A DNA stretch of 64,000 nt from Gilvimarinus chinensis DSM 19667. Its GTDB lineage: Bacteria > Pseudomonadota > Gammaproteobacteria > Pseudomonadales > Cellvibrionaceae. This document shows, in pieces, positions 1-64,000 of the stretch; position 1 is the stretch's first letter, and every line of letters starts with the position of its first letter. Both the position numbers and the translations under genes were made by a program. The notes beneath the pieces are model-generated. The model was not told the origin of the DNA. It made no database searches and saw only the letters and a program-made list of their open reading frames with translations. The stretch covers positions 186,001-250,000 of the forward strand of contig NZ_KB898706.1 of the NCBI RefSeq assembly GCF_000377745.1. The letters run 5' to 3'.

Positions 1-1
1 T

Positions 2-838
2 GGTGTCGAGTTCGAGTCCTGGTCTCATTGGTTGCCCTGTGATAGAGCCGTGACAGCAGCGAGTGAGGTTATGTCGTCGATGCCGCCGTATACGAAATCT
101 ACGGCTCAAGCGGCGGGGTGGCAGTGGCGCATCCCTTTACAGCATCGTACGGGTAATGGTTACGTGTACTCCAGCCACCATATCAGCGACGATGAAGCCG
201 CTAGCAGCTTGCTCCACCCTATACAGGGGGCGCCGCTGTCGGATCCTGCGTTATTAAAATTTGAAGCAGGTCGTCGTAAGGTCAACTGGAAAGGGAACTG
301 CATTGCTGTGGGTCTTTCCGGAGGTTTTCTGGAGCCGCTGGAATCGACGAGTATTTATCTTATTCAGGTTTCGATTCAGCAGCTTCTCAACCTATTTCCA
401 GATAAACACCCTTCTGCCCCACTTGTTGACGAGTTCAATCGCAGAATCGACCTTGAATATGAGCGAATAAGAGACTTTCTGATATTGCATTACGTTGCAA
501 ACGGTAGAGAGGGCGAGTCTTTTTGGGATGACTGCCGGCAAATGAAGTTTCCCGACTCTTTACGGGAAAAAATATCGCTGTATGCCAGTCGTGGTTACAT
601 AGACCAGTACAAATACGGTTTGTTTTCACCTTCCAGTTGGCTTGCGGTGTTGATGGGGCAGGTGGGTGGTGCGCGTGGCTACGAGCGAGTCTGTGATAAC
701 CAAAGCGTGCAGCGCCTTGCGGATCGTATGCAATCTATCAAGCATTCAATTGATTCAGGTGTGGCGGACTTAAGTTCTCATCGAGAATTTATTAACGATT
801 ACTGCAAGTCTCAAATTGGTGAGTTAGCTCATGGTTAA
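2..838 (+). CDS. Flavin-dependent tryptophan-halogenase family protein, 5' end outside window
   Basis: The frame is open from base 2, so the gene begins upstream of the window; 278 residues of the C-terminal part are visible. It holds the family signatures WSHWLPCD (substrate side), GWQWRIP (the WxWxIP motif that keeps FAD reduction and chlorination/bromination separated) and FLEPLEST, whose Glu-Ser pair positions substrate and hypohalous acid near the catalytic lysine. The lysine and the N-terminal FAD motif lie off the edge. It closely resembles the complete homologues at 2344-3834 and 51121-52608. Its stop overlaps the start of the next gene by 8 nt (ATGGTTAA), so the pair is translationally coupled. 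Such genes are common beside TonB receptors in marine glycan degraders; the substrate is unknown, and tryptophan itself is only the family label. Confidence 0.9.
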   Translation, partial: GVEFESWSHWLPCDRAVTAASEVMSSMPPYTKSTAQAAGWQWRIPLQHRTGNGYVYSSHHISDDEAASSLLHPIQGAPLSDPALLKFEAGRRKVNWKGNCIAVGLSGGFLEPLESTSIYLIQVSIQQLLNLFPDKHPSAPLVDEFNRRIDLEYERIRDFLILHYVANGREGESFWDDCRQMKFPDSLREKISLYASRGYIDQYKYGLFSPSSWLAVLMGQVGGARGYERVCDNQSVQRLADRMQSIKHSIDSGVADLSSHREFINDYCKSQIGELAHG

Positions 839-2330
839 AAGTATTTGTGTGGTCGGTCGAGATGCCGATGCGTGGATCACGGCGAGAGTGTTGCAACGTT
901 TTCTGGGGGCTAATGCGCTGGTCTCTCTGTCCATAGTCGAGCTGCCGTCTGACATTGGTGAGCAAGAGGTCTATCCCAGTATTCCCTCTGTGCGTGGATT
1001 GCATAAGTTGCTGGGGTTGTCTGAATCTGACCTTATTGCCAACCTTGGCGCTGTGAACTCTCTGGGCAATCGGTTTGTTGATTGGTCGGCGGTGGGTGAC
1101 TACTACCAAGTGTTCGATACTTACGGGTTGCCCATCAATGACATTGACTTTGTGCAGTACTGGGCTCGTGGCAGACAAAAAGGGTTGCAGGTTCCCTATC
1201 ATGAATTTTCGTTGGCGGTTGCCGCCGCGAAGAGAAATAAGTTTGTCCTGCTAAATGAGCAAACCTCTCTATTCAGCAAAGCATCTTATAGTTTTAATAT
1301 TCCCGCGCTGCCCTATTTAAAAAGAATAGCCACAGAAACTGTGTCACAAGGTATAACAAGATACGCCGGTGATATTGCTAAGGTGGTTGTTGAATCGGGG
1401 GAGCTTCGCCAGTTGGTGTTGGCGGATGGTCAGGTGGTGTCGGCAGACTTATTCATAGACGCCAGCGGCCCTAAGGGCGAGCTGATTACTAGCTTGGATC
1501 AGAGTGCTGATGCCTCGCTGAATGATCTTTTCCCGTTATCGTCAAGTGTTCTCGCGTCGGCGGATAACCTGCCAACCATTCCGTCGTACAATCATTGCAT
1601 TGCCTGTGACCGGGGTTGGCTGGGTGTGTACCCAACCAAAGACAAGGCAGCGTTAGTGTTTAATTACGATCCTGATCAAGTTGTGCCGGATGAAATACCG
1701 GCTATTTTGCAGCGGCTAAGTGGTATGTCAATGAGAGATGGGGTTGTAAAAAGGCACAAGCTAATGCGTAGGGGAAGGCCCTGGGTAGCAAACTGTATTG
1801 CGGTTGGTGGCGCTGCGGCGAATCTTGACTCTGTCAATGGTGTGCAGTTGCACGTGCTGCACCTCACGCTGTCTTACCTGATGGCGCTTTTCCCTGTTGA
1901 TGATAATTTTGAACAAGAAAGGCGCAAGTACGCACAAAAAGTAAACTCCCATGTTGATCGTATTGTGGATTTTCAGTTGGGGCACTATGTGCTAAATGGC
2001 CGTGATGGCGATCCTTTGTGGCAATCTCTAAAAGCAAAGCCGTTAACACCAGGGTTGCGGCAAAAGTTATCGTTGTTTTCTTCGCGAGGCGTTCTCTCTA
2101 TGCAAGAGGATGAAACCTTTCAGGAAGAGGACTGGTATGCCCTTTTTTGTGGTAATGGAATTTTGCCACAAGGGTATGATTTGCAGGTGGCTAATTTAGA
2201 TGAACATGAGCAGATTAAGGAATTTCAAAAGATGCTGAGTTTTATCGCCCATGAAGCGGATCAAATGCCGGATTTGTCGGTACACTTAGGGCTCTCAAAT
2301 AATGAAAACTTTACCGGGTCCATGTTCTGA
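831..2330 (+). CDS. Degenerate halogenase-family paralogue, probably non-catalytic
   Basis: A 499-residue protein collinear with the neighbouring halogenases but stripped of their motifs. The FAD-binding GGGTAGW is GRDADAW (residues 9-15). The VGEATIP segment is absent. The catalytic-lysine position aligns with Ser77 in AVNSLGNRFVDW. WxWxIP is replaced by GWLGVYP. The Glu-Ser pair of FLEPLEST aligns with Asn-Gly in NLDSVNGVQ. Surrounding framework is kept (ADLFIDASGPKG, NCIAVGG, a C-terminal LxGLS-like end), and the frame is intact over full length, so this is a maintained protein rather than a decayed pseudogene. It starts inside the previous gene (8-nt overlap) and is followed after 13 nt by an intact halogenase, suggesting a partner or scaffold role for its neighbours. 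That role is inference. Confidence 0.8.
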   Translation: MVKSICVVGRDADAWITARVLQRFLGANALVSLSIVELPSDIGEQEVYPSIPSVRGLHKLLGLSESDLIANLGAVNSLGNRFVDWSAVGDYYQVFDTYGLPINDIDFVQYWARGRQKGLQVPYHEFSLAVAAAKRNKFVLLNEQTSLFSKASYSFNIPALPYLKRIATETVSQGITRYAGDIAKVVVESGELRQLVLADGQVVSADLFIDASGPKGELITSLDQSADASLNDLFPLSSSVLASADNLPTIPSYNHCIACDRGWLGVYPTKDKAALVFNYDPDQVVPDEIPAILQRLSGMSMRDGVVKRHKLMRRGRPWVANCIAVGGAAANLDSVNGVQLHVLHLTLSYLMALFPVDDNFEQERRKYAQKVNSHVDRIVDFQLGHYVLNGRDGDPLWQSLKAKPLTPGLRQKLSLFSSRGVLSMQEDETFQEEDWYALFCGNGILPQGYDLQVANLDEHEQIKEFQKMLSFIAHEADQMPDLSVHLGLSNNENFTGSMF

Positions 2331-2343
2331 AGGGGGAGCAAGA

Positions 2344-3834
2344 ATGATTAATCGCGTAGTCGTTTTAGGTGGCGGTACGGCTGGTTGGATGACTGCCGCT
2401 GCACTGGCTAAATCCCTATCCGGAGGGCCGGTGTCTATTACCCTGGTGGAGTCGGAAGCCATAGGTACGGTAGGCGTGGGTGAGGCAACAATTCCTCCCA
2501 TTATGATTTATAACAACGCCCTGGGTATTTCTGAAGCTGAGTTTGTGCGGGCGACGAAAGCAACCTTCAAGCTGGGAATCGAGTTTGCGAACTGGAAACG
2601 CAAGGGCGTTTCCTATTTTCATCCATTCGGTATGATTGGCTCCGATATGGATGGCATTAGCTTTATGCACTATTGGCTACGCTGGAGAAAAAACGGAGGG
2701 GCAGCGGATTTTCTCAACTTCAATGCAGAAGCCTGCGCGGCAAGAGAGAAAAAGTTTGCCTGGGTGGAAGAGGAACCAGGCCCCAAAATGTTGCCCGATG
2801 TGAATTATGCCTATCATTTTGATGCTGGGCTCTACGCCAAGTTTCTACGCGAATTTGCAGAAGCGCGAGGTGTTCAGCGTATTGAGGGGGCGGTTTGCGA
2901 TGTGGCGCAGAACCCGGACTCGGGGGATATTACCAGCTTGACGCTAGAGGGTGGTCGGCGTATCGAAGGGGATCTTTTCATAGACTGTAGCGGCTTTCGA
3001 GGGCTTTTGATCGAGAAAACCTATAATGCCGGATACGAAGATTGGAGTCATTGGTTGCCCGTGGACAGTGCAGTAGCCGTGCCTTCGGCCTCTTCGGGTG
3101 AGTTGCTGCCCTACACTCGTTCCATCGCTCATGAGGCGGGTTGGCAGTGGCGCATTCCGTTACAACATCGGGTTGGCAACGGTTATGTTTATTGCAGCAA
3201 ATACATCACTGATGATATGGCCCGTTCGGTATTGCTTAATAACTTGGACGGTGAGGCATTGGCTGAACCTCGTTATCTTCGTTTTAAAACGGGGGTGAGA
3301 AAGAAGTCTTGGGTGAATAATTGTATCGCCGTGGGGCTTTCGGCGGGTTTTTTAGAACCGCTTGAATCGACCAGCATTCATCTTATCCAGAGAGCCATAC
3401 ATAAGATTTTAGCTATGTTTCCTCGGCGTACAATTCAGCCCTGTTTGGTTGAGCGATTTAATCAGGAAATGTATCAAGAATATGATGAAGTGAAAGATTT
3501 TCTGATTGCGCATTATGCCATCACTGAGCGAGATGACAGTCCGTTTTGGCAATATGTAAGGAATATGGCGGTGCCGGACTCATTGCGGCAGAAGCTCGAG
3601 GTGTTTAAAGAGCGTGGTGAAGTTCTTATTAATAAACACGACATGTTTCGGGAAACCAGTTGGTTTTCAGTGCTGATGGGGCAGGGCGTTGAGCCAGAAG
3701 GCTATCACCCTGTGGCCGACACTATATCGGACGAGCAGCTGCGCATGAGAATGACGCATATTCGCCATGCGGTGGAAAAGCGTGTTTCTATGCTGCCTAA
3801 GCATGGGGATTTTGTGAAGAAACACTATATGTGA
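2344..3834 (+). CDS. Flavin-dependent tryptophan-halogenase family protein, complete
   Basis: A 496-residue protein with all expected landmarks: GGGTAGW at residues 9-15 for FAD, VGVGEATIPP near 44, the catalytic-lysine segment ATFKLGIEF with Lys76, W267-Q-W-R-I-P, and FLEPLESTS with Glu341-Ser342. Members use reduced flavin, oxygen and halide to halogenate electron-rich aromatics, commonly indoles. The flavin reductase partner is not in this window. ATG 2344 is preceded by AGGGGG at good spacing; an in-frame upstream ATG at 2302 lies inside the previous gene and was not chosen. It is the last gene of the three-gene run and is followed by a weak hairpin/T-run before a convergent kinase gene. 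Substrate unknown; bromination would be plausible in a marine setting but cannot be read from sequence. Confidence 0.9.
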   Translation: MINRVVVLGGGTAGWMTAAALAKSLSGGPVSITLVESEAIGTVGVGEATIPPIMIYNNALGISEAEFVRATKATFKLGIEFANWKRKGVSYFHPFGMIGSDMDGISFMHYWLRWRKNGGAADFLNFNAEACAAREKKFAWVEEEPGPKMLPDVNYAYHFDAGLYAKFLREFAEARGVQRIEGAVCDVAQNPDSGDITSLTLEGGRRIEGDLFIDCSGFRGLLIEKTYNAGYEDWSHWLPVDSAVAVPSASSGELLPYTRSIAHEAGWQWRIPLQHRVGNGYVYCSKYITDDMARSVLLNNLDGEALAEPRYLRFKTGVRKKSWVNNCIAVGLSAGFLEPLESTSIHLIQRAIHKILAMFPRRTIQPCLVERFNQEMYQEYDEVKDFLIAHYAITERDDSPFWQYVRNMAVPDSLRQKLEVFKERGEVLINKHDMFRETSWFSVLMGQGVEPEGYHPVADTISDEQLRMRMTHIRHAVEKRVSMLPKHGDFVKKHYM

Positions 3835-3861
3835 TTTTACGGTAAAAGCACTTCTAATGCG

Positions 3862-3898
3862 GTTGCATCACTATCGGTGCAACTGTCTGGTTTTTTTT
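3862..3898 (+). terminator. Possible terminator of the halogenase run
   Basis: GTTGCA (3862-3867) pairs with TGCAAC (3878-3883), followed after a few bases by eight Ts (3891-3898). It overlaps the 3' end of the convergent kinase gene, and the gap between stem and T-run makes it weak. Confidence 0.4.
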
Positions 3899-6342
3899 GT
3901 GCTGAGCAAGTCGTATAGGGTTTGATACAGGTCCGCGGGCTTGAGAGGTTTGCTGATGTACTCGTTCATGCCAGCTTTAAGGCACGTTTCTCTGTCACCT
4001 TGAATCGCTTGAGCGGTGACGGCAATAATTGGCAGGTCACGAAGATTAAGGTCATGCCGGATTGCTTTGGTGGCACTGATGCCGTCCAGAATTGGCATTT
4101 CAATATCCATTAAAACGGCATCAAAACCCTCTGCGTTACTGTGCAAAATATCCATGGCTTGTTGACCGTTATCGGCGCTGATAACGCTGATGCCAGCCTT
4201 TCTAAGTATGCCGCGAGCAACTTGTTGGTTAATCACATTGTCTTCGACTAAAAGCACTCGCAGCCCTCGCAGTGCTTTTATCATTTCATCGCTATTGTGC
4301 GTCGGGTTTTCGGTTATGGTTTCTGGTAGGCACCGACTGATGGCATCAAACAGGCGGGATTCACTAACAGGCTTACCAAGAAAGCTATCGACATAATCTG
4401 AACCATGATGATTCGAAAATATTTCATCGCGCTGGAATGAAGAGACTAAAAAAATAAGCGGTTTTTTATGCAGGTCAGTTGAGCATTTAATGTCCTTGGC
4501 AGCGTCTAATCCACTTTTCAGCGGCATCTTATAATCTAGCAGAAGGATATCAAAAGGCTGGCCTTCTGCTTCTGCTTGTTGCACTTTACCAATGGCAGAG
4601 TGAGCATCCGATGCGGTTTCGATGTTACCGACTATTTTTTCGGCCGTCTTTTTTAAAATATTTAAGGCTATTGGGTTGTCATCGACAATTAACAAGTTGA
4701 GATGTTGGCATTTACTGCCGTGCTGCTGAATACGATTGTCGCCTATCTGGCTTGCTTCAAGTTTTGCGGTAAAGGCGAAAGTGGTCCCTTTTGCTGCGAC
4801 GCTTTCTACCGTTAGCTCCCCGTGCATCATGGCTACCAGCAGGTTGCATATATGTAAGCCAAAATCAGAGGGGCTGTTCTGCTTGATGGGCGCGGAGGAT
4901 TTCAGTTTTTCTTGAAGTTGTTTGAGTTGAGTTTGTTCAATACCCGTGCCGTGATCCGTGACGCTGAACTTAATGACTAAAGTGTCTGAGTTTTTTTCTA
5001 AGGCTTCGGCGCTAACAATCACCTCATGACAGCCCGAGTATTGCAGCGCGTTTTTGACAAGTTGACTGATGATATGACTGATTCGCGTGGCGTCACCACG
5101 CATAAAGCGTGGGGTTCCTTCTTTGATGTCAAAAATAATATTTGATTTTTCGTGCAGCGAGCTATTTTCAAAAAATCGAGCAAGGTGCTCAAGAAGCTGT
5201 TCTAAGTCAAAATGGTTGTTATCAAGAATGATTTTTCCGGTTTCCAGTTTGGCGTAATCGAAAACTTGATTGAAGGTTTGCAGTAAGGAATTAGCGGCGC
5301 TCTGAATACTGTTGATATAGCTTTTTTGCAAGTCATTGATCGAGGTGTCCTCGAGAAGATGACTTAAGCCTATTATGGCATTCATAGGGGTGCGAATTTC
5401 ATGACTCATGCTCGCCATAAATTGGCTTTTGGTGTGGCTTGCTTCTTCTGCCTGTACTCGGGCCTCAAGCAGCTCGTTTTGGGCGATAATGGTGTTTGTA
5501 ATGTCACTGCAGTTGGCGACACAGCGGGTGAAAGTCCCATGTTCGTCGGGCTCAACAAAAATACAGCGACAGCTCACCCATACCACTTCACCGTTTCGAC
5601 AGAGAAGGCGATGCTCAAAGCTGCAATGTGGTTGCCGGTTGTATCGAGATGTTTGGAGCTTATCGATAACATCGGCCGCGTCATCCGGGTGAAGCAGATA
5701 GTTGCTAAAGGTGTCGAGGGTGCCGGGGCGCTGCTGGTAGTCGTAACCGAGCATACGCCAAAAGCCGCGACTGAAATGAATTCTATTATCACGAATCTGC
5801 CAGTCCCATAAGCCATCGCGAGAGGCTTCCATGGCGTAGTGGTAGCGTTTGTCCCGCTCCTGCAGTTTATGCAAAAGCTGCCTGCGACAGTAGGCGTCGT
5901 GGATGAGCGCGCCGACTTTTTTGCCCAGGGCGAGCTGGTTGCAGGAAAGATTTGTTGTTGCGATTTGCCACACGGCGATCAATTGTCCGTTGGACGAAAT
6001 GGGTACCAAGTGAAAATCGCGCCATTGCGTGGCTTGAAACTTTTCCAGTGATTGATTCTGATCAGGGTTAAGTTGGGGTTGCTCAAGAAGTGACGATTGA
6101 GCCAGCAGTTGCCAGTTTTGTAGGTGGTTGGATACCAGCCAAATCGCCAGCTCTTGGCAGTCAATTTGGGAACCCAGTAGCTGCAAACTTAAAGGCAGTG
6201 CGCTGTCATCGGTTTCGCCAAGCAGAAGTTCAAAATGGGCCTGCAGAGCATCCTGTTCGGGTAGCTGTGCCTCAGTTTGAGTTGCGAGAGCTTGCTCTAA
6301 CTGTGCTATTCGAGCCTCAAGAGCTTTTTCATTCCCTGGCAT
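3871..6342 (-). CDS. Hybrid sensor histidine kinase: PAS, HisKA, HATPase, two receiver domains
   Basis: An 823-residue protein without obvious transmembrane segments. A short N-terminal coiled coil (EARIAQLEQAL) and a GAF-like region precede a PAS/PAC domain (about residues 165-290, DGLWDWQIRDNRIHFSRGFW). The dimerisation/phosphoacceptor helix is FMASMSHEIRTPMNAIIG with the H-box histidine. The ATPase has LVKNALQYS (N box) and DHGTGI (G1 box). Receiver 1 has IVDDN and LLLDYKMP; receiver 2 has LVEDN, LMDIEMP and the C-terminal SKPLKP lysine. There is no HPt domain, so phosphate must pass to a separate HPt protein or the receivers act internally. No cognate regulator is adjacent. It runs convergently toward the halogenase genes; a functional link is possible but unsupported. 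Confidence 0.93.
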   Translation of the reverse strand: MPGNEKALEARIAQLEQALATQTEAQLPEQDALQAHFELLLGETDDSALPLSLQLLGSQIDCQELAIWLVSNHLQNWQLLAQSSLLEQPQLNPDQNQSLEKFQATQWRDFHLVPISSNGQLIAVWQIATTNLSCNQLALGKKVGALIHDAYCRRQLLHKLQERDKRYHYAMEASRDGLWDWQIRDNRIHFSRGFWRMLGYDYQQRPGTLDTFSNYLLHPDDAADVIDKLQTSRYNRQPHCSFEHRLLCRNGEVVWVSCRCIFVEPDEHGTFTRCVANCSDITNTIIAQNELLEARVQAEEASHTKSQFMASMSHEIRTPMNAIIGLSHLLEDTSINDLQKSYINSIQSAANSLLQTFNQVFDYAKLETGKIILDNNHFDLEQLLEHLARFFENSSLHEKSNIIFDIKEGTPRFMRGDATRISHIISQLVKNALQYSGCHEVIVSAEALEKNSDTLVIKFSVTDHGTGIEQTQLKQLQEKLKSSAPIKQNSPSDFGLHICNLLVAMMHGELTVESVAAKGTTFAFTAKLEASQIGDNRIQQHGSKCQHLNLLIVDDNPIALNILKKTAEKIVGNIETASDAHSAIGKVQQAEAEGQPFDILLLDYKMPLKSGLDAAKDIKCSTDLHKKPLIFLVSSFQRDEIFSNHHGSDYVDSFLGKPVSESRLFDAISRCLPETITENPTHNSDEMIKALRGLRVLLVEDNVINQQVARGILRKAGISVISADNGQQAMDILHSNAEGFDAVLMDIEMPILDGISATKAIRHDLNLRDLPIIAVTAQAIQGDRETCLKAGMNEYISKPLKPADLYQTLYDLLSTKKTRQLHR

Positions 6343-6482
6343 GGGTGGCCCCCAGTTTTGACCGCCTGCGTGGATTGATAATCGTTGTTAAACAGCTAAC
6401 TATAGTCGATTACTGTGACAAAGCCAGTGCTTTTAGGTTTTGGGGCGAGGGCGGTGTAGGGCGCAGAGGGTTTCTTTGAGGG

Positions 6483-6516
6483 CGCGCGCCGCAGCCGGCA
6501 GTGCCAACGGCGCGCG
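6483..6516. terminator. GC-rich hairpin downstream of argH
   Basis: Nine perfect pairs, CGCGCGCCG (6483-6491) with CGGCGCGCG (6508-6516), lie just past the argH stop on the minus strand. There is no U-tract, so Rho-independent termination is doubtful; it may stabilise the 3' end of the message. Confidence 0.4.
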
Positions 6517-6535
6517 GTTATTCTACTGTGGCGGG

Positions 6536-7924
6536 TTACAATTGATCGAGCGCGCGAGCGACGGCCGCCTTAACTTGTTCGGGGGCTGTGCCGCCTGTGT
6601 GATTACGCGCTGCGACGGAGCCTTCTAAGGTCAGCACTTCAAACACATCTGCTGCAATGGTATCGGAGAACTGCTGAAGCTCTTCGAGACTCATTTCAGA
6701 CAAGTCCTTACCTGTGTCTATGCCATAGGCCACGGACTTTCCTACCACTTCGTGTGCATCGCGAAAGGGCATGCCCTTGCGCACTAGGTAGTCGGCCAGG
6801 TCCGTTGCGGTAGAGAAGCCGCGCCGCGCCGCCTCGTACATGTTTTCCTTACGTGAGGTAATGGCGGGCACCATATCGGCGAAAGCGCGCAGGCAATCTT
6901 TTACTGTATCAATGGCGTCGAACAACGGCTCTTTATCTTCCTGGTTGTCTTTGTTGTAGGCCAGCGGCTGTGACTTCATCAGTGTCAGCAGGCTAATCAG
7001 ATGGCCATTCACCCGACCCGTTTTGCCGCGTACCAGCTCTGGCACATCGGGGTTTTTCTTCTGCGGCATAATCGAGGAGCCAGTGCAGAAACGATCGGGT
7101 AGGTCAATAAAGTTAAACTGAGCGCTGGTCCACAGCACTAATTCTTCGCTGGCCCGCGACAGGTGCGTCAACAAAATACTCGCAAAGGCGCAGAACTCGA
7201 TGGCAAAATCTCGATCAGATACCGAATCCAGGCTGTTGTTGGTCGGCTTATCAAAGCCCAGCAGCTCGGCCGTCATGGCTCGGTCGATGGGGTAGGTAGT
7301 GCCCGCCAGCGCCGCTGCGCCCAAGGGGGACTGGTTCAGGCGCGCACGGCAATCGGCCAGGCGTCCGGCATCGCGGGTAAGCATTTCAAACCAGGCAAGC
7401 AGGTGGTGGCCGAAGGTAACAGGCTGGGCGGTTTGCAGGTGAGTGAAGCCGGGCATAATGGTTTCGGCTTCACGCTCAGCCACTTGCAAAATACCGTGTT
7501 GAAGGCGTTTCAGCTCACCGGCAATAGTGTCAATTTCATCGCGCAAATACAAACGGATATCGGTCGCAACCTGGTCGTTACGCGAGCGCCCGGTGTGAAG
7601 CTTTTTGCCGGTAATGCCGATCTTTTCGGTGAGTGCAGCCTCGATATTCATGTGCACATCTTCGAGTGTGACAGACCAGTTGAAATTGCCTGCGTCTATG
7701 TCGGCACGAATTTCTTCCAGCCCGGTAATAATCTGATCTTTTTCGGCGCTGCTCAGTACGCCTACTTTTTCCAGCATTGTGGCGTGGGCAATAGAACCGT
7801 TGATGTCATGGTGATACAGTCGCCAGTCAAAACCAATTGATGCGGTAAAACGCTCCACAAAAGCGTCGGTGGCCTCGCTAAAACGGCCTCCCCAAGGTTT
7901 GGCGGTCTGATCTTGTTCGCTCAT
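6536..7924 (-). CDS. argH: Argininosuccinate lyase
   Basis: A 462-residue cytosolic enzyme, normal length for ArgH, which cleaves argininosuccinate to arginine and fumarate in the last step of arginine synthesis. The fumarase/aspartase signature [12 protein letters not shown] is present with its flexible catalytic serine loop, as are the N-terminal KPWGGRF and [13 protein letters not shown] (substrate binding). The ATG has GAGAGAG just upstream. It is divergent from algZ across 122 bp, the arrangement seen in Pseudomonas and relatives, where argH sits beside fimS/algZ-algR and the hem genes. Confidence 0.98.
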
Positions 7925-8046
7925 AGTCTCTCTCGCGGCTATAGTGGTTGGCGCTGACGCCAGTTGCTGTGAGCGCCAGTGCCGATAAAATACAAAGTGG
8001 CGGCATTATAGCCAATAACGACCGGTATAGGGGCGAGAACAGATAA

Positions 8047-9120
8047 ATGATGGATCCCACCTCAAGGGTTAGCAGTCGCCGCAGTGAAGGGCTGCCAAAT
8101 CTGTGCAATGTCTACGCACTGTTACTGCTGGTAATTGTTGCCGAGTTGCTAGCGTTATTATTGGTGTTGGCCGATGTGGGGCTGGGCGGGTTTAATTGGG
8201 CGCAATTGGGGCTGGTTTCATTCTTGCTGCAGTGGATTGTACTGGCCAGTGCGGGTTTGTTGTGCCTTATGCAGCCCATATTAACCCGTATGAATCCCGT
8301 GACGGCTGGTATTTGTAGTTATGCGGTGGTGCTGTGCTCTACGGCTTTTTTCTCGCTTGCGGGCCAGTGGTTTTTGCAGGGCGTTGGGGGGCAGTATATT
8401 GACTGGATGCAGATATTCACCCACGTGATCATTGCTGCCATTTTGGCGGGTATGTTATTGCGCTATTTGTATTTGCAGCAGCGCTTGTATCGGCAGCGCC
8501 AGGCTGAATTAAATGCACGTATTCAGGCTCTGCAGGCACGAATAGAACCCCACTTCCTGTTCAACAGTATGAATACTATTGCCAGTTTGATTTCGATTGA
8601 GCCCGAATTGGCTGAGCGTCAGGTGGAGGACTTAAGTGATTTGTTGCGCGCCAGCTTAGCTGAGCCTGCGTTAATACCGGCCAGTAGAGAGCTGGCCTTG
8701 TGCTTGAGTTATGCGCACATTGAACAGGCCCGCCTGGGGGATAGGTTGCAGTTAGATTGGCACGTCGATGCCCTGCCAGCCACAGCGATGCTGCCGAATT
8801 TGCTGCTGCAACCACTGTTAGAAAACGCCATACGCCACGGTATCGAGCCTTCCTCTACCGGTGGCTGGGTGAGCCTCAAGGCCGGGGTGGAAGCGAAACA
8901 GTTAGTCATTGAGGTGTGCAATTCGTTGCCCGAGCCATATCAGCCCGGTGCTCAGCGCGGCAATTGTATTGCGCTGGCCAATATAGAGGACCGATTACAG
9001 GCACATTTTGATGGTGTGGCGCAGCTAACGCTTAAGCCCGATACGAAAACCTTTACCGCCACTATAACAATTCCTCTTAATGCTTTTGCGAAAGCGGTAA
9101 ATCGGCAGCAATATGGATAA
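8047..9120 (+). CDS. algZ: LytS-type sensor histidine kinase (AlgZ/FimS family)
   Basis: A 357-residue inner-membrane protein. Four hydrophobic helices occupy roughly residues 20-150, followed by a short coiled coil and the His_kinase domain with RIEPHFLFNSMNT, where His169 is the usual phosphoacceptor position of this family. The C-terminal ATPase has LLLQPLLENAIRHGIEP. In pseudomonads the AlgZ/FimS-AlgR pair governs alginate, type IV pili and twitching; here the targets are unknown. The stop overlaps the ATG of the response-regulator gene by 8 nt, indicating coupling. Two adjacent ATGs (8047, 8050) are possible starts. Confidence 0.93.
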   Translation: MMDPTSRVSSRRSEGLPNLCNVYALLLLVIVAELLALLLVLADVGLGGFNWAQLGLVSFLLQWIVLASAGLLCLMQPILTRMNPVTAGICSYAVVLCSTAFFSLAGQWFLQGVGGQYIDWMQIFTHVIIAAILAGMLLRYLYLQQRLYRQRQAELNARIQALQARIEPHFLFNSMNTIASLISIEPELAERQVEDLSDLLRASLAEPALIPASRELALCLSYAHIEQARLGDRLQLDWHVDALPATAMLPNLLLQPLLENAIRHGIEPSSTGGWVSLKAGVEAKQLVIEVCNSLPEPYQPGAQRGNCIALANIEDRLQAHFDGVAQLTLKPDTKTFTATITIPLNAFAKAVNRQQYG

Positions 9121-9844
9121 CGCTATGTGGGAAATTTTAGTAGTAGATGACGAGCCTCTGGCGCGTGCGCGGTTAGTACGCATGATAGATGATATTGATG
9201 GCTATCGGGTGTCGGCAGAAGCGACTAATACGTCAGAGGCTTTGCAGCAAATTGAACGGGTTGATCCAGATATCGTTCTGCTCGATATCCAAATGCCCGG
9301 CGAAAGTGGCCTGAGTGCGGCACGCCACATTGGTGAGCTTGATGACCCGCCCGCGTTGATTTTTTGTACCGCTTTCGATGAGCACGCTCTCGAGGCGTTT
9401 GCGACCGTCGCCGTGGGGTACCTGCTGAAACCAGTGCGCCGCGAGCATCTGCAACAAGCGCTGATCCGAGCGGCTAAGCCCAATAAGTTGCAGCGCGGTA
9501 CATCCAGGGCCGCGCCAGTGTGTATTACGGCAAAAACCCACAAGGGGATAGAGCGTATTCCGTTAGAGGCGGTACGTTTCTTTCTCGCCGATCAAAAATA
9601 TGTGACGGTTTATCACACTGAAGGGCAACACTTGCTGGATCAGACGCTCAAAGAGCTTGAGCAGCAGTTAGGGGACACCGTCATACGTGTGCATCGCAAT
9701 GCGTTGGTCATGCTTGAGCATGTGCGGGCCTTGGAGCGAAGCCCCGAAGGTGGCTATTGCCTGCGTTTAGTGGATCTTGAGCATAAGCCTGCCGTCAGTC
9801 GTCGTCATGCCAGTGCGGTAAAGGCGTTGTTGCAAAACCTGTAG
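9113..9844 (+). CDS. algR: LytTR-type response regulator (AlgR family)
   Basis: A 243-residue two-domain regulator. The receiver carries [12 protein letters not shown], the phosphoaccepting Asp in VLLDIQMPG and the Lys of YLLKPVR. The C-terminal LytTR DNA-binding domain starts near residue 140 ([21 protein letters not shown], then RVHRNALV). An internal ATG at 9125 gives a start closer to the P. aeruginosa AlgR N-terminus and is equally plausible. It is overlapped by algZ, its presumed kinase, and precedes hemC by about 50 nt, the conserved pseudomonad order. Confidence 0.94.
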
Positions 9845-9896
9845 CCTTGATCAGGCTTTGTTATCATGCCTATTTTTGGGTGTCCGCAGGGGATAT

Positions 9897-10844
9897 ATGA
9901 ATAAGCTCAGTCAACGTACCGTTCGTATCGCTACACGCAAAAGTCTGCTCGCTCTGTGGCAGGCCGAATACGTAAAAGCCGAGTTGGAAAAGCACCACCC
10001 CGGACTTGTAGTGGAGTTGGTGCCGCTGACCAGTCGAGGCGACAAAATTCTCGATGTACCTTTGGCAAAAGTGGGTGGTAAAGGGCTTTTTGTCAAAGAG
10101 CTGGAGCAGGCAATGTTGGCGGGTGAGGCCGATATCGCCGTACACTCAATGAAAGACGTGCCCATGGAATTTCCTGAGGGTTTGGGGTTAGCGGTGATCT
10201 GCGAGCGAGAAGACCCACGTGACGCCTTTGTGAGCAATACCTTTAAAACCCTTGAAGAGCTGCCGGCGGGCAGTGTGGTGGGTACCTCGAGCTTGCGCCG
10301 CCAGTGTCAGGTTTTAGCCTCAAGGCCTGATTTGAGTGTGAAATTTTTACGCGGTAATGTGCAAACAAGGCTGCGAAAGTTAGATGACGGTGAGTTTGAT
10401 GCAATAATTCTTGCCAGTGCGGGCCTGATTCGCCTGGAGCTTGAGCCGCGTATCACTAGCTATATGGCTCCGGAGTTAAGTCTGCCCGCCGGCGGGCAGG
10501 GCGCCGTGGGTATCGAGTGTCGAACCGATGATGTTGAGCTTCAACAATTGCTGGCGCCCTTGCACCACGCTCCGACAGCTGTTTGCGTCGAAGCCGAGCG
10601 CGCCATGAACCGCCGACTGGAAGGCGGTTGTCAGGTGCCTATTGCCTGTTATGCCGTGCGGGAGAATGACCAGTTATGGTTGCGCGGGTTGGTCGGCGCA
10701 GTGGATGGTTCAACAATATTGTTTGAAGAAGACCGTGGCCCGGAGGGCTCTGCTGAGGCCATGGGCATTGCTATGGCTGAGCGTTTACTGGCCGCCGGGG
10801 CGGATAAAATTCTTGCCCAAGTCTACGGTCGCTCCTTGCAATGA
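9897..10844 (+). CDS. hemC: Hydroxymethylbilane synthase (porphobilinogen deaminase)
   Basis: 315 residues, typical for HemC, which polymerises four porphobilinogens to hydroxymethylbilane in tetrapyrrole synthesis. Visible motifs are [21 protein letters not shown] (catalytic Asp region), [10 protein letters not shown], and EGGCQVPIA with the Cys that carries the dipyrromethane cofactor. ATG 9897 has AGGGG at proper spacing; the upstream in-frame extension was discarded. First gene of a tightly packed run through hemD, hemX and hemY, joined to hemD by an ATGA overlap. Confidence 0.98.
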
Positions 10845-11629
10845 ACGATTGGCGTTTGCTGATTACCCGGCCCGAACCGATGGCAAGTCAGTGGCAGCAC
10901 TGGCTGAGAGGGCAGGGTTATAGCGCAGATGTCATCTGCGCAATGGTTATAGAGCCGGTTTCGTTAGACGACGAAGTGCAGGCGGTAAAATCGATTATTC
11001 TGGATATTGATCAATACCAAAAGGCACTGTTTGTGAGTCGTAATGCGGCTCATTACGCCAGCGAGTGGCTGGATGACTATTGGCCCCAGTGGCCCGTGGG
11101 ACTAGAGTGCTTTGCAGTGGGGCGGGGTACAGCCGAAGCTCTGGCTAACGTTGATATTCCGGTGAGCGCCTTGGGCGGTGATGCTTCTTCGATGAACAGT
11201 GAGCATTTATTGGCCGAACCCGCGTTACAGAATGTCGCCGGGGAGAAGGTCGTCATATTTCGTGGTCGCGGTGGCCGCGAGTTGATGACCGAAACACTTC
11301 GAGCGCGTGGTGCGTTGGTTCGTCATTGCGAACTATATCACCGCACCCTGGCCACCAGCAGCGCCCAGGCTTTGCGTCAATGGCTTGAAATGGCCTTGCC
11401 CGAAGATTTGATTACGGTACACAGTGGCGAAAGTTTAAAGAATGTATATCAGCTAGCGCAGCACGAAGGTGTTGCCGAGCGCCTACTGCGCTTACCTGTG
11501 CTTGTACCGGGTGAGCGAGTGGCCCGCCAGGCTCAGGAGCTTGGTTTTACGCAAGTGCTGCAGGCTCGCAATGCGGGCAATGTGGCGATGTTGGAACAAA
11601 TTCAGGCATATCGCCAAACCCTGGTTTAA
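10841..11629 (+). CDS. hemD: Uroporphyrinogen-III synthase
   Basis: A 262-residue protein beginning with [13 protein letters not shown], the usual HemD N-terminus, and containing the [10 protein letters not shown] and TVHSGESL segments of the two-domain fold. It cyclises hydroxymethylbilane with D-ring inversion. Sequence conservation in this family is low, so position directly after hemC (ATGA overlap) is part of the identification. hemX follows after 25 nt. Confidence 0.95.
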
Positions 11630-11654
11630 CCCAGGCCGAGTAGGAGAAATACTC

Positions 11655-12818
11655 ATGTCAGATACCCCCAAGGAACACCCTGAAAGTGAGACAGAGCAGA
11701 CGCAGGTGCCGGTTGAGGCGGGTAAAGCTAGGCGGGATGGTAAAACGAAGAGCCGTCAAAAAAAATCTGCTGGTGGTGGCGTTGCCTGGTTTTGTTTACT
11801 GCTGTTAATTGGGGTGACTGCCGCTGGAACCTGGTACGGCTGGCAGATGTGGCAACAATTACAGACTTTGCAGGCGCGTGAGATACCTGTGCCTACGCAG
11901 AGCCCTGAACCATTCGATGCCGCTCCACTTGAGCGCCAACTGGCTCAGTTAAAAAGTCAAAACGGCTTGCTTAGTCAAAAGCTTGAAGAGTTAGCCGGTG
12001 CGGGCATCGATCCGGCGGTGGTGCGCTCTTTGGCAGCCGATGTCGGCTCAGTGCAAAGCCGGCTTGATGCAATGGCGGATACCTCTCGGGACGATTGGAA
12101 GCTGGCTGAAGCTGCATTCTTACTTCGCCTTGCCAACCAAAAAGTGTTAGTAGAGCACAATAGTGCCGAGGCTTTGGCTCTGGCACAAGCGGCGGATAAA
12201 ATTTTAAAAGAACAGGATGATCCAGGCCTATTCGCCATACGTGAGGTGCTTAGCCAAGAGTTGATCGAGCTGAAAATGGTCGAGCCGGTGGATCGAGAAG
12301 GGATTTATCTGCAGTTGCAGGCACTGATCCTTCAAGTTGAAGAGCTGCCATTGCTAGAGTCTTTTCAACGCGAACTACCGGTGGCCCCCCATTCTTCTGC
12401 CCGGGTGCCAGAGGCCAATGTGGATGTATGGACCCGCATTAAAGCGAGTGTTATGAATGGACTGAAAACCCTAGCCTCGCTGGTACGAGTGAATAATTAT
12501 GCCGAGCCTGTAGAGCCGTTGTTGGGGCCCGAGCAGGCTTGGTTTTTACGCCAGAATTTACAGCTGATGTTAGAGCAGGCCCAAATTGCATTGCTGCGAG
12601 AAGAGTCACAGGTCTATCACCAAAGCTTAAGGCGTGCCAAAGGCTGGTTGGAAACTTACTTTTCTCGCAATGCGCAGATGCAAGTGGTGAGCAGCGAGCT
12701 GCAAAAGTTAGATGAGCTTTCTATAAAAGTTGAAGTGCCAGACATCAGTTCAGCACAGCAACAATTACAGAACTATATCGACCGGCTGCATAAAGTTTCT
12801 GAGGGGCAGACACCATGA
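11655..12818 (+). CDS. hemX: HemX family membrane protein
   Basis: 387 residues. A charged, low-complexity N-terminus (about 1-45) is followed by one transmembrane helix (WFCLLLLIGVTAAGTWYGWQMW), a coiled coil (LERQLAQLKSQNGLLSQKLEEL) and a helical C-terminal domain. HemX is often annotated as uroporphyrinogen-III methyltransferase, but the proteobacterial hemX product lacks that fold and its biochemical role is unsettled. ATG 11655 has TAGGAG eight bases upstream; the longer frame starting inside hemD was rejected. ATGA overlap with hemY. Confidence 0.92.
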   Translation: MSDTPKEHPESETEQTQVPVEAGKARRDGKTKSRQKKSAGGGVAWFCLLLLIGVTAAGTWYGWQMWQQLQTLQAREIPVPTQSPEPFDAAPLERQLAQLKSQNGLLSQKLEELAGAGIDPAVVRSLAADVGSVQSRLDAMADTSRDDWKLAEAAFLLRLANQKVLVEHNSAEALALAQAADKILKEQDDPGLFAIREVLSQELIELKMVEPVDREGIYLQLQALILQVEELPLLESFQRELPVAPHSSARVPEANVDVWTRIKASVMNGLKTLASLVRVNNYAEPVEPLLGPEQAWFLRQNLQLMLEQAQIALLREESQVYHQSLRRAKGWLETYFSRNAQMQVVSSELQKLDELSIKVEVPDISSAQQQLQNYIDRLHKVSEGQTP

Positions 12819-14041
12819 AAAAAAGGTTGATTCTGCTGTTGTTGTTCATGCTGCTGGGAGCATTGGTGTTTCAGCTAATGCGTTACGACAGCGGCTACGT
12901 TTTGATTGCCTACGCCTCCACAACGGTAGAAATGAGTGTGTGGACGGCATTGATGCTTTTTTTACTCTTAGCCTTTGCCGTTTATTGGGTTGGGCGCTTG
13001 GTGCGTGGTGGCCGCAAAGTTGTTCGGTTTATTGGCAGTGGGCGACGCCAGTCAATGAGTGCCCAATCACAAACCATGACAGCGTTAGTAGACTTTATTG
13101 AAGGTAATTGGTTGGTGGCTCGCAAGAAGCTCATAAAGTCTGCGGATAAGTCCATCAATCCACTGGTTAATTACCTGGCCGCAGCCCGTTGCTCGTACGA
13201 ACTTAAAGATTTTTCTGGGGCGCTGGATTTATTGCATAAAGCTGAGAAAAGCCGCGAAAGCAGTGAGCTTGCGGTGGCTTTGACCCAGGCAAGAATGCAG
13301 TTGGGAAGTCGTCGTTACGAACAGTGTCTGGCTACTCTCAAGCGCATTAAACGCAGCGCACCTGAGCACCCAGTGGTGCTCGATTTGCTTGCTAATGTGT
13401 ATTGGGAGCTGGATGATATTGATGCGCTTGAAGAGCTGTTGCCGAGCTTGCGTCGCCTGAAAGTGCGCAATAATGAGGATTTACGCTCGCTTGAAATCAA
13501 TGTTTACTTGCGTCAGCTGCAGCTTCTGGAGAAGCGCCACAAGAAGTTGCAAGATATACCCATGAGCAAGTCAGCGTTGGACAGCATCTGGTCAAGGGTC
13601 CCAGCGGCACAACAGAAAGAACCTGAACTCATGGCTGGTTTTGCTGCTGTGCTATTACGGTTGGGCTGCGATGAGGATGCTGAGCCCATGCTGGCAAAAG
13701 CATTGCAAAAGCAATGGCGTGAAGAGTGGGTTGAGCTTTATGGCCACACGAAGGGCGCTAACCCTAAAGCCCAGTTGAAAACTGCGGCAGCATGGCAAAA
13801 ACAACAGGGCTCGGATGCAGTATTGCTTGCAGCACTTGGGCGTATATGTACGCGTAATCAGCTATGGGGAAAGGCGAAAGATTATTTTCGAGAGTCGCTG
13901 GATGTCGCTCCAAAAGCGGATGTGTATCTTGAGTTGGGTTTGCTACTAGAGCAGCTTGGTGAATCTGATAACGGTGCAGCCCTTTATCGGGAGGCTCTGC
14001 ATTATTTGGCTCGCTCCCAGCAAGAGCTGCCACTGCCATGA
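12815..14041 (+). CDS. hemY: HemY family TPR membrane protein
   Basis: 408 residues. Two N-terminal transmembrane helices (about 4-22 and 43-65) are followed by a soluble domain of TPR-like helix pairs (SYELKDFSGALDLLHKAEK and several more). This HemY is unrelated to protoporphyrinogen oxidase despite the name; it is an inner-membrane protein tied to haem metabolism by genetics and synteny. It overlaps hemX and the downstream cupin gene by 4 nt each, so all are probably one operon with hemC-hemD. Confidence 0.93.
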   Translation: MKKRLILLLLFMLLGALVFQLMRYDSGYVLIAYASTTVEMSVWTALMLFLLLAFAVYWVGRLVRGGRKVVRFIGSGRRQSMSAQSQTMTALVDFIEGNWLVARKKLIKSADKSINPLVNYLAAARCSYELKDFSGALDLLHKAEKSRESSELAVALTQARMQLGSRRYEQCLATLKRIKRSAPEHPVVLDLLANVYWELDDIDALEELLPSLRRLKVRNNEDLRSLEINVYLRQLQLLEKRHKKLQDIPMSKSALDSIWSRVPAAQQKEPELMAGFAAVLLRLGCDEDAEPMLAKALQKQWREEWVELYGHTKGANPKAQLKTAAAWQKQQGSDAVLLAALGRICTRNQLWGKAKDYFRESLDVAPKADVYLELGLLLEQLGESDNGAALYREALHYLARSQQELPLP

Positions 14042-14370
14042 GTTCAGATAAGGTTGCGAACTTATTTGCTGATATTCCGGAGAAACTGCCCCAAGAGTTG
14101 AGCTCTCTACTGCTTGAAGGGAAAAATGTACGCATTGAGAGAATTGTTTCTTTGGGCCATAGCTCAAAACCTGGGTTTTGGTATCAGCAAAATGAGCATG
14201 AGTGGGTGGTGTTGTTAACGGGCGGTGCATTACTGAGGTGGGAAGATGGCCGGGAGGAGACGTTAGCTCCCGGTGATTATGTTTATATTCCCGCGGGTGA
14301 AAAGCACCGCGTCGAGGGCACTTTGGCAGGGGAGCACTCGGTTTGGCTGGCGATCTTTTTTACTCAGTAA
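14038..14370 (+). CDS. Small cupin-domain protein
   Basis: 110 residues forming a single cupin barrel. GFWYQQNEHEWVVLLTGGALL and PGDYVYIPAGEKHRVEGT correspond to the two cupin motifs; potential metal ligands include His and Glu in NEHEW and the His of EKHR. It overlaps the hemY stop by 4 nt (ATGA), so it is likely translated with the hem operon. The closing segment SVWLAIFFTQ is typical of a compact cupin in gammaproteobacteria with no defined substrate. Function unknown. Confidence 0.85.
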   Translation: MSSDKVANLFADIPEKLPQELSSLLLEGKNVRIERIVSLGHSSKPGFWYQQNEHEWVVLLTGGALLRWEDGREETLAPGDYVYIPAGEKHRVEGTLAGEHSVWLAIFFTQ

Positions 14371-14381
14371 ATAAAGGTGTG

Positions 14382-14624
14382 TTACGTATCCGGCAGGCGG
14401 GATGCCCACAGGGCGAGCTTGTGTTGAATCGTTTTTTGGGAAACTTGATCTTCAGGGAGGGGTTGAATCAGTTTGTCATGGGTAAGCAAGCGATATAGAT
14501 ACAGAGCACGTTCCGCAGCAGAGTCGTCGGGGGAGAACCTGGCCGCACCTCGCTTTTCGGCGTAAGAACTTCCGACTTTCAAGGCTTTTTTAAAGAACTC
14601 TTTTTCATTTTCCAGCTTTTTCAT
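14382..14624 (-). CDS. Small conserved protein, DUF5062-like
   Basis: An 80-residue, highly charged, probably helical cytosolic protein (MKKLENEKEFFKKALKVG; AEKRGAARFSPDDSAAERAL). The pattern resembles a short gammaproteobacterial family I remember as DUF5062; that match is from memory. The ATG has AGGGG five bases upstream, supporting real translation. It is convergent with the cupin gene. Function unknown. Confidence 0.72.
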   Translation of the reverse strand: MKKLENEKEFFKKALKVGSSYAEKRGAARFSPDDSAAERALYLYRLLTHDKLIQPLPEDQVSQKTIQHKLALWASRLPDT

Positions 14625-14957
14625 GCATACCCCTTATAGGTTTATATCTTCGTAGCATGTGACTTATTTGCTTGGATGGTATTGGTGCGTTTATAGCGTA
14701 AAGCAATTATAGGCAGCTGCCCGCGAAGTAAACAACCAGTTCAGAGCGGGGCAATGAGAGTTAACTGAGCTTCTGGCAGTGAAGCGGTTTTGCTAGAAAG
14801 TGATTTAATCTAATACGGTGGTGAAGTACGACTGCAGAGAACAATGGCGGGCGGGTAATCCAGAGAAATCAATTTACAGCAAAGCCTGGAGGCAACGGCT
14901 GAACCGTTCAGGTGAGGTCTTATTAACAAAGCGGCTAAAAAGCCGCTTTGTTAGCTG
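14625..14957. other. Intergenic stretch without a recognised gene
   Basis: The 333 bp between the DUF5062-like gene and the next small gene hold no convincing ORF. Both flanking genes are on the minus strand, so this region contains the promoter of the former and the terminator of the latter (14925-14952). A short inverted repeat AACGG-ctgaa-CCGTT lies near 14894. No RNA family was recognised. Confidence 0.6.
14925..14952 (-). terminator. Strong hairpin terminator of the DUF6316-like gene
   Basis: Twelve perfect base pairs, AACAAAGCGGCT (14925-14936) and AGCCGCTTTGTT (14941-14952), with a 4-nt AAAA/TTTT loop, six bases past the stop of the minus-strand gene. Confidence 0.75.
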
Positions 14958-15182
14958 TTAAGCCGCGCGATAGCGTTCAATTATTTTTGCGGCTTCGGGG
15001 GCAGAGGCACAAATAAAATCGATAAATTCGCCCACACCAACTTCGGCGGCCTGGCGGGTGTCGAAGGGGCCAATGTCTACACCTTCACGGGTTTGATAGT
15101 ACCAGTAGCCAGACTTTTCCACGAAGCGTCCGCTGCGAGGTGGAATGTCTCCTTGTTCGCCTTTTCTATGGTCGTTGATCAT
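14958..15182 (-). CDS. Small conserved protein, DUF6316-like
   Basis: 74 residues: an acidic/basic N-terminus, RSGRFVEKSGYWYYQTREG, GPFDTRQAAEVGVGEFIDF and a helical tail. The GYWYYxTREGxxxGPF pattern belongs to a short gammaproteobacterial family I recall as DUF6316 (from memory). A longer frame starts at 15245, but ATG 15182 is preceded by GAAGGAAG at ideal spacing and was chosen. Function unknown; the fold may be a small beta sheet followed by helices. Confidence 0.72.
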   Translation of the reverse strand: MINDHRKGEQGDIPPRSGRFVEKSGYWYYQTREGVDIGPFDTRQAAEVGVGEFIDFICASAPEAAKIIERYRAA

Positions 15183-15250
15183 CGTATCTTCCTTCAGTTC
15201 AATGTCCTCGTCCTGCGTGCCACAGCTCAGCTCCTGCTTCAACACGCACT

Positions 15251-15275
15251 GCGTATACCCTTTTGAATTATACGC
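15251..15275. repeat. Short inverted repeat between small gene and yibQ
   Basis: GCGTATA (15251-15257) and TATACGC (15269-15275) form a 7-bp stem just past the yibQ stop on the minus strand. It may be a weak terminator; no T-run. Confidence 0.35.
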
Positions 15276-15284
15276 TTCTCAGCC

Positions 15285-16199
15285 TTAGCTGTTTATATCG
15301 TATTTCTCTACTGGGGTTTTGGCTTCATAACCCCTTTGCATCAAGTACTGTAAATACCACCACTTTTTTGTCGTATGGCTTTGTTGGGTGACGACTAAAG
15401 GCGGGCGCAACATGGCCGGAGGTAGGGGGCATGCCTGAGTTCCGGGAGGGGCTTTGTAAGCGAGTTGTGAGGCAGGTACCAAGGTAACCTTAGCCTTTTC
15501 TAGCATGGTGGCCGCCTGCTCCAGTACATCTAAAGTTTCTGGATAGGGGTGGCCAATAGCAATTGCCTGGCCACGGCGTTGAGCGAGGGCGATCGCGCGT
15601 TCAAGTTGTTGAGTGATGAGCTGACGATCACGCTGGTGGTCGAGAAATACATCTCTTTGAGCGCTGGGTAATCCGTAGGCTGCAGCCACTTCAAATGCTC
15701 TGCTGGAGGCGGTGGTGCGACTATCAACGAAATAGAGGTTTCGTTTAGCGGCCTCCCCCATGACCCAGCCCATGTAGCGAGGTTGCGGGGTCAGCGCGCT
15801 ACCGGTGTGGTTGTTGAGTCCCTTTATGCCTGGTATCTGATTAAGACTGTGTTGCAGACTGGCGATAAATTCTGCACGGCTCAAGTCCTCGGTTAAAGCG
15901 CCTGGGCCTAGGTTAAGGCCGGCCATGTTGGCCATGGGGGTGTGTAATATGAGTTCTTTATCATGCGCTTTGCCTTGTTGGGCTAATGTTTGAGCATGGG
16001 GGGTAGAGGGCAATAGCGCTAAGGTGTAGGCACCGGGTAGCGCTATCGTACGCAGCCCGGATTCCAGGTTGTAACCAAGGTCGTCAATTATAATGGCAAG
16101 CCTTGCGGGTGGAGGCGCGGCTTGCGTATTTAAGACATAACACAAGCTCAATAGCACAGTGGCCAGGAGCTGTTTAGGGGCGAACAAGCGGGGCGTCAT
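15285..16199 (-). CDS. yibQ: Divergent polysaccharide deacetylase family protein (YibQ-like)
   Basis: 304 residues with an N-terminal signal sequence (LLATVLLSLCYVLNTQA) and then LAIIIDDLGYN, the signature of the divergent polysaccharide deacetylase family (NodB-like barrel). Other conserved pieces are LHTPMA, LNNHTGSALT and AIGHPYPET. The exported enzyme presumably acts in the periplasm on an acetylated glycan; the substrate is not established for this family. The start overlaps the ctpA 3' end by 26 nt, and the order gpmI-envC-ctpA-yibQ mirrors E. coli gpmM-envC-yibQ, linking it to envelope and division functions. Confidence 0.9.
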   Translation of the reverse strand: MTPRLFAPKQLLATVLLSLCYVLNTQAAPPPARLAIIIDDLGYNLESGLRTIALPGAYTLALLPSTPHAQTLAQQGKAHDKELILHTPMANMAGLNLGPGALTEDLSRAEFIASLQHSLNQIPGIKGLNNHTGSALTPQPRYMGWVMGEAAKRNLYFVDSRTTASSRAFEVAAAYGLPSAQRDVFLDHQRDRQLITQQLERAIALAQRRGQAIAIGHPYPETLDVLEQAATMLEKAKVTLVPASQLAYKAPPGTQACPLPPAMLRPPLVVTQQSHTTKKWWYLQYLMQRGYEAKTPVEKYDINS

Positions 16200-17538
16200 T
16201 ATTATTTTCAGGCTGCTGGCGAAAAATGTTTAAACCTTTGAGTAAATTAAGGGCTTCGTGCAGTTGATTATCATTGGCCAGCAGAGAGGCGCTGCTATTG
16301 CGTTTGCTTTCTCGCGCTTTACTACCAACTTCCGCTTTGCCGTTGTCATTGTTTAAGTGTCCGGCCAAGTCTGCTTCTGTGGTGCGTAGGCGAGGTTTTA
16401 CGGCAGTGACTTTGGCGCGCTCTACTACCACATCGGGTTCTATCCCCTGGGCCTGAATCGAACGGCCGCTGGGGGTGTAATAACGAGCCGTGGTGAGCTT
16501 TATTGCACGGCTTTCCGTAATGGGGACAACGGTTTGCACTGAGCCTTTACCGAAGCTTCTCGTTCCCATAATTACCGCGCGATGTTGGTCTTGCAGGGCT
16601 CCAGCGACAATCTCGGACGCCGATGCAGAACCATCGTTTATGAGTACTACCACAGGAAGGCCGTTTAAGAGATCGCCAGGGTTGGCGTTATATTGACTGT
16701 AGCTGCTTTCCAGGCGGCCCTCGGTGTAGACCACTAAACCGCCATCGAGGAAGGCATCTGCGACATCAACTGACGCTTGTAAAACACCGCCAGGGTTGTT
16801 GCGGAGATCCAAAATGACACCACTGGTATTGGGGTAATCTTGCAGAGCCTTTTCCAGCTTGCTGTGTACATCACGCCCCGTATTAACCTGAAAGGTGGCA
16901 ATCCTCAGATAGAGGTAATGATCGTCCAGCATCTTGGTGCGCACACTGCGTACTTTAATGATGTCGCGGGTTATGGTCAGGTCAAAGGGTTGGTCGACGC
17001 CCTCGCGCACGATAGTAACGGTTAAATCACTGCCTTTAGGCCCTCGCATAATGGCAACGGCTTCGTTTAAATTCATTCCTTTGACCGGTTGGTCGCCCAA
17101 GCGAATGATTAAGTCTCCCGCTTCAACCCCCGCTTTTTGCGCCGGCGTGTCGTCGATTGGTGATATGACTTTGACGAAGCCGTTTTCCATACCGACTTCG
17201 ATGCCAAGGCCGCCAAATTCGCCCGAGGTGTTCACTTGTAAATCTTCAAACGATTCCGCGTCCAGGTAAGCAGAGTGGGGGTCTAGCTCGGCCATCATGC
17301 CTTTAATGGCGTATTCCAGAAGCTCGGTATCACTAAGTTCTTCGACGTAACTGGAGCGAATGTGATCGTACACGCGGGTGAAGGTACGTAAATCTTCGAG
17401 CGGTAGTAGCGCTTTAGTAGATTCGGAGCTCGCTTCAGAGGTGTGTGTCTCTCGCGTCTCGGCAGGCTGCGCCCACCCAGGAGATGCCGTTGCCAGCATC
17501 AAAGCCGCAAGTGTAAATAGAGATCCGACAAAACGCAT
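16174..17538 (-). CDS. ctpA: C-terminal processing peptidase, S41 family
   Basis: 454 residues with a signal peptide (MRFVGSLFTLAALMLATASPGWA). A PDZ domain around residues 90-175 (FGGLGIEVGMENGFVKVISP, GVEAGDLIIRLGDQPV) sits inside an S41 protease whose serine lies in GSASASEIV and general-base lysine in RSFGKGSVQ. CtpA-type proteases act in the periplasm, often degrading cell-wall hydrolases with a TPR lipoprotein partner. The ATG at 17538 has AGGAG six bases upstream; the upstream in-frame ATG at 17562 lacks that. It lies between envC and yibQ, consistent with control of murein hydrolase activity. Confidence 0.95.
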   Translation of the reverse strand: MRFVGSLFTLAALMLATASPGWAQPAETRETHTSEASSESTKALLPLEDLRTFTRVYDHIRSSYVEELSDTELLEYAIKGMMAELDPHSAYLDAESFEDLQVNTSGEFGGLGIEVGMENGFVKVISPIDDTPAQKAGVEAGDLIIRLGDQPVKGMNLNEAVAIMRGPKGSDLTVTIVREGVDQPFDLTITRDIIKVRSVRTKMLDDHYLYLRIATFQVNTGRDVHSKLEKALQDYPNTSGVILDLRNNPGGVLQASVDVADAFLDGGLVVYTEGRLESSYSQYNANPGDLLNGLPVVVLINDGSASASEIVAGALQDQHRAVIMGTRSFGKGSVQTVVPITESRAIKLTTARYYTPSGRSIQAQGIEPDVVVERAKVTAVKPRLRTTEADLAGHLNNDNGKAEVGSKARESKRNSSASLLANDNQLHEALNLLKGLNIFRQQPENNNDAPLVRP

Positions 17539-17625
17539 GAGTGTCTCCTGCAGGGTGCGCAAGGTGTTGGGCGCACAGTGTAACGTTTACTAATAATCAG
17601 GGTTGATGGCGCCGGGCATCAAGAC

Positions 17626-18822
17626 CTAAGCGCGAGCAAGCCATTTATTGGGGTTGGTAGGCTGACCTTTATGGCGGATTTCAAAATACAGCCCGGAGTA
17701 ATGTTGACCGCCGCTGCTGCCTACACGGGCAATCGCTTCACCGGCTTTAACGCCATCCCCTAGTTTTTTCAATAGGCTTTGATTGTGCCCGTACAGGCTC
17801 ATAAAGCCTTCGCCGTGATCGATAATGACCAGCAAACCATGGCCACGTAAATAATCTGCGAAGATAACTCGGCCACTGTGAACCGCATGCACGGGAGTGC
17901 CGACTGGAGCTTCGATCACCATCCCTTCCCAGCTCAGTTGGTTGCCAACGCGTCGACTGCCGTAGTTATGGCGTAATTTACCGTCTGTGGGCCAAGGTAG
18001 TTTACCTTGCAGCAGGCTAAAACGAGTAGTGGAAGGGTTGGCGCTACCCAGGGTGGCGGTCATTTCCGCTAGCAGTGCATTGAGCCGTTCACTGTTGTCT
18101 TGCTCGGCTGCGAGCCGGTTATCTTTGCTGGAGATGAGCTTTTCGAGCTTCTGCAGCGTTAATGAGCGTTGCTTTTGTTCTGCTTGTAATTGCTGTGCTT
18201 GCCGTTCCAGTTGCTGTTTGCGAAGGTTTAGCCTGTCGCGGGTGGCGATAATGTCGGGTTCTATGTTTGCGAGTTTGGTTAACGTGGCGCGGTACTGGGA
18301 AAGTTTACGGCTACGAGCGCTCAATAGGTAGTCGTGATATTTGTTGAGTCTAGAGATACGCTCGGGCGACTCTTGATTCAGAAGCATCTTTAAAGGCCCC
18401 TGTGGGCCTGCTCGGTAAGCGCTTTGCACCTGAGCGGCAACTTGTTCTTGTTGCGCTTGGCGCTGTCGTAGCAGGTCTTGCTGTTCTTGATAAAGGCTTT
18501 GCAGCTTTTGGTCTTGTTGATTGATATCGTCGTTCAGGGAATCAACCTTATTTTTCAGATTCCCAATATCGCTTTCAGATTTCTCCAGTTGCTTTTCAAG
18601 TTTGCCTTTTTCACCTTTTGCATCATTAAGCTCATCTTTAAGTTGCTCGATGGTCGCTTTCAGCGCCTCCAGCTTTTTCTGATAGTCGGCTGCGTCGTTG
18701 GCGGCCCAGCTACCAGGAATCCATAGCAGCGTCAGCAGTAACATAAACACCCGGCAGCGAGCTTTGCTCTGCCGGGTGTTTATGAATTTTTGCGCTTTCT
18801 TAAGTCTTAAACAGGTCAACAT
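17626..18822 (-). CDS. envC: Murein hydrolase activator, EnvC family (degenerate LytM)
   Basis: 398 residues from the farthest start. A signal sequence (MLLLTLLWIPGSWAA) is followed by long coiled coils (about residues 45-270) and a C-terminal LytM domain (GTPVHAVHSGRV to LYFEIRHKGQPTNP). The usual M23 zinc ligands are missing: no HxxxD in the first motif and LYFE in place of HLHFE, as in EnvC, which activates amidases rather than cutting peptidoglycan itself. The start is uncertain. ATG 18822 lies 11 nt after the gpmI stop with a long basic leader before the hydrophobic core, while ATG 18744 directly starts the hydrophobic core but lies inside a perfect 16-bp stem. Neither has a clear SD. 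Confidence 0.92.
   Translation of the reverse strand: MLTCLRLKKAQKFINTRQSKARCRVFMLLLTLLWIPGSWAANDAADYQKKLEALKATIEQLKDELNDAKGEKGKLEKQLEKSESDIGNLKNKVDSLNDDINQQDQKLQSLYQEQQDLLRQRQAQQEQVAAQVQSAYRAGPQGPLKMLLNQESPERISRLNKYHDYLLSARSRKLSQYRATLTKLANIEPDIIATRDRLNLRKQQLERQAQQLQAEQKQRSLTLQKLEKLISSKDNRLAAEQDNSERLNALLAEMTATLGSANPSTTRFSLLQGKLPWPTDGKLRHNYGSRRVGNQLSWEGMVIEAPVGTPVHAVHSGRVIFADYLRGHGLLVIIDHGEGFMSLYGHNQSLLKKLGDGVKAGEAIARVGSSGGQHYSGLYFEIRHKGQPTNPNKWLARA
18742..18784 (-). promoter_or_regulatory. 16-bp perfect hairpin covering the inner envC start
   Basis: Arms CATAAACACCCGGCAG (18742-18757) and CTGCCGGGTGTTTATG (18769-18784) are exact complements with an 11-nt loop that can pair further (AGC/GCT). 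On the minus strand the inner envC ATG (18744) forms the end of the 3' arm. With no following T-run, a translational or mRNA-processing role between gpmI and envC is more likely than termination. Confidence 0.55.
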
Positions 18823-18833
18823 TGAGCCCGGTT

Positions 18834-20384
18834 TCAGCCTTCCAGAGTGATAAGGTTGCGACCGTTCATTTCCGCCGGTTGCTCCAGCCCCATGAGGTGT
18901 AGCATGGTTGGCGCTACGTCAGCCAGGGAGCCACCATCGGCAATGCTGCCTTTGCGCTCGCTGATGTAAACCAGAGGTACAGGCAAGGTGGAGTGTTGTG
19001 TGCTGACCTGGCCAGACTCGGGATCAAACATCTCTTCACAGTTGCCATGGTCAGCGGTAATGAGCACTTCGCCACCGGCTTTACGGGTGGCTTCTACAAC
19101 TCGGCCAACACAAGCATCTACGGCTTCAACGGCGGCCACGGCAGCTTCAAATACACCAGAGTGCCCAACCATATCGCCGTTGGCGTAGTTACAAATGACG
19201 GCGTCGTATTTACCTGATTCAATGGCTTCTACTAGCTTGTCGGTAACTTCAGGTGCGCTCATTTCGGGTTTCAAGTCGTAAGTAGCCACATCTGGTGATG
19301 GCACCAAAATACGGTCTTCACCGTCAAATACAGCTTCTTGCCCACCGTTGAAGAAAAAAGTCACGTGCGCGTATTTTTCAGTCTCTGCGATGCGAAGCTG
19401 AGTTTTGCCCTGATTTTGCAGGTATTCACCAAACGAGTTAGTTAATGCCTGAGGCGGGAATGCACAGCTGGCTTTAATGTCCGCTGCGTATTCAGTGGTC
19501 ATGACGAAGTCGCCCAGCTCAGGTACGAGTTTACGCTCAAAGCCATCGAAAGCTGGATCGATAAGGGCTCGGGTGATTTCGCGGGCGCGATCAGGACGGA
19601 AGTTCATAAAGATCACTGAGTCGCCGTCACTGATGGTGGCGACTTCTTCACCTTCGGCAGCAATAACCGTGGCCTTAACGAATTCGTCGTTTTCGTCTCG
19701 CGCATAGGCCGCTTGTAAACCTTCCACCGCTGTTTCAGCGTCGTACTCAGACTCGCCGGTTACCATAACGTTGTAGCACTGTTCTACCCGGTCCCAGCGA
19801 TTGTCACGGTCCATGGCAAAGTAGCGGCCACAGATGCTGGCCACTCGGCCGGTACCGATCTCGGCAAACACATCCTGCGCTTTTTGCAGCGAGGCTTCAG
19901 CACTGCGCGGGGCGGTGTCGCGACCGTCTAAAAACGCGTGCAAATAAATCTTTTTAGCGCCACGCTCTGCGGCGGCTTTTATCATGGCAAAAATGTGATC
20001 TTCGTGAGCGTGAACGCCACCTGGGGACAGTAAGCCAATAATGTGTACCGCTTTGTCTTTATCCTTGGCTTGGTCAATCGCTTTGGTGTAGGCAGGGTTC
20101 GTGGCAAAGTCACCGTCTTCGATTGCTTTGTTAATGCGGGTAAAGCTTTGGTAAACCACCCGGCCGGCACCCAAAGTCATGTGGCCAACCTCGCTGTTAC
20201 CCATTTGACCTTCGGGGAGGCCTACCGCCATGCCAGAAGTGCCTATCAGGTTGTGGGGACGGTTATTCCATAGCTCGTCCCATACTGGGGTGTTCGCACT
20301 GTAAATTGCATTGTGCTCGGTGCTTTCTGAGTGGCCAAAGCCATCTAGAACCAGCAATACCATAGGTTTTTTCTTGGCAGTCAT
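18834..20384 (-). CDS. gpmI: 2,3-bisphosphoglycerate-independent phosphoglycerate mutase
   Basis: 516 residues, the normal length. The manganese enzyme interconverts 3- and 2-phosphoglycerate. Alkaline-phosphatase-superfamily landmarks are LLVLDGFG (metal Asp), [10 protein letters not shown] with the phosphoserine, [11 protein letters not shown], and [11 protein letters not shown] with metal ligands. ATG 20384 was chosen; the longer frame uses TTG two codons upstream. It is the first gene of the minus-strand gpmI-envC-ctpA-yibQ operon and is divergent from yibN. Confidence 0.97.
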
Positions 20385-20607
20385 AGGCAAATCGCTTTTG
20401 TGTGTATGGGAAATGAATAAATAGAACTTTATTCTACCGGTTAACGACGGACAACTCTACGCTGTGGCCCTCGGGGTTGGGGAGTTTTTCGCTATCGGTC
20501 TCATAAATCCAGTGCCTGACGAGATGTTGGCAGCTGGTGTATACTCCCGCCCTTTGCGGCTCGGCCCGGTGGGTCGGTGTTTGGTAACCAGTTTTAAAGG
20601 GCATCCG

Positions 20608-21021
20608 GTGGACGATTTATTTATATTCTTAGGGCAAGAGTGGATGTTGGTCGGCATTCTTGTGGTGCTTATCTACTTATACGCTTGGCGCGAGCGCTTG
20701 AAAAACGGCCAGCCCATCACCACATCTGAGGCGACCTTGCTGATTAATACTGAAGCGGGTGTTTGGTTGGATGTTCGTGACAGTGGCGAGTTTAAAAACG
20801 GCCACATGGTCGATGCCATTAACATCCCCTTTTCTAAGCTGGCTGAGCAGGTTGAGAGCCTGGAAAAGTATCGGGATAAAACGCTGATTGTGGTCGATAA
20901 AATGGGACAGCATGCGGGTAGCGCCGGGCGTCAGTTGGGAGCCAAGGGCTTTTCGGTACGTCGCTTATCGGGTGGCATCAGCGAATGGCAAAATCAGAGT
21001 TTACCGCTGGTTAAAAAATAG
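20608..21021 (+). CDS. yibN: Membrane-anchored rhodanese-like protein lacking the active Cys
   Basis: 137 residues. One N-terminal transmembrane helix (EWMLVGILVVLIYLYAW) and a rhodanese domain (GVWLDVRDSGEFKNGHMVDAINIP; LSGGISEWQ). The loop that carries the catalytic cysteine in active sulfurtransferases is VVDKMGQHAGSAG, with no Cys, as I recall for E. coli YibN (VVDGSGMQ...). The start is GTG 20608 with AAAGGG upstream; the longer frame would extend back through the promoter region. It is followed after 29 nt by grxC and then secB, exactly the enteric order, suggesting a role near protein export or redox at the inner membrane. Confidence 0.9.
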   Translation: MDDLFIFLGQEWMLVGILVVLIYLYAWRERLKNGQPITTSEATLLINTEAGVWLDVRDSGEFKNGHMVDAINIPFSKLAEQVESLEKYRDKTLIVVDKMGQHAGSAGRQLGAKGFSVRRLSGGISEWQNQSLPLVKK

Positions 21022-21050
21022 CTTGATCGGCTTGTAAAATAGGTGCGCTC

Positions 21051-21305
21051 ATGACAAAAGTTTTAATGTACACCACGGCTATTTGCCCATTTTGTGTCAA
21101 CGCTAAGCGTTTGTTGGCGAGTAAGGGCGTAGAGGTCGAAGAAATTCGTGTGGATCGTGAACCTGCATTGCGAAAGAAGATGATGGCCGACAGTGGCCAG
21201 CAGACAGTCCCCCAGATTTGGATTGGTGATCGTCATGTAGGCGGCTTCACCGACCTCTGGGCGCTGGATAAACGTGGCGAGCTGGATGCATTGCTGGGCG
21301 GTTAA
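21051..21305 (+). CDS. grxC: Glutaredoxin 3
   Basis: An 84-residue thioredoxin-fold oxidoreductase with the dithiol active site CPFC (residues 12-15), the cis-proline segment TVPQIWIGDRHVGG for glutathione binding, and the GGFTDL glycine pair. It reduces protein disulfides and glutathione mixed disulfides in the cytosol. Located between yibN and secB with short spacers, probably one transcript. Confidence 0.97.
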   Translation: MTKVLMYTTAICPFCVNAKRLLASKGVEVEEIRVDREPALRKKMMADSGQQTVPQIWIGDRHVGGFTDLWALDKRGELDALLGG

Positions 21306-21337
21306 TATTTATTCAATTTGATAAAAGAGATAGGATT

Positions 21338-21838
21338 ATGGCAGAAGAAAACACTCAAGAGCCTCAGGCCAACGGACAAGATAAAGCGGCACCTTCATTT
21401 TCCATTAAGCGTGTTTATTTAAAAGACCTGTCTTTTGAGACGCCAATGGGGCTGGAAGGCTTTAACCAGAAGCAAGCACCGAAAATTGAGCAGGAGCTGA
21501 ACGTCCAGGTTCATCGAGTGGATGAGGTTCATCACGAAGTGGTACTGCTTCTGACCATTACCGCCAAGATTGAAGAGCGCGTGGCCTTCCTGATTGAGGT
21601 AAAACAGGCGGGTTTGTTTGCCATCAGCGGTATGGACAACAATATGATGGCGCAGATTATCAATGCCAACTGCCCGAATATCCTCTTTCCTTACGCTCGC
21701 GAAACCATTGACGGCATTCTTACCCGTGGCTCATTTGCACCATTGATGCTGCCGCCCATTAACTTTGATGCGGTCTTCGCTCAAGCGCTTAGCAGCGCGC
21801 AAAAGCAGGCGGCTGAAAAAGCGCAAGCTGACGCTTAA
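21338..21838 (+). CDS. secB: Protein-export chaperone SecB
   Basis: 166 residues, normal for SecB, which keeps preproteins unfolded and hands them to SecA. Recognisable segments are FSIKRVYLKDLSFETP, VVLLLTITAKI and NCPNILFPYARETI with the adjacent GGxxLPP-like LMLPPINFDA. An acidic/Gln-rich N-terminus precedes the fold. Last gene of yibN-grxC-secB and followed by a strong terminator. Confidence 0.97.
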   Translation: MAEENTQEPQANGQDKAAPSFSIKRVYLKDLSFETPMGLEGFNQKQAPKIEQELNVQVHRVDEVHHEVVLLLTITAKIEERVAFLIEVKQAGLFAISGMDNNMMAQIINANCPNILFPYARETIDGILTRGSFAPLMLPPINFDAVFAQALSSAQKQAAEKAQADA

Positions 21839-21856
21839 TTGCTGTTTATCGCCGTT

Positions 21857-21888
21857 AAAAAGGGCTCGCCAGTGGCGGGCCTTTTTTA
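21857..21888 (+). terminator. secB terminator
   Basis: AAAAAGGGCTCGCC and GGCGGGCCTTTTTT pair around an AGT loop, ending in six Ts: a classic intrinsic terminator just past secB. Confidence 0.88.
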
Positions 21889-21944
21889 TTTGTGCTGCAA
21901 TAAGCCTAAATAACACTTACTTTGGCCTCTGGGGTTAATTATCT

Positions 21945-23450
21945 ATGTTTAACCTTTCCAAATTCGCTCCCAGTGACGGCGATCATATTGCGGCGATTGA
22001 CCTGGGTTCTAACAGTTTCCATATGATTATTGCGCGCTGGGAAAACCAACAACTCACGCTACTGGATAAACTGCGTGAACCGGTGCGTATGGGCTGGGGC
22101 TTGGAAGATGATGGCAGTTTAAATCCTGAGGTCAGTGAGCGTGCCCTCGCTTGTCTAGAGCGCTTCGCAGAGCGGCTGCGCAGTTTTCCATCGGGCAGTG
22201 TGCGCTGTGTGGGTACTAAAACCCTGCGCTCAATTGCCAATTCAAAAGAGTTTTTACGGCAAGCCCGGCAAAGGCTTGGCCACCCGGTTGAAATTATATC
22301 GGGTGAGGAAGAGGCTCGTTTGATTTACTTGGGGGTTGCCCATTGTATCGCTCCCGATGGCCGCACGAGGTTGGTGGCGGATATCGGCGGCGGCAGCACC
22401 GAGGTGATTCTCGGCCAGGGTATGGAGCCAAAAGTAAAAGAGAGCCTCAGCATGGGCTGCGTGGCCATGAGCAAGCGTTTTTTTGCCGATGGTAAAGTGA
22501 CAGAAAAGGCTATAAAAAAAGCGCGCATTGCCGCCGGTCAGGAAATTTCCCCCGTGGCAGATGAATACAGCGACTGCCCTTGGGAGGAGGCCATAGGCGC
22601 TTCAGGCACAATTAAAGCCGTGGCAAGCGTTTGCCAGGCTGCCGGTTGGAGCAGCGGTGAGATCACCTTAAAATCATTGGAAAAGATCATCGCGCTTTAT
22701 GCAAAGCACGGCGCAACGGATTTGGCGCTGGATGGCGTTTCGGAAGATCGTCAGCCCGTATTTCTTGGTGGTGCTATTGTGCTGGCGGCGTTGTTTGAAA
22801 ACTTGCATATCGAGACTATGGTGGCTGCCGATTGGGCGCTGCGCGAGGGCCTGTTATTTGACTTAAAGGGGCGCTTGGAAGATCACGATATTCGCGAAAG
22901 CAGTGTGCGGGCCTTGGCCGATCGATTTCATGTCAATGCGAGTAAGGCAGAGCGTGTTGCCAATACCGCGCAGATGTTACTTGAGCAGGTGGCGGAATGC
23001 TGGTCGCTGGATGTAAAAGATGCGGGTAAGTTATTGCGTTGGGCGGCCTTTTTATACCCGGTAGGTTTGGATATATCTCACAGCGACTATCACAAGCACA
23101 GCGCGTATATCGTACAAAACGTGGATATAGCAGGTTGCTCGCGCGCCGAGCAAACACAGCTTGCCGCTTTGGTTCGCTGCCATCGCAAAAGTATGAATGC
23201 CAAGCACTTCGCAGAGGCGGGCACAGATTTACTGCCTTTGGCGATTATTCTGCGTTTGGCGCACATCTTTAATCGCACTCGCAGGCACTCATTGCCCGAG
23301 GGCTTGACGTTAAGTGCAAAGAAGAAAAAGATTGTCTTGTCGATTCCTGAAAAGTGGCTTGAAGCCAACCCACTGACTTGTGCGGATTTGGAATCCGAGG
23401 CGGGTTATCAAAGCAAGTCGGGTTATGAGCTGAGTGTCACGGCTATTTAA
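21945..23450 (+). CDS. ppx: Exopolyphosphatase / guanosine pentaphosphate phosphatase family
   Basis: 501 residues, the long Ppx form. ASKHA-fold motifs are present: AAIDLGSNSFHMIIARW (phosphate 1), ISGEEEARLIYLG, VADIGGGSTEVI (phosphate 2) and GASGTIKA. The C-terminal part is the helical HD-like region (HSDYHKHSAYIV) that binds long polyphosphate chains. It releases phosphate from polyphosphate ends. It converges on ppk1 across a short hairpin region, so synthesis and breakdown genes are neighbours but oppositely transcribed. Confidence 0.96.
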   Translation: MFNLSKFAPSDGDHIAAIDLGSNSFHMIIARWENQQLTLLDKLREPVRMGWGLEDDGSLNPEVSERALACLERFAERLRSFPSGSVRCVGTKTLRSIANSKEFLRQARQRLGHPVEIISGEEEARLIYLGVAHCIAPDGRTRLVADIGGGSTEVILGQGMEPKVKESLSMGCVAMSKRFFADGKVTEKAIKKARIAAGQEISPVADEYSDCPWEEAIGASGTIKAVASVCQAAGWSSGEITLKSLEKIIALYAKHGATDLALDGVSEDRQPVFLGGAIVLAALFENLHIETMVAADWALREGLLFDLKGRLEDHDIRESSVRALADRFHVNASKAERVANTAQMLLEQVAECWSLDVKDAGKLLRWAAFLYPVGLDISHSDYHKHSAYIVQNVDIAGCSRAEQTQLAALVRCHRKSMNAKHFAEAGTDLLPLAIILRLAHIFNRTRRHSLPEGLTLSAKKKKIVLSIPEKWLEANPLTCADLESEAGYQSKSGYELSVTAI

Positions 23451-23463
23451 GCTTAAGCCGAAA

Positions 23464-23504
23464 GCCGGGCGCGCACCTTTTAAGGTGGTGCGCGGTAGCC
23501 CGGC
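23464..23504. terminator. Hairpin between convergent ppx and ppk1
   Basis: GCCGGGC-GCGCACC (23464-23477) pairs with GGTGCGC (23487-23493) and, after a GGTA bulge, GCCCGGC (23498-23504). No T-run on either side; probably a shared 3'-end structure. Confidence 0.55.
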
Positions 23505-23528
23505 CGAATCTTGTGCTAAGCAAAGGTT

Positions 23529-25583
23529 TTAATTATTTGCTGTCAGTTGGTGTAGCAGTTCAGCTTGGGCATTGATAGCTTGCTCACCCTCTTTGGGTTG
23601 GGTATGCACGTAGCTGCCGTCACTTTGCAGTATCCAGGCGTGCGTGTTATCGGCTAGGTAGAGTTTTAGGTCGTTAATCATCTGTTCGCGTATTTTCTTC
23701 GCTTTAATCGGAAAGCACGTTTCAACGCGGTGAAACATATTGCGAATCATCCAGTCGGCGCTGGAGCAATACACCTGAGGGTTGCCCCCATTTTCAAAAT
23801 AGAAAACGCGGGTGTGCTCAAGAAAGCGCCCTACGATTGAGCGAACCTGAATATTTTCGGATTGCCCTGGAATACCGGGGCGCAGCTGACACACGCCGCG
23901 AACAATTAAGTCCACTTGCACCCCAGCGTTCGATGCCTCGTACAACGCCAGCACCAACTGTTCTTCATACAGCGAATTCATTTTGGCAATGATCCGCGCT
24001 GGTATGCCTTTGCGCGCGTTTTCGGTTTCTTGATGAATGTGTTTGAGCATGCCCTTATGCAGCGTGAACGGCGCGTACATCAGCTCGCTCATTTTTGAGG
24101 CTTTACCCATGCTGGATAGCTGAATAAAAATCCGGTAAACATCGGCGCAAACGGCAGGGTCTACCGTCATGATGCCGTAGTCGGTATACAGCTTAGTGGT
24201 TTTGGGGTGATAGTTGCCTGTGCCTAAATGAACATAATAGCTGAGCTTCTTGTTTTCGCGCCGCGCCACCAGCAGCATTTTAGCGTGGGTTTTATAGCCT
24301 ACAACGCCGTAAATAACGTGAATGCCGTAGCGCTGTAAGCGCTCGGCCAGGGCAACGTTTTGTTCTTCATCAAAGCGAGCGCGCAGCTCAACAATGGCAG
24401 TAACTTCTTTACCCGCTTTGGCGGCGGCTACCAATGCGTCTACTACCGGCGAGTTAGAGCCGGTGCGATACAAAGTTTGCTTAATGGCCAATACATGAGG
24501 GTCCGCTGCCGCTTCGCGCAGAAAATCAACCACCGCTTGAAAGGAGTCGAAGGGGTGATGGAGTAAAATGTCACTTTTCTTGATCGCTTCGAAATAGTTG
24601 TCGGCGCGTTTGGGGAGTTTGGGCATAGATTGCACAAACGGCTTAAAATACAGCTCGGGGTCTTCAATCAGGTCAAACAAATCAGTAAGACGGTTTAGGT
24701 TAACGGGGCCGTCTACTTTGTAAATGTCGCGCCGGTTAATCTCGCAACGTTCCAACAAGAACTCTTCAATATCTTCGGGGCAAGTACCGGTTAGCTCTAA
24801 CCGCACTTCGTCACCGTACTGGCGGTAAACCAGCTCACCCTGCATGGCGCGCAGCAAATCATCGGTTTCTTCTTCGTCTAAAAAGATGTCCGAGTTGCGC
24901 GTGAGGCGGAATTGAAAGCAGTCGAGTACCGTCATGCCAACAAAAATTTCACCCATAAAGTGGTGAATAATGGACGACATAAACACAAAGTTGCGACCGT
25001 TATTGGATATACCCTCAGGCAGCTCAATCACATTAGGCAGCGAGCGGGGGACTTGCACAATGGCTCGGCCAGAGCTGCGGCCGAACGCGTCTTTACCATC
25101 CAGCGCGACAATAAAGTTCAGCGACTTATTCATAATACGCGGAAAGGGGTGCGCGGGGTCCAGGCCAATGGGGCTTAGCAGGGGCAACACTTCGGTTTCG
25201 AAGTACTCGTTTAGGTATTCTGTTTGCTCGTGAGTCCAGTCATCTCGGCGGACAATATGAATGCCTTTATCGTTCAGTTTTGGCAGGATGTCCTGATTAA
25301 AAATCTTGTACTGCTCATCCACCAGCTGGTGAGAAATCTGGCCGATAGCCGCTAGGTTGTCGGCGTGGGTCAGGCCGTCGGATGGAATAGCGCTTGTGCC
25401 GACTTCAAGCATTTGCACCAGCCCGCCAACGCGAACCTCAAAAAATTCATCCTGGTTAGTGGAAAAGATGCAAAGAAAGCGCAGTCTTTCCATTAGGGGC
25501 AAAGACGTGTCGTAGGATTGATACAGCACGCGCCGGTTAAACTCCAGCAAACTCAGTTCACGATTAAAAAACTGCTCGGACAC
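23529..25583 (-). CDS. ppk1: Polyphosphate kinase 1
   Basis: 684 residues from GTG 25583. PPK1 transfers the ATP gamma phosphate to polyphosphate through a phosphohistidine. Domains in order: N-terminal helical domain (FFNRELSLLEFNRRVL), head domain, and two PLD-like catalytic domains with LAIKQTLYRTG and YKTHAKMLLV, the latter holding the catalytic His. GTG 25583 was preferred because AGGGG lies eight bases before it and translation then begins VSEQFFNREL; the longer frame starts with TTG at 25607. Convergent with ppx. Confidence 0.97.
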   Translation of the reverse strand: MSEQFFNRELSLLEFNRRVLYQSYDTSLPLMERLRFLCIFSTNQDEFFEVRVGGLVQMLEVGTSAIPSDGLTHADNLAAIGQISHQLVDEQYKIFNQDILPKLNDKGIHIVRRDDWTHEQTEYLNEYFETEVLPLLSPIGLDPAHPFPRIMNKSLNFIVALDGKDAFGRSSGRAIVQVPRSLPNVIELPEGISNNGRNFVFMSSIIHHFMGEIFVGMTVLDCFQFRLTRNSDIFLDEEETDDLLRAMQGELVYRQYGDEVRLELTGTCPEDIEEFLLERCEINRRDIYKVDGPVNLNRLTDLFDLIEDPELYFKPFVQSMPKLPKRADNYFEAIKKSDILLHHPFDSFQAVVDFLREAAADPHVLAIKQTLYRTGSNSPVVDALVAAAKAGKEVTAIVELRARFDEEQNVALAERLQRYGIHVIYGVVGYKTHAKMLLVARRENKKLSYYVHLGTGNYHPKTTKLYTDYGIMTVDPAVCADVYRIFIQLSSMGKASKMSELMYAPFTLHKGMLKHIHQETENARKGIPARIIAKMNSLYEEQLVLALYEASNAGVQVDLIVRGVCQLRPGIPGQSENIQVRSIVGRFLEHTRVFYFENGGNPQVYCSSADWMIRNMFHRVETCFPIKAKKIREQMINDLKLYLADNTHAWILQSDGSYVHTQPKEGEQAINAQAELLHQLTANN

Positions 25584-25653
25584 TGTACTACCCCTGTGCT
25601 GTATCAAATCAAAATCCTCTGCAACCTATACTGAGTTTATGAAGTTTTTGTTA

Positions 25654-25674
25654 CAGGCGGGCTAAGCCCGCCTG
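25654..25674 (-). terminator. Perfect 9-bp hairpin after the DUF4156 lipoprotein gene
   Basis: CAGGCGGGC and GCCCGCCTG around a TAA loop, just past the lipoprotein stop and ahead of ppk1 on the minus strand. No U-tract follows, so it may be a processing or Rho-related end. Confidence 0.5.
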
Positions 25675-25685
25675 GGGCTCGTTGG

Positions 25686-26000
25686 TCAGTTTTTACATTG
25701 GTAAACCGTGAAGTGCTGGCTTCCGTCAGTGATGCTCGATGAGGGTACGACAGTATCCCCGCCCAAGCGCACGGCCTCATTGCGGGCAATTGTGGTTAAC
25801 TCTTCGGCCACTTTTTCTTCGTTGCGATCAAGAAAAGCGACGCCATCCATCACATTTGCCGTAACATGGCTTACCTGTTTGCAGGTGGCGATATCTTGGC
25901 TGCGGGCAACGGCAATGGATTGAGCTTCAGGTTTCAGCTCAACCCAGGTGCAACCACTGATCGCGGCTGAGATCAGTATAACAATGCCTATTTTATTCAT
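25686..26000 (-). CDS. DUF4156-type small lipoprotein
   Basis: 104 residues with a signal peptide ending in the lipobox ISGC (Cys17). The mature part (QDIATCKQVSHVTANV, IARNEAVRLGGDTVV, FTVYQCKN) has a CK/CK cysteine pair and the RNxAxxLGGDTVV pattern of small enterobacterial-type lipoproteins of DUF4156. Attached to the periplasmic face of a membrane; function unknown. Only 11 nt separate it from metF, so it is probably co-transcribed with the methionine-cycle genes, without an evident functional tie. Confidence 0.82.
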   Translation of the reverse strand: MNKIGIVILISAAISGCTWVELKPEAQSIAVARSQDIATCKQVSHVTANVMDGVAFLDRNEEKVAEELTTIARNEAVRLGGDTVVPSSSITDGSQHFTVYQCKN

Positions 26001-26011
26001 TATTTAATTCT

Positions 26012-26857
26012 CTATTGCTCGTCCAGGCCCAGGTTGGTCACAATATTTGCCACAGGCTCGGCCTGGTTCATGGTGTAAAAATGCAAGCCGGGGGCACCGC
26101 CCTCCAGCAACGTCTCGCACAGCTCGGTTACCACCTCTTCCCCAAAATCGCGTAAAGCCTCTGGGTCGTGTTCGAAGCTCTCAAGGCGGCGGCGCAGCCA
26201 GCGCGGAATATCGGCGCCGCAACTGTCGGAGAAGCGTGTCAAGTTGCGATAGTTAATGATCGGCATAATGCCCGGATAAATCGGTTTCTCAATACCGATT
26301 TTCGCGCACTGATCCATAAAATAAAAGTAGGCGTCCGGGTTAAAAAAGTACTGCGTAATGGCGTTGTCGGCCCCGGCGTCAAACTTGCCTTTTAGATAGC
26401 GCACATCATCTTCATAATTCTTGGCTTGCGGGTGAATTTCCGGGTAGGCGGCCACTTCCAGCTCGAAGGTGTCACCGAAATGCTGGCGGATAAAGGCCAC
26501 AAGTTCATTGGCGTATACCAGCTGGTAGGACCCGCCCACGCCCGAGGGCATATCACCGCGCAGTGCAACGATACGTTCGACACCGGCACTTTGGTATTCG
26601 CTGAGTAACGCTTTTATCGAGGCTTCGTCGTCTCCGCCAAAGGACAGGTGCGGCGCCACTGGGGTGTCTAGTGAGTTGAACTGAGTCACCAGGTTTTTTG
26701 TGTTGTCGCGAGTGGAACCTCCGGCACCGTAAGTAACCGAAAAGAAGTCCGGAGAAAACTCTTCCAATGTGTCGCGTACTACAGCCAGTTTTTTCCTGCC
26801 CTCGTCTGTCTTGGGCGGAAAGAACTCAAAGCTTAAGCGTAAAGAATCTTCACTCAT
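26012..26857 (-). CDS. metF: Methylenetetrahydrofolate reductase
   Basis: 281 residues, normal for the bacterial FAD enzyme, which makes 5-methyltetrahydrofolate for homocysteine remethylation. Motifs include LSFEFFPPKT (with the catalytic Glu), FFSVTYGAGGSTRD, HLSFGGDDEASI, LRGDMP and ITQYFFNPDAY. Fourth gene of the run sahR-metK-ahcY-metF, all on the minus strand; placement with SAM and SAH enzymes completes the activated methyl cycle. Confidence 0.97.
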   Translation of the reverse strand: MSEDSLRLSFEFFPPKTDEGRKKLAVVRDTLEEFSPDFFSVTYGAGGSTRDNTKNLVTQFNSLDTPVAPHLSFGGDDEASIKALLSEYQSAGVERIVALRGDMPSGVGGSYQLVYANELVAFIRQHFGDTFELEVAAYPEIHPQAKNYEDDVRYLKGKFDAGADNAITQYFFNPDAYFYFMDQCAKIGIEKPIYPGIMPIINYRNLTRFSDSCGADIPRWLRRRLESFEHDPEALRDFGEEVVTELCETLLEGGAPGLHFYTMNQAEPVANIVTNLGLDEQ

Positions 26858-26910
26858 AATTGTTTCCTGTGGTTTTGCGTCCGACGCCGGGCGTCAGACG
26901 CACGTCCCAA

Positions 26911-28302
26911 TTAATATTTATAGCTTTCGGGTTTGAACGGTCCGTCCACTGTAACGCCAATATAGTCGGCCTGCTCGGTGCGAAGCTTGGTCATTACCCC
27001 GCCGAAGCCTTCAACCATGTGACGTGCCACCTCTTCATCGAGCTGCTTAGGCAAAACCTTAACGTAAATGTTTTGGGCTTTTTCGCTAGCGGGCAGATCG
27101 GCGAACTTTTGTTCGTACAAATAAATTTGCGCTAATACCTGGTTGGCGAAAGAGCCGTCCATAATGCGTGATGGGTGGCCTGTAGCGTTGCCCAAGTTTA
27201 CCAAGCGGCCCTCGGACAGCAGCAGCAAGTGGTTGTTGCTTGAGCGGTCACGATAGACTTTATGAACTTGTGGCTTAACTTCTTCCCACTCCCAGTTTTC
27301 GCGCATAAAGGCGGTGTCGATTTCGTTATCGAAATGGCCGATGTTGCAGACTACGGCGCCGTTTTTCAGCGTTTGCAGCATGGCTGAATCGCAGACGTTG
27401 ATATTGCCGGTGGTGGTGACCAGTAAGTCGGTATTACCTAATACTGCGGTGTTGATGTCTTCCACCTTGCCGGTGTTGATGCCATCATTGTAGGGTGAAA
27501 CCACCTCAAAGCCATCCATGCAGGCTTGCATGGCGCAGATGGGGTCGATTTCAGTCACTTTTACGATCATGCCTTCCTGCCGCAGTGATAAAGCTGAACC
27601 TTTACCCACATCACCATAGCCAATAACCAGTGCTTTTTTACCTGAAAGCAAGTGGTCGGTGCCACGCTTAATGGCATCGTTTAAGCTGTGGCGACAGCCG
27701 TATTTGTTGTCGTTTTTACTTTTGGTGACGGCATCGTTCACATTGATGGCCGGCACTTTAAGCTCGCCTTTTTTCATCATGTCTTGCAGGCGATGCACAC
27801 CTGTGGTGGTTTCTTCGCTGATGCCGTGAATCTTGTCCAGAATTTGCGGGTATTTTTCGTGGGCCAGTTGGGTCAGGTCGCCACCGTCATCCAGAATAAT
27901 GTTGGCATCCCAGACTTCGCCATCTTTCACTATCGTCTGCTCGATGCACCACCAGAACTCCTCCTCTGTTTCACCTTTCCAGGCAAAAACCGGAATGCCG
28001 GCAGCGGCAATGGCCGCGGCTGCATGGTCTTGAGTGGAGAAAATGTTGCACGAAGACCAGCGCACTTCCGCCCCGAGCGCGATCAAGGTTTCGATCAGCA
28101 CGGCGGTTTGAATGGTCATGTGAATGCAGCCCATGATCTTTGCGCCTTTTAACGGCTGTTCGCTGGCGTACTTGGTGCGCAGCGCCATCAGCGCGGGCAT
28201 TTCGCCTTCGGCAATATCAATTTCGCGGCGGCCCCACTGGGCCAGTTGCTCAAATTCTTCGGCGGTTTTGGCGGCGACTTTGTAGTCGGTAAAGTGGCTC
28301 AT
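26911..28302 (-). CDS. ahcY: Adenosylhomocysteinase
   Basis: 463 residues. It hydrolyses S-adenosylhomocysteine to adenosine and homocysteine, relieving inhibition of methyltransferases. Seen: [31 protein letters not shown], the NAD Rossmann motif [20 protein letters not shown], and the C-terminal [10 protein letters not shown] with the NAD-contacting Lys-Tyr end. Lies 41 nt after metK and 53 nt before metF; the gap before it is too short for the known SAH riboswitch. Confidence 0.98.
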
Positions 28303-28343
28303 AATGTTCTCCAGTAAATAGTGTTAGGTGTCCGCAGGTTTCG

Positions 28344-29498
<1,155 letters not shown>

Positions 29499-29534
29499 AA
29501 TAATGTGGCTCCTGAAGTTGTCAGTGTTGCAAAT

Positions 29535-30539
29535 TTAAGGTTTGAAAAATTGTCTTAGTTGAATCTGAAAACCGTTGCGCAGTGCGATAAACATGCTCTG
29601 GCCGTCTTTTAGGCCGGCATCCAAAGCCCACTGTGTTAAGTCGTCAGGTTCAAATCCCTGCCATAAGTCTCCACAGTTTTCCCGCGCCCAATCTTGCTCG
29701 TGACGGCACAGTTCGGTGACCACCAGAGCGCCTCCCGGTATAAGCGCCGCACTTAAGTCTTTAAAAATATCTGCTGGCGACGGTGTGTGGTGCAGCACCA
29801 TGTTCATGACGATGCAATCGGCCAGAACTTTATGGTTAGAGAGCTCGGTAGTATCGCCATGAATAAATTCGATGTTGCCCAGGCCTGCGGATTGCGCCGC
29901 TGCGCGGGAATGGCTCAGCATGGGTTCAGCGCTGTCGAGCGCAATCACGTGTGCAAAGCGTTTGCTGAGCACAGGTAAAAACTCCCCTTGGCCGGGGCCG
30001 ACTTCCAGGGCCAGGTGCGCATTTTTCACAGGCGTGTTGCTTAACAACTGTGCCACTTGCTCGCCGTACACTGGATAGCTGGCGATAAGGTCTTGCTGCG
30101 CGCGAAACTTATCGGCGTTGTCGGCAAAGAACTGTTGTGATGCTTCGGCTCTCTCAGCGGCGATAGCGCGGCACTGAGCTGCTACAGAGGCGTTGAGACT
30201 GGATTGGTCGACACTTGCGAATAATGCGCTTTGCAAGGCTGCCAATGCTTGGTTTGGCACCACAATCGCCCGACGATAATAAATCGAGTTGCCTTCGCGG
30301 CGGGTTGTGGTTAAGCCTGCATTGTTAAGCAGTTTCAAATGATGGCTCATACCCGATTGGCGAACATCAAAAATACGCGCAAGCTCCGACACGCCATAGG
30401 AGTTTTGCGCCAACACTTGCAGAATTTGCAGGCGCAGAGGGTCACCAGCGGCTTTTAACAAGCTTGCCAGGGTGTCAGAGTCGGTAAGGGTATTGATCGC
30501 CGGTGGCGAAGAAGCGGCTTGGTTCATGGTGGGCATCAT
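29535..30539 (-). CDS. sahR: ArsR-family regulator fused to a SAM-dependent methyltransferase domain (SahR-like)
   Basis: 334 residues. The N-terminal winged helix (about 20-100) has DPLRLQILQVLAQN, SELARIFDVRQSGMSHHLK as the recognition helix and TTRREGNSIYYRRA as the wing; no metal-binding cysteines are seen. The C-terminal Rossmann methyltransferase domain has LALEVGPGQGEFLPVL (SAM/SAH-binding loop), ALDSAEPML and MVLHHTPSP. Family and synteny with metK, ahcY and metF match SahR, described as a regulator of methionine-cycle genes responding to S-adenosylhomocysteine; equating this protein with SahR is inference. It probably binds the 30-bp palindrome 13 nt upstream, so it would be autoregulated. 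No clear SD; several in-frame ATGs (30539, 30536, 30527) are possible. Confidence 0.88.
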   Translation of the reverse strand: MMPTMNQAASSPPAINTLTDSDTLASLLKAAGDPLRLQILQVLAQNSYGVSELARIFDVRQSGMSHHLKLLNNAGLTTTRREGNSIYYRRAIVVPNQALAALQSALFASVDQSSLNASVAAQCRAIAAERAEASQQFFADNADKFRAQQDLIASYPVYGEQVAQLLSNTPVKNAHLALEVGPGQGEFLPVLSKRFAHVIALDSAEPMLSHSRAAAQSAGLGNIEFIHGDTTELSNHKVLADCIVMNMVLHHTPSPADIFKDLSAALIPGGALVVTELCRHEQDWARENCGDLWQGFEPDDLTQWALDAGLKDGQSMFIALRNGFQIQLRQFFKP

Positions 30540-30551
30540 AGACTAAAGATG

Positions 30552-30581
30552 GCCCTATATCAAAATATTTTGATATAGGGC
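30552..30581. promoter_or_regulatory. 30-bp perfect palindrome, putative SahR operator
   Basis: The left half GCCCTATATCAAAAT and its exact complement meet without spacer. It lies 13 nt ahead of the sahR-metK-ahcY-metF run and about 200 nt ahead of divergent tkt. The size and AT-rich core fit an ArsR-dimer operator. Confidence 0.75.
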
Positions 30582-30617
30582 TGCGACTGGAATGATTCGC
30601 CTTTACTGATGAGGCCA

Positions 30618-30692
30618 TGTGCGGGACAATACCGCCCCCTCAGGTCAACAGGCCTGAAGTGGATGATGGGAGGGGAGTCCTGCATCCGCACA
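30618..30692 (+). promoter_or_regulatory. Nested-helix region in the tkt leader, candidate structured RNA
   Basis: An outer helix TGTGCGG (30618-30624) with CCGCACA (30686-30692) encloses CCCC (30636-30639) with GGGG (30672-30675), which in turn encloses TCAGG (30640-30644) with CCTGA (30653-30657). The stacked order resembles a leader RNA or small RNA. No known riboswitch family was recognised. Confidence 0.35.
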
Positions 30693-30783
30693 CAAGACAA
30701 GGTTGCGTAATCACTGATTTTAGGCCCGCTAGAGGTCAACCTGAACCTAACTAAGCTACGACATTTAAGGAGCCTTGACCCCT

Positions 30784-32784
30784 ATGCCGTCTCGTATAGA
30801 ACTCGCTAATGCCATCCGTGTACTGTCGATGGATGCCGTCCAGAAAGCCCAAAGTGGCCACCCGGGCGCACCCATGGGTATGGCCGATATCGCCGAAGTC
30901 CTGTGGAACGACTTTTTAAAACACAACCCGCAAAATCCTCTGTGGAGTGACCGTGACCGCTTCGTGCTGTCTAACGGCCACGGCTCAATGTTGATTTACT
31001 CTCTGCTGCACCTGACCGGCTACGACCTGCCCATGGAAGAGCTGAAAAACTTCCGTCAGTTGCACTCAAAAACACCGGGCCATCCTGAACTGGGTTACAC
31101 CCCGGGTGTTGAAATCACCACCGGTCCTCTGGGGCAGGGCATCAGTACCGCTGTGGGCATGGCCCTGGGCGAGAAAATGCTGGCCGCGCAATTCAACCGC
31201 GATGGCCATAAAATTGTCGATCACTACACCTATTGCTTCCTGGGCGATGGCTGCATGATGGAAGGTATCTCTCACGAAACCTGCTCGCTGGCCGGCACTT
31301 TAGGTTTGGGTAAGCTGGTGGCTTTCTGGGATGACAATGGCATCTCCATTGACGGTCACGTTGAAGGCTGGTTTACCGACGATACTCCCAAGCGCTTTGA
31401 GTCTTACGGCTGGCACGTCATTGCCAATGTTGATGGCCACGACCCTGACGCTATCAAGCGCGCCATTGAAGCGGCCCAGGCCGAAGATCAAAAGCCAACT
31501 CTGATTTGCTGTAAAACCACCATCGGTTACGGCTCGCCCAACAAATCTGGCTCGCACGATTGCCACGGTGCGCCACTGGGTGACGATGAAATCGCCGCAG
31601 CGCGCGAGTTCCTCAAGTGGGATGCGGCGCCGTTTGAAATTCCTGCCGACGTTTACGCCGGTTGGGATGCGAAAGAGCAGGGCGCTGCTGCCGAGCAGAG
31701 CTGGAGCGAAAAGTTCGAGGCTTATAAAGCGGCTTACCCCGAAGACGCCGCCGAGTACGAGCGCCGTGTTATTAAAGGTGACCTGCCTGCCGAGTTTGAT
31801 GCGAAGGCGCAAGCGTTTATTCAGGAGTGCCACAAAAACCCGCAAAAACTGGCCTCACGTAAAGCTTCGCAAAACACCATCGCTGCTTTTAATAAGTTGC
31901 TGCCAGAAATGGTGGGCGGCTCTGCTGACCTGGCCGGCTCTAACCTGACCATGTGGGAAGGTTCACGCCCAGTGACTGCACAAAATGCCGAAGGTAACTA
32001 CATCTATTACGGTGTGCGCGAGTTCGGTATGAGCGCGATCATGAACGGCTTGAGCGCTCACGGTGGTTTTATCAATTACGGTGCTACCTTTCTGATGTTC
32101 CAACAATACGCGGCTAACGCTGTGCGTATGTCGGCACTGATGAAGCTGCGCAACGTGTTTGTTTACACCCACGATTCTATCGGCCAGGGTGAAGACGGCC
32201 CGACTCACCAGCCTATCGAAGTGCTGGGCACCTTGCGCCTGACTCCGAATCTGGATACCTGGCGCCCCTGCGATGCCACCGAAACCGCCGTGGCCTGGAA
32301 GTCTGCCATCGAGCGCAAAGACGGCCCTGCTGCACTGGTGTTCAGCCGTCAGGGTATCGACACGGTTGAGCGTGCCGATGACCAGGTGGCCAACATCGCC
32401 AAAGGTGGTTACGTATTAAAAGACTGCGACGGCGAGCCAGAAATCATCCTGATGGCGACCGGCTCGGAAGTACCGGTGACCGTTGAGGCTGCCGATAAAC
32501 TGAGCGCTGCCGGTAAGAAAGTGCGTGTGGTTTCCATGCCGAGCACCAGCGTTTTTGATCAGCAAGACGCCGCGTACAAAGAGTCGGTACTGCCATTGGC
32601 GGTCACCAACCGTGTTGCTGTTGAAGCAGCGCACGCTGACTTCTGGTACAAGTACGTAGGCATTGATGGTCGCGTGGTAGGCATGACCACCTTTGGTGAA
32701 TCGGCCAAAGGCCCAGACCTGATGAACTACTTCGGCTTTACCGCCGATAACATTGCGGCAACTGCCGAAGAGCTGCTGGACTAA
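30784..32784 (+). CDS. tkt: Transketolase
   Basis: 666 residues. The thiamine-diphosphate enzyme moves two-carbon units between sugar phosphates in the pentose phosphate pathway. Visible: [18 protein letters not shown], the TPP/Mg motif [12 protein letters not shown] extending to the DDN segment, [18 protein letters not shown], and in the second half [19 protein letters not shown] and [18 protein letters not shown] 30784 lies 11 nt after AAGGAG; a TTG at 30775 is too close to it. In many relatives epd separates tkt from pgk; here pgk follows directly. Confidence 0.98.
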
Positions 32785-32797
32785 ATCCTCAGCTGCT

Positions 32798-32827
32798 AAA
32801 ACGCCGCCAACCGGCGGCGTTTTATTT
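32798..32827 (+). terminator. tkt terminator
   Basis: ACGCCGCC (32801-32808) and GGCGGCGT (32813-32820), extended by AAA/TTT, with a T-rich tail. Because it stands between tkt and pgk, pgk may need its own promoter or readthrough. Confidence 0.85.
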
Positions 32828-32881
32828 CCCGCCTGAACAAATCGACAAGTGCGCCTAAGCGCAATCTACGGAGCGACACAC

Positions 32882-34057
32882 ATGAACGTAAAACTGATGA
32901 GTGATCAGAACCTCTCGGGTAAGCGCGTATTGATCCGTCAGGATCTTAACGTGCCATTAGACAACGGCAACATTACCAGCACGGTGCGTATCGACGCTTC
33001 GCTGCCTACCATCAAAAAAGCCCTTGAGGCCGGCGCCAAAGTGATGCTGATGTCTCACCTGGGTCGCCCCGAAGAAGGCACTTACGATGAAGCCGCATCG
33101 CTGGCACCAGTCGCCGCCGAGTTGAGCAAAAAACTGGGCCGTGACGTGCCGCTGGTCAAAGACTGGGTGGATGGCGTAGACATGGGTGATGCCGATGTCG
33201 TACTGCTAGAAAACGTGCGCTTTAACGCGGGCGAAAAAGCCAACGACGATGCGCTGGCGAAAAAAATGGCGACTTTGTGTGACGTGTTTGTAATGGATGC
33301 CTTTGGTACTGCGCACCGCGCTCAAGCCTCTACCCATGGTGTAGCAAAATTTGCACCGGTCGCTTGCGCGGGCCCCCTGCTGGCCGGTGAGCTTGAAGCA
33401 CTGGGCAAAGCGCTGGACAACCCAGCTCGTCCACTGGTGGCGATTGTCGGTGGTTCCAAAGTGTCTACAAAACTGAGCGTATTGGATGCACTGTCGAAAA
33501 TTGCCGACACGCTCGTGGTAGGCGGTGGTATTTCTAATACGTTTGTTGCCTCCGCTGGTAACGAAGTGGGTAACTCCCTGTACGAGAAAGACCTGATTCC
33601 TGAAGCTCAGCGTTTGCGTGAAGCCACCGAGGTGGTTTTTGCTACCGACGTGCGCACCACCAAAGAAGGCTTTAGCGATTGGAGTCACGACAGCAAAACC
33701 GAAGTAAAAGCGGCCAATGAAATTCAGGCCGATGAAGAAATCATCGACTATGGTCCGGAAACCGCTGCGCGCGTGGCTGAGATTATCAAAAACGCCAAAA
33801 CCGTTTTGTGGAACGGCCCCTGTGGTGTGTTTGAGTTTGACGCTTTTGCCAAGGGCACCGAAACCATTTCGCGCGCTATTGCACAAAGCGAGGCTTTCTC
33901 TGTTGCGGGCGGTGGTGACACCTTGGCCGCTATTGATAAGTGGAACCTGGCCGACCAAGTCAGCTATGTGTCCACAGGTGGCGGTGCCTTTCTTGAGTTT
34001 GTAGAAGGTAAAGAGTTGCCTGCGGTAGCGATTTTGGAAGAGCGCGCGAAAGACTAA
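32882..34057 (+). CDS. pgk: Phosphoglycerate kinase
   Basis: 391 residues. It makes ATP from 1,3-bisphosphoglycerate in glycolysis. Motifs: [14 protein letters not shown] (substrate basic patch), [26 protein letters not shown], the nucleotide-site GPCGVFEF and [11 protein letters not shown]. The product is slightly unusual in having GTAHR where most have SAHR. ATG 32882 follows GGAG at 9 nt; an upstream in-frame start at 32849 lies close to the tkt terminator and was rejected. Confidence 0.97.
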
Positions 34058-34077
34058 TATCGTTTTGTGCAGCAGTT

Positions 34078-34110
34078 AAAAAGGCGGGCCAGATGGCTCG
34101 CCTTTTTATT
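34078..34110 (+). terminator. pgk terminator
   Basis: AAAAAGGCGGGCC and GGCTCGCCTTTTT around AGAT, ending in a T-run. Confidence 0.88.
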
Positions 34111-34218
34111 TGTGCTTAAAGTTACTTTTTCGGCGCGCGAAATGAACTGCTCCTGATTGATCAGCGTACAATACTGGTTGGCTGCCTATGGGGCCGCTCT
34201 GATTAGTCGCTACAGTTT

Positions 34219-34773
34219 ATGAATCGCTATTTGCCAGTAAAAATCGCCTTAACGTTGATGGCATTGTGTGCTCTACCGCTAGCCATAATGTTGACGGACA
34301 GTTTGGTTGATCAAAAAGCTAAATGGTCGGTAACACCATTTGACTGGCGCGGAGCAGATGGCCGCAACTACTCCCTGAGTGACGTTCAGTCGCCTTATAT
34401 CCTCCTCTATATGGGATACCTGTCTTGCGACAGCGTTTGTCCCGGTCGGCTTTCCGAGCTCGCCAAGATTTCTCGCAGAGTTGATTTAAGCTTATTGCGG
34501 ATACTTTTTGTTACGATCGATCCCGAGCGAGATACCGCTGAAAAGCGTGGGGAGTGGATTGACTCCCTGGGTGTAATGTCCGCCCAGCTAACTCAGTGGC
34601 AGCTTGAGCGTTTGCGTATAGAGTTGAAAGACACTGGTAACCTGAAAGATAACCCAGACAACCATTCAGATCGTCTATATTTAATTAGCAATAATGGAAA
34701 AGTAGAGGCTGTGTTTACCGCTAACAATGTGTCGTCAGAAAGTCTCTTGGAGAAAATGTCCACGTCGCCTTAG
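34219..34773 (+). CDS. SCO1/SenC-family thioredoxin-fold protein
   Basis: 184 residues with one N-terminal hydrophobic segment ([17 protein letters not shown]), so anchored in the inner membrane and facing the periplasm. The copper-binding set of SCO proteins is there: Cys-x3-Cys in SCDSVCPG and a distal His in [11 protein letters not shown], plus the TIDPERDT motif. SCO proteins deliver copper to cytochrome oxidase or act as thiol reductases; no oxidase genes are nearby. The stop overlaps a GTG at 34773 that could start the next gene, suggesting coupling with the chemoreceptor-like gene. Confidence 0.88.
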
Positions 34774-34796
34774 TGTCTTTTCAAATGAGAATCCTT

Positions 34797-36293
34797 ATGA
34801 GTGAATCCACCAAATCTCGTGCCAATAACGATAGATCAGTTTTAATTATTCTTTTGCTCCAGTTACCGGTGATGTGGGTGTCTGGGGTTCTCGGCGCCGG
34901 TCTTTTTTGGCTCAGCTTCATCGGATCACTTACCCTGACAGGAGTAGGGGTGCTCTCCTATGTTGCGTTACGTGGGCATTGGTTACTATCGGTTATTTTT
35001 GCCATTTTAATGATGAGTTTCTCAGCTCTTTTGATTCAATCGCAGCTGGGCATGCTAGAAATGCACTTTCATATTTTTGCCCTGATGTCGGTATTTTTAA
35101 TTTACGAAGATTGGCGACCGATTATGGCAGCCTTAGCTACAGTTGCTCTACACCATATCAGTTTTACCGCTTGGCAGTTGGCGGGAGTTGACTTGGCGGG
35201 CGTGCCACTGATGGCCTTCGCGATTAAATGCTCTTGGGGTATAACGTTGTTGCACGCGGCGTTTGCTGCCGCCGAAGCGTTTATTTTGTCAGCGCTGTCA
35301 ATCCAACTGCGCCGTCGCAGCGAAGCTGACCAAGCCGTAGTAGATATTGTTGAAGATGTTGCCAGAAATCGGACACTGAAAACGCGACAATTGAAAACAA
35401 ACTCGGCTTCCGAACAAGCTATGCATGATTTAATCGCTTCATTCAATCAGATATTCCTAGGGCTTCGCGCTCGCGCTGATGGCTTGAGCTCGCTTAGTGA
35501 ATCTCTAGATCGGGTGAGTGCAAATGCCGGCTCTATAAGCGAGCATCAATATCAGCAGACATCTGACATCGCTCAGTCGACTCAGGAAATGTTGGCAAGT
35601 ATTGCTGAAGTGGAAGCAAACAGCACCAAGTCGGCAGAATTAATGGAGACTTTAAATGGTGAAGTTTCCGTTGCCAGTAAAAACATGCAAAGCATCGTTG
35701 GCTCCATCCAGCATCTTGAAACTGATATGTCTGGTTTGTCTGAGTCGTTACGACAAGTCACCGACGATACACACGCTGTTGGCGCTATAGTGGAGAGTAT
35801 TACGGCGATCTCTGAGCAAACCAACCTGCTGGCCTTAAACGCCGCGATTGAAGCTGCGCGGGCAGGGGAGTCAGGTCGAGGATTTGCAGTAGTAGCAGAT
35901 GAGGTCAGAACCTTGGCAGGGAGGGCAAAGAGCTCGGCTGCGGGTATCAGTGATTTGATTGATCGGTTAAATGCCAGCGTGTCAAAAACGGTCGCTGCTA
36001 TGGCAAAAAATCAAAAGGACTTAGCGGGAGGCAGTGAGCGTATAGCGAAGGAAGGTGATCGGTTGCACTATATTGCGGATGATGCTCTCAAAGTGAACGC
36101 AATGTTTCAGGCTATTGCACATGCTATTGAAGCTCAGCGTCAGGTTATGGAGCATATTGGAGCCAAGGCAAGCCTGATTAACGATGACGGCAGACGGCTT
36201 TCAGACCTGTCAAATCAGTTGGTAAAAGAATCGTCCGAATTACGTGATCACGTCGCGGAAAATCGAAAAGCGGTAGAATCATTTACGGTGTAA
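34797..36293 (+). CDS. Methyl-accepting chemotaxis protein with a multi-helix membrane sensor
   Basis: 498 residues. About six transmembrane helices fill residues 15-175 with almost no periplasmic loop, then a coiled coil and the signalling hairpin ([36 protein letters not shown]). No HAMP domain is evident. The membrane domain carries MHFHIF, YEDWRP and ALHHISF, a His-rich pattern shared by a family of chemoreceptors and diguanylate cyclases. ATG 34797 (GAGAA upstream) was chosen over GTG 34773 and ATG 34785. Coupling with the SCO gene suggests sensing of a redox-, oxygen- or metal-linked signal; that is inference. Confidence 0.9.
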
Positions 36294-36466
36294 GCCTTCT
36301 TTCATATTTATGCCAAATTCACTCAACTGTTGCGAATAGTTTAGAAATTAAAAGACGAATGTGTGCGATGATTATTAAGTAAGTGGTATCCGCAAAACGC
36401 TGCATTTGTCGATCCTCTTTGGTTTGTGCGGAAACGTTTTTCTCGACTTCTGAAAAAGCGAATACT

Positions 36467-36871
36467 ATGGGTAGTTATTGTGGCTCCTGCCTGTGTGGGA
36501 CGGTAAAGTTTAAAGTGAGTGGTGACTTTGACAGTTTTTATGTTTGTCACTGTCGGTATTGCCAAAAAGGAACCGGCTCGACTTTTGCTGCCAATTTATT
36601 CAGCCCTGCGGGATCACTTTTATGGCTGAGTGGGGAAGACGCGGTCACTTGTTTTACGCTGCCGGGTACGGCGCACCGTAAAAGCTTTTGTCGCCATTGT
36701 GGTTCAGCCATGCCGGGGGTGGAAGACAGTGGCGAAGTGTTGGTGCCTGCCGGTAGTCTGGATACGGACATTGTTATAAAGCCCACCGCGAATATTTATA
36801 AGGCCAGTTGCGCTCAGTGGGAGGCTGATATTACGGCTGCCCCAGGCTTTGCCACTTTACCCGAGTCATAA
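36467..36871 (+). CDS. GFA/CENP-V-fold zinc protein
   Basis: 134 residues with the cysteine pattern of the glutathione-dependent formaldehyde-activating (GFA) family: YCGSCLCGTVKF, CHCRYCQKGTGS and FCRHCGSAMPG. These bind two zincs. Real GFA activity is doubtful for most family members, so the substrate is unknown. ATG 36467 begins MGSYCGSC, matching the family start; the frame continues 28 codons upstream without support. No obvious operon partner. Confidence 0.88.
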   Translation: MGSYCGSCLCGTVKFKVSGDFDSFYVCHCRYCQKGTGSTFAANLFSPAGSLLWLSGEDAVTCFTLPGTAHRKSFCRHCGSAMPGVEDSGEVLVPAGSLDTDIVIKPTANIYKASCAQWEADITAAPGFATLPES

Positions 36872-36992
36872 AATAATCGATATTGTGTCGCTGCGAAGCG
36901 ATGATAACGATAACCACCGTTGGAGTGGCTCTGTAAATCGATTTATACTGAAAACCCGTACCGGATAGCGCAAAAATTCATGGAGGATGGTG

Positions 36993-38618
36993 ATGCGACT
37001 GTGTTTGCTGTTGTTAATATTTATAACCCTGCCCGCCGCCGCTCAGCTGTACCAGTGGACCGACGAGAATGGCCGAACCCATTTCAGCGATAAGCCCCCG
37101 CCTGGGCAGCAGGTCGAAGCGCCCGTCTCGAGTCCGGCACCGGCAAAGCGTGAGCCTCGACCAATGCCTGCAGAGAGTCAGCCGGCCAATCTCGATAATG
37201 TCACTTATAGCCGTCCCGCCTATAGCGAAACCTTTTATCTTCGTCACCTGCTGCGTACCAGTCAATTTGATCAGCTTAATAGAGAGTTGGAGCTTAAGCA
37301 GCAGGCTGTTGAGCGCGACAATACTCGTGATATAGCGCTTCGTTCGGTTTATTCCATATTTGCCCGTGCCGACGATGACATGCTCAATGAAATTAATCGG
37401 TGGGTGAATGCCACGCCGGACAACTACCAGCCCTACCTTGCCCGGGCAAGGTGCCGAGGCGCTCGTGGCTGGGCTGAGCGCGGCGGTGCCTACGCCTATA
37501 AAACACCTAGGGACAATTTTTCGCGTATGCAGCGCGAGTTTGCTTTTGCTCACGAAGATGTAGAAAAAGCGCTGTCCATTAACCCTCAGGCGTTGATCGC
37601 TTTTGTTATTCAGATCAGTTTGGCGCAACCCAGTGTCGACAGAGCAGCTGCTAATCGGGCGTTGCAAAAAGCTAATCGCCTGTATCCAGACAATTACATT
37701 GCCAGGCGTGCGTACATCCGTCTTTTAGTGCCTCGCTGGGGCGGTTCGTGGGATGATATTGAAGCGTTTGTCTCGCGCCAGCCATTGGCTACTTCCGCGA
37801 ACCCCAAGTTAAAGCAATTAGCCGGTTATGAAGATTATGAGCGAGGCTTGGGGCACTATCGAAGCAAAGACTATGATCTTGCCATCGAATATTTCAATAA
37901 GTCTTTAGCGACCGGGCCGAATTCGGCAACGCTCTATCAGCGCGGTAGGGCCTACTACTGGCTTAGCAAGTATCGTTTGGCAATTGATGACTTTAACGCA
38001 GCGATACATCTTCAGCCGGATATCGATTTTTTTCATTATTGGCGTGCTAAGGCGTTCTATTACTTTGGCAGTTACAGCAATGCGCTGGCGGATATAGAGC
38101 GGGCCTATGCGCTGAACTCTGCCGATGAAGATACAAGAGAGTTTCGCGAGAAAATTTTTCGCAACTACGCTCACCCAGAGCTGAAAGATGTCAATAAAAA
38201 TTTAGCTCGGCAGATGGTTGAAAGAGACGTGGCCAAATACGACGAGCAAAATCAATTTAAACAAAGCTTGGCGTATTTGGCGTTGGGCGAGAATGAGTCA
38301 GCCGAAGCGGTGTTAAGACGTTTGACACAATTAAAGCCCGAGAATATGAAGTACGCCCGGTGGCTGGATTTTGCGTTATTCCGCCAAGCCCGGCTGATTG
38401 ATATTGTCGCCTTTTGGGATGACGTGATCGCGCGTTACCCAGACAATGCGGTTGCCTACTCAGAGCGTGCCGGAACCTACTATCACCTGGAGCAATATTA
38501 TCGGGCGTTGGAGAGTGCGCGTATGGCAGAAAAGCTGGGTGACCCGGAAGCGGCCGAGTTTGTGCAACGTTTGGTAGTGCTGACCACAAGGCCCGAGCCC
38601 AAGTTGAACAGCCTATAG
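36993..38618 (+). CDS. Exported DUF4124-TPR protein
   Basis: 541 residues. A signal peptide (LCLLLLIFITLPAAAQ) leads into a DUF4124 segment (LYQWTDENGRTHFSDKPPPG), a Pro-rich linker, then a long helical array with TPR repeats, clearest at DYDLAIEYFNKSLATGPNS and KYRLAIDDFNAAIHLQPD, with another near the end (AVAYSERAGTYYHLEQYYRAL). Presumably periplasmic and scaffolding. GGAGG lies six bases before ATG 36993, which was preferred over ATG 36987. Function unknown. Confidence 0.85.
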   Translation: MRLCLLLLIFITLPAAAQLYQWTDENGRTHFSDKPPPGQQVEAPVSSPAPAKREPRPMPAESQPANLDNVTYSRPAYSETFYLRHLLRTSQFDQLNRELELKQQAVERDNTRDIALRSVYSIFARADDDMLNEINRWVNATPDNYQPYLARARCRGARGWAERGGAYAYKTPRDNFSRMQREFAFAHEDVEKALSINPQALIAFVIQISLAQPSVDRAAANRALQKANRLYPDNYIARRAYIRLLVPRWGGSWDDIEAFVSRQPLATSANPKLKQLAGYEDYERGLGHYRSKDYDLAIEYFNKSLATGPNSATLYQRGRAYYWLSKYRLAIDDFNAAIHLQPDIDFFHYWRAKAFYYFGSYSNALADIERAYALNSADEDTREFREKIFRNYAHPELKDVNKNLARQMVERDVAKYDEQNQFKQSLAYLALGENESAEAVLRRLTQLKPENMKYARWLDFALFRQARLIDIVAFWDDVIARYPDNAVAYSERAGTYYHLEQYYRALESARMAEKLGDPEAAEFVQRLVVLTTRPEPKLNSL

Positions 38619-38690
38619 AACATTGGAAAACAAAAGTTATTTTGCTAAATCTAAGCGCGAACGCGAACAGCATAAAAACAGGGAGCAACT

Positions 38691-39020
38691 ATGATCAAAA
38701 TAACGGCGTGCCGCACAACCACTCTGGCATTGCTGATAGGCTTGACGGGCTGTGGCTCGGTAACTACCGTAGGTTCGTCTGACCACAGTGTCACTGCGAA
38801 CCTGGAGCGAAAAAACACTTACTGTAAGTCTATCTCTCGAATGTACAGCGGGGTTGCATTTAACTTTTGCTCGCTGCACGCGCCCTCAAAAGGAGCGAAC
38901 TTGAACTGGTTTGCGGGTTATTACCTGGTGGATGGAATTGCCTCGGCGGTGGTGGATACGGTTCTGCTCTCTTACACCGGGTATCTACAGGTCAAAGAGG
39001 GTAGCGTAATTTTGGATTGA
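38691..39020 (+). CDS. YceK/YidQ-type small lipoprotein
   Basis: 109 residues with signal peptide and lipobox LTGC. The mature part shows RMYSGVAF, then a short loop and DGIASAVVDTVLLSYTGYL, the layout of the YceK/YidQ family (…YSGV… D..S...DT.LLPY). Outer-membrane or inner-membrane lipoprotein of unknown role. The stop region abuts the next lipoprotein gene, and both may be co-expressed. Confidence 0.82.
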   Translation: MIKITACRTTTLALLIGLTGCGSVTTVGSSDHSVTANLERKNTYCKSISRMYSGVAFNFCSLHAPSKGANLNWFAGYYLVDGIASAVVDTVLLSYTGYLQVKEGSVILD

Positions 39021-39039
39021 AGGTGGCTCACATTTTTAT

Positions 39040-39061
39040 TAGGATGCCGCAACCCTTTGCG
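39040..39061 (+). repeat. Small hairpin ahead of the rhombotarget lipoprotein gene
   Basis: GCCGCAA and TTGCGGC pair around CCC(T) between the two lipoprotein genes. There is no T-run; it could be an attenuating or mRNA-stability structure. Confidence 0.35.
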
Positions 39062-39088
39062 GCCTGTAAACAACCATTAGGGATGATC

Positions 39089-39925
39089 ATGTCAAAATTA
39101 ACGCTGTCCTTTTTATTTCTTACTTTTGCTGCTTTTATCAGCGCTTGCAGTGGCTTTGTCAACAATGAATACCGTTCCGGTACTTCCAGTAGCTTGGTGG
39201 ATTTTCTATACCCGGACAATGAAATTCCGACGATTGAGCAAGATCAAACCCCGCACCTGAAGTTGCCATTACGGGTGGGGCTGGCGTTTGTTCCCGCTAA
39301 CTATTCCAATCGAGAGGCCTTACCTGAGAACAAGAAAACTCAACTGCTTGAGCAGGTGAAGTCGGAGTTCTCACATTTACAGTACGTGAGCGATATTACC
39401 GTTATCCCTGAGGCTTACATGCGTTCACGAAAAGGGTTTGATGGGCTGGAGCAACTGTCTCGTCTGTACAGCTTGGATGTTATCGCACTGGTGTCCTTTG
39501 ACCAGATGGCGATCTCATCGGGGCGCAAGAGCTCGTTGCTGTATTGGACCATTGTAGGTTCGTATGTGGTTAAGGGTAGTGAAAATAGTGTTAATACCTT
39601 TGTAGATACGGCCGTCATCGATATGAAAACTCGCAAGCTGCTTCTGCGTGCGCCCGGTGTGAGTGAGCTGGCTAAAAACTCGACGCTGGTTGAGCTGGAC
39701 AAAGTAAGCCGTGAAGTCAAAGAAGAGGGCTTTGCGTTGGCCATGGCGGATATGAGCAAAAATCTTACTCAGGAGCTGCAGGCGTTTGAAGAGCGTATTA
39801 AGCAGGATAAGAGTGTAGAGGTATCTTACCGTAAAGGTTACGGCGGTGGTGGTTCTGTATCTTTGATGACATTACTGGTGTTAGGGTTCTTAATGGCTTT
39901 GCGCCATCGCAGCGCTAGAACCTGA
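39089..39925 (+). CDS. Rhombosortase-dependent (GlyGly-CTERM) lipoprotein
   Basis: 278 residues. The N-terminus is a lipoprotein signal (FLTFAAFISAC, Cys about 20). The C-terminus has YGGGGSVS, a hydrophobic helix (LMTLLVLGFLMAL) and a basic tail (RHRSART): the GlyGly-CTERM layout cleaved by rhombosortase, a rhomboid-type protease. The whole protein matches the idea of the rhombotarget lipoprotein family, which carries both signals. The middle domain (LRVGLAFVPANYSN, LSRLYSLDVIALVSFDQM) is uncharacterised. ATG 39089 has AGGGA six bases upstream; the longer frame begins with TTG. No rhombosortase gene is in the window. Confidence 0.85.
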   Translation: MSKLTLSFLFLTFAAFISACSGFVNNEYRSGTSSSLVDFLYPDNEIPTIEQDQTPHLKLPLRVGLAFVPANYSNREALPENKKTQLLEQVKSEFSHLQYVSDITVIPEAYMRSRKGFDGLEQLSRLYSLDVIALVSFDQMAISSGRKSSLLYWTIVGSYVVKGSENSVNTFVDTAVIDMKTRKLLLRAPGVSELAKNSTLVELDKVSREVKEEGFALAMADMSKNLTQELQAFEERIKQDKSVEVSYRKGYGGGGSVSLMTLLVLGFLMALRHRSART

Positions 39926-39967
39926 GTGGCCTTAGGCGGACGGGCTGTTTTACTGCAAAACTGTACC

Positions 39968-40196
39968 AAGGCGGATTCTGCCCTTTGTGTAAAATAAAGA
40001 TAGACAAAGGCAAATATTCCCTATACAGTGCCAATCAGCTAGAAATTGACCACTCGTTAGATCCGCCTTCGAGTTTGTACTTGTAACACCTCGTCCTGCA
40101 GTTTTAAAGATACGTCTAGATTTTTTGCTACTCCTGCCTAGTTTGCTATGGTTAGCAGGCGCAAGGCGCTTATTTTTTTGATTACAGGATATTGTT
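39968..40196 (+). promoter_or_regulatory. Long structured leader of the cold-shock gene
   Basis: AAGGCGGAT (39968-39976) and ATCCGCCTT (40061-40069) are exact complements. Inside them CCTTTGT (39982-39988) and ACAAAGG (40014-40020) also pair. The long AU-rich leader ahead of a csp gene fits cold-shock mRNA leaders that refold with temperature. Promoter position not determined, so the element could also lie upstream of transcription. Confidence 0.45.
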
Positions 40197-40403
40197 ATGT
40201 CTACAGTTCAAGGTACCGTTAAGTGGTTCAACGAAGCAAAAGGTTTTGGTTTTATTGAGCAAGAGTCTGGTCCAGACGTATTTGCTCACTTCAGCGCCAT
40301 TTCTGGTTCAGGCTTCAAAACCCTGGCCGAAGGCCAGCGCGTTGAGTTCACTGTAACTCAAGGCCAAAAAGGTCCTCAGGCTGAGAATATCGTTGCTGTT
40401 TAA
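40197..40403 (+). CDS. Cold-shock protein, CspA family
   Basis: 68 residues forming one cold-shock OB fold. RNP1 is KGFGFIEQ and RNP2 is DVFAHFSAI, with [12 protein letters not shown] at the start. It binds single-stranded RNA/DNA and probably acts as an RNA chaperone. It has a long leader and its own terminator, so it is monocistronic. Assignment to a particular csp paralogue is not possible. Confidence 0.97.
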
Positions 40404-40424
40404 GTAACTTTATTTCGCCAGACT

Positions 40425-40457
40425 AAAAAAGCAAACCCTCGGGTTTGCTTTTTTTAT
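40425..40457 (+). terminator. csp terminator, probably bidirectional
   Basis: AAAAAAGCAAACCC (40425-40438) and GGGTTTGCTTTTTT (40441-40454) with a two-base loop centre and a T-run on each strand; serves csp and perhaps the convergent CNNM gene. Confidence 0.9.
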
Positions 40458-40473
40458 GTCCGTTGTTTTAGTT

Positions 40474-41544
40474 TTATTCCGACTTCGGACTCTCTTCTTC
40501 AATATCGGCACGGCTTTTCTTGGCTTGTCGGCGCCAGTGTCGGCGCGCCAGCTCCTGCATATCGCGGGTCTTATCGTTTTCATCCACAATCTCCCGGCCC
40601 AGCAGGGTTTCCAGCACGTCCTCCAGGGTAATAATGCCCTGCACATCGCCAAATTCAGTGACCACCAGAATCATGTGGGTCTTTTTGCGTAAAAACTCCT
40701 CCAGCGCCTGGGTCAGGGGCATGGCATCCAGCAGGGCGGGTAACTCGCGGCGATAGTCTTGCAGTGGCGTTTGGGTGTCGCCTTTGGCCTGAGCGACTAA
40801 CAGATCGCTGAGCAGAACCACGCCGGTAATATTGTCCGGGTCGTCGGCGTAGACCGGAATGCGGGAGAAGGGAATGGTTTTATGGTGGGCAAAAAAGTCC
40901 TCTACGCTGTGTTCTTCGGCCTCGCTAAACAATACGGTACGTGGGGTCATGGCCTCGCGGATGGTGGTGTTGCGAAGCGCCAGCAGGTTTTTAACCACCA
41001 GGCTTTCGTTTTCATCCAGGTGTCCTTCGGCGCTGCTAATATCGGCGGCTATAGCCAGCTCTTGGCGATCCAGCCCAGTGCCGGCGCGCTCGCCGCGGGT
41101 GATAAGCTTGGTCAGCATTTCGGATAAGCGAATAAACGGGTAAAGCAGCTTGATTAAATAGTGCAGCCCATACGCCGTAAAGGGGGCGAGGCCTCGCCAG
41201 TAATAAGCGCCGAGAGTTTTGGGAATAATTTCTGAAAGTACCAAAATAAGCAGTGTAAGTACGGCGGAGAATACCCCCAAATACGCGCTGCCAAATACTA
41301 CGGTAGCTTGTGCGCCGGCACCCGCGGCGCCAATGGTGTGGGCGATGGTATTGAGAGTCAGGATTGCCGCCAGGGGGCGCTCGACGTCTTTGGTGAGTTC
41401 AGCCAATAGCTTGCCAGAGCGCTTGCCACCTTGCTCTAGCAATGACGAATAGGCTGAGTTGACACTCAGCAGCACAGCCTCAGCTACCGAGCACAAAAAC
41501 GATACGCCCAAAGCCAGGGCGATATAGAGTAATAACAGCGTCAT
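40474..41544 (-). CDS. CNNM/DUF21 and CBS-domain membrane protein
   Basis: 356 residues. The N-terminal DUF21/CNNM domain (about 1-180) has four hydrophobic segments (LLLLYIALALGVSFLCSVAEAVLLS; LTLLILVLSEIIPKTLG). A CBS pair follows (MTPRTVLFSEAEEHSVEDFF … FSRIPVY; VVTEFGDVQGIITLEDVLETLLG). The C-terminal CorC_HlyC transporter domain is absent and the protein ends in a basic tail. Relatives are implicated in magnesium or cobalt export and are often misnamed haemolysins. Convergent with csp. Transported ion unknown. Confidence 0.92.
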   Translation of the reverse strand: MTLLLLYIALALGVSFLCSVAEAVLLSVNSAYSSLLEQGGKRSGKLLAELTKDVERPLAAILTLNTIAHTIGAAGAGAQATVVFGSAYLGVFSAVLTLLILVLSEIIPKTLGAYYWRGLAPFTAYGLHYLIKLLYPFIRLSEMLTKLITRGERAGTGLDRQELAIAADISSAEGHLDENESLVVKNLLALRNTTIREAMTPRTVLFSEAEEHSVEDFFAHHKTIPFSRIPVYADDPDNITGVVLLSDLLVAQAKGDTQTPLQDYRRELPALLDAMPLTQALEEFLRKKTHMILVVTEFGDVQGIITLEDVLETLLGREIVDENDKTRDMQELARRHWRRQAKKSRADIEEESPKSE

Positions 41545-41707
41545 GGATCAGCCTCCGGGGCTGGTGATTAATCTCGGTTTGACGGTATAGTCGGTTTTTC
41601 CCCAATCATACAGGGTTCGGAAGCACCTTGTTGTGCCCCCCAAGGATAGTCCGACAAGGGCGCGCAGGTCGCACGTTTCCGCCCCGCAATAGCGCAAGGA
41701 GATAGTT

Positions 41708-42256
41708 ATGTGGAAGCAAGCGGTTACCGCTTTACTGGTGGCAGGTAGCGCCTATGTCAATGCTGAGTCCTTTACGTTGAGTAGTCCGGCTGTAAACGAT
41801 GGTGGCACCCTGGCATCGGCTCAGGAGTTTAACGGGTTTGGCTGTACCGGCGGCAATGTATCCCCCGAGCTGCAATGGTCGGGCGAGCCAGAGGGAACTA
41901 AAAGCTTCGCCTTAACGGTGTACGACCCTGATGCCCCCACTGGGTCTGGCTGGTGGCATTGGCAGGTGATTAATATCCCCGCCGAGGTAAGTTCAATCCC
42001 GGCCGGGGCAGGCACCGAAACCGGCGATAAGCTGCCCGAGGGCGCTCGCCAAGGGCCGTCGGATTACGGCGTTAAAGCGTTTGGCGGCGCCTGCCCGCCT
42101 GAGGGGGACGAACCTCACCGCTATGAATTTACCCTGTACGCACTGGGCACCGACTCACTGCAAGTACCTGACAACGCCAGTGCGGCCTTAATCGGCTTTA
42201 TGATTAACGCCAATAAAATTGGCGAGGCCAGCTTTACCGCGATGTACGGCAGGTAG
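41708..42256 (+). CDS. Exported YbhB/YbcL-type PEBP protein
   Basis: 182 residues with a short signal peptide (AVTALLVAGSAYVNA). The phosphatidylethanolamine-binding-protein fold shows FGCTGGNVSPELQWSG, LTVYDPDAPTGSGWWHW (the conserved DPDAP) and FGGACPPEGDEPHRYEF. Bacterial relatives are periplasmic or cytosolic and have no firm biochemical role. The frame is preceded by AAGGAG near 41697. It is convergent with the GH26 gene. Confidence 0.92.
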   Translation: MWKQAVTALLVAGSAYVNAESFTLSSPAVNDGGTLASAQEFNGFGCTGGNVSPELQWSGEPEGTKSFALTVYDPDAPTGSGWWHWQVINIPAEVSSIPAGAGTETGDKLPEGARQGPSDYGVKAFGGACPPEGDEPHRYEFTLYALGTDSLQVPDNASAALIGFMINANKIGEASFTAMYGR

Positions 42257-42267
42257 CCTGTTTAATC

Positions 42268-42297
42268 CGTCAGACGTTGGTCGCCCAACGTCTGACG
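42268..42297. terminator. 13-bp perfect hairpin between PEBP and GH26 genes
   Basis: CGTCAGACGTTGG (42268-42280) and CCAACGTCTGACG (42285-42297) around TCGC, between convergent stops. No T-run; probably a shared transcript end. Confidence 0.65.
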
Positions 42298-42303
42298 CAC
42301 CGG

Positions 42304-43779
42304 CTAAAACTCCGGCAACTCATCCAGGGTAATTACTCGCTCGTGCTCATACACATGTTTTTTGTGAACGTCGGTGTTGTAGTACTCGCCGGTCCAGAAG
42401 TTGTTTGAGTGATCCTCAGTAGTGTCCAACGCACCGTCATTCCACACCATAAACCACAGCCACCAGGCATTATCAGCGGCCATGGCATCCGGGTCGGGTA
42501 TGTTGCTGTTCTCACTCAGGGCGACCATCTTTTCCCGGTGCGGGTAGGCTTTGGTGACATCGTATAAGGTTTTTTGCGACTCATAGTTTTGCGCACCATC
42601 GTAGATATCGGTGCTGACAATATCGACAACGTCATCGCCCGGATACCAGATGGCGTTTTGCCCGTTCCACACCCAAATTAAATTCGTTAGCCCGTGGTAG
42701 TTGGTTAAGCGTTCAAACAGGTAGCGCCACAACAGGGTTTGCGCGTAGGCAGCAGGTACGCCATCGGTGCGTGCGCGGCCCCACCAAAACCAGCCACCGG
42801 CGGCTTCGTGCAGTGGGCGCCACAAAACCGGCACGTCGGCGTTTTCCAGCTTTTTAAGCTCGCCTGCAATCAGGTCTACATCGTGCTCAATGGCGGCAAA
42901 GGCGTCGCTTTCGGTATCCAGCGCACCATCCTTAACCGGAATGGTAAAACGGGTGTTTTTACTGGCATCTTCCTGATTTGCGTAAAAGTTTTTACTATCA
43001 CCTGACGGATCGCGCCAGTGCCAGGCAAAGGTGATAAGACCGCCTTTGTTCCAGTATTCAATGGCTTCTTCGGTTTGTGTCAGGCCCGAACCATTGGCGT
43101 AGGCACCGTAATTCATAAAGTCATAACCCATAAGCGCGGGTTCTTTACCGGTGGCGTCTAGAACGCGCTGGTGCATATCAATTTGATCAGCCCAGGTTAA
43201 ATCCATTTGTCCGCTCAGCATTTTGCTGCCCCATACGCTGTGCAGGTAATCAAACACTTTTTGGCTGGTGGCGCTGGCATCGGGGGTAACGAGTGAGGTG
43301 CTCAGCGCAGTTTGGCTTTTTTCATTGTTGCCCGGACAAAAGGTGCGCGCGATGCACACGTCGCCGTTATTGAATTGCCAATTACTGTTGTTATCCGAAT
43401 TGCTCGCACAATAATTAATTTCTTCTGCACCTACCTTGCAGTGATCAAATTCACCCACGCCCGGATCGGCAGCGGACTGGTAAATCACACAGTTGTGGCC
43501 GTTTTCCCAACCCCAGCCGTTGGCCGATTCGCTGTAGCGACAATAAGGGCTGCCGTTGTTGGCAGCGTTTGGAATTAAACCCGCCACAGAGGCCGTCGAG
43601 CTGCTTGAGCCGGTACTGTCACTGCTGTCGGTCGAGCTGCTTACACTGCTTGAGAGGTCTGAACTGCTGCTTGAGACGCTTGGTGGAGACGTCGGGGCAG
43701 GTTCACTGCCACCGCTGCTGCCGCAAGCGGTCAGGTATAGGGCGCTGAGCCCCAGGTACAACATTGCTTTTATTTTCAT
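42304..43779 (-). CDS. GH26 beta-mannanase lipoprotein with CBM10-like modules
   Basis: 491 residues. A lipobox LTAC (Cys19) anchors it, followed by a Ser-rich linker (about 27-63). Two Cys-rich segments resemble CBM10: GWGWENGHNC (88-97) and NWQFNNGDVCIARTFC (133-148). The GH26 catalytic domain follows (about 170-480). The acid/base is Glu325 in WRPLHEAAGGW and the nucleophile Glu423 in VALSENSN. It likely hydrolyses beta-1,4-mannan at the cell surface. Surface lipoprotein anchoring with CBMs is typical of Saccharophagus-type glycan systems. Monocistronic. Confidence 0.93.
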   Translation of the reverse strand: MKIKAMLYLGLSALYLTACGSSGGSEPAPTSPPSVSSSSSDLSSSVSSSTDSSDSTGSSSSTASVAGLIPNAANNGSPYCRYSESANGWGWENGHNCVIYQSAADPGVGEFDHCKVGAEEINYCASNSDNNSNWQFNNGDVCIARTFCPGNNEKSQTALSTSLVTPDASATSQKVFDYLHSVWGSKMLSGQMDLTWADQIDMHQRVLDATGKEPALMGYDFMNYGAYANGSGLTQTEEAIEYWNKGGLITFAWHWRDPSGDSKNFYANQEDASKNTRFTIPVKDGALDTESDAFAAIEHDVDLIAGELKKLENADVPVLWRPLHEAAGGWFWWGRARTDGVPAAYAQTLLWRYLFERLTNYHGLTNLIWVWNGQNAIWYPGDDVVDIVSTDIYDGAQNYESQKTLYDVTKAYPHREKMVALSENSNIPDPDAMAADNAWWLWFMVWNDGALDTTEDHSNNFWTGEYYNTDVHKKHVYEHERVITLDELPEF

Positions 43780-43942
43780 GGCATTTTCTCTATAACGGCG
43801 GACCTTGTGCTCCGCTTTTTATTATCGAAAGGTGCTATCGCGCGCCAAAGTGTAACCGATTACAGTTTGGCGCGGCAATGAGGGTTGGCGGCTGTATGAC
43901 ACACAATACGGTGACTTAATTTAAATAACTTGTATTCGGAGG

Positions 43943-43976
43943 CTGTCATTTACTTGTCACCGCGGACATTGATACT
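43943..43976 (+). promoter_or_regulatory. PHO box and -10 ahead of phoD
   Basis: CTGTCATTTACTTGTCAC (43943-43960) is two 7-mers, CTGTCAT and TTGTCAC, separated by four bases, the PhoB recognition layout. GATACT follows 10 nt later (43971-43976) as the -10. Predicts PhoB-activated transcription under phosphate limitation. Confidence 0.8.
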
Positions 43977-44005
43977 CCCCTGTTCAAAATTGCAGGAGAA
44001 TTGAA

Positions 44006-45784
44006 ATGCCAGATGTATCCAGACGCGGATTTATTCGCAACGGTTTGTTCGGGTTGGGCGGGCTTTATGTCACTACGGCGTTGTCCGGTTGCGGCAGCGA
44101 CGATGACGATTCACTCGGATTTGGAACCTTTGATCACGGCGTCGCCTCGGGTGATCCGCTGGCCGATAGCGTGATTCTGTGGACGCGTGTAACACCGTCC
44201 GATACCAGCGCCGAGGCCGTGCGCTTGAGCTGGGAGGTGGCCGATAATGCCGAATTTAATAATGTGTTGGCCGAAGGCACAGGTGAAGCGCACATATCCC
44301 GCGATTTTACCGTGAAAGTGGATGTTCGCGGCCTGCTTCCAGACACCCGGTATTATTATCGTTTTCGCACCGCGACCCAGATTTCCACTGTCGGCAAAAC
44401 CCGTACCTTGCCCGATTTAAGCAGCGAGCATTTAACCCTTGCGGTAGTGTCTTGTTCTAACTACCCCGCCGGTTACTTTCATGTGTACGGCGAGTTGGCC
44501 AAACGCGATCTGGATTTAGTGCTGCATCTTGGGGATTACATTTACGAATACGGCTCTGGCGGATATGCCTCTGAACAGGCGTCCGCCATGGGGCGTGAGT
44601 CGTTGCCCGCTAACGAGCTGTTTACGCTGGACGATTATCGCACCCGCTATGCTCAGTATCGCAGTGACGCCGACTTGCAGGCGGCGCACGCCAGCGCACC
44701 CTTTCTGGTGGTGTGGGATGACCATGAAATCGCCAATGACACCTACGACGGCGGCGCGGAAAATCATAACGACGGCGAAGGTGATTTTGACGAGCGTAAG
44801 CTGGCCGCTATGCGCGCGTATTTTGAGTGGTTGCCCATTCGCCCCGAGGGGGCCGTCAGTAGCGATGAACTGGCCATGCCCTCAAGTATTTATCGTCAAT
44901 TTCAATGGGGTGACTTGGTCAACTTGTTGATGCTTGATACCCGTAATGAAGCGCGCGCAAAGCCCTTGGTCATCACCGATTACTTTGATGCCGCCACCGG
45001 TGCCTTCGATTTTGAGGGTCTTTTTGCCGACATTAACGACCCTTCACGCAAATTGTTGGGCGATGCCCAGCTGGACTGGTTACGCTCGGCTATGGCCAGC
45101 TCAAGTGCCACATGGCAGTTGCTGGGGCAGCAGGTGCTGATGGGGCAGATGTACCTGCCTTTTGCTATCGCTACACAGCAAATGGCGATTCCCGATTACG
45201 CCGAGCTGGGGGCGATTGCACTGCTGGCGGCACGTGCTCAAGCTGGTGATCCAACACTGACTGCCGAAGAGCTCGCGTACTTGCAGGCAAATCAATCCCG
45301 CCTGACCCCTGAGGTATTGGCGCTGCTGCAGGCACCTGCGGTGCCTTACAACCTGGATGCCTGGGATGGTTATGGCGCTGCGCGCGAGGCTGTGTATCAA
45401 ATTGCCCGTGAGTCCAACGCGCGGTTAGTCGTGTTAGCCGGAGACACCCACAATGCGTGGGCCAGCGAGCTACAGGATGCAGAAGGCAATGCGGTGGGGG
45501 TTGAGCTGGCAACCGCATCGGTTAGCTCTCCGGGGTTGGAAAAATATCTGGGGATTCCCGCCGGGGCTTATGCCGAGACCGAAGCGGGCATTGTACAGCT
45601 GGTCGCCGGGCTTAAATATTTAAATGCTAGCGATCGCGGCTTTCTGACGCTGGATATAACTCGCGAGAAAATCGACGCTCAGTGGGAGTTTGTCTCCTCC
45701 ATTAAGCAGGCCAGCTACCAACTGCAATCAACTCGTGCCCAGCAAATGCAAGTGCAGGCAGGCAGCCCGGTCCAATTTGTCTAG
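44006..45784 (+). CDS. phoD: PhoD-type alkaline phosphatase/phosphodiesterase
   Basis: 592 residues. The N-terminus SRRGFIRNGLFGLGG is a twin-arginine signal running into the lipobox LSGC, so it is a Tat-exported lipoprotein or processed periplasmic enzyme. PhoD landmarks: DHGVASGDPLADSVILWTR, LHLGDYIYEYG, VVWDDHEIANDTYDGG, and VLAGDTHNAW, which hold the Fe/Ca-binding Asp, Asn and His ligands. It releases phosphate from organic phosphates. The PHO box upstream (43943) predicts induction by phosphate starvation. SD AGGAG at 43991-43995, ten bases ahead of the ATG. Confidence 0.95.
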   Translation: MPDVSRRGFIRNGLFGLGGLYVTTALSGCGSDDDDSLGFGTFDHGVASGDPLADSVILWTRVTPSDTSAEAVRLSWEVADNAEFNNVLAEGTGEAHISRDFTVKVDVRGLLPDTRYYYRFRTATQISTVGKTRTLPDLSSEHLTLAVVSCSNYPAGYFHVYGELAKRDLDLVLHLGDYIYEYGSGGYASEQASAMGRESLPANELFTLDDYRTRYAQYRSDADLQAAHASAPFLVVWDDHEIANDTYDGGAENHNDGEGDFDERKLAAMRAYFEWLPIRPEGAVSSDELAMPSSIYRQFQWGDLVNLLMLDTRNEARAKPLVITDYFDAATGAFDFEGLFADINDPSRKLLGDAQLDWLRSAMASSSATWQLLGQQVLMGQMYLPFAIATQQMAIPDYAELGAIALLAARAQAGDPTLTAEELAYLQANQSRLTPEVLALLQAPAVPYNLDAWDGYGAAREAVYQIARESNARLVVLAGDTHNAWASELQDAEGNAVGVELATASVSSPGLEKYLGIPAGAYAETEAGIVQLVAGLKYLNASDRGFLTLDITREKIDAQWEFVSSIKQASYQLQSTRAQQMQVQAGSPVQFV

Positions 45785-45865
45785 CGGGCAGTTGCAGAGT
45801 GTCGATAGGCTTAAAGTGGCCTGAACAGTGCCTCGGAATGCTCGTTTTCTGGGTGCGATCAGGCC

Positions 45866-47110
45866 CTAGTCAAAGCGGCCGCCGCGGGCGCCGGAACCGG
45901 AGCGTTGGGCATTATTGCTGTAACGACTGCGATCAACTGGGCGGCTGGGGGCCGCCTGCCTACTTGCCTTAGGGCGGCTCTCGCTGCGCATGCGTGGCTG
46001 GCTTTGCGGTCGCGGCTGGCTTTGCAGGCGATTGGTGTTGCGCTCGATCACCCGAGTGCGCGGATTATTCCGCTCTACTGGAGTGCGCTTGATCGTGTTG
46101 CGCTGTAGCCGCTCCGTGCGATGAATCGCCTCGCGGGAGTGCTGCTTAATGCCGGGGCTGCGCTCGACACGGGGCTGTTTGTTACTCCCGTAAACCGCAT
46201 TAATGCGGCTTTGGTGATGGCGCAACTGGCGTTGTACCTGCTCACGATGTTGCGTTGAATTGACCCGGCCGCGTTGCTCAAAAGCGTTTAAGCGCTGCTG
46301 AGGTATCGCACCGTGATGGCGATAGTGGACGTTACGGCGGTGGTGCGGGTCGTGACGCCAGTGTTCCACCCGTGGGTGATACCCGTAATGGCGATGACGG
46401 TAGTGGTAGTAAGGGCGGCTATGGCTGATCACCACGGTGCGATGGCCCCAGTGAAAGCCGCTAAAGTAAAACCAATCCCCTACCGGTGCAGAAAATCCCC
46501 AGTAAAATCCGCCGCTGTAACGTGGCGGGCGGGGCCAGTATACGGGCGGATACGCAGGCCAACCCCAGCTGCCATATACAACACGGGTATCGTAGTAGGG
46601 CACGTACACCACTTCGCGGCGAGTTGGCTGAATGATAATTTGTCGGTCTTCAAGGCTCGCTTTTTGGTGCTCCATTCCTTCTAAACTGCCGTTATCCCAG
46701 GCGCGTTGGCGCAATTGCTGTACATCGGCCAGGGTAGCTTGTTCGTCCGCGAGGAAAGCCTCGCCCAGCTCTTGAGTCCAAAGTAAGTCTTCACTCATGC
46801 GCGAGAGTAAGTCTGGAAAGGCCAGCAGCGCTTTGACGCTGGGATCCCAGGGCTCGTTGTTAGCGGCGTTGACCGCCTCTTCGGCAGACAAACTTTTACG
46901 CTGTTGCAGCCAGCGTTCGGCTTGCACAATTTCCAGTGGGTAGGTGGCTGCGATAAGAATGTGGGTAAGAACGGTATCCGGATACAGCGCCACGGGCGCT
47001 AACAGTTGTTGACGCTTCTCGCTGGTGAAGTCGTCATTGGCGAAGGACGCCGCGCTAAAAATCATCAGCATAACGGCGGCAAAAAATTTTGGTATTGATG
47101 CAATGTTCAT
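45866..47110 (-). CDS. DUF3300 family exported protein
   Basis: 414 residues. A signal peptide (FFAAVMLMIFSAASFA) precedes a DUF3300 domain (about 25-180: LLAPVALYPDTVLTHILIAATYPLEIVQAERWL, split here by the 20-residue rule as LLAPVALYPDTV and THILIAATYPLEIV). The rest is low-complexity, rich in His, Tyr and Arg (YYHYRHRHYGYHPR) and then Arg/Gln/Ser. The basic tail would suit interaction with an acidic surface or polymer. Function unknown. Divergent from the GlsB-type gene. Confidence 0.88.
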   Translation of the reverse strand: MNIASIPKFFAAVMLMIFSAASFANDDFTSEKRQQLLAPVALYPDTVLTHILIAATYPLEIVQAERWLQQRKSLSAEEAVNAANNEPWDPSVKALLAFPDLLSRMSEDLLWTQELGEAFLADEQATLADVQQLRQRAWDNGSLEGMEHQKASLEDRQIIIQPTRREVVYVPYYDTRVVYGSWGWPAYPPVYWPRPPRYSGGFYWGFSAPVGDWFYFSGFHWGHRTVVISHSRPYYHYRHRHYGYHPRVEHWRHDPHHRRNVHYRHHGAIPQQRLNAFEQRGRVNSTQHREQVQRQLRHHQSRINAVYGSNKQPRVERSPGIKQHSREAIHRTERLQRNTIKRTPVERNNPRTRVIERNTNRLQSQPRPQSQPRMRSESRPKASRQAAPSRPVDRSRYSNNAQRSGSGARGGRFD

Positions 47111-47361
47111 AGTGTCAGCCCTAAAGCGAATGCTCCGTGCCGTTGTCAGACACCCAACCGGGGTCTATTGCTCCATTAAGGTTAGCGTATAGGAGGGGCG
47201 CTGAACTCTTGCTGAACAGCCACTCAGCGGTAAAAGGCTTTTAGCTATATAGGAAACCTTCGTTATTGAGAAACTGTTTAACCTCAATGTAGGAACAACA
47301 TACACCATGGTATAGCCTAGGTAAGTGTAGTACCACTATTGTTCATAACAGGAGCGTTCGT

Positions 47362-47613
47362 ATGGATATTACCGCCATTATTATTTTTCTGCTTATCGGT
47401 GCTTTTGCCGGTTGGCTTGCCGGCCAGATAATGAAGGGTCGTGGTTTTGGCCTGCTGGGCAATATCGTTGTCGGGATTATTGGAGCACTGATTGGGGGCT
47501 TTGTTTTTAGTTTACTCGGCATTACGGCCGGTGGGTTAATTGGTTCAATCATCACGGCTACCTTAGGGGCAGTCATCTTATTGTTCTTAATATCGCTGGT
47601 GAAAAAAGCCTAG
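47362..47613 (+). CDS. GlsB/YeaQ/YmgE family membrane protein
   Basis: 83 residues and mostly hydrophobic: three helices (IIIFLLIGAFAGWLAGQI, LGNIVVGIIGALIGGFVF, GGLIGSIITATLGAVILLFL) with the GRGFGLLGNI loop typical of the transglycosylase-associated/GlsB family. These small stress-linked inner-membrane proteins have no proven enzyme activity. AGGAG sits eight bases upstream of the ATG. Confidence 0.93.
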   Translation: MDITAIIIFLLIGAFAGWLAGQIMKGRGFGLLGNIVVGIIGALIGGFVFSLLGITAGGLIGSIITATLGAVILLFLISLVKKA

Positions 47614-47645
47614 CGTAAAAATCAGTTGTTACCTTAATGCAACGG

Positions 47646-47680
47646 AAAAGCCGGAGTTGGAAAGACTCCGGTTTTTCTTT
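47646..47680 (+). terminator. Terminator after the GlsB-type gene
   Basis: CCGGAGT (47651-47657) and ACTCCGG (47665-47671), flanked by AAAA and TTTTT. Confidence 0.85.
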
Positions 47681-47808
47681 ATCTGGCTTGGTTTTGAGCC
47701 AAAATAACACCTCTTGCGGCCTTTTTCTGGGCGTCTTTACGTTATTAGTCAGTGTTTTATTTTATTTAAGTGATAAATATAACTCCTTGATCTATAAATA
47801 AAAAAAGA

Positions 47809-47897
47809 GTCCCACTTGTAGTTTTATAAAGTGAGACACGCCATGTTATCGATCACTGTCAAAGTGGGACGACGGTTGCGCTTTCGGGACCGATATT
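47809..47897 (+). promoter_or_regulatory. Operator/promoter cluster of the TonB receptor gene
   Basis: GTCCCACTT (47809-47817), 11-nt gap, AAGTGAGAC (47829-47837) as an inverted pair; AAGTGGGAC (47862-47870) further down; then exactly 21 nt to GATATT (47892-47897) as -10. The same GTGGGAC-N21--10 spacing is found at 53870 and 59442. Confidence 0.6.
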
Positions 47898-47986
47898 GAC
47901 TCAGGTTCGGCCAGCTCGAGCTTGGTCCGCCAAGTGTCGTTCGTCTGGCTTATGACATAACAATAAATGGTTCGAGGATCAGCTCC

Positions 47987-50900
47987 ATGAGAATGAAACA
48001 GAATTTCAAACGTAAACTCATTGCGTCGGCCATTGCCTCATCGGCACTGGCAACTTTCAGCAGTGGGGTGCTTGCCCAAACAAATGCCAGCCAAGCAGAC
48101 GAAGATGTAATGCTGGAAGAAGTGGTTGTTACCGGTATTCGTGCCAGCCTTGAGCGCTCGATGGACTTAAAACGTGACGCCAGTGGCGTGGTGGATGCGA
48201 TCTCAGCGGAAGATATCGGTAAGTTCCCGGATACTAACCTCGCGGAATCTCTGCAGCGCATTACCGGTGTGTCCATTGACCGCCGTAATGGAGAAGGCTC
48301 TAAGGTTACTGTTCGCGGCTTGGGCCCGGATTTTAACCTTGTGCTTCTTAACGGACGCCAAATGCCGGGAGCTTCGTTAGAAGACACGGTCGCATCTGGC
48401 TCCCGTTCTTTTGATTTTGCCAACATTGCTTCTGAAAGTGTGTCGGCGGTTGAGGTGTATAAAACCTCGCGTGCTGACGTGCCGCCGGGTGGAATGGGGG
48501 CGACAATTAACATTCTGACACCACGTCCTCTCGATTCTGGTTTTGTGGCTTCAGTGGGGGTGAAAGGTGTATATGATGAGTCTTCTAATGATCCATCAAT
48601 GGCCCCCGAGATATCGGGTATCTATAGCAATACCTTCGCGGACGGCAAAATCGGTATTGCGGTTACCGGTAGTTATCAGGAGCGCAATGGTGGGTCTGCA
48701 AATGCGCAGGTTGGTACAGGCTGGCGTTCCTTTGATGAGAATGGCGGTTGGGGCGGTGTAAACTTCGATGCTGGCAATCACCGCAATCCTCCTTCGGCGG
48801 ATGATATTTACTCAACACCTCAGCAGTTTGGCTACGGATTTACCGAGTTTGAACGCACCCGTACAAACGGTCAGTTAACCCTGCAGTATGCGCCCACGGA
48901 TGATCTGACGGCGACGGTAGATTACACCTACAGCGAAAACGAGGTGAACTCTACTTATAACGACATTGGCGGTTGGTTTAATTTCGCGGGCCAAAGTACC
49001 GTATTTACCGATTTTGATTCACCGTCTGTACAAACACCGGTGTTGTACGCCGAGGACTTAACGGGTGCCGACCTGCCGATGGGGGTGGGTGAGCAATCGT
49101 CATTATACGAAAACAACTCTGTAGGTCTGAATATTGAGTGGAAGCCCGTTGAGCCGCTCACCTTAACACTGGATGCCCACAGCTCAAGCGCGGAAGCGCG
49201 TCCGGGCAATGAGTTTGGTAACAGTGTGGGTATTGCCGTCTCGGCTTATATTCGCGACCATCAAATCGTTGATTTTCGCGGTGATATGCCGGTCCTGATT
49301 TTGGATACGCTGAACCCGGATGGCGGGTCTGACTTACGAGTAGAAGACTTACATGTGTCAGGCAGTTATTTCCGTAACAGCCAGATGAAGCATGATATCG
49401 ATCAGGTTCAATTGGATGGCCAGTGGGAATTCAACGATGATGTAAGTTTGCTGTTTGGGGTGGCCCATACCAAAAGTGAATATTCCTCGGCTTTCTCTAA
49501 TGTCCAGCGCGAAACCTGGGGCGGGCTTGGTGAGGCCGGGTTGCTAGATGAAGCCTGGTTTAACGAAGAGACCATTCTGGATCGTTTCAGCGGGGATTAT
49601 GGTCAACTGAGTCAGGAAGATGCTAACTTTTTAGGCGGCACCAACACCGAGCCATTTAATCAGCGATACTCGTTCGATTTTTATGCGATCCGTGATTTCG
49701 CTGCGCAAAATCTTGACGACGGTGCAGGCCCTGCCGAGTGTGCCGATGGTTCAACCTGGTATTGCGCGCAGGCACCGAACCAGTTTAATGAGATCAACGA
49801 AGAGTCCAGCTCCGCTTTTGTGCAGCTGAATTACGACTCCGAGTGGGGCCATATGCCTGTAGGGGTAAACGTTGGGTTACGTTACGAAGAGTCTGAGGTA
49901 GACACTCCCGCCACGGCACAGTCCTATGGGCCTATCGAGTGGTTGTCCGCCAATGAATACACCATGCCCGAAGAGGGCGATCCTGTTGTGGTGCAGGATT
50001 CAGGTGAATATGACTTCTTCTTACCATCGATTGATTTCCGTATTGAGCCGCTTACCGACGTTGTCTTGCGTGCCTCATACAGTGAGAGTATCGCCAGGCC
50101 GAATTGGTTGGATTTACGCGGCGGCACCACCTATAACACGGGGGTACGTATTGAGGGGGCAACGGCTTCTCGGGGCACGCCGGGGCTTGATCCTTATAAG
50201 TCCGATAACATCGATTTGTCAGCCGAATGGTACTACGATGACGCGAGTTACGTATCGATAGGCTATTTCCAAAAAGAGGTCTCTAACTTTATTGGCTCTC
50301 GTGTAGTTCCGGAAGACGGCACTCTAGAAAATACGCCGCACCCAGGATTAGGGCTTCGTGCGCAGGCTGCAGAGGCAGCGGGTGCTGAGGGTGCCGTTGA
50401 AATTCGTGAATACATATACGCCAATTACGCTGATCCAGATACTGCCTATCTAGATGCAAGCGGCAATATTGTTATTGTCGGTATCGCAGGCGAAGACCCG
50501 AATACCCCAATCAATGTGACTGAGGTTGCGAACAGTGATCAAACTGTCGATATCGACGGTATTGAGTTCGCAGTTCAGCATAACTTTTGGGATACCGGTT
50601 TTGGGGTTATCGTCAACTACACCATGGTAGACGAAAGCACAGAGTTCGATAATCTCACTCTGAATGATCCGCAGTTTGCCATTACCGGTGTAAGTGATAC
50701 GGCTAACCTCGTGGGTTTCTATGAGGGGTACGGCTTCCAGGCTCGTATCGCCTATAACTGGCGTGACGAGTTCTTGGCCTCTACTGCTACTGGTACGGGT
50801 AATAACCCCGTATTTGTCGATGAGTACGCGCAAATTGATATGAACGTCAGCTATGATGTGACTGATAATTTGTCCGTATTTTTCGAGGGTTTAAACCTTA

Positions 50901-51001
50901 CGGAGGAAAACGGCAGAACCTTTGGCCGTGCTGACGAGCAAACCATCGGTTACTACGAAGGATATGCCCGTTATAACATCGGGGCGCGGTACGCCTTCTA
51001 A
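47987..51001 (+). CDS. TonB-dependent receptor (Xanthomonas-type, glycan uptake)
   Basis: 1004 residues, an outer-membrane beta-barrel. A signal peptide (ASAIASSALATFSSGVLA) is followed by a TonB box (DEDVMLEEVVVTG), plug domain (DTNLAESLQRITGVSIDRR, VTVRGLGPDFNLVLLNGRQ) and a barrel ending in an aromatic residue (ARYAF). The MDLKRDASGVVDAISAEDIG stretch is characteristic of the Xanthomonas/Caulobacter TonB receptor family, often carrying oligosaccharides. The likely ligand is a beta-glucan fragment because of the GH16 gene close by; this is inference. A strong terminator separates it from the following halogenase. Confidence 0.95.
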   Translation: MRMKQNFKRKLIASAIASSALATFSSGVLAQTNASQADEDVMLEEVVVTGIRASLERSMDLKRDASGVVDAISAEDIGKFPDTNLAESLQRITGVSIDRRNGEGSKVTVRGLGPDFNLVLLNGRQMPGASLEDTVASGSRSFDFANIASESVSAVEVYKTSRADVPPGGMGATINILTPRPLDSGFVASVGVKGVYDESSNDPSMAPEISGIYSNTFADGKIGIAVTGSYQERNGGSANAQVGTGWRSFDENGGWGGVNFDAGNHRNPPSADDIYSTPQQFGYGFTEFERTRTNGQLTLQYAPTDDLTATVDYTYSENEVNSTYNDIGGWFNFAGQSTVFTDFDSPSVQTPVLYAEDLTGADLPMGVGEQSSLYENNSVGLNIEWKPVEPLTLTLDAHSSSAEARPGNEFGNSVGIAVSAYIRDHQIVDFRGDMPVLILDTLNPDGGSDLRVEDLHVSGSYFRNSQMKHDIDQVQLDGQWEFNDDVSLLFGVAHTKSEYSSAFSNVQRETWGGLGEAGLLDEAWFNEETILDRFSGDYGQLSQEDANFLGGTNTEPFNQRYSFDFYAIRDFAAQNLDDGAGPAECADGSTWYCAQAPNQFNEINEESSSAFVQLNYDSEWGHMPVGVNVGLRYEESEVDTPATAQSYGPIEWLSANEYTMPEEGDPVVVQDSGEYDFFLPSIDFRIEPLTDVVLRASYSESIARPNWLDLRGGTTYNTGVRIEGATASRGTPGLDPYKSDNIDLSAEWYYDDASYVSIGYFQKEVSNFIGSRVVPEDGTLENTPHPGLGLRAQAAEAAGAEGAVEIREYIYANYADPDTAYLDASGNIVIVGIAGEDPNTPINVTEVANSDQTVDIDGIEFAVQHNFWDTGFGVIVNYTMVDESTEFDNLTLNDPQFAITGVSDTANLVGFYEGYGFQARIAYNWRDEFLASTATGTGNNPVFVDEYAQIDMNVSYDVTDNLSVFFEGLNLTEENGRTFGRADEQTIGYYEGYARYNIGARYAF

Positions 51002-51031
51002 GTTGCATGGAGCGATAGTCTGTTAACATTG

Positions 51032-51058
51032 AGCCGTCAGTTCTCTGGCGGCTTTTTT
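51032..51058 (+). terminator. Terminator between TonB receptor and halogenase genes
   Basis: AGCCGTCAG (51032-51040) and CTGGCGGCT (51045-51053) around TTCT, then TTTTT. Implies the halogenase is expressed by readthrough or a separate promoter. Confidence 0.85.
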
Positions 51059-51120
51059 GTCTCTGTATAAAACAGTTATTACTATTCTAAATAATGTAAA
51101 GATAGCTTCAGGTTGAAGAG

Positions 51121-52608
51121 ATGACATATCCCGTAAAGAAAATCGTGATTGCCGGTGGCGGCACGGCGGGTTGGATGGCCGCGGCGTTATTGGGTAAGAC
51201 GCTGGGTAAGCGTTATGAGATTGTTCTGGTTGAGTCTGATGAAATACCGACCGTGGGTGTTGGTGAGGCGACTATCCCTCCTTTGCAGACTTTTCATAAA
51301 ATGCTCGATGTGCCAGAACGAGAGTTTATGTCAGCAGTTAATGCCACTTTTAAGCTGGGGATTTCTTTCGAGAATTGGAAAGAGCTGGGGCATCGATATA
51401 TTCACTCTTTCGGGTATGCAGGGAAAGATTGCTGGGCGTGCCAGTTTGTACACTTTTGGTTGGCGGCAAAACGTCGCGGCATTAACTTTCCTTATTCAGA
51501 TTACTGCGCCGAGTTGTTGGCTGCAGAAGAGTCCAAGTTTGCGGTTCTCTCAAAGGCTCCAATGAACTACGCTTACCACCTCGATGCGGGGTTGTACGCG
51601 AAATATCTTAGAAAAATAAGTGAAGCGGCGGGCGTTATTCGAGTAGAAGGTAAAATAAATACCGTGAGTTTAAATCATGACTCCGGCTTTATCGACTCGT
51701 TGGTGCTGGAGTCGGAACAGCGAGTGTCGGGTGATTTTTTTATTGATTGCACGGGGTTTAGAGGGCTACTGATTGATGGCGCTCTGAATGTTGGGTTTGA
51801 GGATTGGTCTCACTGGTTGCCCTGTGATTCCGCTTTGGCTGTGCAAACGCAAATGCATGAGGCGCCTGTCCCCTACACGCGCTCTATCGCGCATAAAGCC
51901 GGTTGGCAGTGGCGTATTCCGCTGCAAACGCGGGTGGGCAACGGGTTAGTTTATTCGAGTAAGTTTTGGAATGATGGTGAAGCCGAAGCCACGCTAATGG
52001 ATAATCTTAGCGGTGATGCGATCAATGCTGCAAAAATAATTCGGTTTCGTACGGGAACGCGGCGTAAACACTGGCACAAAAACTGTCTCGCGTTGGGGTT
52101 GTCGAGTGGGTTCTTGGAGCCTTTGGAGTCGACCAGTATCCATCTCATACAAAAATCATTAGTACGGTTAGTCCAGCTGTTAAGTGTGGACGGTATTAAT
52201 CTCAGTAGTGAGAAGGAATTTAACCAGCAGACAAAAGTGGATGTTGAACGTATACGTGATTTTATTATTCTGCATTACAAAGTTACCGACAGAAGTGATT
52301 CTGAATTCTGGCGCTATTGCCAGAATATGGAAATTCCTCCGGCTTTAGAACAAAAGATCAACTTATTCCGGGCTAACGGCACGGTATTTAAGGTGGATAA
52401 TGAATTGTTCGGTGAGGAGTCCTGGGTTCAGGTAATGATGGGGCAAGGAATAATTCCCAGTTCTTACCATCCGGCCGCTGACCTTTTATCGGATCAGGAA
52501 ATGACAGATTTTATGGCGGCGATACGCTCTTCTATGCATAGGAAAGTCCAGGGGCTTCCTTCTCATGGCGACTTTTTGAACCACTACTGCCGTTATGGTA
52601 ACAGCTAA
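51121..52608 (+). CDS. Flavin-dependent tryptophan-halogenase family protein
   Basis: 495 residues, complete. FAD motif GGGTAGW at residues 12-18, VGVGEATIPP near 45, catalytic Lys78 in NATFKLGISF, GWQWRIPLQ, and FLEPLESTS with Glu336-Ser337. Closest in the window to the homologues at 2-838 and 2344-3834. It follows a TonB receptor and precedes an AraC regulator, the usual setting of these genes in glycan loci of Alteromonadales, Cellvibrionales and Caulobacterales, where the true substrate is unknown. AGGTTGAAGAG lies just ahead of the ATG. Confidence 0.92.
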   Translation: MTYPVKKIVIAGGGTAGWMAAALLGKTLGKRYEIVLVESDEIPTVGVGEATIPPLQTFHKMLDVPEREFMSAVNATFKLGISFENWKELGHRYIHSFGYAGKDCWACQFVHFWLAAKRRGINFPYSDYCAELLAAEESKFAVLSKAPMNYAYHLDAGLYAKYLRKISEAAGVIRVEGKINTVSLNHDSGFIDSLVLESEQRVSGDFFIDCTGFRGLLIDGALNVGFEDWSHWLPCDSALAVQTQMHEAPVPYTRSIAHKAGWQWRIPLQTRVGNGLVYSSKFWNDGEAEATLMDNLSGDAINAAKIIRFRTGTRRKHWHKNCLALGLSSGFLEPLESTSIHLIQKSLVRLVQLLSVDGINLSSEKEFNQQTKVDVERIRDFIILHYKVTDRSDSEFWRYCQNMEIPPALEQKINLFRANGTVFKVDNELFGEESWVQVMMGQGIIPSSYHPAADLLSDQEMTDFMAAIRSSMHRKVQGLPSHGDFLNHYCRYGNS

Positions 52609-52668
52609 TCGTTTATGCGGATGATAATTAAAATAACCGCTTTTCCAGAATGAGAAATTGAGAAGCTC

Positions 52669-53817
52669 GTGGGCTCAAGAATTTTTAATCTTCACGATGT
52701 CTTTCTAATTATCACCATTTTTGAGGTGCTACTACTGGCGGCGTATCGCAGCGTGCACCGCGATGAAAATACCGCTAAAGGTAACTGGTTAACCGTATTT
52801 CTGCTGCTGGTGGCGGTGGATATGGCGACCAACCTGATTATGTGGAATCCGGACTTTCCGTTGCAGGGCTGGCCGCGCGAGCGCCTTTTGGCGCTATTGT
52901 TTACCTTTAGTCACTTTGCTCGTGGCCCGCTGTTTTATTTTTACGTACGCTCTTTACTGCAGGACCAAAAGCCGTTGCGCCACAACGATTGGTGGCATGG
53001 GGCGCCGGTGCTGATCGCATTACTCGCCGTTGTGTGGGTTGGGGTGACTACTACGGATTTGCAGTCACGGGCAGACCTTGATTTGGCGGATAAGTTGGCC
53101 AGTGGTTTGTGGTATTTCTCGAGCCTTGTGTCGGTGGCCTACGCTTGTTGGTGTGTGCTGTTAATAAACCGCTCGGTGCGGCAGGCGAAGCAACGCTTAT
53201 CCAGTTTGCCTTCGTCAGAAATTGCCTGGCTGGTGGTATTAAGCCTGTGCTTTTTGGTGAGCTGGGGGTGGTCCGTACTGGTCATTTTAATGGCTGATTG
53301 GGTGGGTGGTTCGGTGGCCGATGCGGTGGGCACATCGCATAATTTTATTCGGTTTTTACTGCTTAACGGGCTCATTTTTTACAATCTTGCATGCACATGG
53401 ACGCTGCACAGTAAGCTCTCTGGCGATGACACGCCCGCAGAGACTAATCCGGTATCCGCGGGCGTGCTGCAGGCCATTGAATCAGGGGTGCGGCAGCATA
53501 AGCTGCACTTACAGCCCAGTATTAATATTGAGGAATTTTCCGAGCGGATCGGCTTGTCGCCAAGGGTGGTGTCTCAGGCCATTAACCGTGAACTGGGAAC
53601 GCGTTTTTTTGAGTTTATTAATCAGCACCGAATCGACCACGCTAAACAGCTTTTGAGTGATCCCGCCTGTGATGGTATGACCGTGCTAGATATTTTGTTG
53701 GCCTCTGGTTTTAATAATAAATCTTCCTTTCATCGTTTTTTTAATCGTCTTGTAGGCATGTCTCCTTCTGCTTATCGCCGTCAGAAACCTAAGGTGGATT
53801 TTCGCGCGTCGCAATAA
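52669..53817 (+). CDS. Membrane-spanning AraC-family regulator
   Basis: 382 residues. Residues about 8-245 form seven hydrophobic segments (FLIITIFEVLLLAAY; WLTVFLLLVAVDMATNLIMW; LVVLSLCFLVSWGWSVLVILM and others). The AraC DNA-binding domain is C-terminal (about 280-375: NIEEFSERIGLSPRVVSQAI, ILLASGFNNKSSFHRFFN, GMSPSAYRRQ). The GTG start is supported by its paralogue at 59678, which begins MEAYIFNFHDV against MGSRIFNLHDV here. A membrane-embedded AraC protein could sense a periplasmic or lipid signal directly. It lies between the TonB/halogenase genes and the GH16 gene, its likely targets. Confidence 0.9.
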   Translation: MGSRIFNLHDVFLIITIFEVLLLAAYRSVHRDENTAKGNWLTVFLLLVAVDMATNLIMWNPDFPLQGWPRERLLALLFTFSHFARGPLFYFYVRSLLQDQKPLRHNDWWHGAPVLIALLAVVWVGVTTTDLQSRADLDLADKLASGLWYFSSLVSVAYACWCVLLINRSVRQAKQRLSSLPSSEIAWLVVLSLCFLVSWGWSVLVILMADWVGGSVADAVGTSHNFIRFLLLNGLIFYNLACTWTLHSKLSGDDTPAETNPVSAGVLQAIESGVRQHKLHLQPSINIEEFSERIGLSPRVVSQAINRELGTRFFEFINQHRIDHAKQLLSDPACDGMTVLDILLASGFNNKSSFHRFFNRLVGMSPSAYRRQKPKVDFRASQ

Positions 53818-54192
53818 TGTGCGCAGGTTCACGTTTATTGCTTGTTCCCAGTTTTTTAGCGTCCCTACTAAGGTGGGACTCGGCACTTATTACCACTCTT
53901 TTTACTACCTCTTTCGCATTTTTGTTATTCGCGTAGCGGCCGTCATACAAGGCCTCTGGCTGATTGGCATAATTATCGGGTGTCAGATCACGTAAATGAT
54001 TAAAGGGTGACGAATCTTGTCCGGGCCCTCGCTAAGGTAGACGCTCAAAGTAGGCTGGTGCCTTTAGGTGCTGGAGGAGTTTTTCTGGTGATGCTCATGG
54101 CAGATCTAACGCAACACCCCTACGAGCCCGCAATCGGATTGCTACTGGTGTAAACATTACGGGATAAGAATAAGCAACCCTGGAGAAGTTTC
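53818..54192. other. Intergenic: promoter region of the GH16 gene
   Basis: 375 bp holding the GTGGGAC promoter element (53861-53906) and then about 285 bp of untranslated leader before the GH16 ATG. A weaker AAGGTAGAC occurs at 54034-54042. No gene seen. Confidence 0.6.
53861..53906 (+). promoter_or_regulatory. Operator/promoter of the GH16 gene
   Basis: GTCCC-N9-GGGAC forms a compact inverted repeat (53861-53879) within which AAGGTGGGAC (53870-53879) matches the other two loci. TTTACT (53901-53906) lies exactly 21 nt downstream as a possible -10. Confidence 0.5.
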
Positions 54193-57100
54193 ATGACTAA
54201 ACGTAATTGGCGTACATGTAGCCGCCCGCCGTTAATGGCAGGAGCTGCCTTGGCGACTGCTCTGCTTTCAGTAACCACACAGGCCCAGCAAGTCGGGCAA
54301 CTACTGTGGGAGGATAATTTTAATTCTTTAAATTCCGAGCATTGGAATGTGGTTACCGGTAATGGTTGCCAACTCGGGCCGAATTTGTGCGGTTGGGGCA
54401 ATCAGGAGCTGGAAAACTATCAGGCCGATAATGTCTCGATTGAGCCTGTACCGGGCGAGCCCGGTAACTCGGCGCTGGTACTTGAAGCGCGCGCCGAAAC
54501 TGTCGATGGCAGTGCCTTTACCTCGGGTAAGCTCGACAGCCAAAACTCAGTGGCCATTCAGTACGGCATGATTGAGACCCGCATTCGCGTGCCTAATTTG
54601 GATACGGGCCTGTGGCCCGCCTTCTGGTTACTGGGTACCAGTACCGCAAGCTGGCCCGCCAAAGGCGAAATCGACATGATGGAGATGGGCCATCGCCAGG
54701 AGGAAATTGATAAATTTTACCCCGGCACCAGCGTAAACAACTTTGTCGGTGGTAACGCGATTTTTTACGCCGAGGGCGCCTGTGTGGAGGGCAACCCGAC
54801 TTGTGCGGCCATGTCTGCGTGGGAGACCGATAACGCCTATGTGTCGTCTACCCCCATGAACGATCGGTTTATTACCTATCGGCTGTATTGGACCGAAGAT
54901 GCCCTGCGGTTTACCGCAGTCGATAACGGCGTTGAATACGATATGTACGACGCGCCCATAAGTATTACCGAAGAGTCTGAAGAATTTCGTGCCCCCTTTT
55001 ATTTGCTGATGAACTTGGCTGTTGGCGGTAACTTTACCGACGCACAGCAAAATAGCGAAGTAACGGCACCTTTGCCGGCCAAGATGTACATCGACTATGT
55101 GCGTGTGTACGAGTACGACGGCCAAGGTGAAGTTATTCTGGGCAACACATCGCAACCCGAAGTGGGCACCTTTGGGGTGTTTACCGACAATACCCCCACC
55201 AGCAATAAACTGGAGGCGGGTTTGAGCTCCGATGTGTATATCTGGAGCACGGGTTCTCTAGCCGGGGGCAGTGAAGCACCTGCCGAAGGCAGTAACGTGA
55301 TCAGCTGGGATTACACCGCCCCCGGACAGTGGTTTGGCGGTGGTATTCAAGCGCGCCAGGCGGTGAACTTAAGTAACTTTGAAAACGGTCAACTGACGTT
55401 CCGTATCAAGGTGCCCGCCGACGTTTCTTTTAAAATTGGTATCACGGATACCTATACCAATGAGCACTACATCAGTTTCCCCGCCGGTGAAACCAAATAC
55501 GGCTTGGTACGCAACGGTCAGTGGGGCAGGGTAACCATTCCGGTTGCTGACTTGCGTGGCTCTCTGGTGGCGATTCAGTCACTGTCGTACCCCTTCGTGA
55601 TCTTAAATGGCGACGATGCCATGCCCGCGGCGAATTTCTCTATCGCACTGGATGACATTGTGTACCAAGGCGGCGGTGATGCCGCTGATGACGACGGCGA
55701 TGGCGTTGCGAATCAGAACGATAGCTGCCCCAATACGCCTGCGGGAACCAGTGTTGATAGTTCTGGTTGCGCCGTGTCGGTGCCGACAGACTCTGATGGT
55801 GATGGGGTGAACGACAGCGATGATGCCTGCCCGAATACCCCGACAGGCGCGAGTGTGAACGCCCTGGGTTGTGCCACCAATAGCGTGCGTTTACAGGCTG
55901 AGGACTACCAGAGTTATTACGATGCCGATGCCGGTAACAGCGGCGGCGCTTACCGTACGGACGATGTAGACATTGAAGCCAGTTCCGACACCGACGGCGG
56001 TTACAACGTGGGTTGGACGACAGCTGGAGAATGGCTGGAATACGCCACCGATTTGGCCGCTGGAAGCTATGAGATCACCGCTCGTGTTGCCTCGCTGAAC
56101 GGCGGCGGTGCCTTGAGTGTTGGCATTAACGGAGCCTATACGGCCAGTCGCAATATCGATAGCACTGGGGGTTGGCAGAGTTGGTCGAGCGTAAGCCTGG
56201 GTACGCTTGATGTCGCGGCGGGTAGCGCCAATGTACGTGTGAACGTCGACGCGGCGGGCTTGAATCTCAACTGGATTAGTCTTGAGAAGATAACGGTTGA
56301 TACCGACGGCGACGGAATTGGCGACGCCAACGACCTTTGTCCGTCGACGGCCGCAGGCAGCAGCGTTAATGGCGCAGGCTGTACGACGGCAGGTGTGCAG
56401 TTACAGGCGGAAGACTACCTCAATTACTACGACACCACCCCCGGTAACGACGGGGCCGTTTATCGCAGCGATGATGTGGATATCGAGGCGACCACGGACA
56501 CCGGTGGGGGCCATAACGTGGGCTGGACGGCCGCCGGTGAATGGCTTGAGTTTAACGCTGAGCTGGCCGCTGGCACCTATGAGGTGACCGCACGCCTGGC
56601 TTCTCAGGGGGCCGGGGGCAGTATCAGTGTCAGCGCGAATGGCGCCTCAACCGGTGCAATATCGGTGGGCGATACCGGCGGTTGGCAGAGCTGGACAACG
56701 GTAAACCTGGGGTCAATCACTGTCGCCAATGGCGTGGCAAATGTTCGCCTGAATGTCGAAAGTGCCCCGTTTAACGTGAACTGGCTGGCCCTAACACCCG
56801 GCACCGGCGTGAGTGATAGCGATGGCGACGGTGTGAGTGACGGCGCGGATGCGTGCCCCAACACCCCGGCAGGCGCCAACGTGGACAGCGCCGGTTGTCA
56901 GGTGTTTGGTGACAGCGATGGCGATGGCGTTACAGATGACAAAGATCTGTGTGCCGGAACGGCTGCGGGAGCCCAGGTTGATGCCAGCGGTTGTGTGCTA
57001 ACCAACAATAATGGCGGTGGTGGCAGTTATGGCGCCACCGAGCAGGCGGGCGGTGCCGTTGAATTTTATCTCAATACGCCCGATTGGGCCGATTTGCACT

Positions 57101-59340
57101 ACAGCATTAATGGCGGCGGCCAAGTGAACGTAGCTATGGTTCAGAACGCCGGTCGTAATAGTTACTTGGTGAGCGGGTTAGCCAGTGGTGATGTAGTGGA
57201 ATACAGTTTTACCTACTGGGATGCAAATCTGGGGGGCGCTGTGGACTCACCTTGGGCCAGCTTGACTCTGGGTGGCGGTTCTAATCCAGGCCCAGACCCC
57301 GATCCGGACCCGACCCCCAGCGACAGTGATGGCGATGGTGTTGTCGATGCACAAGATCAGTGTCCAGGCACACCAGCTGGTACGAATGTAGATGTTAACG
57401 GCTGTGCGGTGACCTTGCCGCCCGGTGCTCAAGTCGTGCCTTTGTTTGATCAAAACACCCCCCTTGAGCCGGTGATCAGTTACGACCGCGGCGACGCCTT
57501 GGTCACGCGCTTTGCCGACCGCGCTCGCGATCGACACGCTAAAGAAAACCACTTCCAGGCGTATGACCATTACCTGACGTTCTATTGGGAAGATCGCACC
57601 GCGGCCATTGAAATTATCGATTATGTGGCGAAAGGAGGTGACTCCATTCGCATGAATGTCCGTACCGAGTTCAAGTTGTCCGATACCGAAGCGGAAAACC
57701 GCTGGTGGTATGAAGGTTTACACACCTTGGCGCAGTACTGCGGCAACGGGGTGATGCAAACCAACGACAACGTGAACTACTGGAAAGAAGAAAGTTGGAA
57801 CTGTCGTGAAGGCCGCCCAATCCAAGTGGGCGATAAGCTGGAGTTTGAAATCAGCCAGTTTCTGGATGCGGGTGTGCCCCGTGGCCGCGCCAATTATTAC
57901 GGCACCACCTACCTGTACATTGTGGGTGAAGGCTTAGTGCCCTGGGATGTGACGGACAAGGTGGAGTTTGTATCGGGCAATTATTTGCAGCGCGATTCCA
58001 TCCCTGTACCCGAGAAAGCCCGCATGGGCGGCGATACGACCCTGCACGTGCAGATGACCGCCGAGCCCGATGGTCATTTTCAGCAAATGGCGACCAACCT
58101 GGGTTATGAAAATGGTCAACCATTTGTATTGGGGCGGCGGGTGCATCACACCTCGTTTGTGGACGGTACGCACGATGAAAATGCCGAAAACGGTGTGTTT
58201 GCACCTATGGTTGGCAAATCCAGTACTCACTACATTCACGAGCGCTGCTCCGGTTGTCATGAAAGAAATGGGCGCGCTTCAGTGGCCGCTGACGATGAGC
58301 CGTTGGACCGTTGGGTTTTTAAAATCGGTGATGCCAATGGCAATCCAGATCCACTGCGTGGCCGCGTGTTGCAGCCGTCCAACAGCGGTGGGGTGATTGG
58401 TGAAGGCTCCGTGGCTATCGACTTTTGGACCGAAAGCGGTGGCTTGCGCTCGCCCAACTACGCCTTTGAAACTGGCACGCCAGCGACCTTTTCGGCGCGC
58501 TTAGCGCCTAACCTGAACGGTATCGGTTTGCTGGAGGCCATTCCTGAGTCGGCCATACTGGCGCTGGAAGATCCGAATGATGCCGACGGAGATGGCATTT
58601 CGGGGCGCGCCAACCGCGTGACCGACCCCGAAACTGGGCAAACCCGCCTGGGCCGCTTTGGTTACAAGGCCGCTACCGCCAGCGTTAAGCATCAGGTGGT
58701 GCAAGCGTTTAATACCGATATGGGCGTTATGACGACGGCAATGCCGTCACCTGACTGCGGTGTACAACAATCCGACTGCGGTCCATCCGGTTCTGAAATA
58801 GCAGACACCGAGGTGGACTACCTGGTCAAGTACATCTCGTTGCTCGGTGTACGCCCGCAGCGCAACTACAATGATCCGGCGGTATTGAGCGGTGAGCAGA
58901 CCTTTGCGCAAATCGGTTGTGCCGATTGCCACACGCCCACGCACCAAACCAGCCAGTATCATCCGTTGGCCGAATTGCGTGATCAAACCATTCGCCCTTA
59001 TACCGATATGCTGCTGCACGATATGGGCCCTGGCCTGGCGGACAACTTAGGCGAAGGTGAGGCCAGTGGCAGTGAATGGCGTACCGCGCCCCTGTGGGGT
59101 GTGGGTTTATCGGCCTGTGTGACCGGGGGTGTTGCGGGCAATCATGGTTGGGATGGGTTTGGCCTGGATGGCCATGAGTATTGCACGCCCGACGCGAACT
59201 TCCTGCACGATGGCCGCGCGCGCACCATTGATGAAGCCATTCGCTGGCACGGTGGCGAGGCGTTAGCCTCTAAGCAATCTTACGATGCGCTTTCGGTTGG
59301 TGCTCGCAATAACTTGTTGGCGTTTATCGAATCCTTATAA
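54193..59340 (+). CDS. Multidomain GH16 beta-glucanase with CBMs and a C-terminal di-haem oxidoreductase
   Basis: 1715 residues, exported (signal peptide about 1-32). GH16 domain to about 313 with Glu159-Ile-Asp161-Met-Met-Glu164 in GEIDMMEMG as catalytic set, of the laminarinase type. A jelly-roll-like domain (about 317-495) is followed by TSP3-like Asp-rich repeats (DSDGDGVNDSDDACPNTP type, six in all), two CBM6-like modules (about 565-698 and 734-867, each starting LQAEDY), a CBM56-like module (about 947-1026) and a Pro/Asp linker. From about 1077 the protein changes: an uncharacterised region, then a di-haem oxidoreductase (DUF1111-type) with CxxCH motifs at Cys1352-Cys1355-His1356 and Cys1576-Cys1579-His1580. 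The chain stays in one frame through the junction, so the fusion is real in this sequence. Predicted to bind and cut beta-1,3-glucan while carrying redox haems. Confidence 0.9.
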   Translation: MTKRNWRTCSRPPLMAGAALATALLSVTTQAQQVGQLLWEDNFNSLNSEHWNVVTGNGCQLGPNLCGWGNQELENYQADNVSIEPVPGEPGNSALVLEARAETVDGSAFTSGKLDSQNSVAIQYGMIETRIRVPNLDTGLWPAFWLLGTSTASWPAKGEIDMMEMGHRQEEIDKFYPGTSVNNFVGGNAIFYAEGACVEGNPTCAAMSAWETDNAYVSSTPMNDRFITYRLYWTEDALRFTAVDNGVEYDMYDAPISITEESEEFRAPFYLLMNLAVGGNFTDAQQNSEVTAPLPAKMYIDYVRVYEYDGQGEVILGNTSQPEVGTFGVFTDNTPTSNKLEAGLSSDVYIWSTGSLAGGSEAPAEGSNVISWDYTAPGQWFGGGIQARQAVNLSNFENGQLTFRIKVPADVSFKIGITDTYTNEHYISFPAGETKYGLVRNGQWGRVTIPVADLRGSLVAIQSLSYPFVILNGDDAMPAANFSIALDDIVYQGGGDAADDDGDGVANQNDSCPNTPAGTSVDSSGCAVSVPTDSDGDGVNDSDDACPNTPTGASVNALGCATNSVRLQAEDYQSYYDADAGNSGGAYRTDDVDIEASSDTDGGYNVGWTTAGEWLEYATDLAAGSYEITARVASLNGGGALSVGINGAYTASRNIDSTGGWQSWSSVSLGTLDVAAGSANVRVNVDAAGLNLNWISLEKITVDTDGDGIGDANDLCPSTAAGSSVNGAGCTTAGVQLQAEDYLNYYDTTPGNDGAVYRSDDVDIEATTDTGGGHNVGWTAAGEWLEFNAELAAGTYEVTARLASQGAGGSISVSANGASTGAISVGDTGGWQSWTTVNLGSITVANGVANVRLNVESAPFNVNWLALTPGTGVSDSDGDGVSDGADACPNTPAGANVDSAGCQVFGDSDGDGVTDDKDLCAGTAAGAQVDASGCVLTNNNGGGGSYGATEQAGGAVEFYLNTPDWADLHYSINGGGQVNVAMVQNAGRNSYLVSGLASGDVVEYSFTYWDANLGGAVDSPWASLTLGGGSNPGPDPDPDPTPSDSDGDGVVDAQDQCPGTPAGTNVDVNGCAVTLPPGAQVVPLFDQNTPLEPVISYDRGDALVTRFADRARDRHAKENHFQAYDHYLTFYWEDRTAAIEIIDYVAKGGDSIRMNVRTEFKLSDTEAENRWWYEGLHTLAQYCGNGVMQTNDNVNYWKEESWNCREGRPIQVGDKLEFEISQFLDAGVPRGRANYYGTTYLYIVGEGLVPWDVTDKVEFVSGNYLQRDSIPVPEKARMGGDTTLHVQMTAEPDGHFQQMATNLGYENGQPFVLGRRVHHTSFVDGTHDENAENGVFAPMVGKSSTHYIHERCSGCHERNGRASVAADDEPLDRWVFKIGDANGNPDPLRGRVLQPSNSGGVIGEGSVAIDFWTESGGLRSPNYAFETGTPATFSARLAPNLNGIGLLEAIPESAILALEDPNDADGDGISGRANRVTDPETGQTRLGRFGYKAATASVKHQVVQAFNTDMGVMTTAMPSPDCGVQQSDCGPSGSEIADTEVDYLVKYISLLGVRPQRNYNDPAVLSGEQTFAQIGCADCHTPTHQTSQYHPLAELRDQTIRPYTDMLLHDMGPGLADNLGEGEASGSEWRTAPLWGVGLSACVTGGVAGNHGWDGFGLDGHEYCTPDANFLHDGRARTIDEAIRWHGGEALASKQSYDALSVGARNNLLAFIESL
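55690..57410 (+). repeat. Six TSP3-like Asp-rich repeats in the GH16 protein
   Basis: Six units of about 30 codons (near 55690, 55789, 56299, 56812, 56911, 57322) share D-x-D-G-D-G-V, a Cys-Pro-x-T-P centre and a closing Gly-Cys. They probably bind calcium and stiffen the linkers between CBM modules. Each unit holds two cysteines able to form a disulfide. Confidence 0.85.
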
Positions 59341-59357
59341 GCCTTGCTCCCTGGCGC

Positions 59358-59478
59358 GTCCCACTTAGACTTGTTGAAAGTGAGGCGCGCCGGGCCCTTT
59401 GAAAACGGGTGAAGACAAAAAACAAGCGGTGCCAGTTTTACAAGGTGGGACGATCGTAAAGAAAAAGCAGGCGATAGT
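59358..59478 (+). promoter_or_regulatory. Third operator/promoter cluster, downstream of GH16
   Basis: GTCCCACTT (59358-59366), 11-nt gap, AAGTGAGGC (59378-59386): the same pair spacing as at 47809. AAGGTGGGAC (59442-59451) then lies exactly 21 nt ahead of GATAGT (59473-59478). The pair could also fold as a hairpin (GGCGCG/CGCGCC flanks), but the promoter-like spacing argues for regulation. Confidence 0.5.
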
Positions 59479-59610
59479 GATTGAGTGAATGTATGGGCAA
59501 CCGGGTAACCGGGTTATGTTCACGGTTTTGACAGTTTGGGCTTGGCTAACAAGTCCCGTCAGGTGACTGTCATTGCGAGTCTGCGAATATAGTAACTGAC
59601 TCTCCTTTCA

Positions 59611-59637
59611 GCCCTCCCAGTCGGGAGGGCTTTTTTA
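59611..59637 (+). terminator. Strong terminator downstream of the third operator
   Basis: GCCCTCCC (59611-59618) and GGGAGGGC (59623-59630) around AGTC, then six Ts. It ends GH16 readthrough or a short transcript started near 59485. Confidence 0.9.
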
Positions 59638-59677
59638 TACTACCTGTAAGAGCTGAAACTGATGTTGCGTTCTGCGC

Positions 59678-60823
59678 TCAAGCGCTTTTTTCCTGGGTCT
59701 GCTGTTTGCGATATTCCGATGGTGACATGCCCACTAAGCGTTTAAAGAAGCGATGAAACGCAGACTTACTGTTAAACCCGGCCTGCAGCAGAATATCCAG
59801 AATAGTCATATTGCTGTGGGCGGGGTCGGCGAGCAGGCGCTTGGCTTCCTCTACCCGGTAAGAGTTCATAAACTCAAAGAAGTTGGTGCCAAAGTGTTTG
59901 TTAATCACCCCGGAAACATCACGCACAGGTAAGTCGATGCGGTTGGAGAACTCTTCAATATTCAGGTTCTGCTCCAGATATAACTGTTCTACCTCCATGC
60001 CTTTGCGAACTTTATCAATGGCGCTGTCGTCGGGTTGCTCCGGTGGAGCCTCTTTGTTGGCGATTGGCTTGGTGGTCAATACCCGATGGGCATAGGCGGC
60101 ACTGTAGGCAAACAAGCCGTTAATCAGCACAAAGATAACGTAGTTTTCAGATATGCCTAAGTAGTTCGACATTTGCTCCGAGACGAACTGCGCGCTGATA
60201 TGAACAAACAGCGAAAAGGCCCAGCTGAGCAAAAAACCAATGGTTAGCACCACCAGCCAGCCCGGTTCACTAGTGGAAATGGATGAATATTGATCTTTCA
60301 AAGACCGGTAATAGCGCTGCACCAAATACACCGATGCCAGGCCATAAATAAAGGGAATTACTTTCGAGCTGTGCCAGAGAAAGTTCACCACCGCAGTCTC
60401 AGTCTCGGTTTGTTGCTCACCGCGCCAGCGCATGGCGTCGCTGTCCAGTCCAAACACAAACAGCAAAAGCCAGCTAACGGCCAATGGAAGAAGGTGCAGC
60501 AGGTGCGCACGCTTTAATTTAAACTCTTGCTCAGTCAGCGACGCCACGTAGAAATAGAGTGCGGGGCCTTTTATTAAGGTGGCTAACAGCAGTAAATAGG
60601 GCACCAGATTTAAGTCGAAGAAGTCGGTGGTGTGTACCATGTCGTTCCACAGTAACAGCACGCATGCACTGTGAATGCTGGTGCAGAGCAAAAAGCCGAT
60701 TAGCATGGTGCTGGAAAGGTGACGGCCGGTGGGTAGAGCCCACTGGAACAATGCCAGCATGATGCATTCGATGATCGTCATAAATAAAACGACATCGTGA
60801 AAATTGAATATATACGCTTCCAT
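59678..60823 (-). CDS. Membrane-spanning AraC-family regulator, paralogue of the gene at 52669
   Basis: 381 residues. The N-terminal seven-helix membrane region (VVLFMTIIECIMLALFQWAL; MLIGFLLCTSIHSACVLLLW; LVVLTIGFLLSWAFSLFVHI and others) and C-terminal AraC domain (NIEEFSNRIDLPVRDVSGVI; ILLQAGFNSKSAFHRFFK; GMSPSEYRKQ) parallel the 52669 gene almost position by position. Recognition helices differ in the first HTH but nearly agree in the second (FNxKSxFHRFF), so they may bind related sites. A GTCCCAC half-site lies upstream on the minus strand (60904-60910). Convergent with GH16. Confidence 0.9.
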   Translation of the reverse strand: MEAYIFNFHDVVLFMTIIECIMLALFQWALPTGRHLSSTMLIGFLLCTSIHSACVLLLWNDMVHTTDFFDLNLVPYLLLLATLIKGPALYFYVASLTEQEFKLKRAHLLHLLPLAVSWLLLFVFGLDSDAMRWRGEQQTETETAVVNFLWHSSKVIPFIYGLASVYLVQRYYRSLKDQYSSISTSEPGWLVVLTIGFLLSWAFSLFVHISAQFVSEQMSNYLGISENYVIFVLINGLFAYSAAYAHRVLTTKPIANKEAPPEQPDDSAIDKVRKGMEVEQLYLEQNLNIEEFSNRIDLPVRDVSGVINKHFGTNFFEFMNSYRVEEAKRLLADPAHSNMTILDILLQAGFNSKSAFHRFFKRLVGMSPSEYRKQQTQEKSA

Positions 60824-60993
60824 AGAGTGGCTATTTTTATAGTGTGGCTGGCGGCTTCACAGCATAGTCAAGGTAACGACAATTCAGCCGCGCTATTGAC
60901 TCTGTGGGACTGCCGTCTTGGATTCAGTCAGGTTTTGCGAGATTTCTTATTATAACGTTTTCAGTATAAGCAATAGGAATAATCAGGCAATCA

Positions 60994-62769
60994 TTATTCA
61001 TCTTTTAGCTTCATCGCTGTCTCGTGGCGACTTTGCTTGCGTTCGCCTGCTGGCTGATACACATGGTTCTGATTTCGTCCTGCTGCTTTGGCCTGATACA
61101 GTGCTTCGTCAGCGTGGCGCATCATCTCCTGAGCGCTGGGTTGCCATTGCGGGTTGGAAACCTCGGCGATGCCACAGCACAAAGTGTGCGCAATTTCATA
61201 ATTGCGATAGCGGGTCGGTGTAGCAGAAAATTCCTGTCGAATTCTCTCGGCAATGGTAAGAGCTCTGTTTTGATCTGCCGCGCGCAACAAAATGGCAAAC
61301 TCCTCGCCGCCGTAGCGGGTTACCACATCTTCTTCGCGACAGCTGCGCTTTAACAGCTGTCCCACTTCGCGCAGCACCTGGTCGCCGGCGTCGTGACCAT
61401 AGGTGTCATTGATAGTTTTAAAGTAATCCAAATCGATCATAATCAAATACGATGGGCGTGTATCCTGCTCTAAGCTGGACTTGCTCTGCTCAAATGCCGC
61501 CTGTAGGCAGCGCCGGTTGCCAAGACCGGTGAGCGGATCTTCATTCGCCAGGCTCAGCGCCTTTTGTCTGTCCAGCTCCAGGCTGACCAGCCATGTGGCC
61601 ATGCCGATCATTAAAAAAATGGTTTCCAGCATGCTGGCGGTTTGCACCATAAGTAAGGGTGTCATGCCCCAGGGTAGCCACTGAGTGGCAGCACTGATAA
61701 TACTGGTAAGTAGCCCGGCGGCGTAAAGCAGCCAGGCCATTAGGCTCCAAAAGGCGTAGCCTAAGCCGCGTCGCCACACCACTGCACTGGCCAGGGGAAT
61801 CATAATACCCAGCACCACAAGAAGCGCGAACGACAGTGACAGCACAGGCAGATAAAATCCCGCCAGGCGTATGGCCGCAGCCACTAATGCCAGCCATTGC
61901 AAGCCGTTAAACAGTCGTAAAAGTTTCGGGCTTAAGTGCGCCAGTTGGAGAAAGTTTTTACTAAATTGCAAAGCAAAAAACACAAATACCAAGTAGCTAA
62001 GGTGAAATCCCTCGTTGTGCCAGTATACGGCCTTGGGCCACAGCCACTGAAACCCCAAACCGTTGAGTGGCAGCCACATCAGTGCCGTGGCGAGTAAAAA
62101 CAACGCATAGTAGAGCGCGTTGAGCTGGCGCAACATAACGGAGAATACCAGCGACATAATCACTAAAATTGCTAGTGCGCCGTAGAATAATCCCAGGGCG
62201 GTGTAATCGCGCTGCTGCAGCTGGCGAAACTCGCGCTCATTAAGTAGGCGAAACCCCAGCGTGACTGAATCCGGTTTTTGGTTATAGGCTTGCACGTATA
62301 CCTGAGTCTGGACTCTAGCGGGCAGCTCTATGGGTGCCACCAGGGTGCGGTGATCGATTGCGCGAGAGGCAAAGGGCTGGCGGTCCGACAGTTCGATAGA
62401 CGTAAGCGAACCATCCGCCGCAGGATAGATTACATTGAGGTTATCTAAATAGCTGGTTTGGCTTACCAAAAAACGCACTTGCGGGCGCTCTGTCGGGTTG
62501 GCAAGAGTAAAGCGAATCCAATAATCCCGGTTGCTAATGCCCTGGTTCATCTGAGCAGCGCTAAAGCTTTGCCATTGCGCGGAGCTTTCGGCCTGCTCCA
62601 GATTCAATCGCCTTTCTGAGATCAGATACTCAGCATTGAGCTCGGCCAAGCTCTGCGCCGCCTGCCCCATACTGCTGGCAATCAGCATGGCCAGCAGGAA
62701 AACAGTTGCAGCTGGCCACCGGGTAAGCTGAAAGCCGTGAAGTGTTAAGTATCGCACTTTGTTAGTCAT
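60994..62769 (-). CDS. 7TMR-DISM diguanylate cyclase
   Basis: 591 residues. A signal sequence, a periplasmic 7TMR-DISM extracellular domain (about 40-185, SNRDYWIRFTLANP, FLVSQTSYLDNLNVIYP), seven transmembrane helices (about 190-400) and a GGDEF domain with intact GGEEF (487-491), so active in making c-di-GMP. The DISMED2-type extracellular domain may bind a carbohydrate. No EAL domain. It lies beside the glycan locus, so c-di-GMP signalling could link sugar sensing to surface behaviour; that is inference. Confidence 0.93.
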   Translation of the reverse strand: MTNKVRYLTLHGFQLTRWPAATVFLLAMLIASSMGQAAQSLAELNAEYLISERRLNLEQAESSAQWQSFSAAQMNQGISNRDYWIRFTLANPTERPQVRFLVSQTSYLDNLNVIYPAADGSLTSIELSDRQPFASRAIDHRTLVAPIELPARVQTQVYVQAYNQKPDSVTLGFRLLNEREFRQLQQRDYTALGLFYGALAILVIMSLVFSVMLRQLNALYYALFLLATALMWLPLNGLGFQWLWPKAVYWHNEGFHLSYLVFVFFALQFSKNFLQLAHLSPKLLRLFNGLQWLALVAAAIRLAGFYLPVLSLSFALLVVLGIMIPLASAVVWRRGLGYAFWSLMAWLLYAAGLLTSIISAATQWLPWGMTPLLMVQTASMLETIFLMIGMATWLVSLELDRQKALSLANEDPLTGLGNRRCLQAAFEQSKSSLEQDTRPSYLIMIDLDYFKTINDTYGHDAGDQVLREVGQLLKRSCREEDVVTRYGGEEFAILLRAADQNRALTIAERIRQEFSATPTRYRNYEIAHTLCCGIAEVSNPQWQPSAQEMMRHADEALYQAKAAGRNQNHVYQPAGERKQSRHETAMKLKDE

Positions 62770-62863
62770 TTGGGCGGAAAAATTCCCTTAAGTATAAACA
62801 TAGACCCACACTCAGTGGCTATAAATGCTATAAGTCCAGACGAACAATGATGGAGATCTTATT

Positions 62864-63439
62864 ATGGCTAATTATTGGTTAACCAGTGGCCTGCTGGCGC
62901 TTTTACTCAGTGGTTGCAGCCCGGAGCAACCACAGCAGACAGAATCCGTTTCCAGCAAGGGCTTGGCAGCGGCCGAAGAAAAAACGTCTAGCTATGGACC
63001 CGAGAGCTGGAAAGATATTATCCCAGCCTCATGCAGCCATTTTTTTGATGGTTGCAATACCTGCACTCGCGCCCCGGATGCAGAGGTGGCCGCCTGTACT
63101 CGCAAAGCCTGTATGGCCTATAAAAAACCGCGCTGCCTGGACAACGAAACGGCTGCGGCCGAATATCAGCAGACGGATTACCAGTGCCAGGGCGGCGAGT
63201 CGTTTAAAGTGTTTCGCGGTGAATATCGCGCCGGTGACATGCGGGTAAAACTGGAGGAGGATGAAATTTGGCTCTCGGATACGCAAACGCGCACCGCGCA
63301 CCGAATGCAAAAAGTGCCCAGCGCTTCGGGAGAGAAGTACAGTGACGGCAGTATTACATTTTGGGCTAAAGGGGCAGAGGCAATTGTGCAACAAGACGAC
63401 AAAGTTTTGTACAAAGCTTGTACTCCCAGTGCTAATTAG
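62864..63439 (+). CDS. MliC-type lysozyme-inhibitor lipoprotein with a Cys-rich N-terminal segment
   Basis: 191 residues. Lipobox LLSGC (Cys18), then a Cys-rich segment (about 50-90: FFDGCNTCTRAPD, ACTRKACMAYKKPRC) and a C-terminal MliC domain (YQCQGGESFKVF; VPSASGEKYSDGSITFWAKG; final KAC). In MliC the SASGxxYxxG loop enters the lysozyme active site. The Cys-rich part is additional to the usual MliC layout. The two domain cysteines likely pair. GGAG sits 8-9 nt upstream of the ATG. Divergent from the diguanylate cyclase. Confidence 0.85.
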   Translation: MANYWLTSGLLALLLSGCSPEQPQQTESVSSKGLAAAEEKTSSYGPESWKDIIPASCSHFFDGCNTCTRAPDAEVAACTRKACMAYKKPRCLDNETAAAEYQQTDYQCQGGESFKVFRGEYRAGDMRVKLEEDEIWLSDTQTRTAHRMQKVPSASGEKYSDGSITFWAKGAEAIVQQDDKVLYKACTPSAN

Positions 63440-63530
63440 GGTTGTTGCTTTAATCCGTCGTATTGCGCCTGTATGATTTTAGTGCTCAGGTAAGTTTTTT
63501 GTTTACATTTTCAAGGGAAAAGGAAACACG

Positions 63531-64000
63531 ATGAAAATTCAACTAGCGGCTACAGGCGCTTTGTGCGCATGGGCATGTTTCTCTGCGACTGTCATGGCAG
63601 CTGAAGAAGGGGAGGTTCAGGATATGTCGGACCCGCTTGCCATTTACACTCAGGTGGGGGCGGGCATTACCGATAAAGGCCTAAACCTCAAAGTGGGTCA
63701 GTCCTATGATACCGGTAGCCCCACGACAGCGGGCATGAATTTGATTGAAGTAAAGGGAATTTACGGTGATGCATTGGGGTGGCGAGATGAAGATATCACC
63801 ACCGATTCTGTCGATTCATTTCGCTTTCGTAATTTTACCGTGGATGTGACTAAAGGCCGTGGTAAACAAATAGACGCTACGGTTAACTTAAAGCAGAACC
63901 TGGTGGCGGAAAAGTCGGCTGATATTTCTTACGGTATTATGCAGGCTCTGCCCAAAATGGGACCGGTTAATTTATACCCTCTGGTGGGCGCTGGTGTATC
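63531..64000 (+). CDS. Exported protein, probably outer-membrane associated, cut by window end
   Basis: 156 codons are visible and the frame is open at the edge. The signal peptide (LAATGALCAWACFSATVMA) is followed by an acidic start and beta-rich sequence (YTQVGAGITDKGLNLKVGQ, GWRDEDITTDSVDSFRFRN, NLYPLVGAGV), which could be a small beta-barrel or surface protein. AGGAAA is at proper spacing ahead of ATG 63531. I do not recognise the family. Function unknown. Confidence 0.75.
   Translation, partial: MKIQLAATGALCAWACFSATVMAAEEGEVQDMSDPLAIYTQVGAGITDKGLNLKVGQSYDTGSPTTAGMNLIEVKGIYGDALGWRDEDITTDSVDSFRFRNFTVDVTKGRGKQIDATVNLKQNLVAEKSADISYGIMQALPKMGPVNLYPLVGAGV

Follow-up and report, generated by a model that had tools for sequence, protein, structure and literature searches.

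Xyn65, a 1,3-xylanase of Gilvimarinus xylanilyticus HB14, was published in 2022 with the architecture GH26-CBM31-CBM6-Big-DHOR (PMC9638140). According to that paper, Xyn65 accounts for 82.3% of the 1,3-xylanase spectra in the secretome, the protein made in E. coli BL21(DE3) hydrolyses 1,3-xylan, and DHOR had previously not been found in GHs. It is the sole GH-DHOR paper among those listed in searches of the open-access literature. Cbp2D and Cbp2E of Cellvibrio japonicus are also secreted redox proteins that bear carbohydrate-binding modules (CBMs) and CxxCH haem domains, and they are described as important for growth on cellulose (PMC8981238, PMC12542752). They differ from the protein analyzed here in carrying CBM2, the YceI-like X158 and the small cytochrome domains X183 and X132, in targeting cellulose, and in having neither a GH nor a DHOR as described there. 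Laminarinases of families GH16 and GH81 that carry CBM56 or CBM6, such as PsLam81A, share its beta-1,3-glucan catalytic and binding modules and lack a haem module; in PsLam81A, CBM56 increases activity on linear, insoluble glucan (PMC9609564). Finally, short DHOR (PF06537) proteins, ~480 aa long, share the domain, both haem motifs and the conserved HDM and HDG sites, but have no CBM. Beside these short proteins (L128-L156), an imelysin-type neighbour was found in 20 of all 118 loci (Pfam on one example) and a DUF1513-like neighbour in eight.

Here we analyzed a gene in a 64,000-nucleotide stretch of DNA (the window) from the marine bacterium Gilvimarinus chinensis DSM 19667, whose product is a single chain uniting a GH, CBMs and, at the C-terminus, a DHOR. 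It resembles Xyn65, from the same genus, with the difference that its hydrolase is a GH16 and not a GH26 acting on 1,3-xylan. The gene (54193-59340, + strand, as for all features of the protein below) is a single unbroken open reading frame of 1,715 aa starting with ATG, in agreement with the one continuous frame proposed by the first-pass annotation; a GGAG motif lies immediately 5' of the start codon (by eye). GC content, taken per 300 bases, ranges from 0.50 to 0.64 across the gene, and the source assembly comprises 4.07 Mb in 18 contigs. The modules follow the order GH16, Exop_C-like, TSP3, CBM6/35, TSP3, CBM6/35, two TSP3, CBM56, TSP3, CBM56-like domain and DHOR, and we are almost certain of the identity of these parts. 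The GH16, two CBM6-like and one CBM56-like modules named in the first-pass annotation were all matched by Pfam, and its six Asp-rich repeats correspond to six TSP3-like repeats, Pfam also matching TSP3. The first-pass annotation made no mention of the Exop_C-like module, of the CBM56-like predicted fold near the C-terminal part or of a further multi-module DHOR protein of this genome, P0002, described below.

At the N-terminus, residues ~1-32 (54193-54288) resemble a Sec-type signal peptide by eye. The GH16 catalytic module (residues 28-312, 54274-55128) matches PF00722 with 34.1 bits (cut-off 22), and the related SKN1/KRE6 model also matches. Its E-x-D-x-x-E motif is present as EIDMME (residues 159-164, 54667-54684), within the GEIDMMEMG stretch previously proposed as the catalytic site. 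The module is predicted to be a beta-1,3-glucanase of the laminarinase type, acting on algal glucan. The genome contains eight frames with GH16 matches, ten matches in all. Residues 313-492 (55129-55668), which have no Pfam match in the 1,715-aa protein, are similar to Exop_C regions in two glucan-enzyme proteins whose genes adjoin those of homologues (31% over 108 residues, E 4.5e-9; 33% over 98 residues, E 4.8e-7). TSP3-like repeats 1 and 2, at residues 499 and 533 (55687-55830), precede the first CBM6/CBM35 module (residues 588-695, 55954-56277). Repeat 3 at residue 703 (56299-56340) separates it from the second (residues 759-868, 56467-56796), which is followed by repeats 4 and 5 at residues 875 and 907 (56815-56952). 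The CBM56 module (residues 946-1019, 57028-57249; 81 bits, cut-off 27, E 7e-23) is the sole CBM56 match in the whole genome, and repeat 6 lies at residue 1044 (57322-57363).

The C-terminal part forms a 634-residue unit (residues 1082-1715), hereafter named the cassette, made of an N-terminal domain and the DHOR module. For the N-terminal domain (residues 1083-1271, 57439-58005), no Pfam family, CBM_56 included, was detected at E ≤0.01 (window positions 57439-58350), and the structure model predicts a CBM56-like fold at about 1103-1244. The di-haem module (residues 1272-1715, 58006-59337) is where the first-pass annotation had expected a di-haem domain, and a Pfam search found DHOR at residues 1435-1715 (PF06537, 206 bits, cut-off 22, E 9.7e-61), covering positions 214-499 of the 499-position profile with the front of the profile unmatched. 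The two CxxCH motifs it had pointed out, CSGCH (residues 1352-1356, 58246-58260) and CADCH (residues 1576-1580, 58918-58932), both fall inside the part of the structure model with the peroxidase fold. They are invariant in 31/31 aligned cassettes, which come from several phyla, and in 26/26 aligned DHORs; together with the Pfam match, this rules out chance occurrences. The conserved HDM (residues 1609-1611, 59017-59025) is a possible distal haem ligand site. The predicted fold of the DHOR module matches the di-haem peroxidase/MauG superfamily, so that the protein resembles bacterial di-haem cytochrome c peroxidases and MauG in fold and in its two c-haem motifs, but differs from them in its extracellular, CBM-linked context and in that CCP_MauG (PF03150) is absent among the Pfam families found at E ≤0.01. 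Neither YceI nor DUF1587 was listed by Pfam in the 1,715-aa protein, the X domains having no model there. Sequence searches of solved structures gave mainly weak cytochrome matches, the best being a designed cytochrome c555 trimer, and NCBIfam matches were far below their cut-offs.

The same genome encodes a second DHOR protein, P0002 (C4; L004:11229-16250, - strand), of 1,673 aa, in which Pfam found CBM31, CBM6, Big and DHOR. GH26 was not listed by Pfam for P0002, and we apply this label because of the Xyn65 architecture and of how the front part of P0002 reads. The calculated mass is 178.5 kDa for the whole protein and ~175.5 kDa without residues 1-27 (a guessed cleavage), against 176.6 given for Xyn65. 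Near full-length matches (93-95%) were found in two further genomes of the genus, which makes 3 of 8 with the source genome. The DHORs of P0002 and of the window protein share 33% identity over 257 residues, and the N-terminal domain of the window cassette had no BLAST match in P0002. P0002 has WDL in place of HDM, and its HDG site is preceded by an extra Met; these altered sites suggest that the two DHORs of the genome may differ in haem ligation. Near the P0002 gene and on the same strand, L004:7422-8867 encodes a protein of ~480 aa in which a single CxxCH (CQECH) was seen by eye and no Pfam family was detected at E ≤0.01.

Is the fusion of GH16 and cassette real, and how old is it? BLAST detected GH16 in 18 of 122 cassette-type frames, one of them a duplicate, and 17 of 77 distinct full-cassette proteins carry both in a single frame, the window protein included. 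The first-pass annotation had named a misassembly or a frameshift where the parts join as what would refute it; this is ruled out by the single frame of the 16 other proteins, and the same domain order was found in other genomes. In the family search, all 14 listed rows with an ORF of at least 1,500 aa carry GH16; they come from 12 of the 144 genomes, and the fusion is thus present in at least 12/144, frames below 1,500 aa having been sampled only. The fusion extends beyond the family to a Colwellia MAG, Pseudoalteromonas caenipelagi and Aliiglaciecola lipolytica, the last with a divergent GH16. On a quick cassette tree with some long branches (GH16 in 17/77 rows, long frames enriched), the GH16 label changes nine times, eight of these changes being forced by starred branches, compared with 15.4 changes for shuffled labels and 0/500 shuffles as low as nine. 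One recent lineage-specific fusion as the whole story is ruled out by these nine changes. When 16 proteins were compared in all pairs, which are not independent of each other, GH16 identity correlated with cassette identity (Spearman 0.75; L082, with its divergent GH16, omitted), so an old fusion followed by repeated GH16 loss appears to fit better than many gains. As judged from these comparisons, the GH16-DHOR chain is a true, conserved fusion. The first-pass annotation had described GH16 enzymes and DUF1111-type di-haem proteins as known separately: the GH16 fusion is real, but a fusion of this kind was already known from the GH26-DHOR protein of 2022, CBM proteins with cytochrome domains such as Cbp2D are also known, and the GH16-DHOR class is a variant of known CAZyme-redox proteins.

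The cassette itself is more widely distributed. Matches were found in 106 of 144 same-family genomes at E 0.001, some of them in the DHOR part alone, and at E ≤1e-120 in 62 of 144, a set compiled by hand that includes a few fragments on short contigs. A scan of a named collection confirmed at least 591 relatives, of which 80 are among the matches listed; these include Planctomycetota, Verrucomicrobiota, Myxococcota and Fibrobacterota records. Many of the 80 align only from cassette residue 120-270 onward, suggesting that these either have no N-terminal domain or have one whose likeness is lost. In a sample of 72 N-terminal parts, which favours long frames, Pfam found CBM56 in 29, F5/8 type C (CBM32-like) in 24, CBM6 and CBM35 in 21, PF03640 repeats in 19, TSP3 in 18 and PA14 in two, while GH16 was found in 13 by Pfam and 17 by BLAST. 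These counts indicate that binding modules are the common companion of the cassette and GH16 a variable one. PF03640 ("secreted repeat of unknown function") directly precedes the cassette in its 19 proteins (e.g. L043, L079, L087 and L094). An AA12 dehydrogenase joined to the cassette was rejected: the TrAA12 match (1/72, L065) covers the profile tail alone (393-442 of 463). Paired adjacent cassette genes with differing front parts were seen at L055:7447-14389 (-), L070:7600-13288 (-) and L112:7748-11809 (+). DHOR proteins with long N-terminal parts also occur in Burkholderiales and Rheinheimera (L111, L115, L116, L120, L121, L123 and similar loci), with two F5/8 type C modules in each of those scanned (L111, L116 and L123). 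Loci of this type are a further CBM-DHOR group, partly with a different N-terminal domain.

In the window, the gene is preceded by genes for a TonB-dependent receptor (47987-51001, +), a tryptophan-halogenase family protein (51121-52608, +) and an AraC-type regulator (52669-53817, +), and followed by a second AraC-type regulator (59678-60823, -). Three consecutive frames resembling the tryptophan-halogenase family (by eye) lie at 2-3834, and a GH26 protein with a Ser-rich linker is encoded ~10 kb upstream of the gene (42304-43779, -). Just beyond the window, ~7 kb after the DHOR gene, L006:6291-8615 (+) encodes a protein of 774 aa in which many CxxCH motifs are visible by eye. Neighbours over 118 loci were clustered, one example of a cluster being scanned with Pfam: a GH16-Exop_C protein adjoins in 17 loci, GH3 occurs in six, and GH1 with a LacI regulator in L042-L045. 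These GH1, GH3 and GH16-Exop_C neighbours fit with beta-glucan use.

Our leading, still tentative reading, to which we give slightly less than an even chance, is that of a secreted beta-1,3-glucanase carrying a glucan-anchored di-haem oxidoreductase in the same chain, with a peroxide-handling mechanism. Export of the chain would start via Sec, with the Ccm system supplying the haems and a secretin providing passage across the outer membrane; the genome encodes CcmE and has five secretin matches. The CBMs would then anchor the protein on beta-1,3-glucan, where GH16 would cleave the glucan chain and the di-haem module would handle a peroxide-level oxidant at the surface. The module would most likely act as a peroxidase, either removing H2O2 or spending it to oxidise something held there. 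Redox chemistry at the glucan surface, possibly of a peroxidase, had been suggested by the first-pass annotation: the peroxidase idea gains from the predicted fold, and the role itself we infer. Its other suggestion, donation of electrons to an oxidative enzyme, could hold given the two AA10 matches in the genome, but is weakened by nine cassette genomes in which AA10 was not detected. In its fuller form, the protein would work alongside AA10 LPMOs, donating electrons or tuning peroxide as Cbp2D/E have been proposed to do in Cellvibrio, and its haems would supply copper enzymes with electrons on the surface of the polysaccharide. LPMOs can be reduced by a c-type cytochrome domain from Cbp2D (PMC8981238). 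AA10 was found in 53/62 cassette genomes versus 37/82 others of the family (odds 7.2, Fisher P 7e-7, both uncorrected for kinship), and both may simply follow a polysaccharide-eating life. The nine genomes with AA10 undetected include the GH16-DHOR genome G044, listed as 100% complete. The peroxidase/MauG fold exceeds the needs of an electron carrier, and the CBMs of the protein point to beta-1,3-glucan. AA10s are not known to cut this glucan. A review also doubts that such proteins exist solely to feed LPMOs (PMC10154616), and we consider this partnership rather unlikely.

There is a small chance of a MauG/MbnH-like modifier, whose di-haem site would oxidise aromatic protein residues, perhaps those of adjacent modules in the same chain or of a partner, and not peroxide or glucan as such. 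It is comparably improbable that the DHOR has lost redox catalysis and now binds or stabilises. The WDL of P0002 would agree with such a loss, as would the activity of Xyn65 from BL21(DE3), haem being named, in a word search of that paper, only in the domain discussion that raises this option (PMC9638140); the invariance of the haem-motif residues across phyla is nevertheless hard to explain without haem. Beyond the peroxide-handling reading that we favour, there is a slim prospect that the cassette represents a widespread, unrecognised class of carbohydrate-anchored di-haem oxidases acting directly on beta-1,3-glucan or chain ends. Just as speculatively, such oxidases would be a haem counterpart of LPMOs, with oxidation and hydrolysis coupled in the GH16 and GH26 versions.

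Much is left to discover in extracellular bacterial redox chemistry on polysaccharides, according to a 2023 review (PMC10154616). The cassette family offers a defined handle on it: its 634-residue unit is conserved in 62 of 144 family genomes and in several phyla, usually follows sugar-binding modules, and in some versions is joined to a GH16 or GH26-type hydrolase. Relatives of the window protein make up an extensive group of haem proteins bearing sugar-binding modules, on which there has been hardly any study. Laminarin-type glucans are a large marine carbon pool, and the unit would represent a new auxiliary activity towards them should it prove to act catalytically on glucan.
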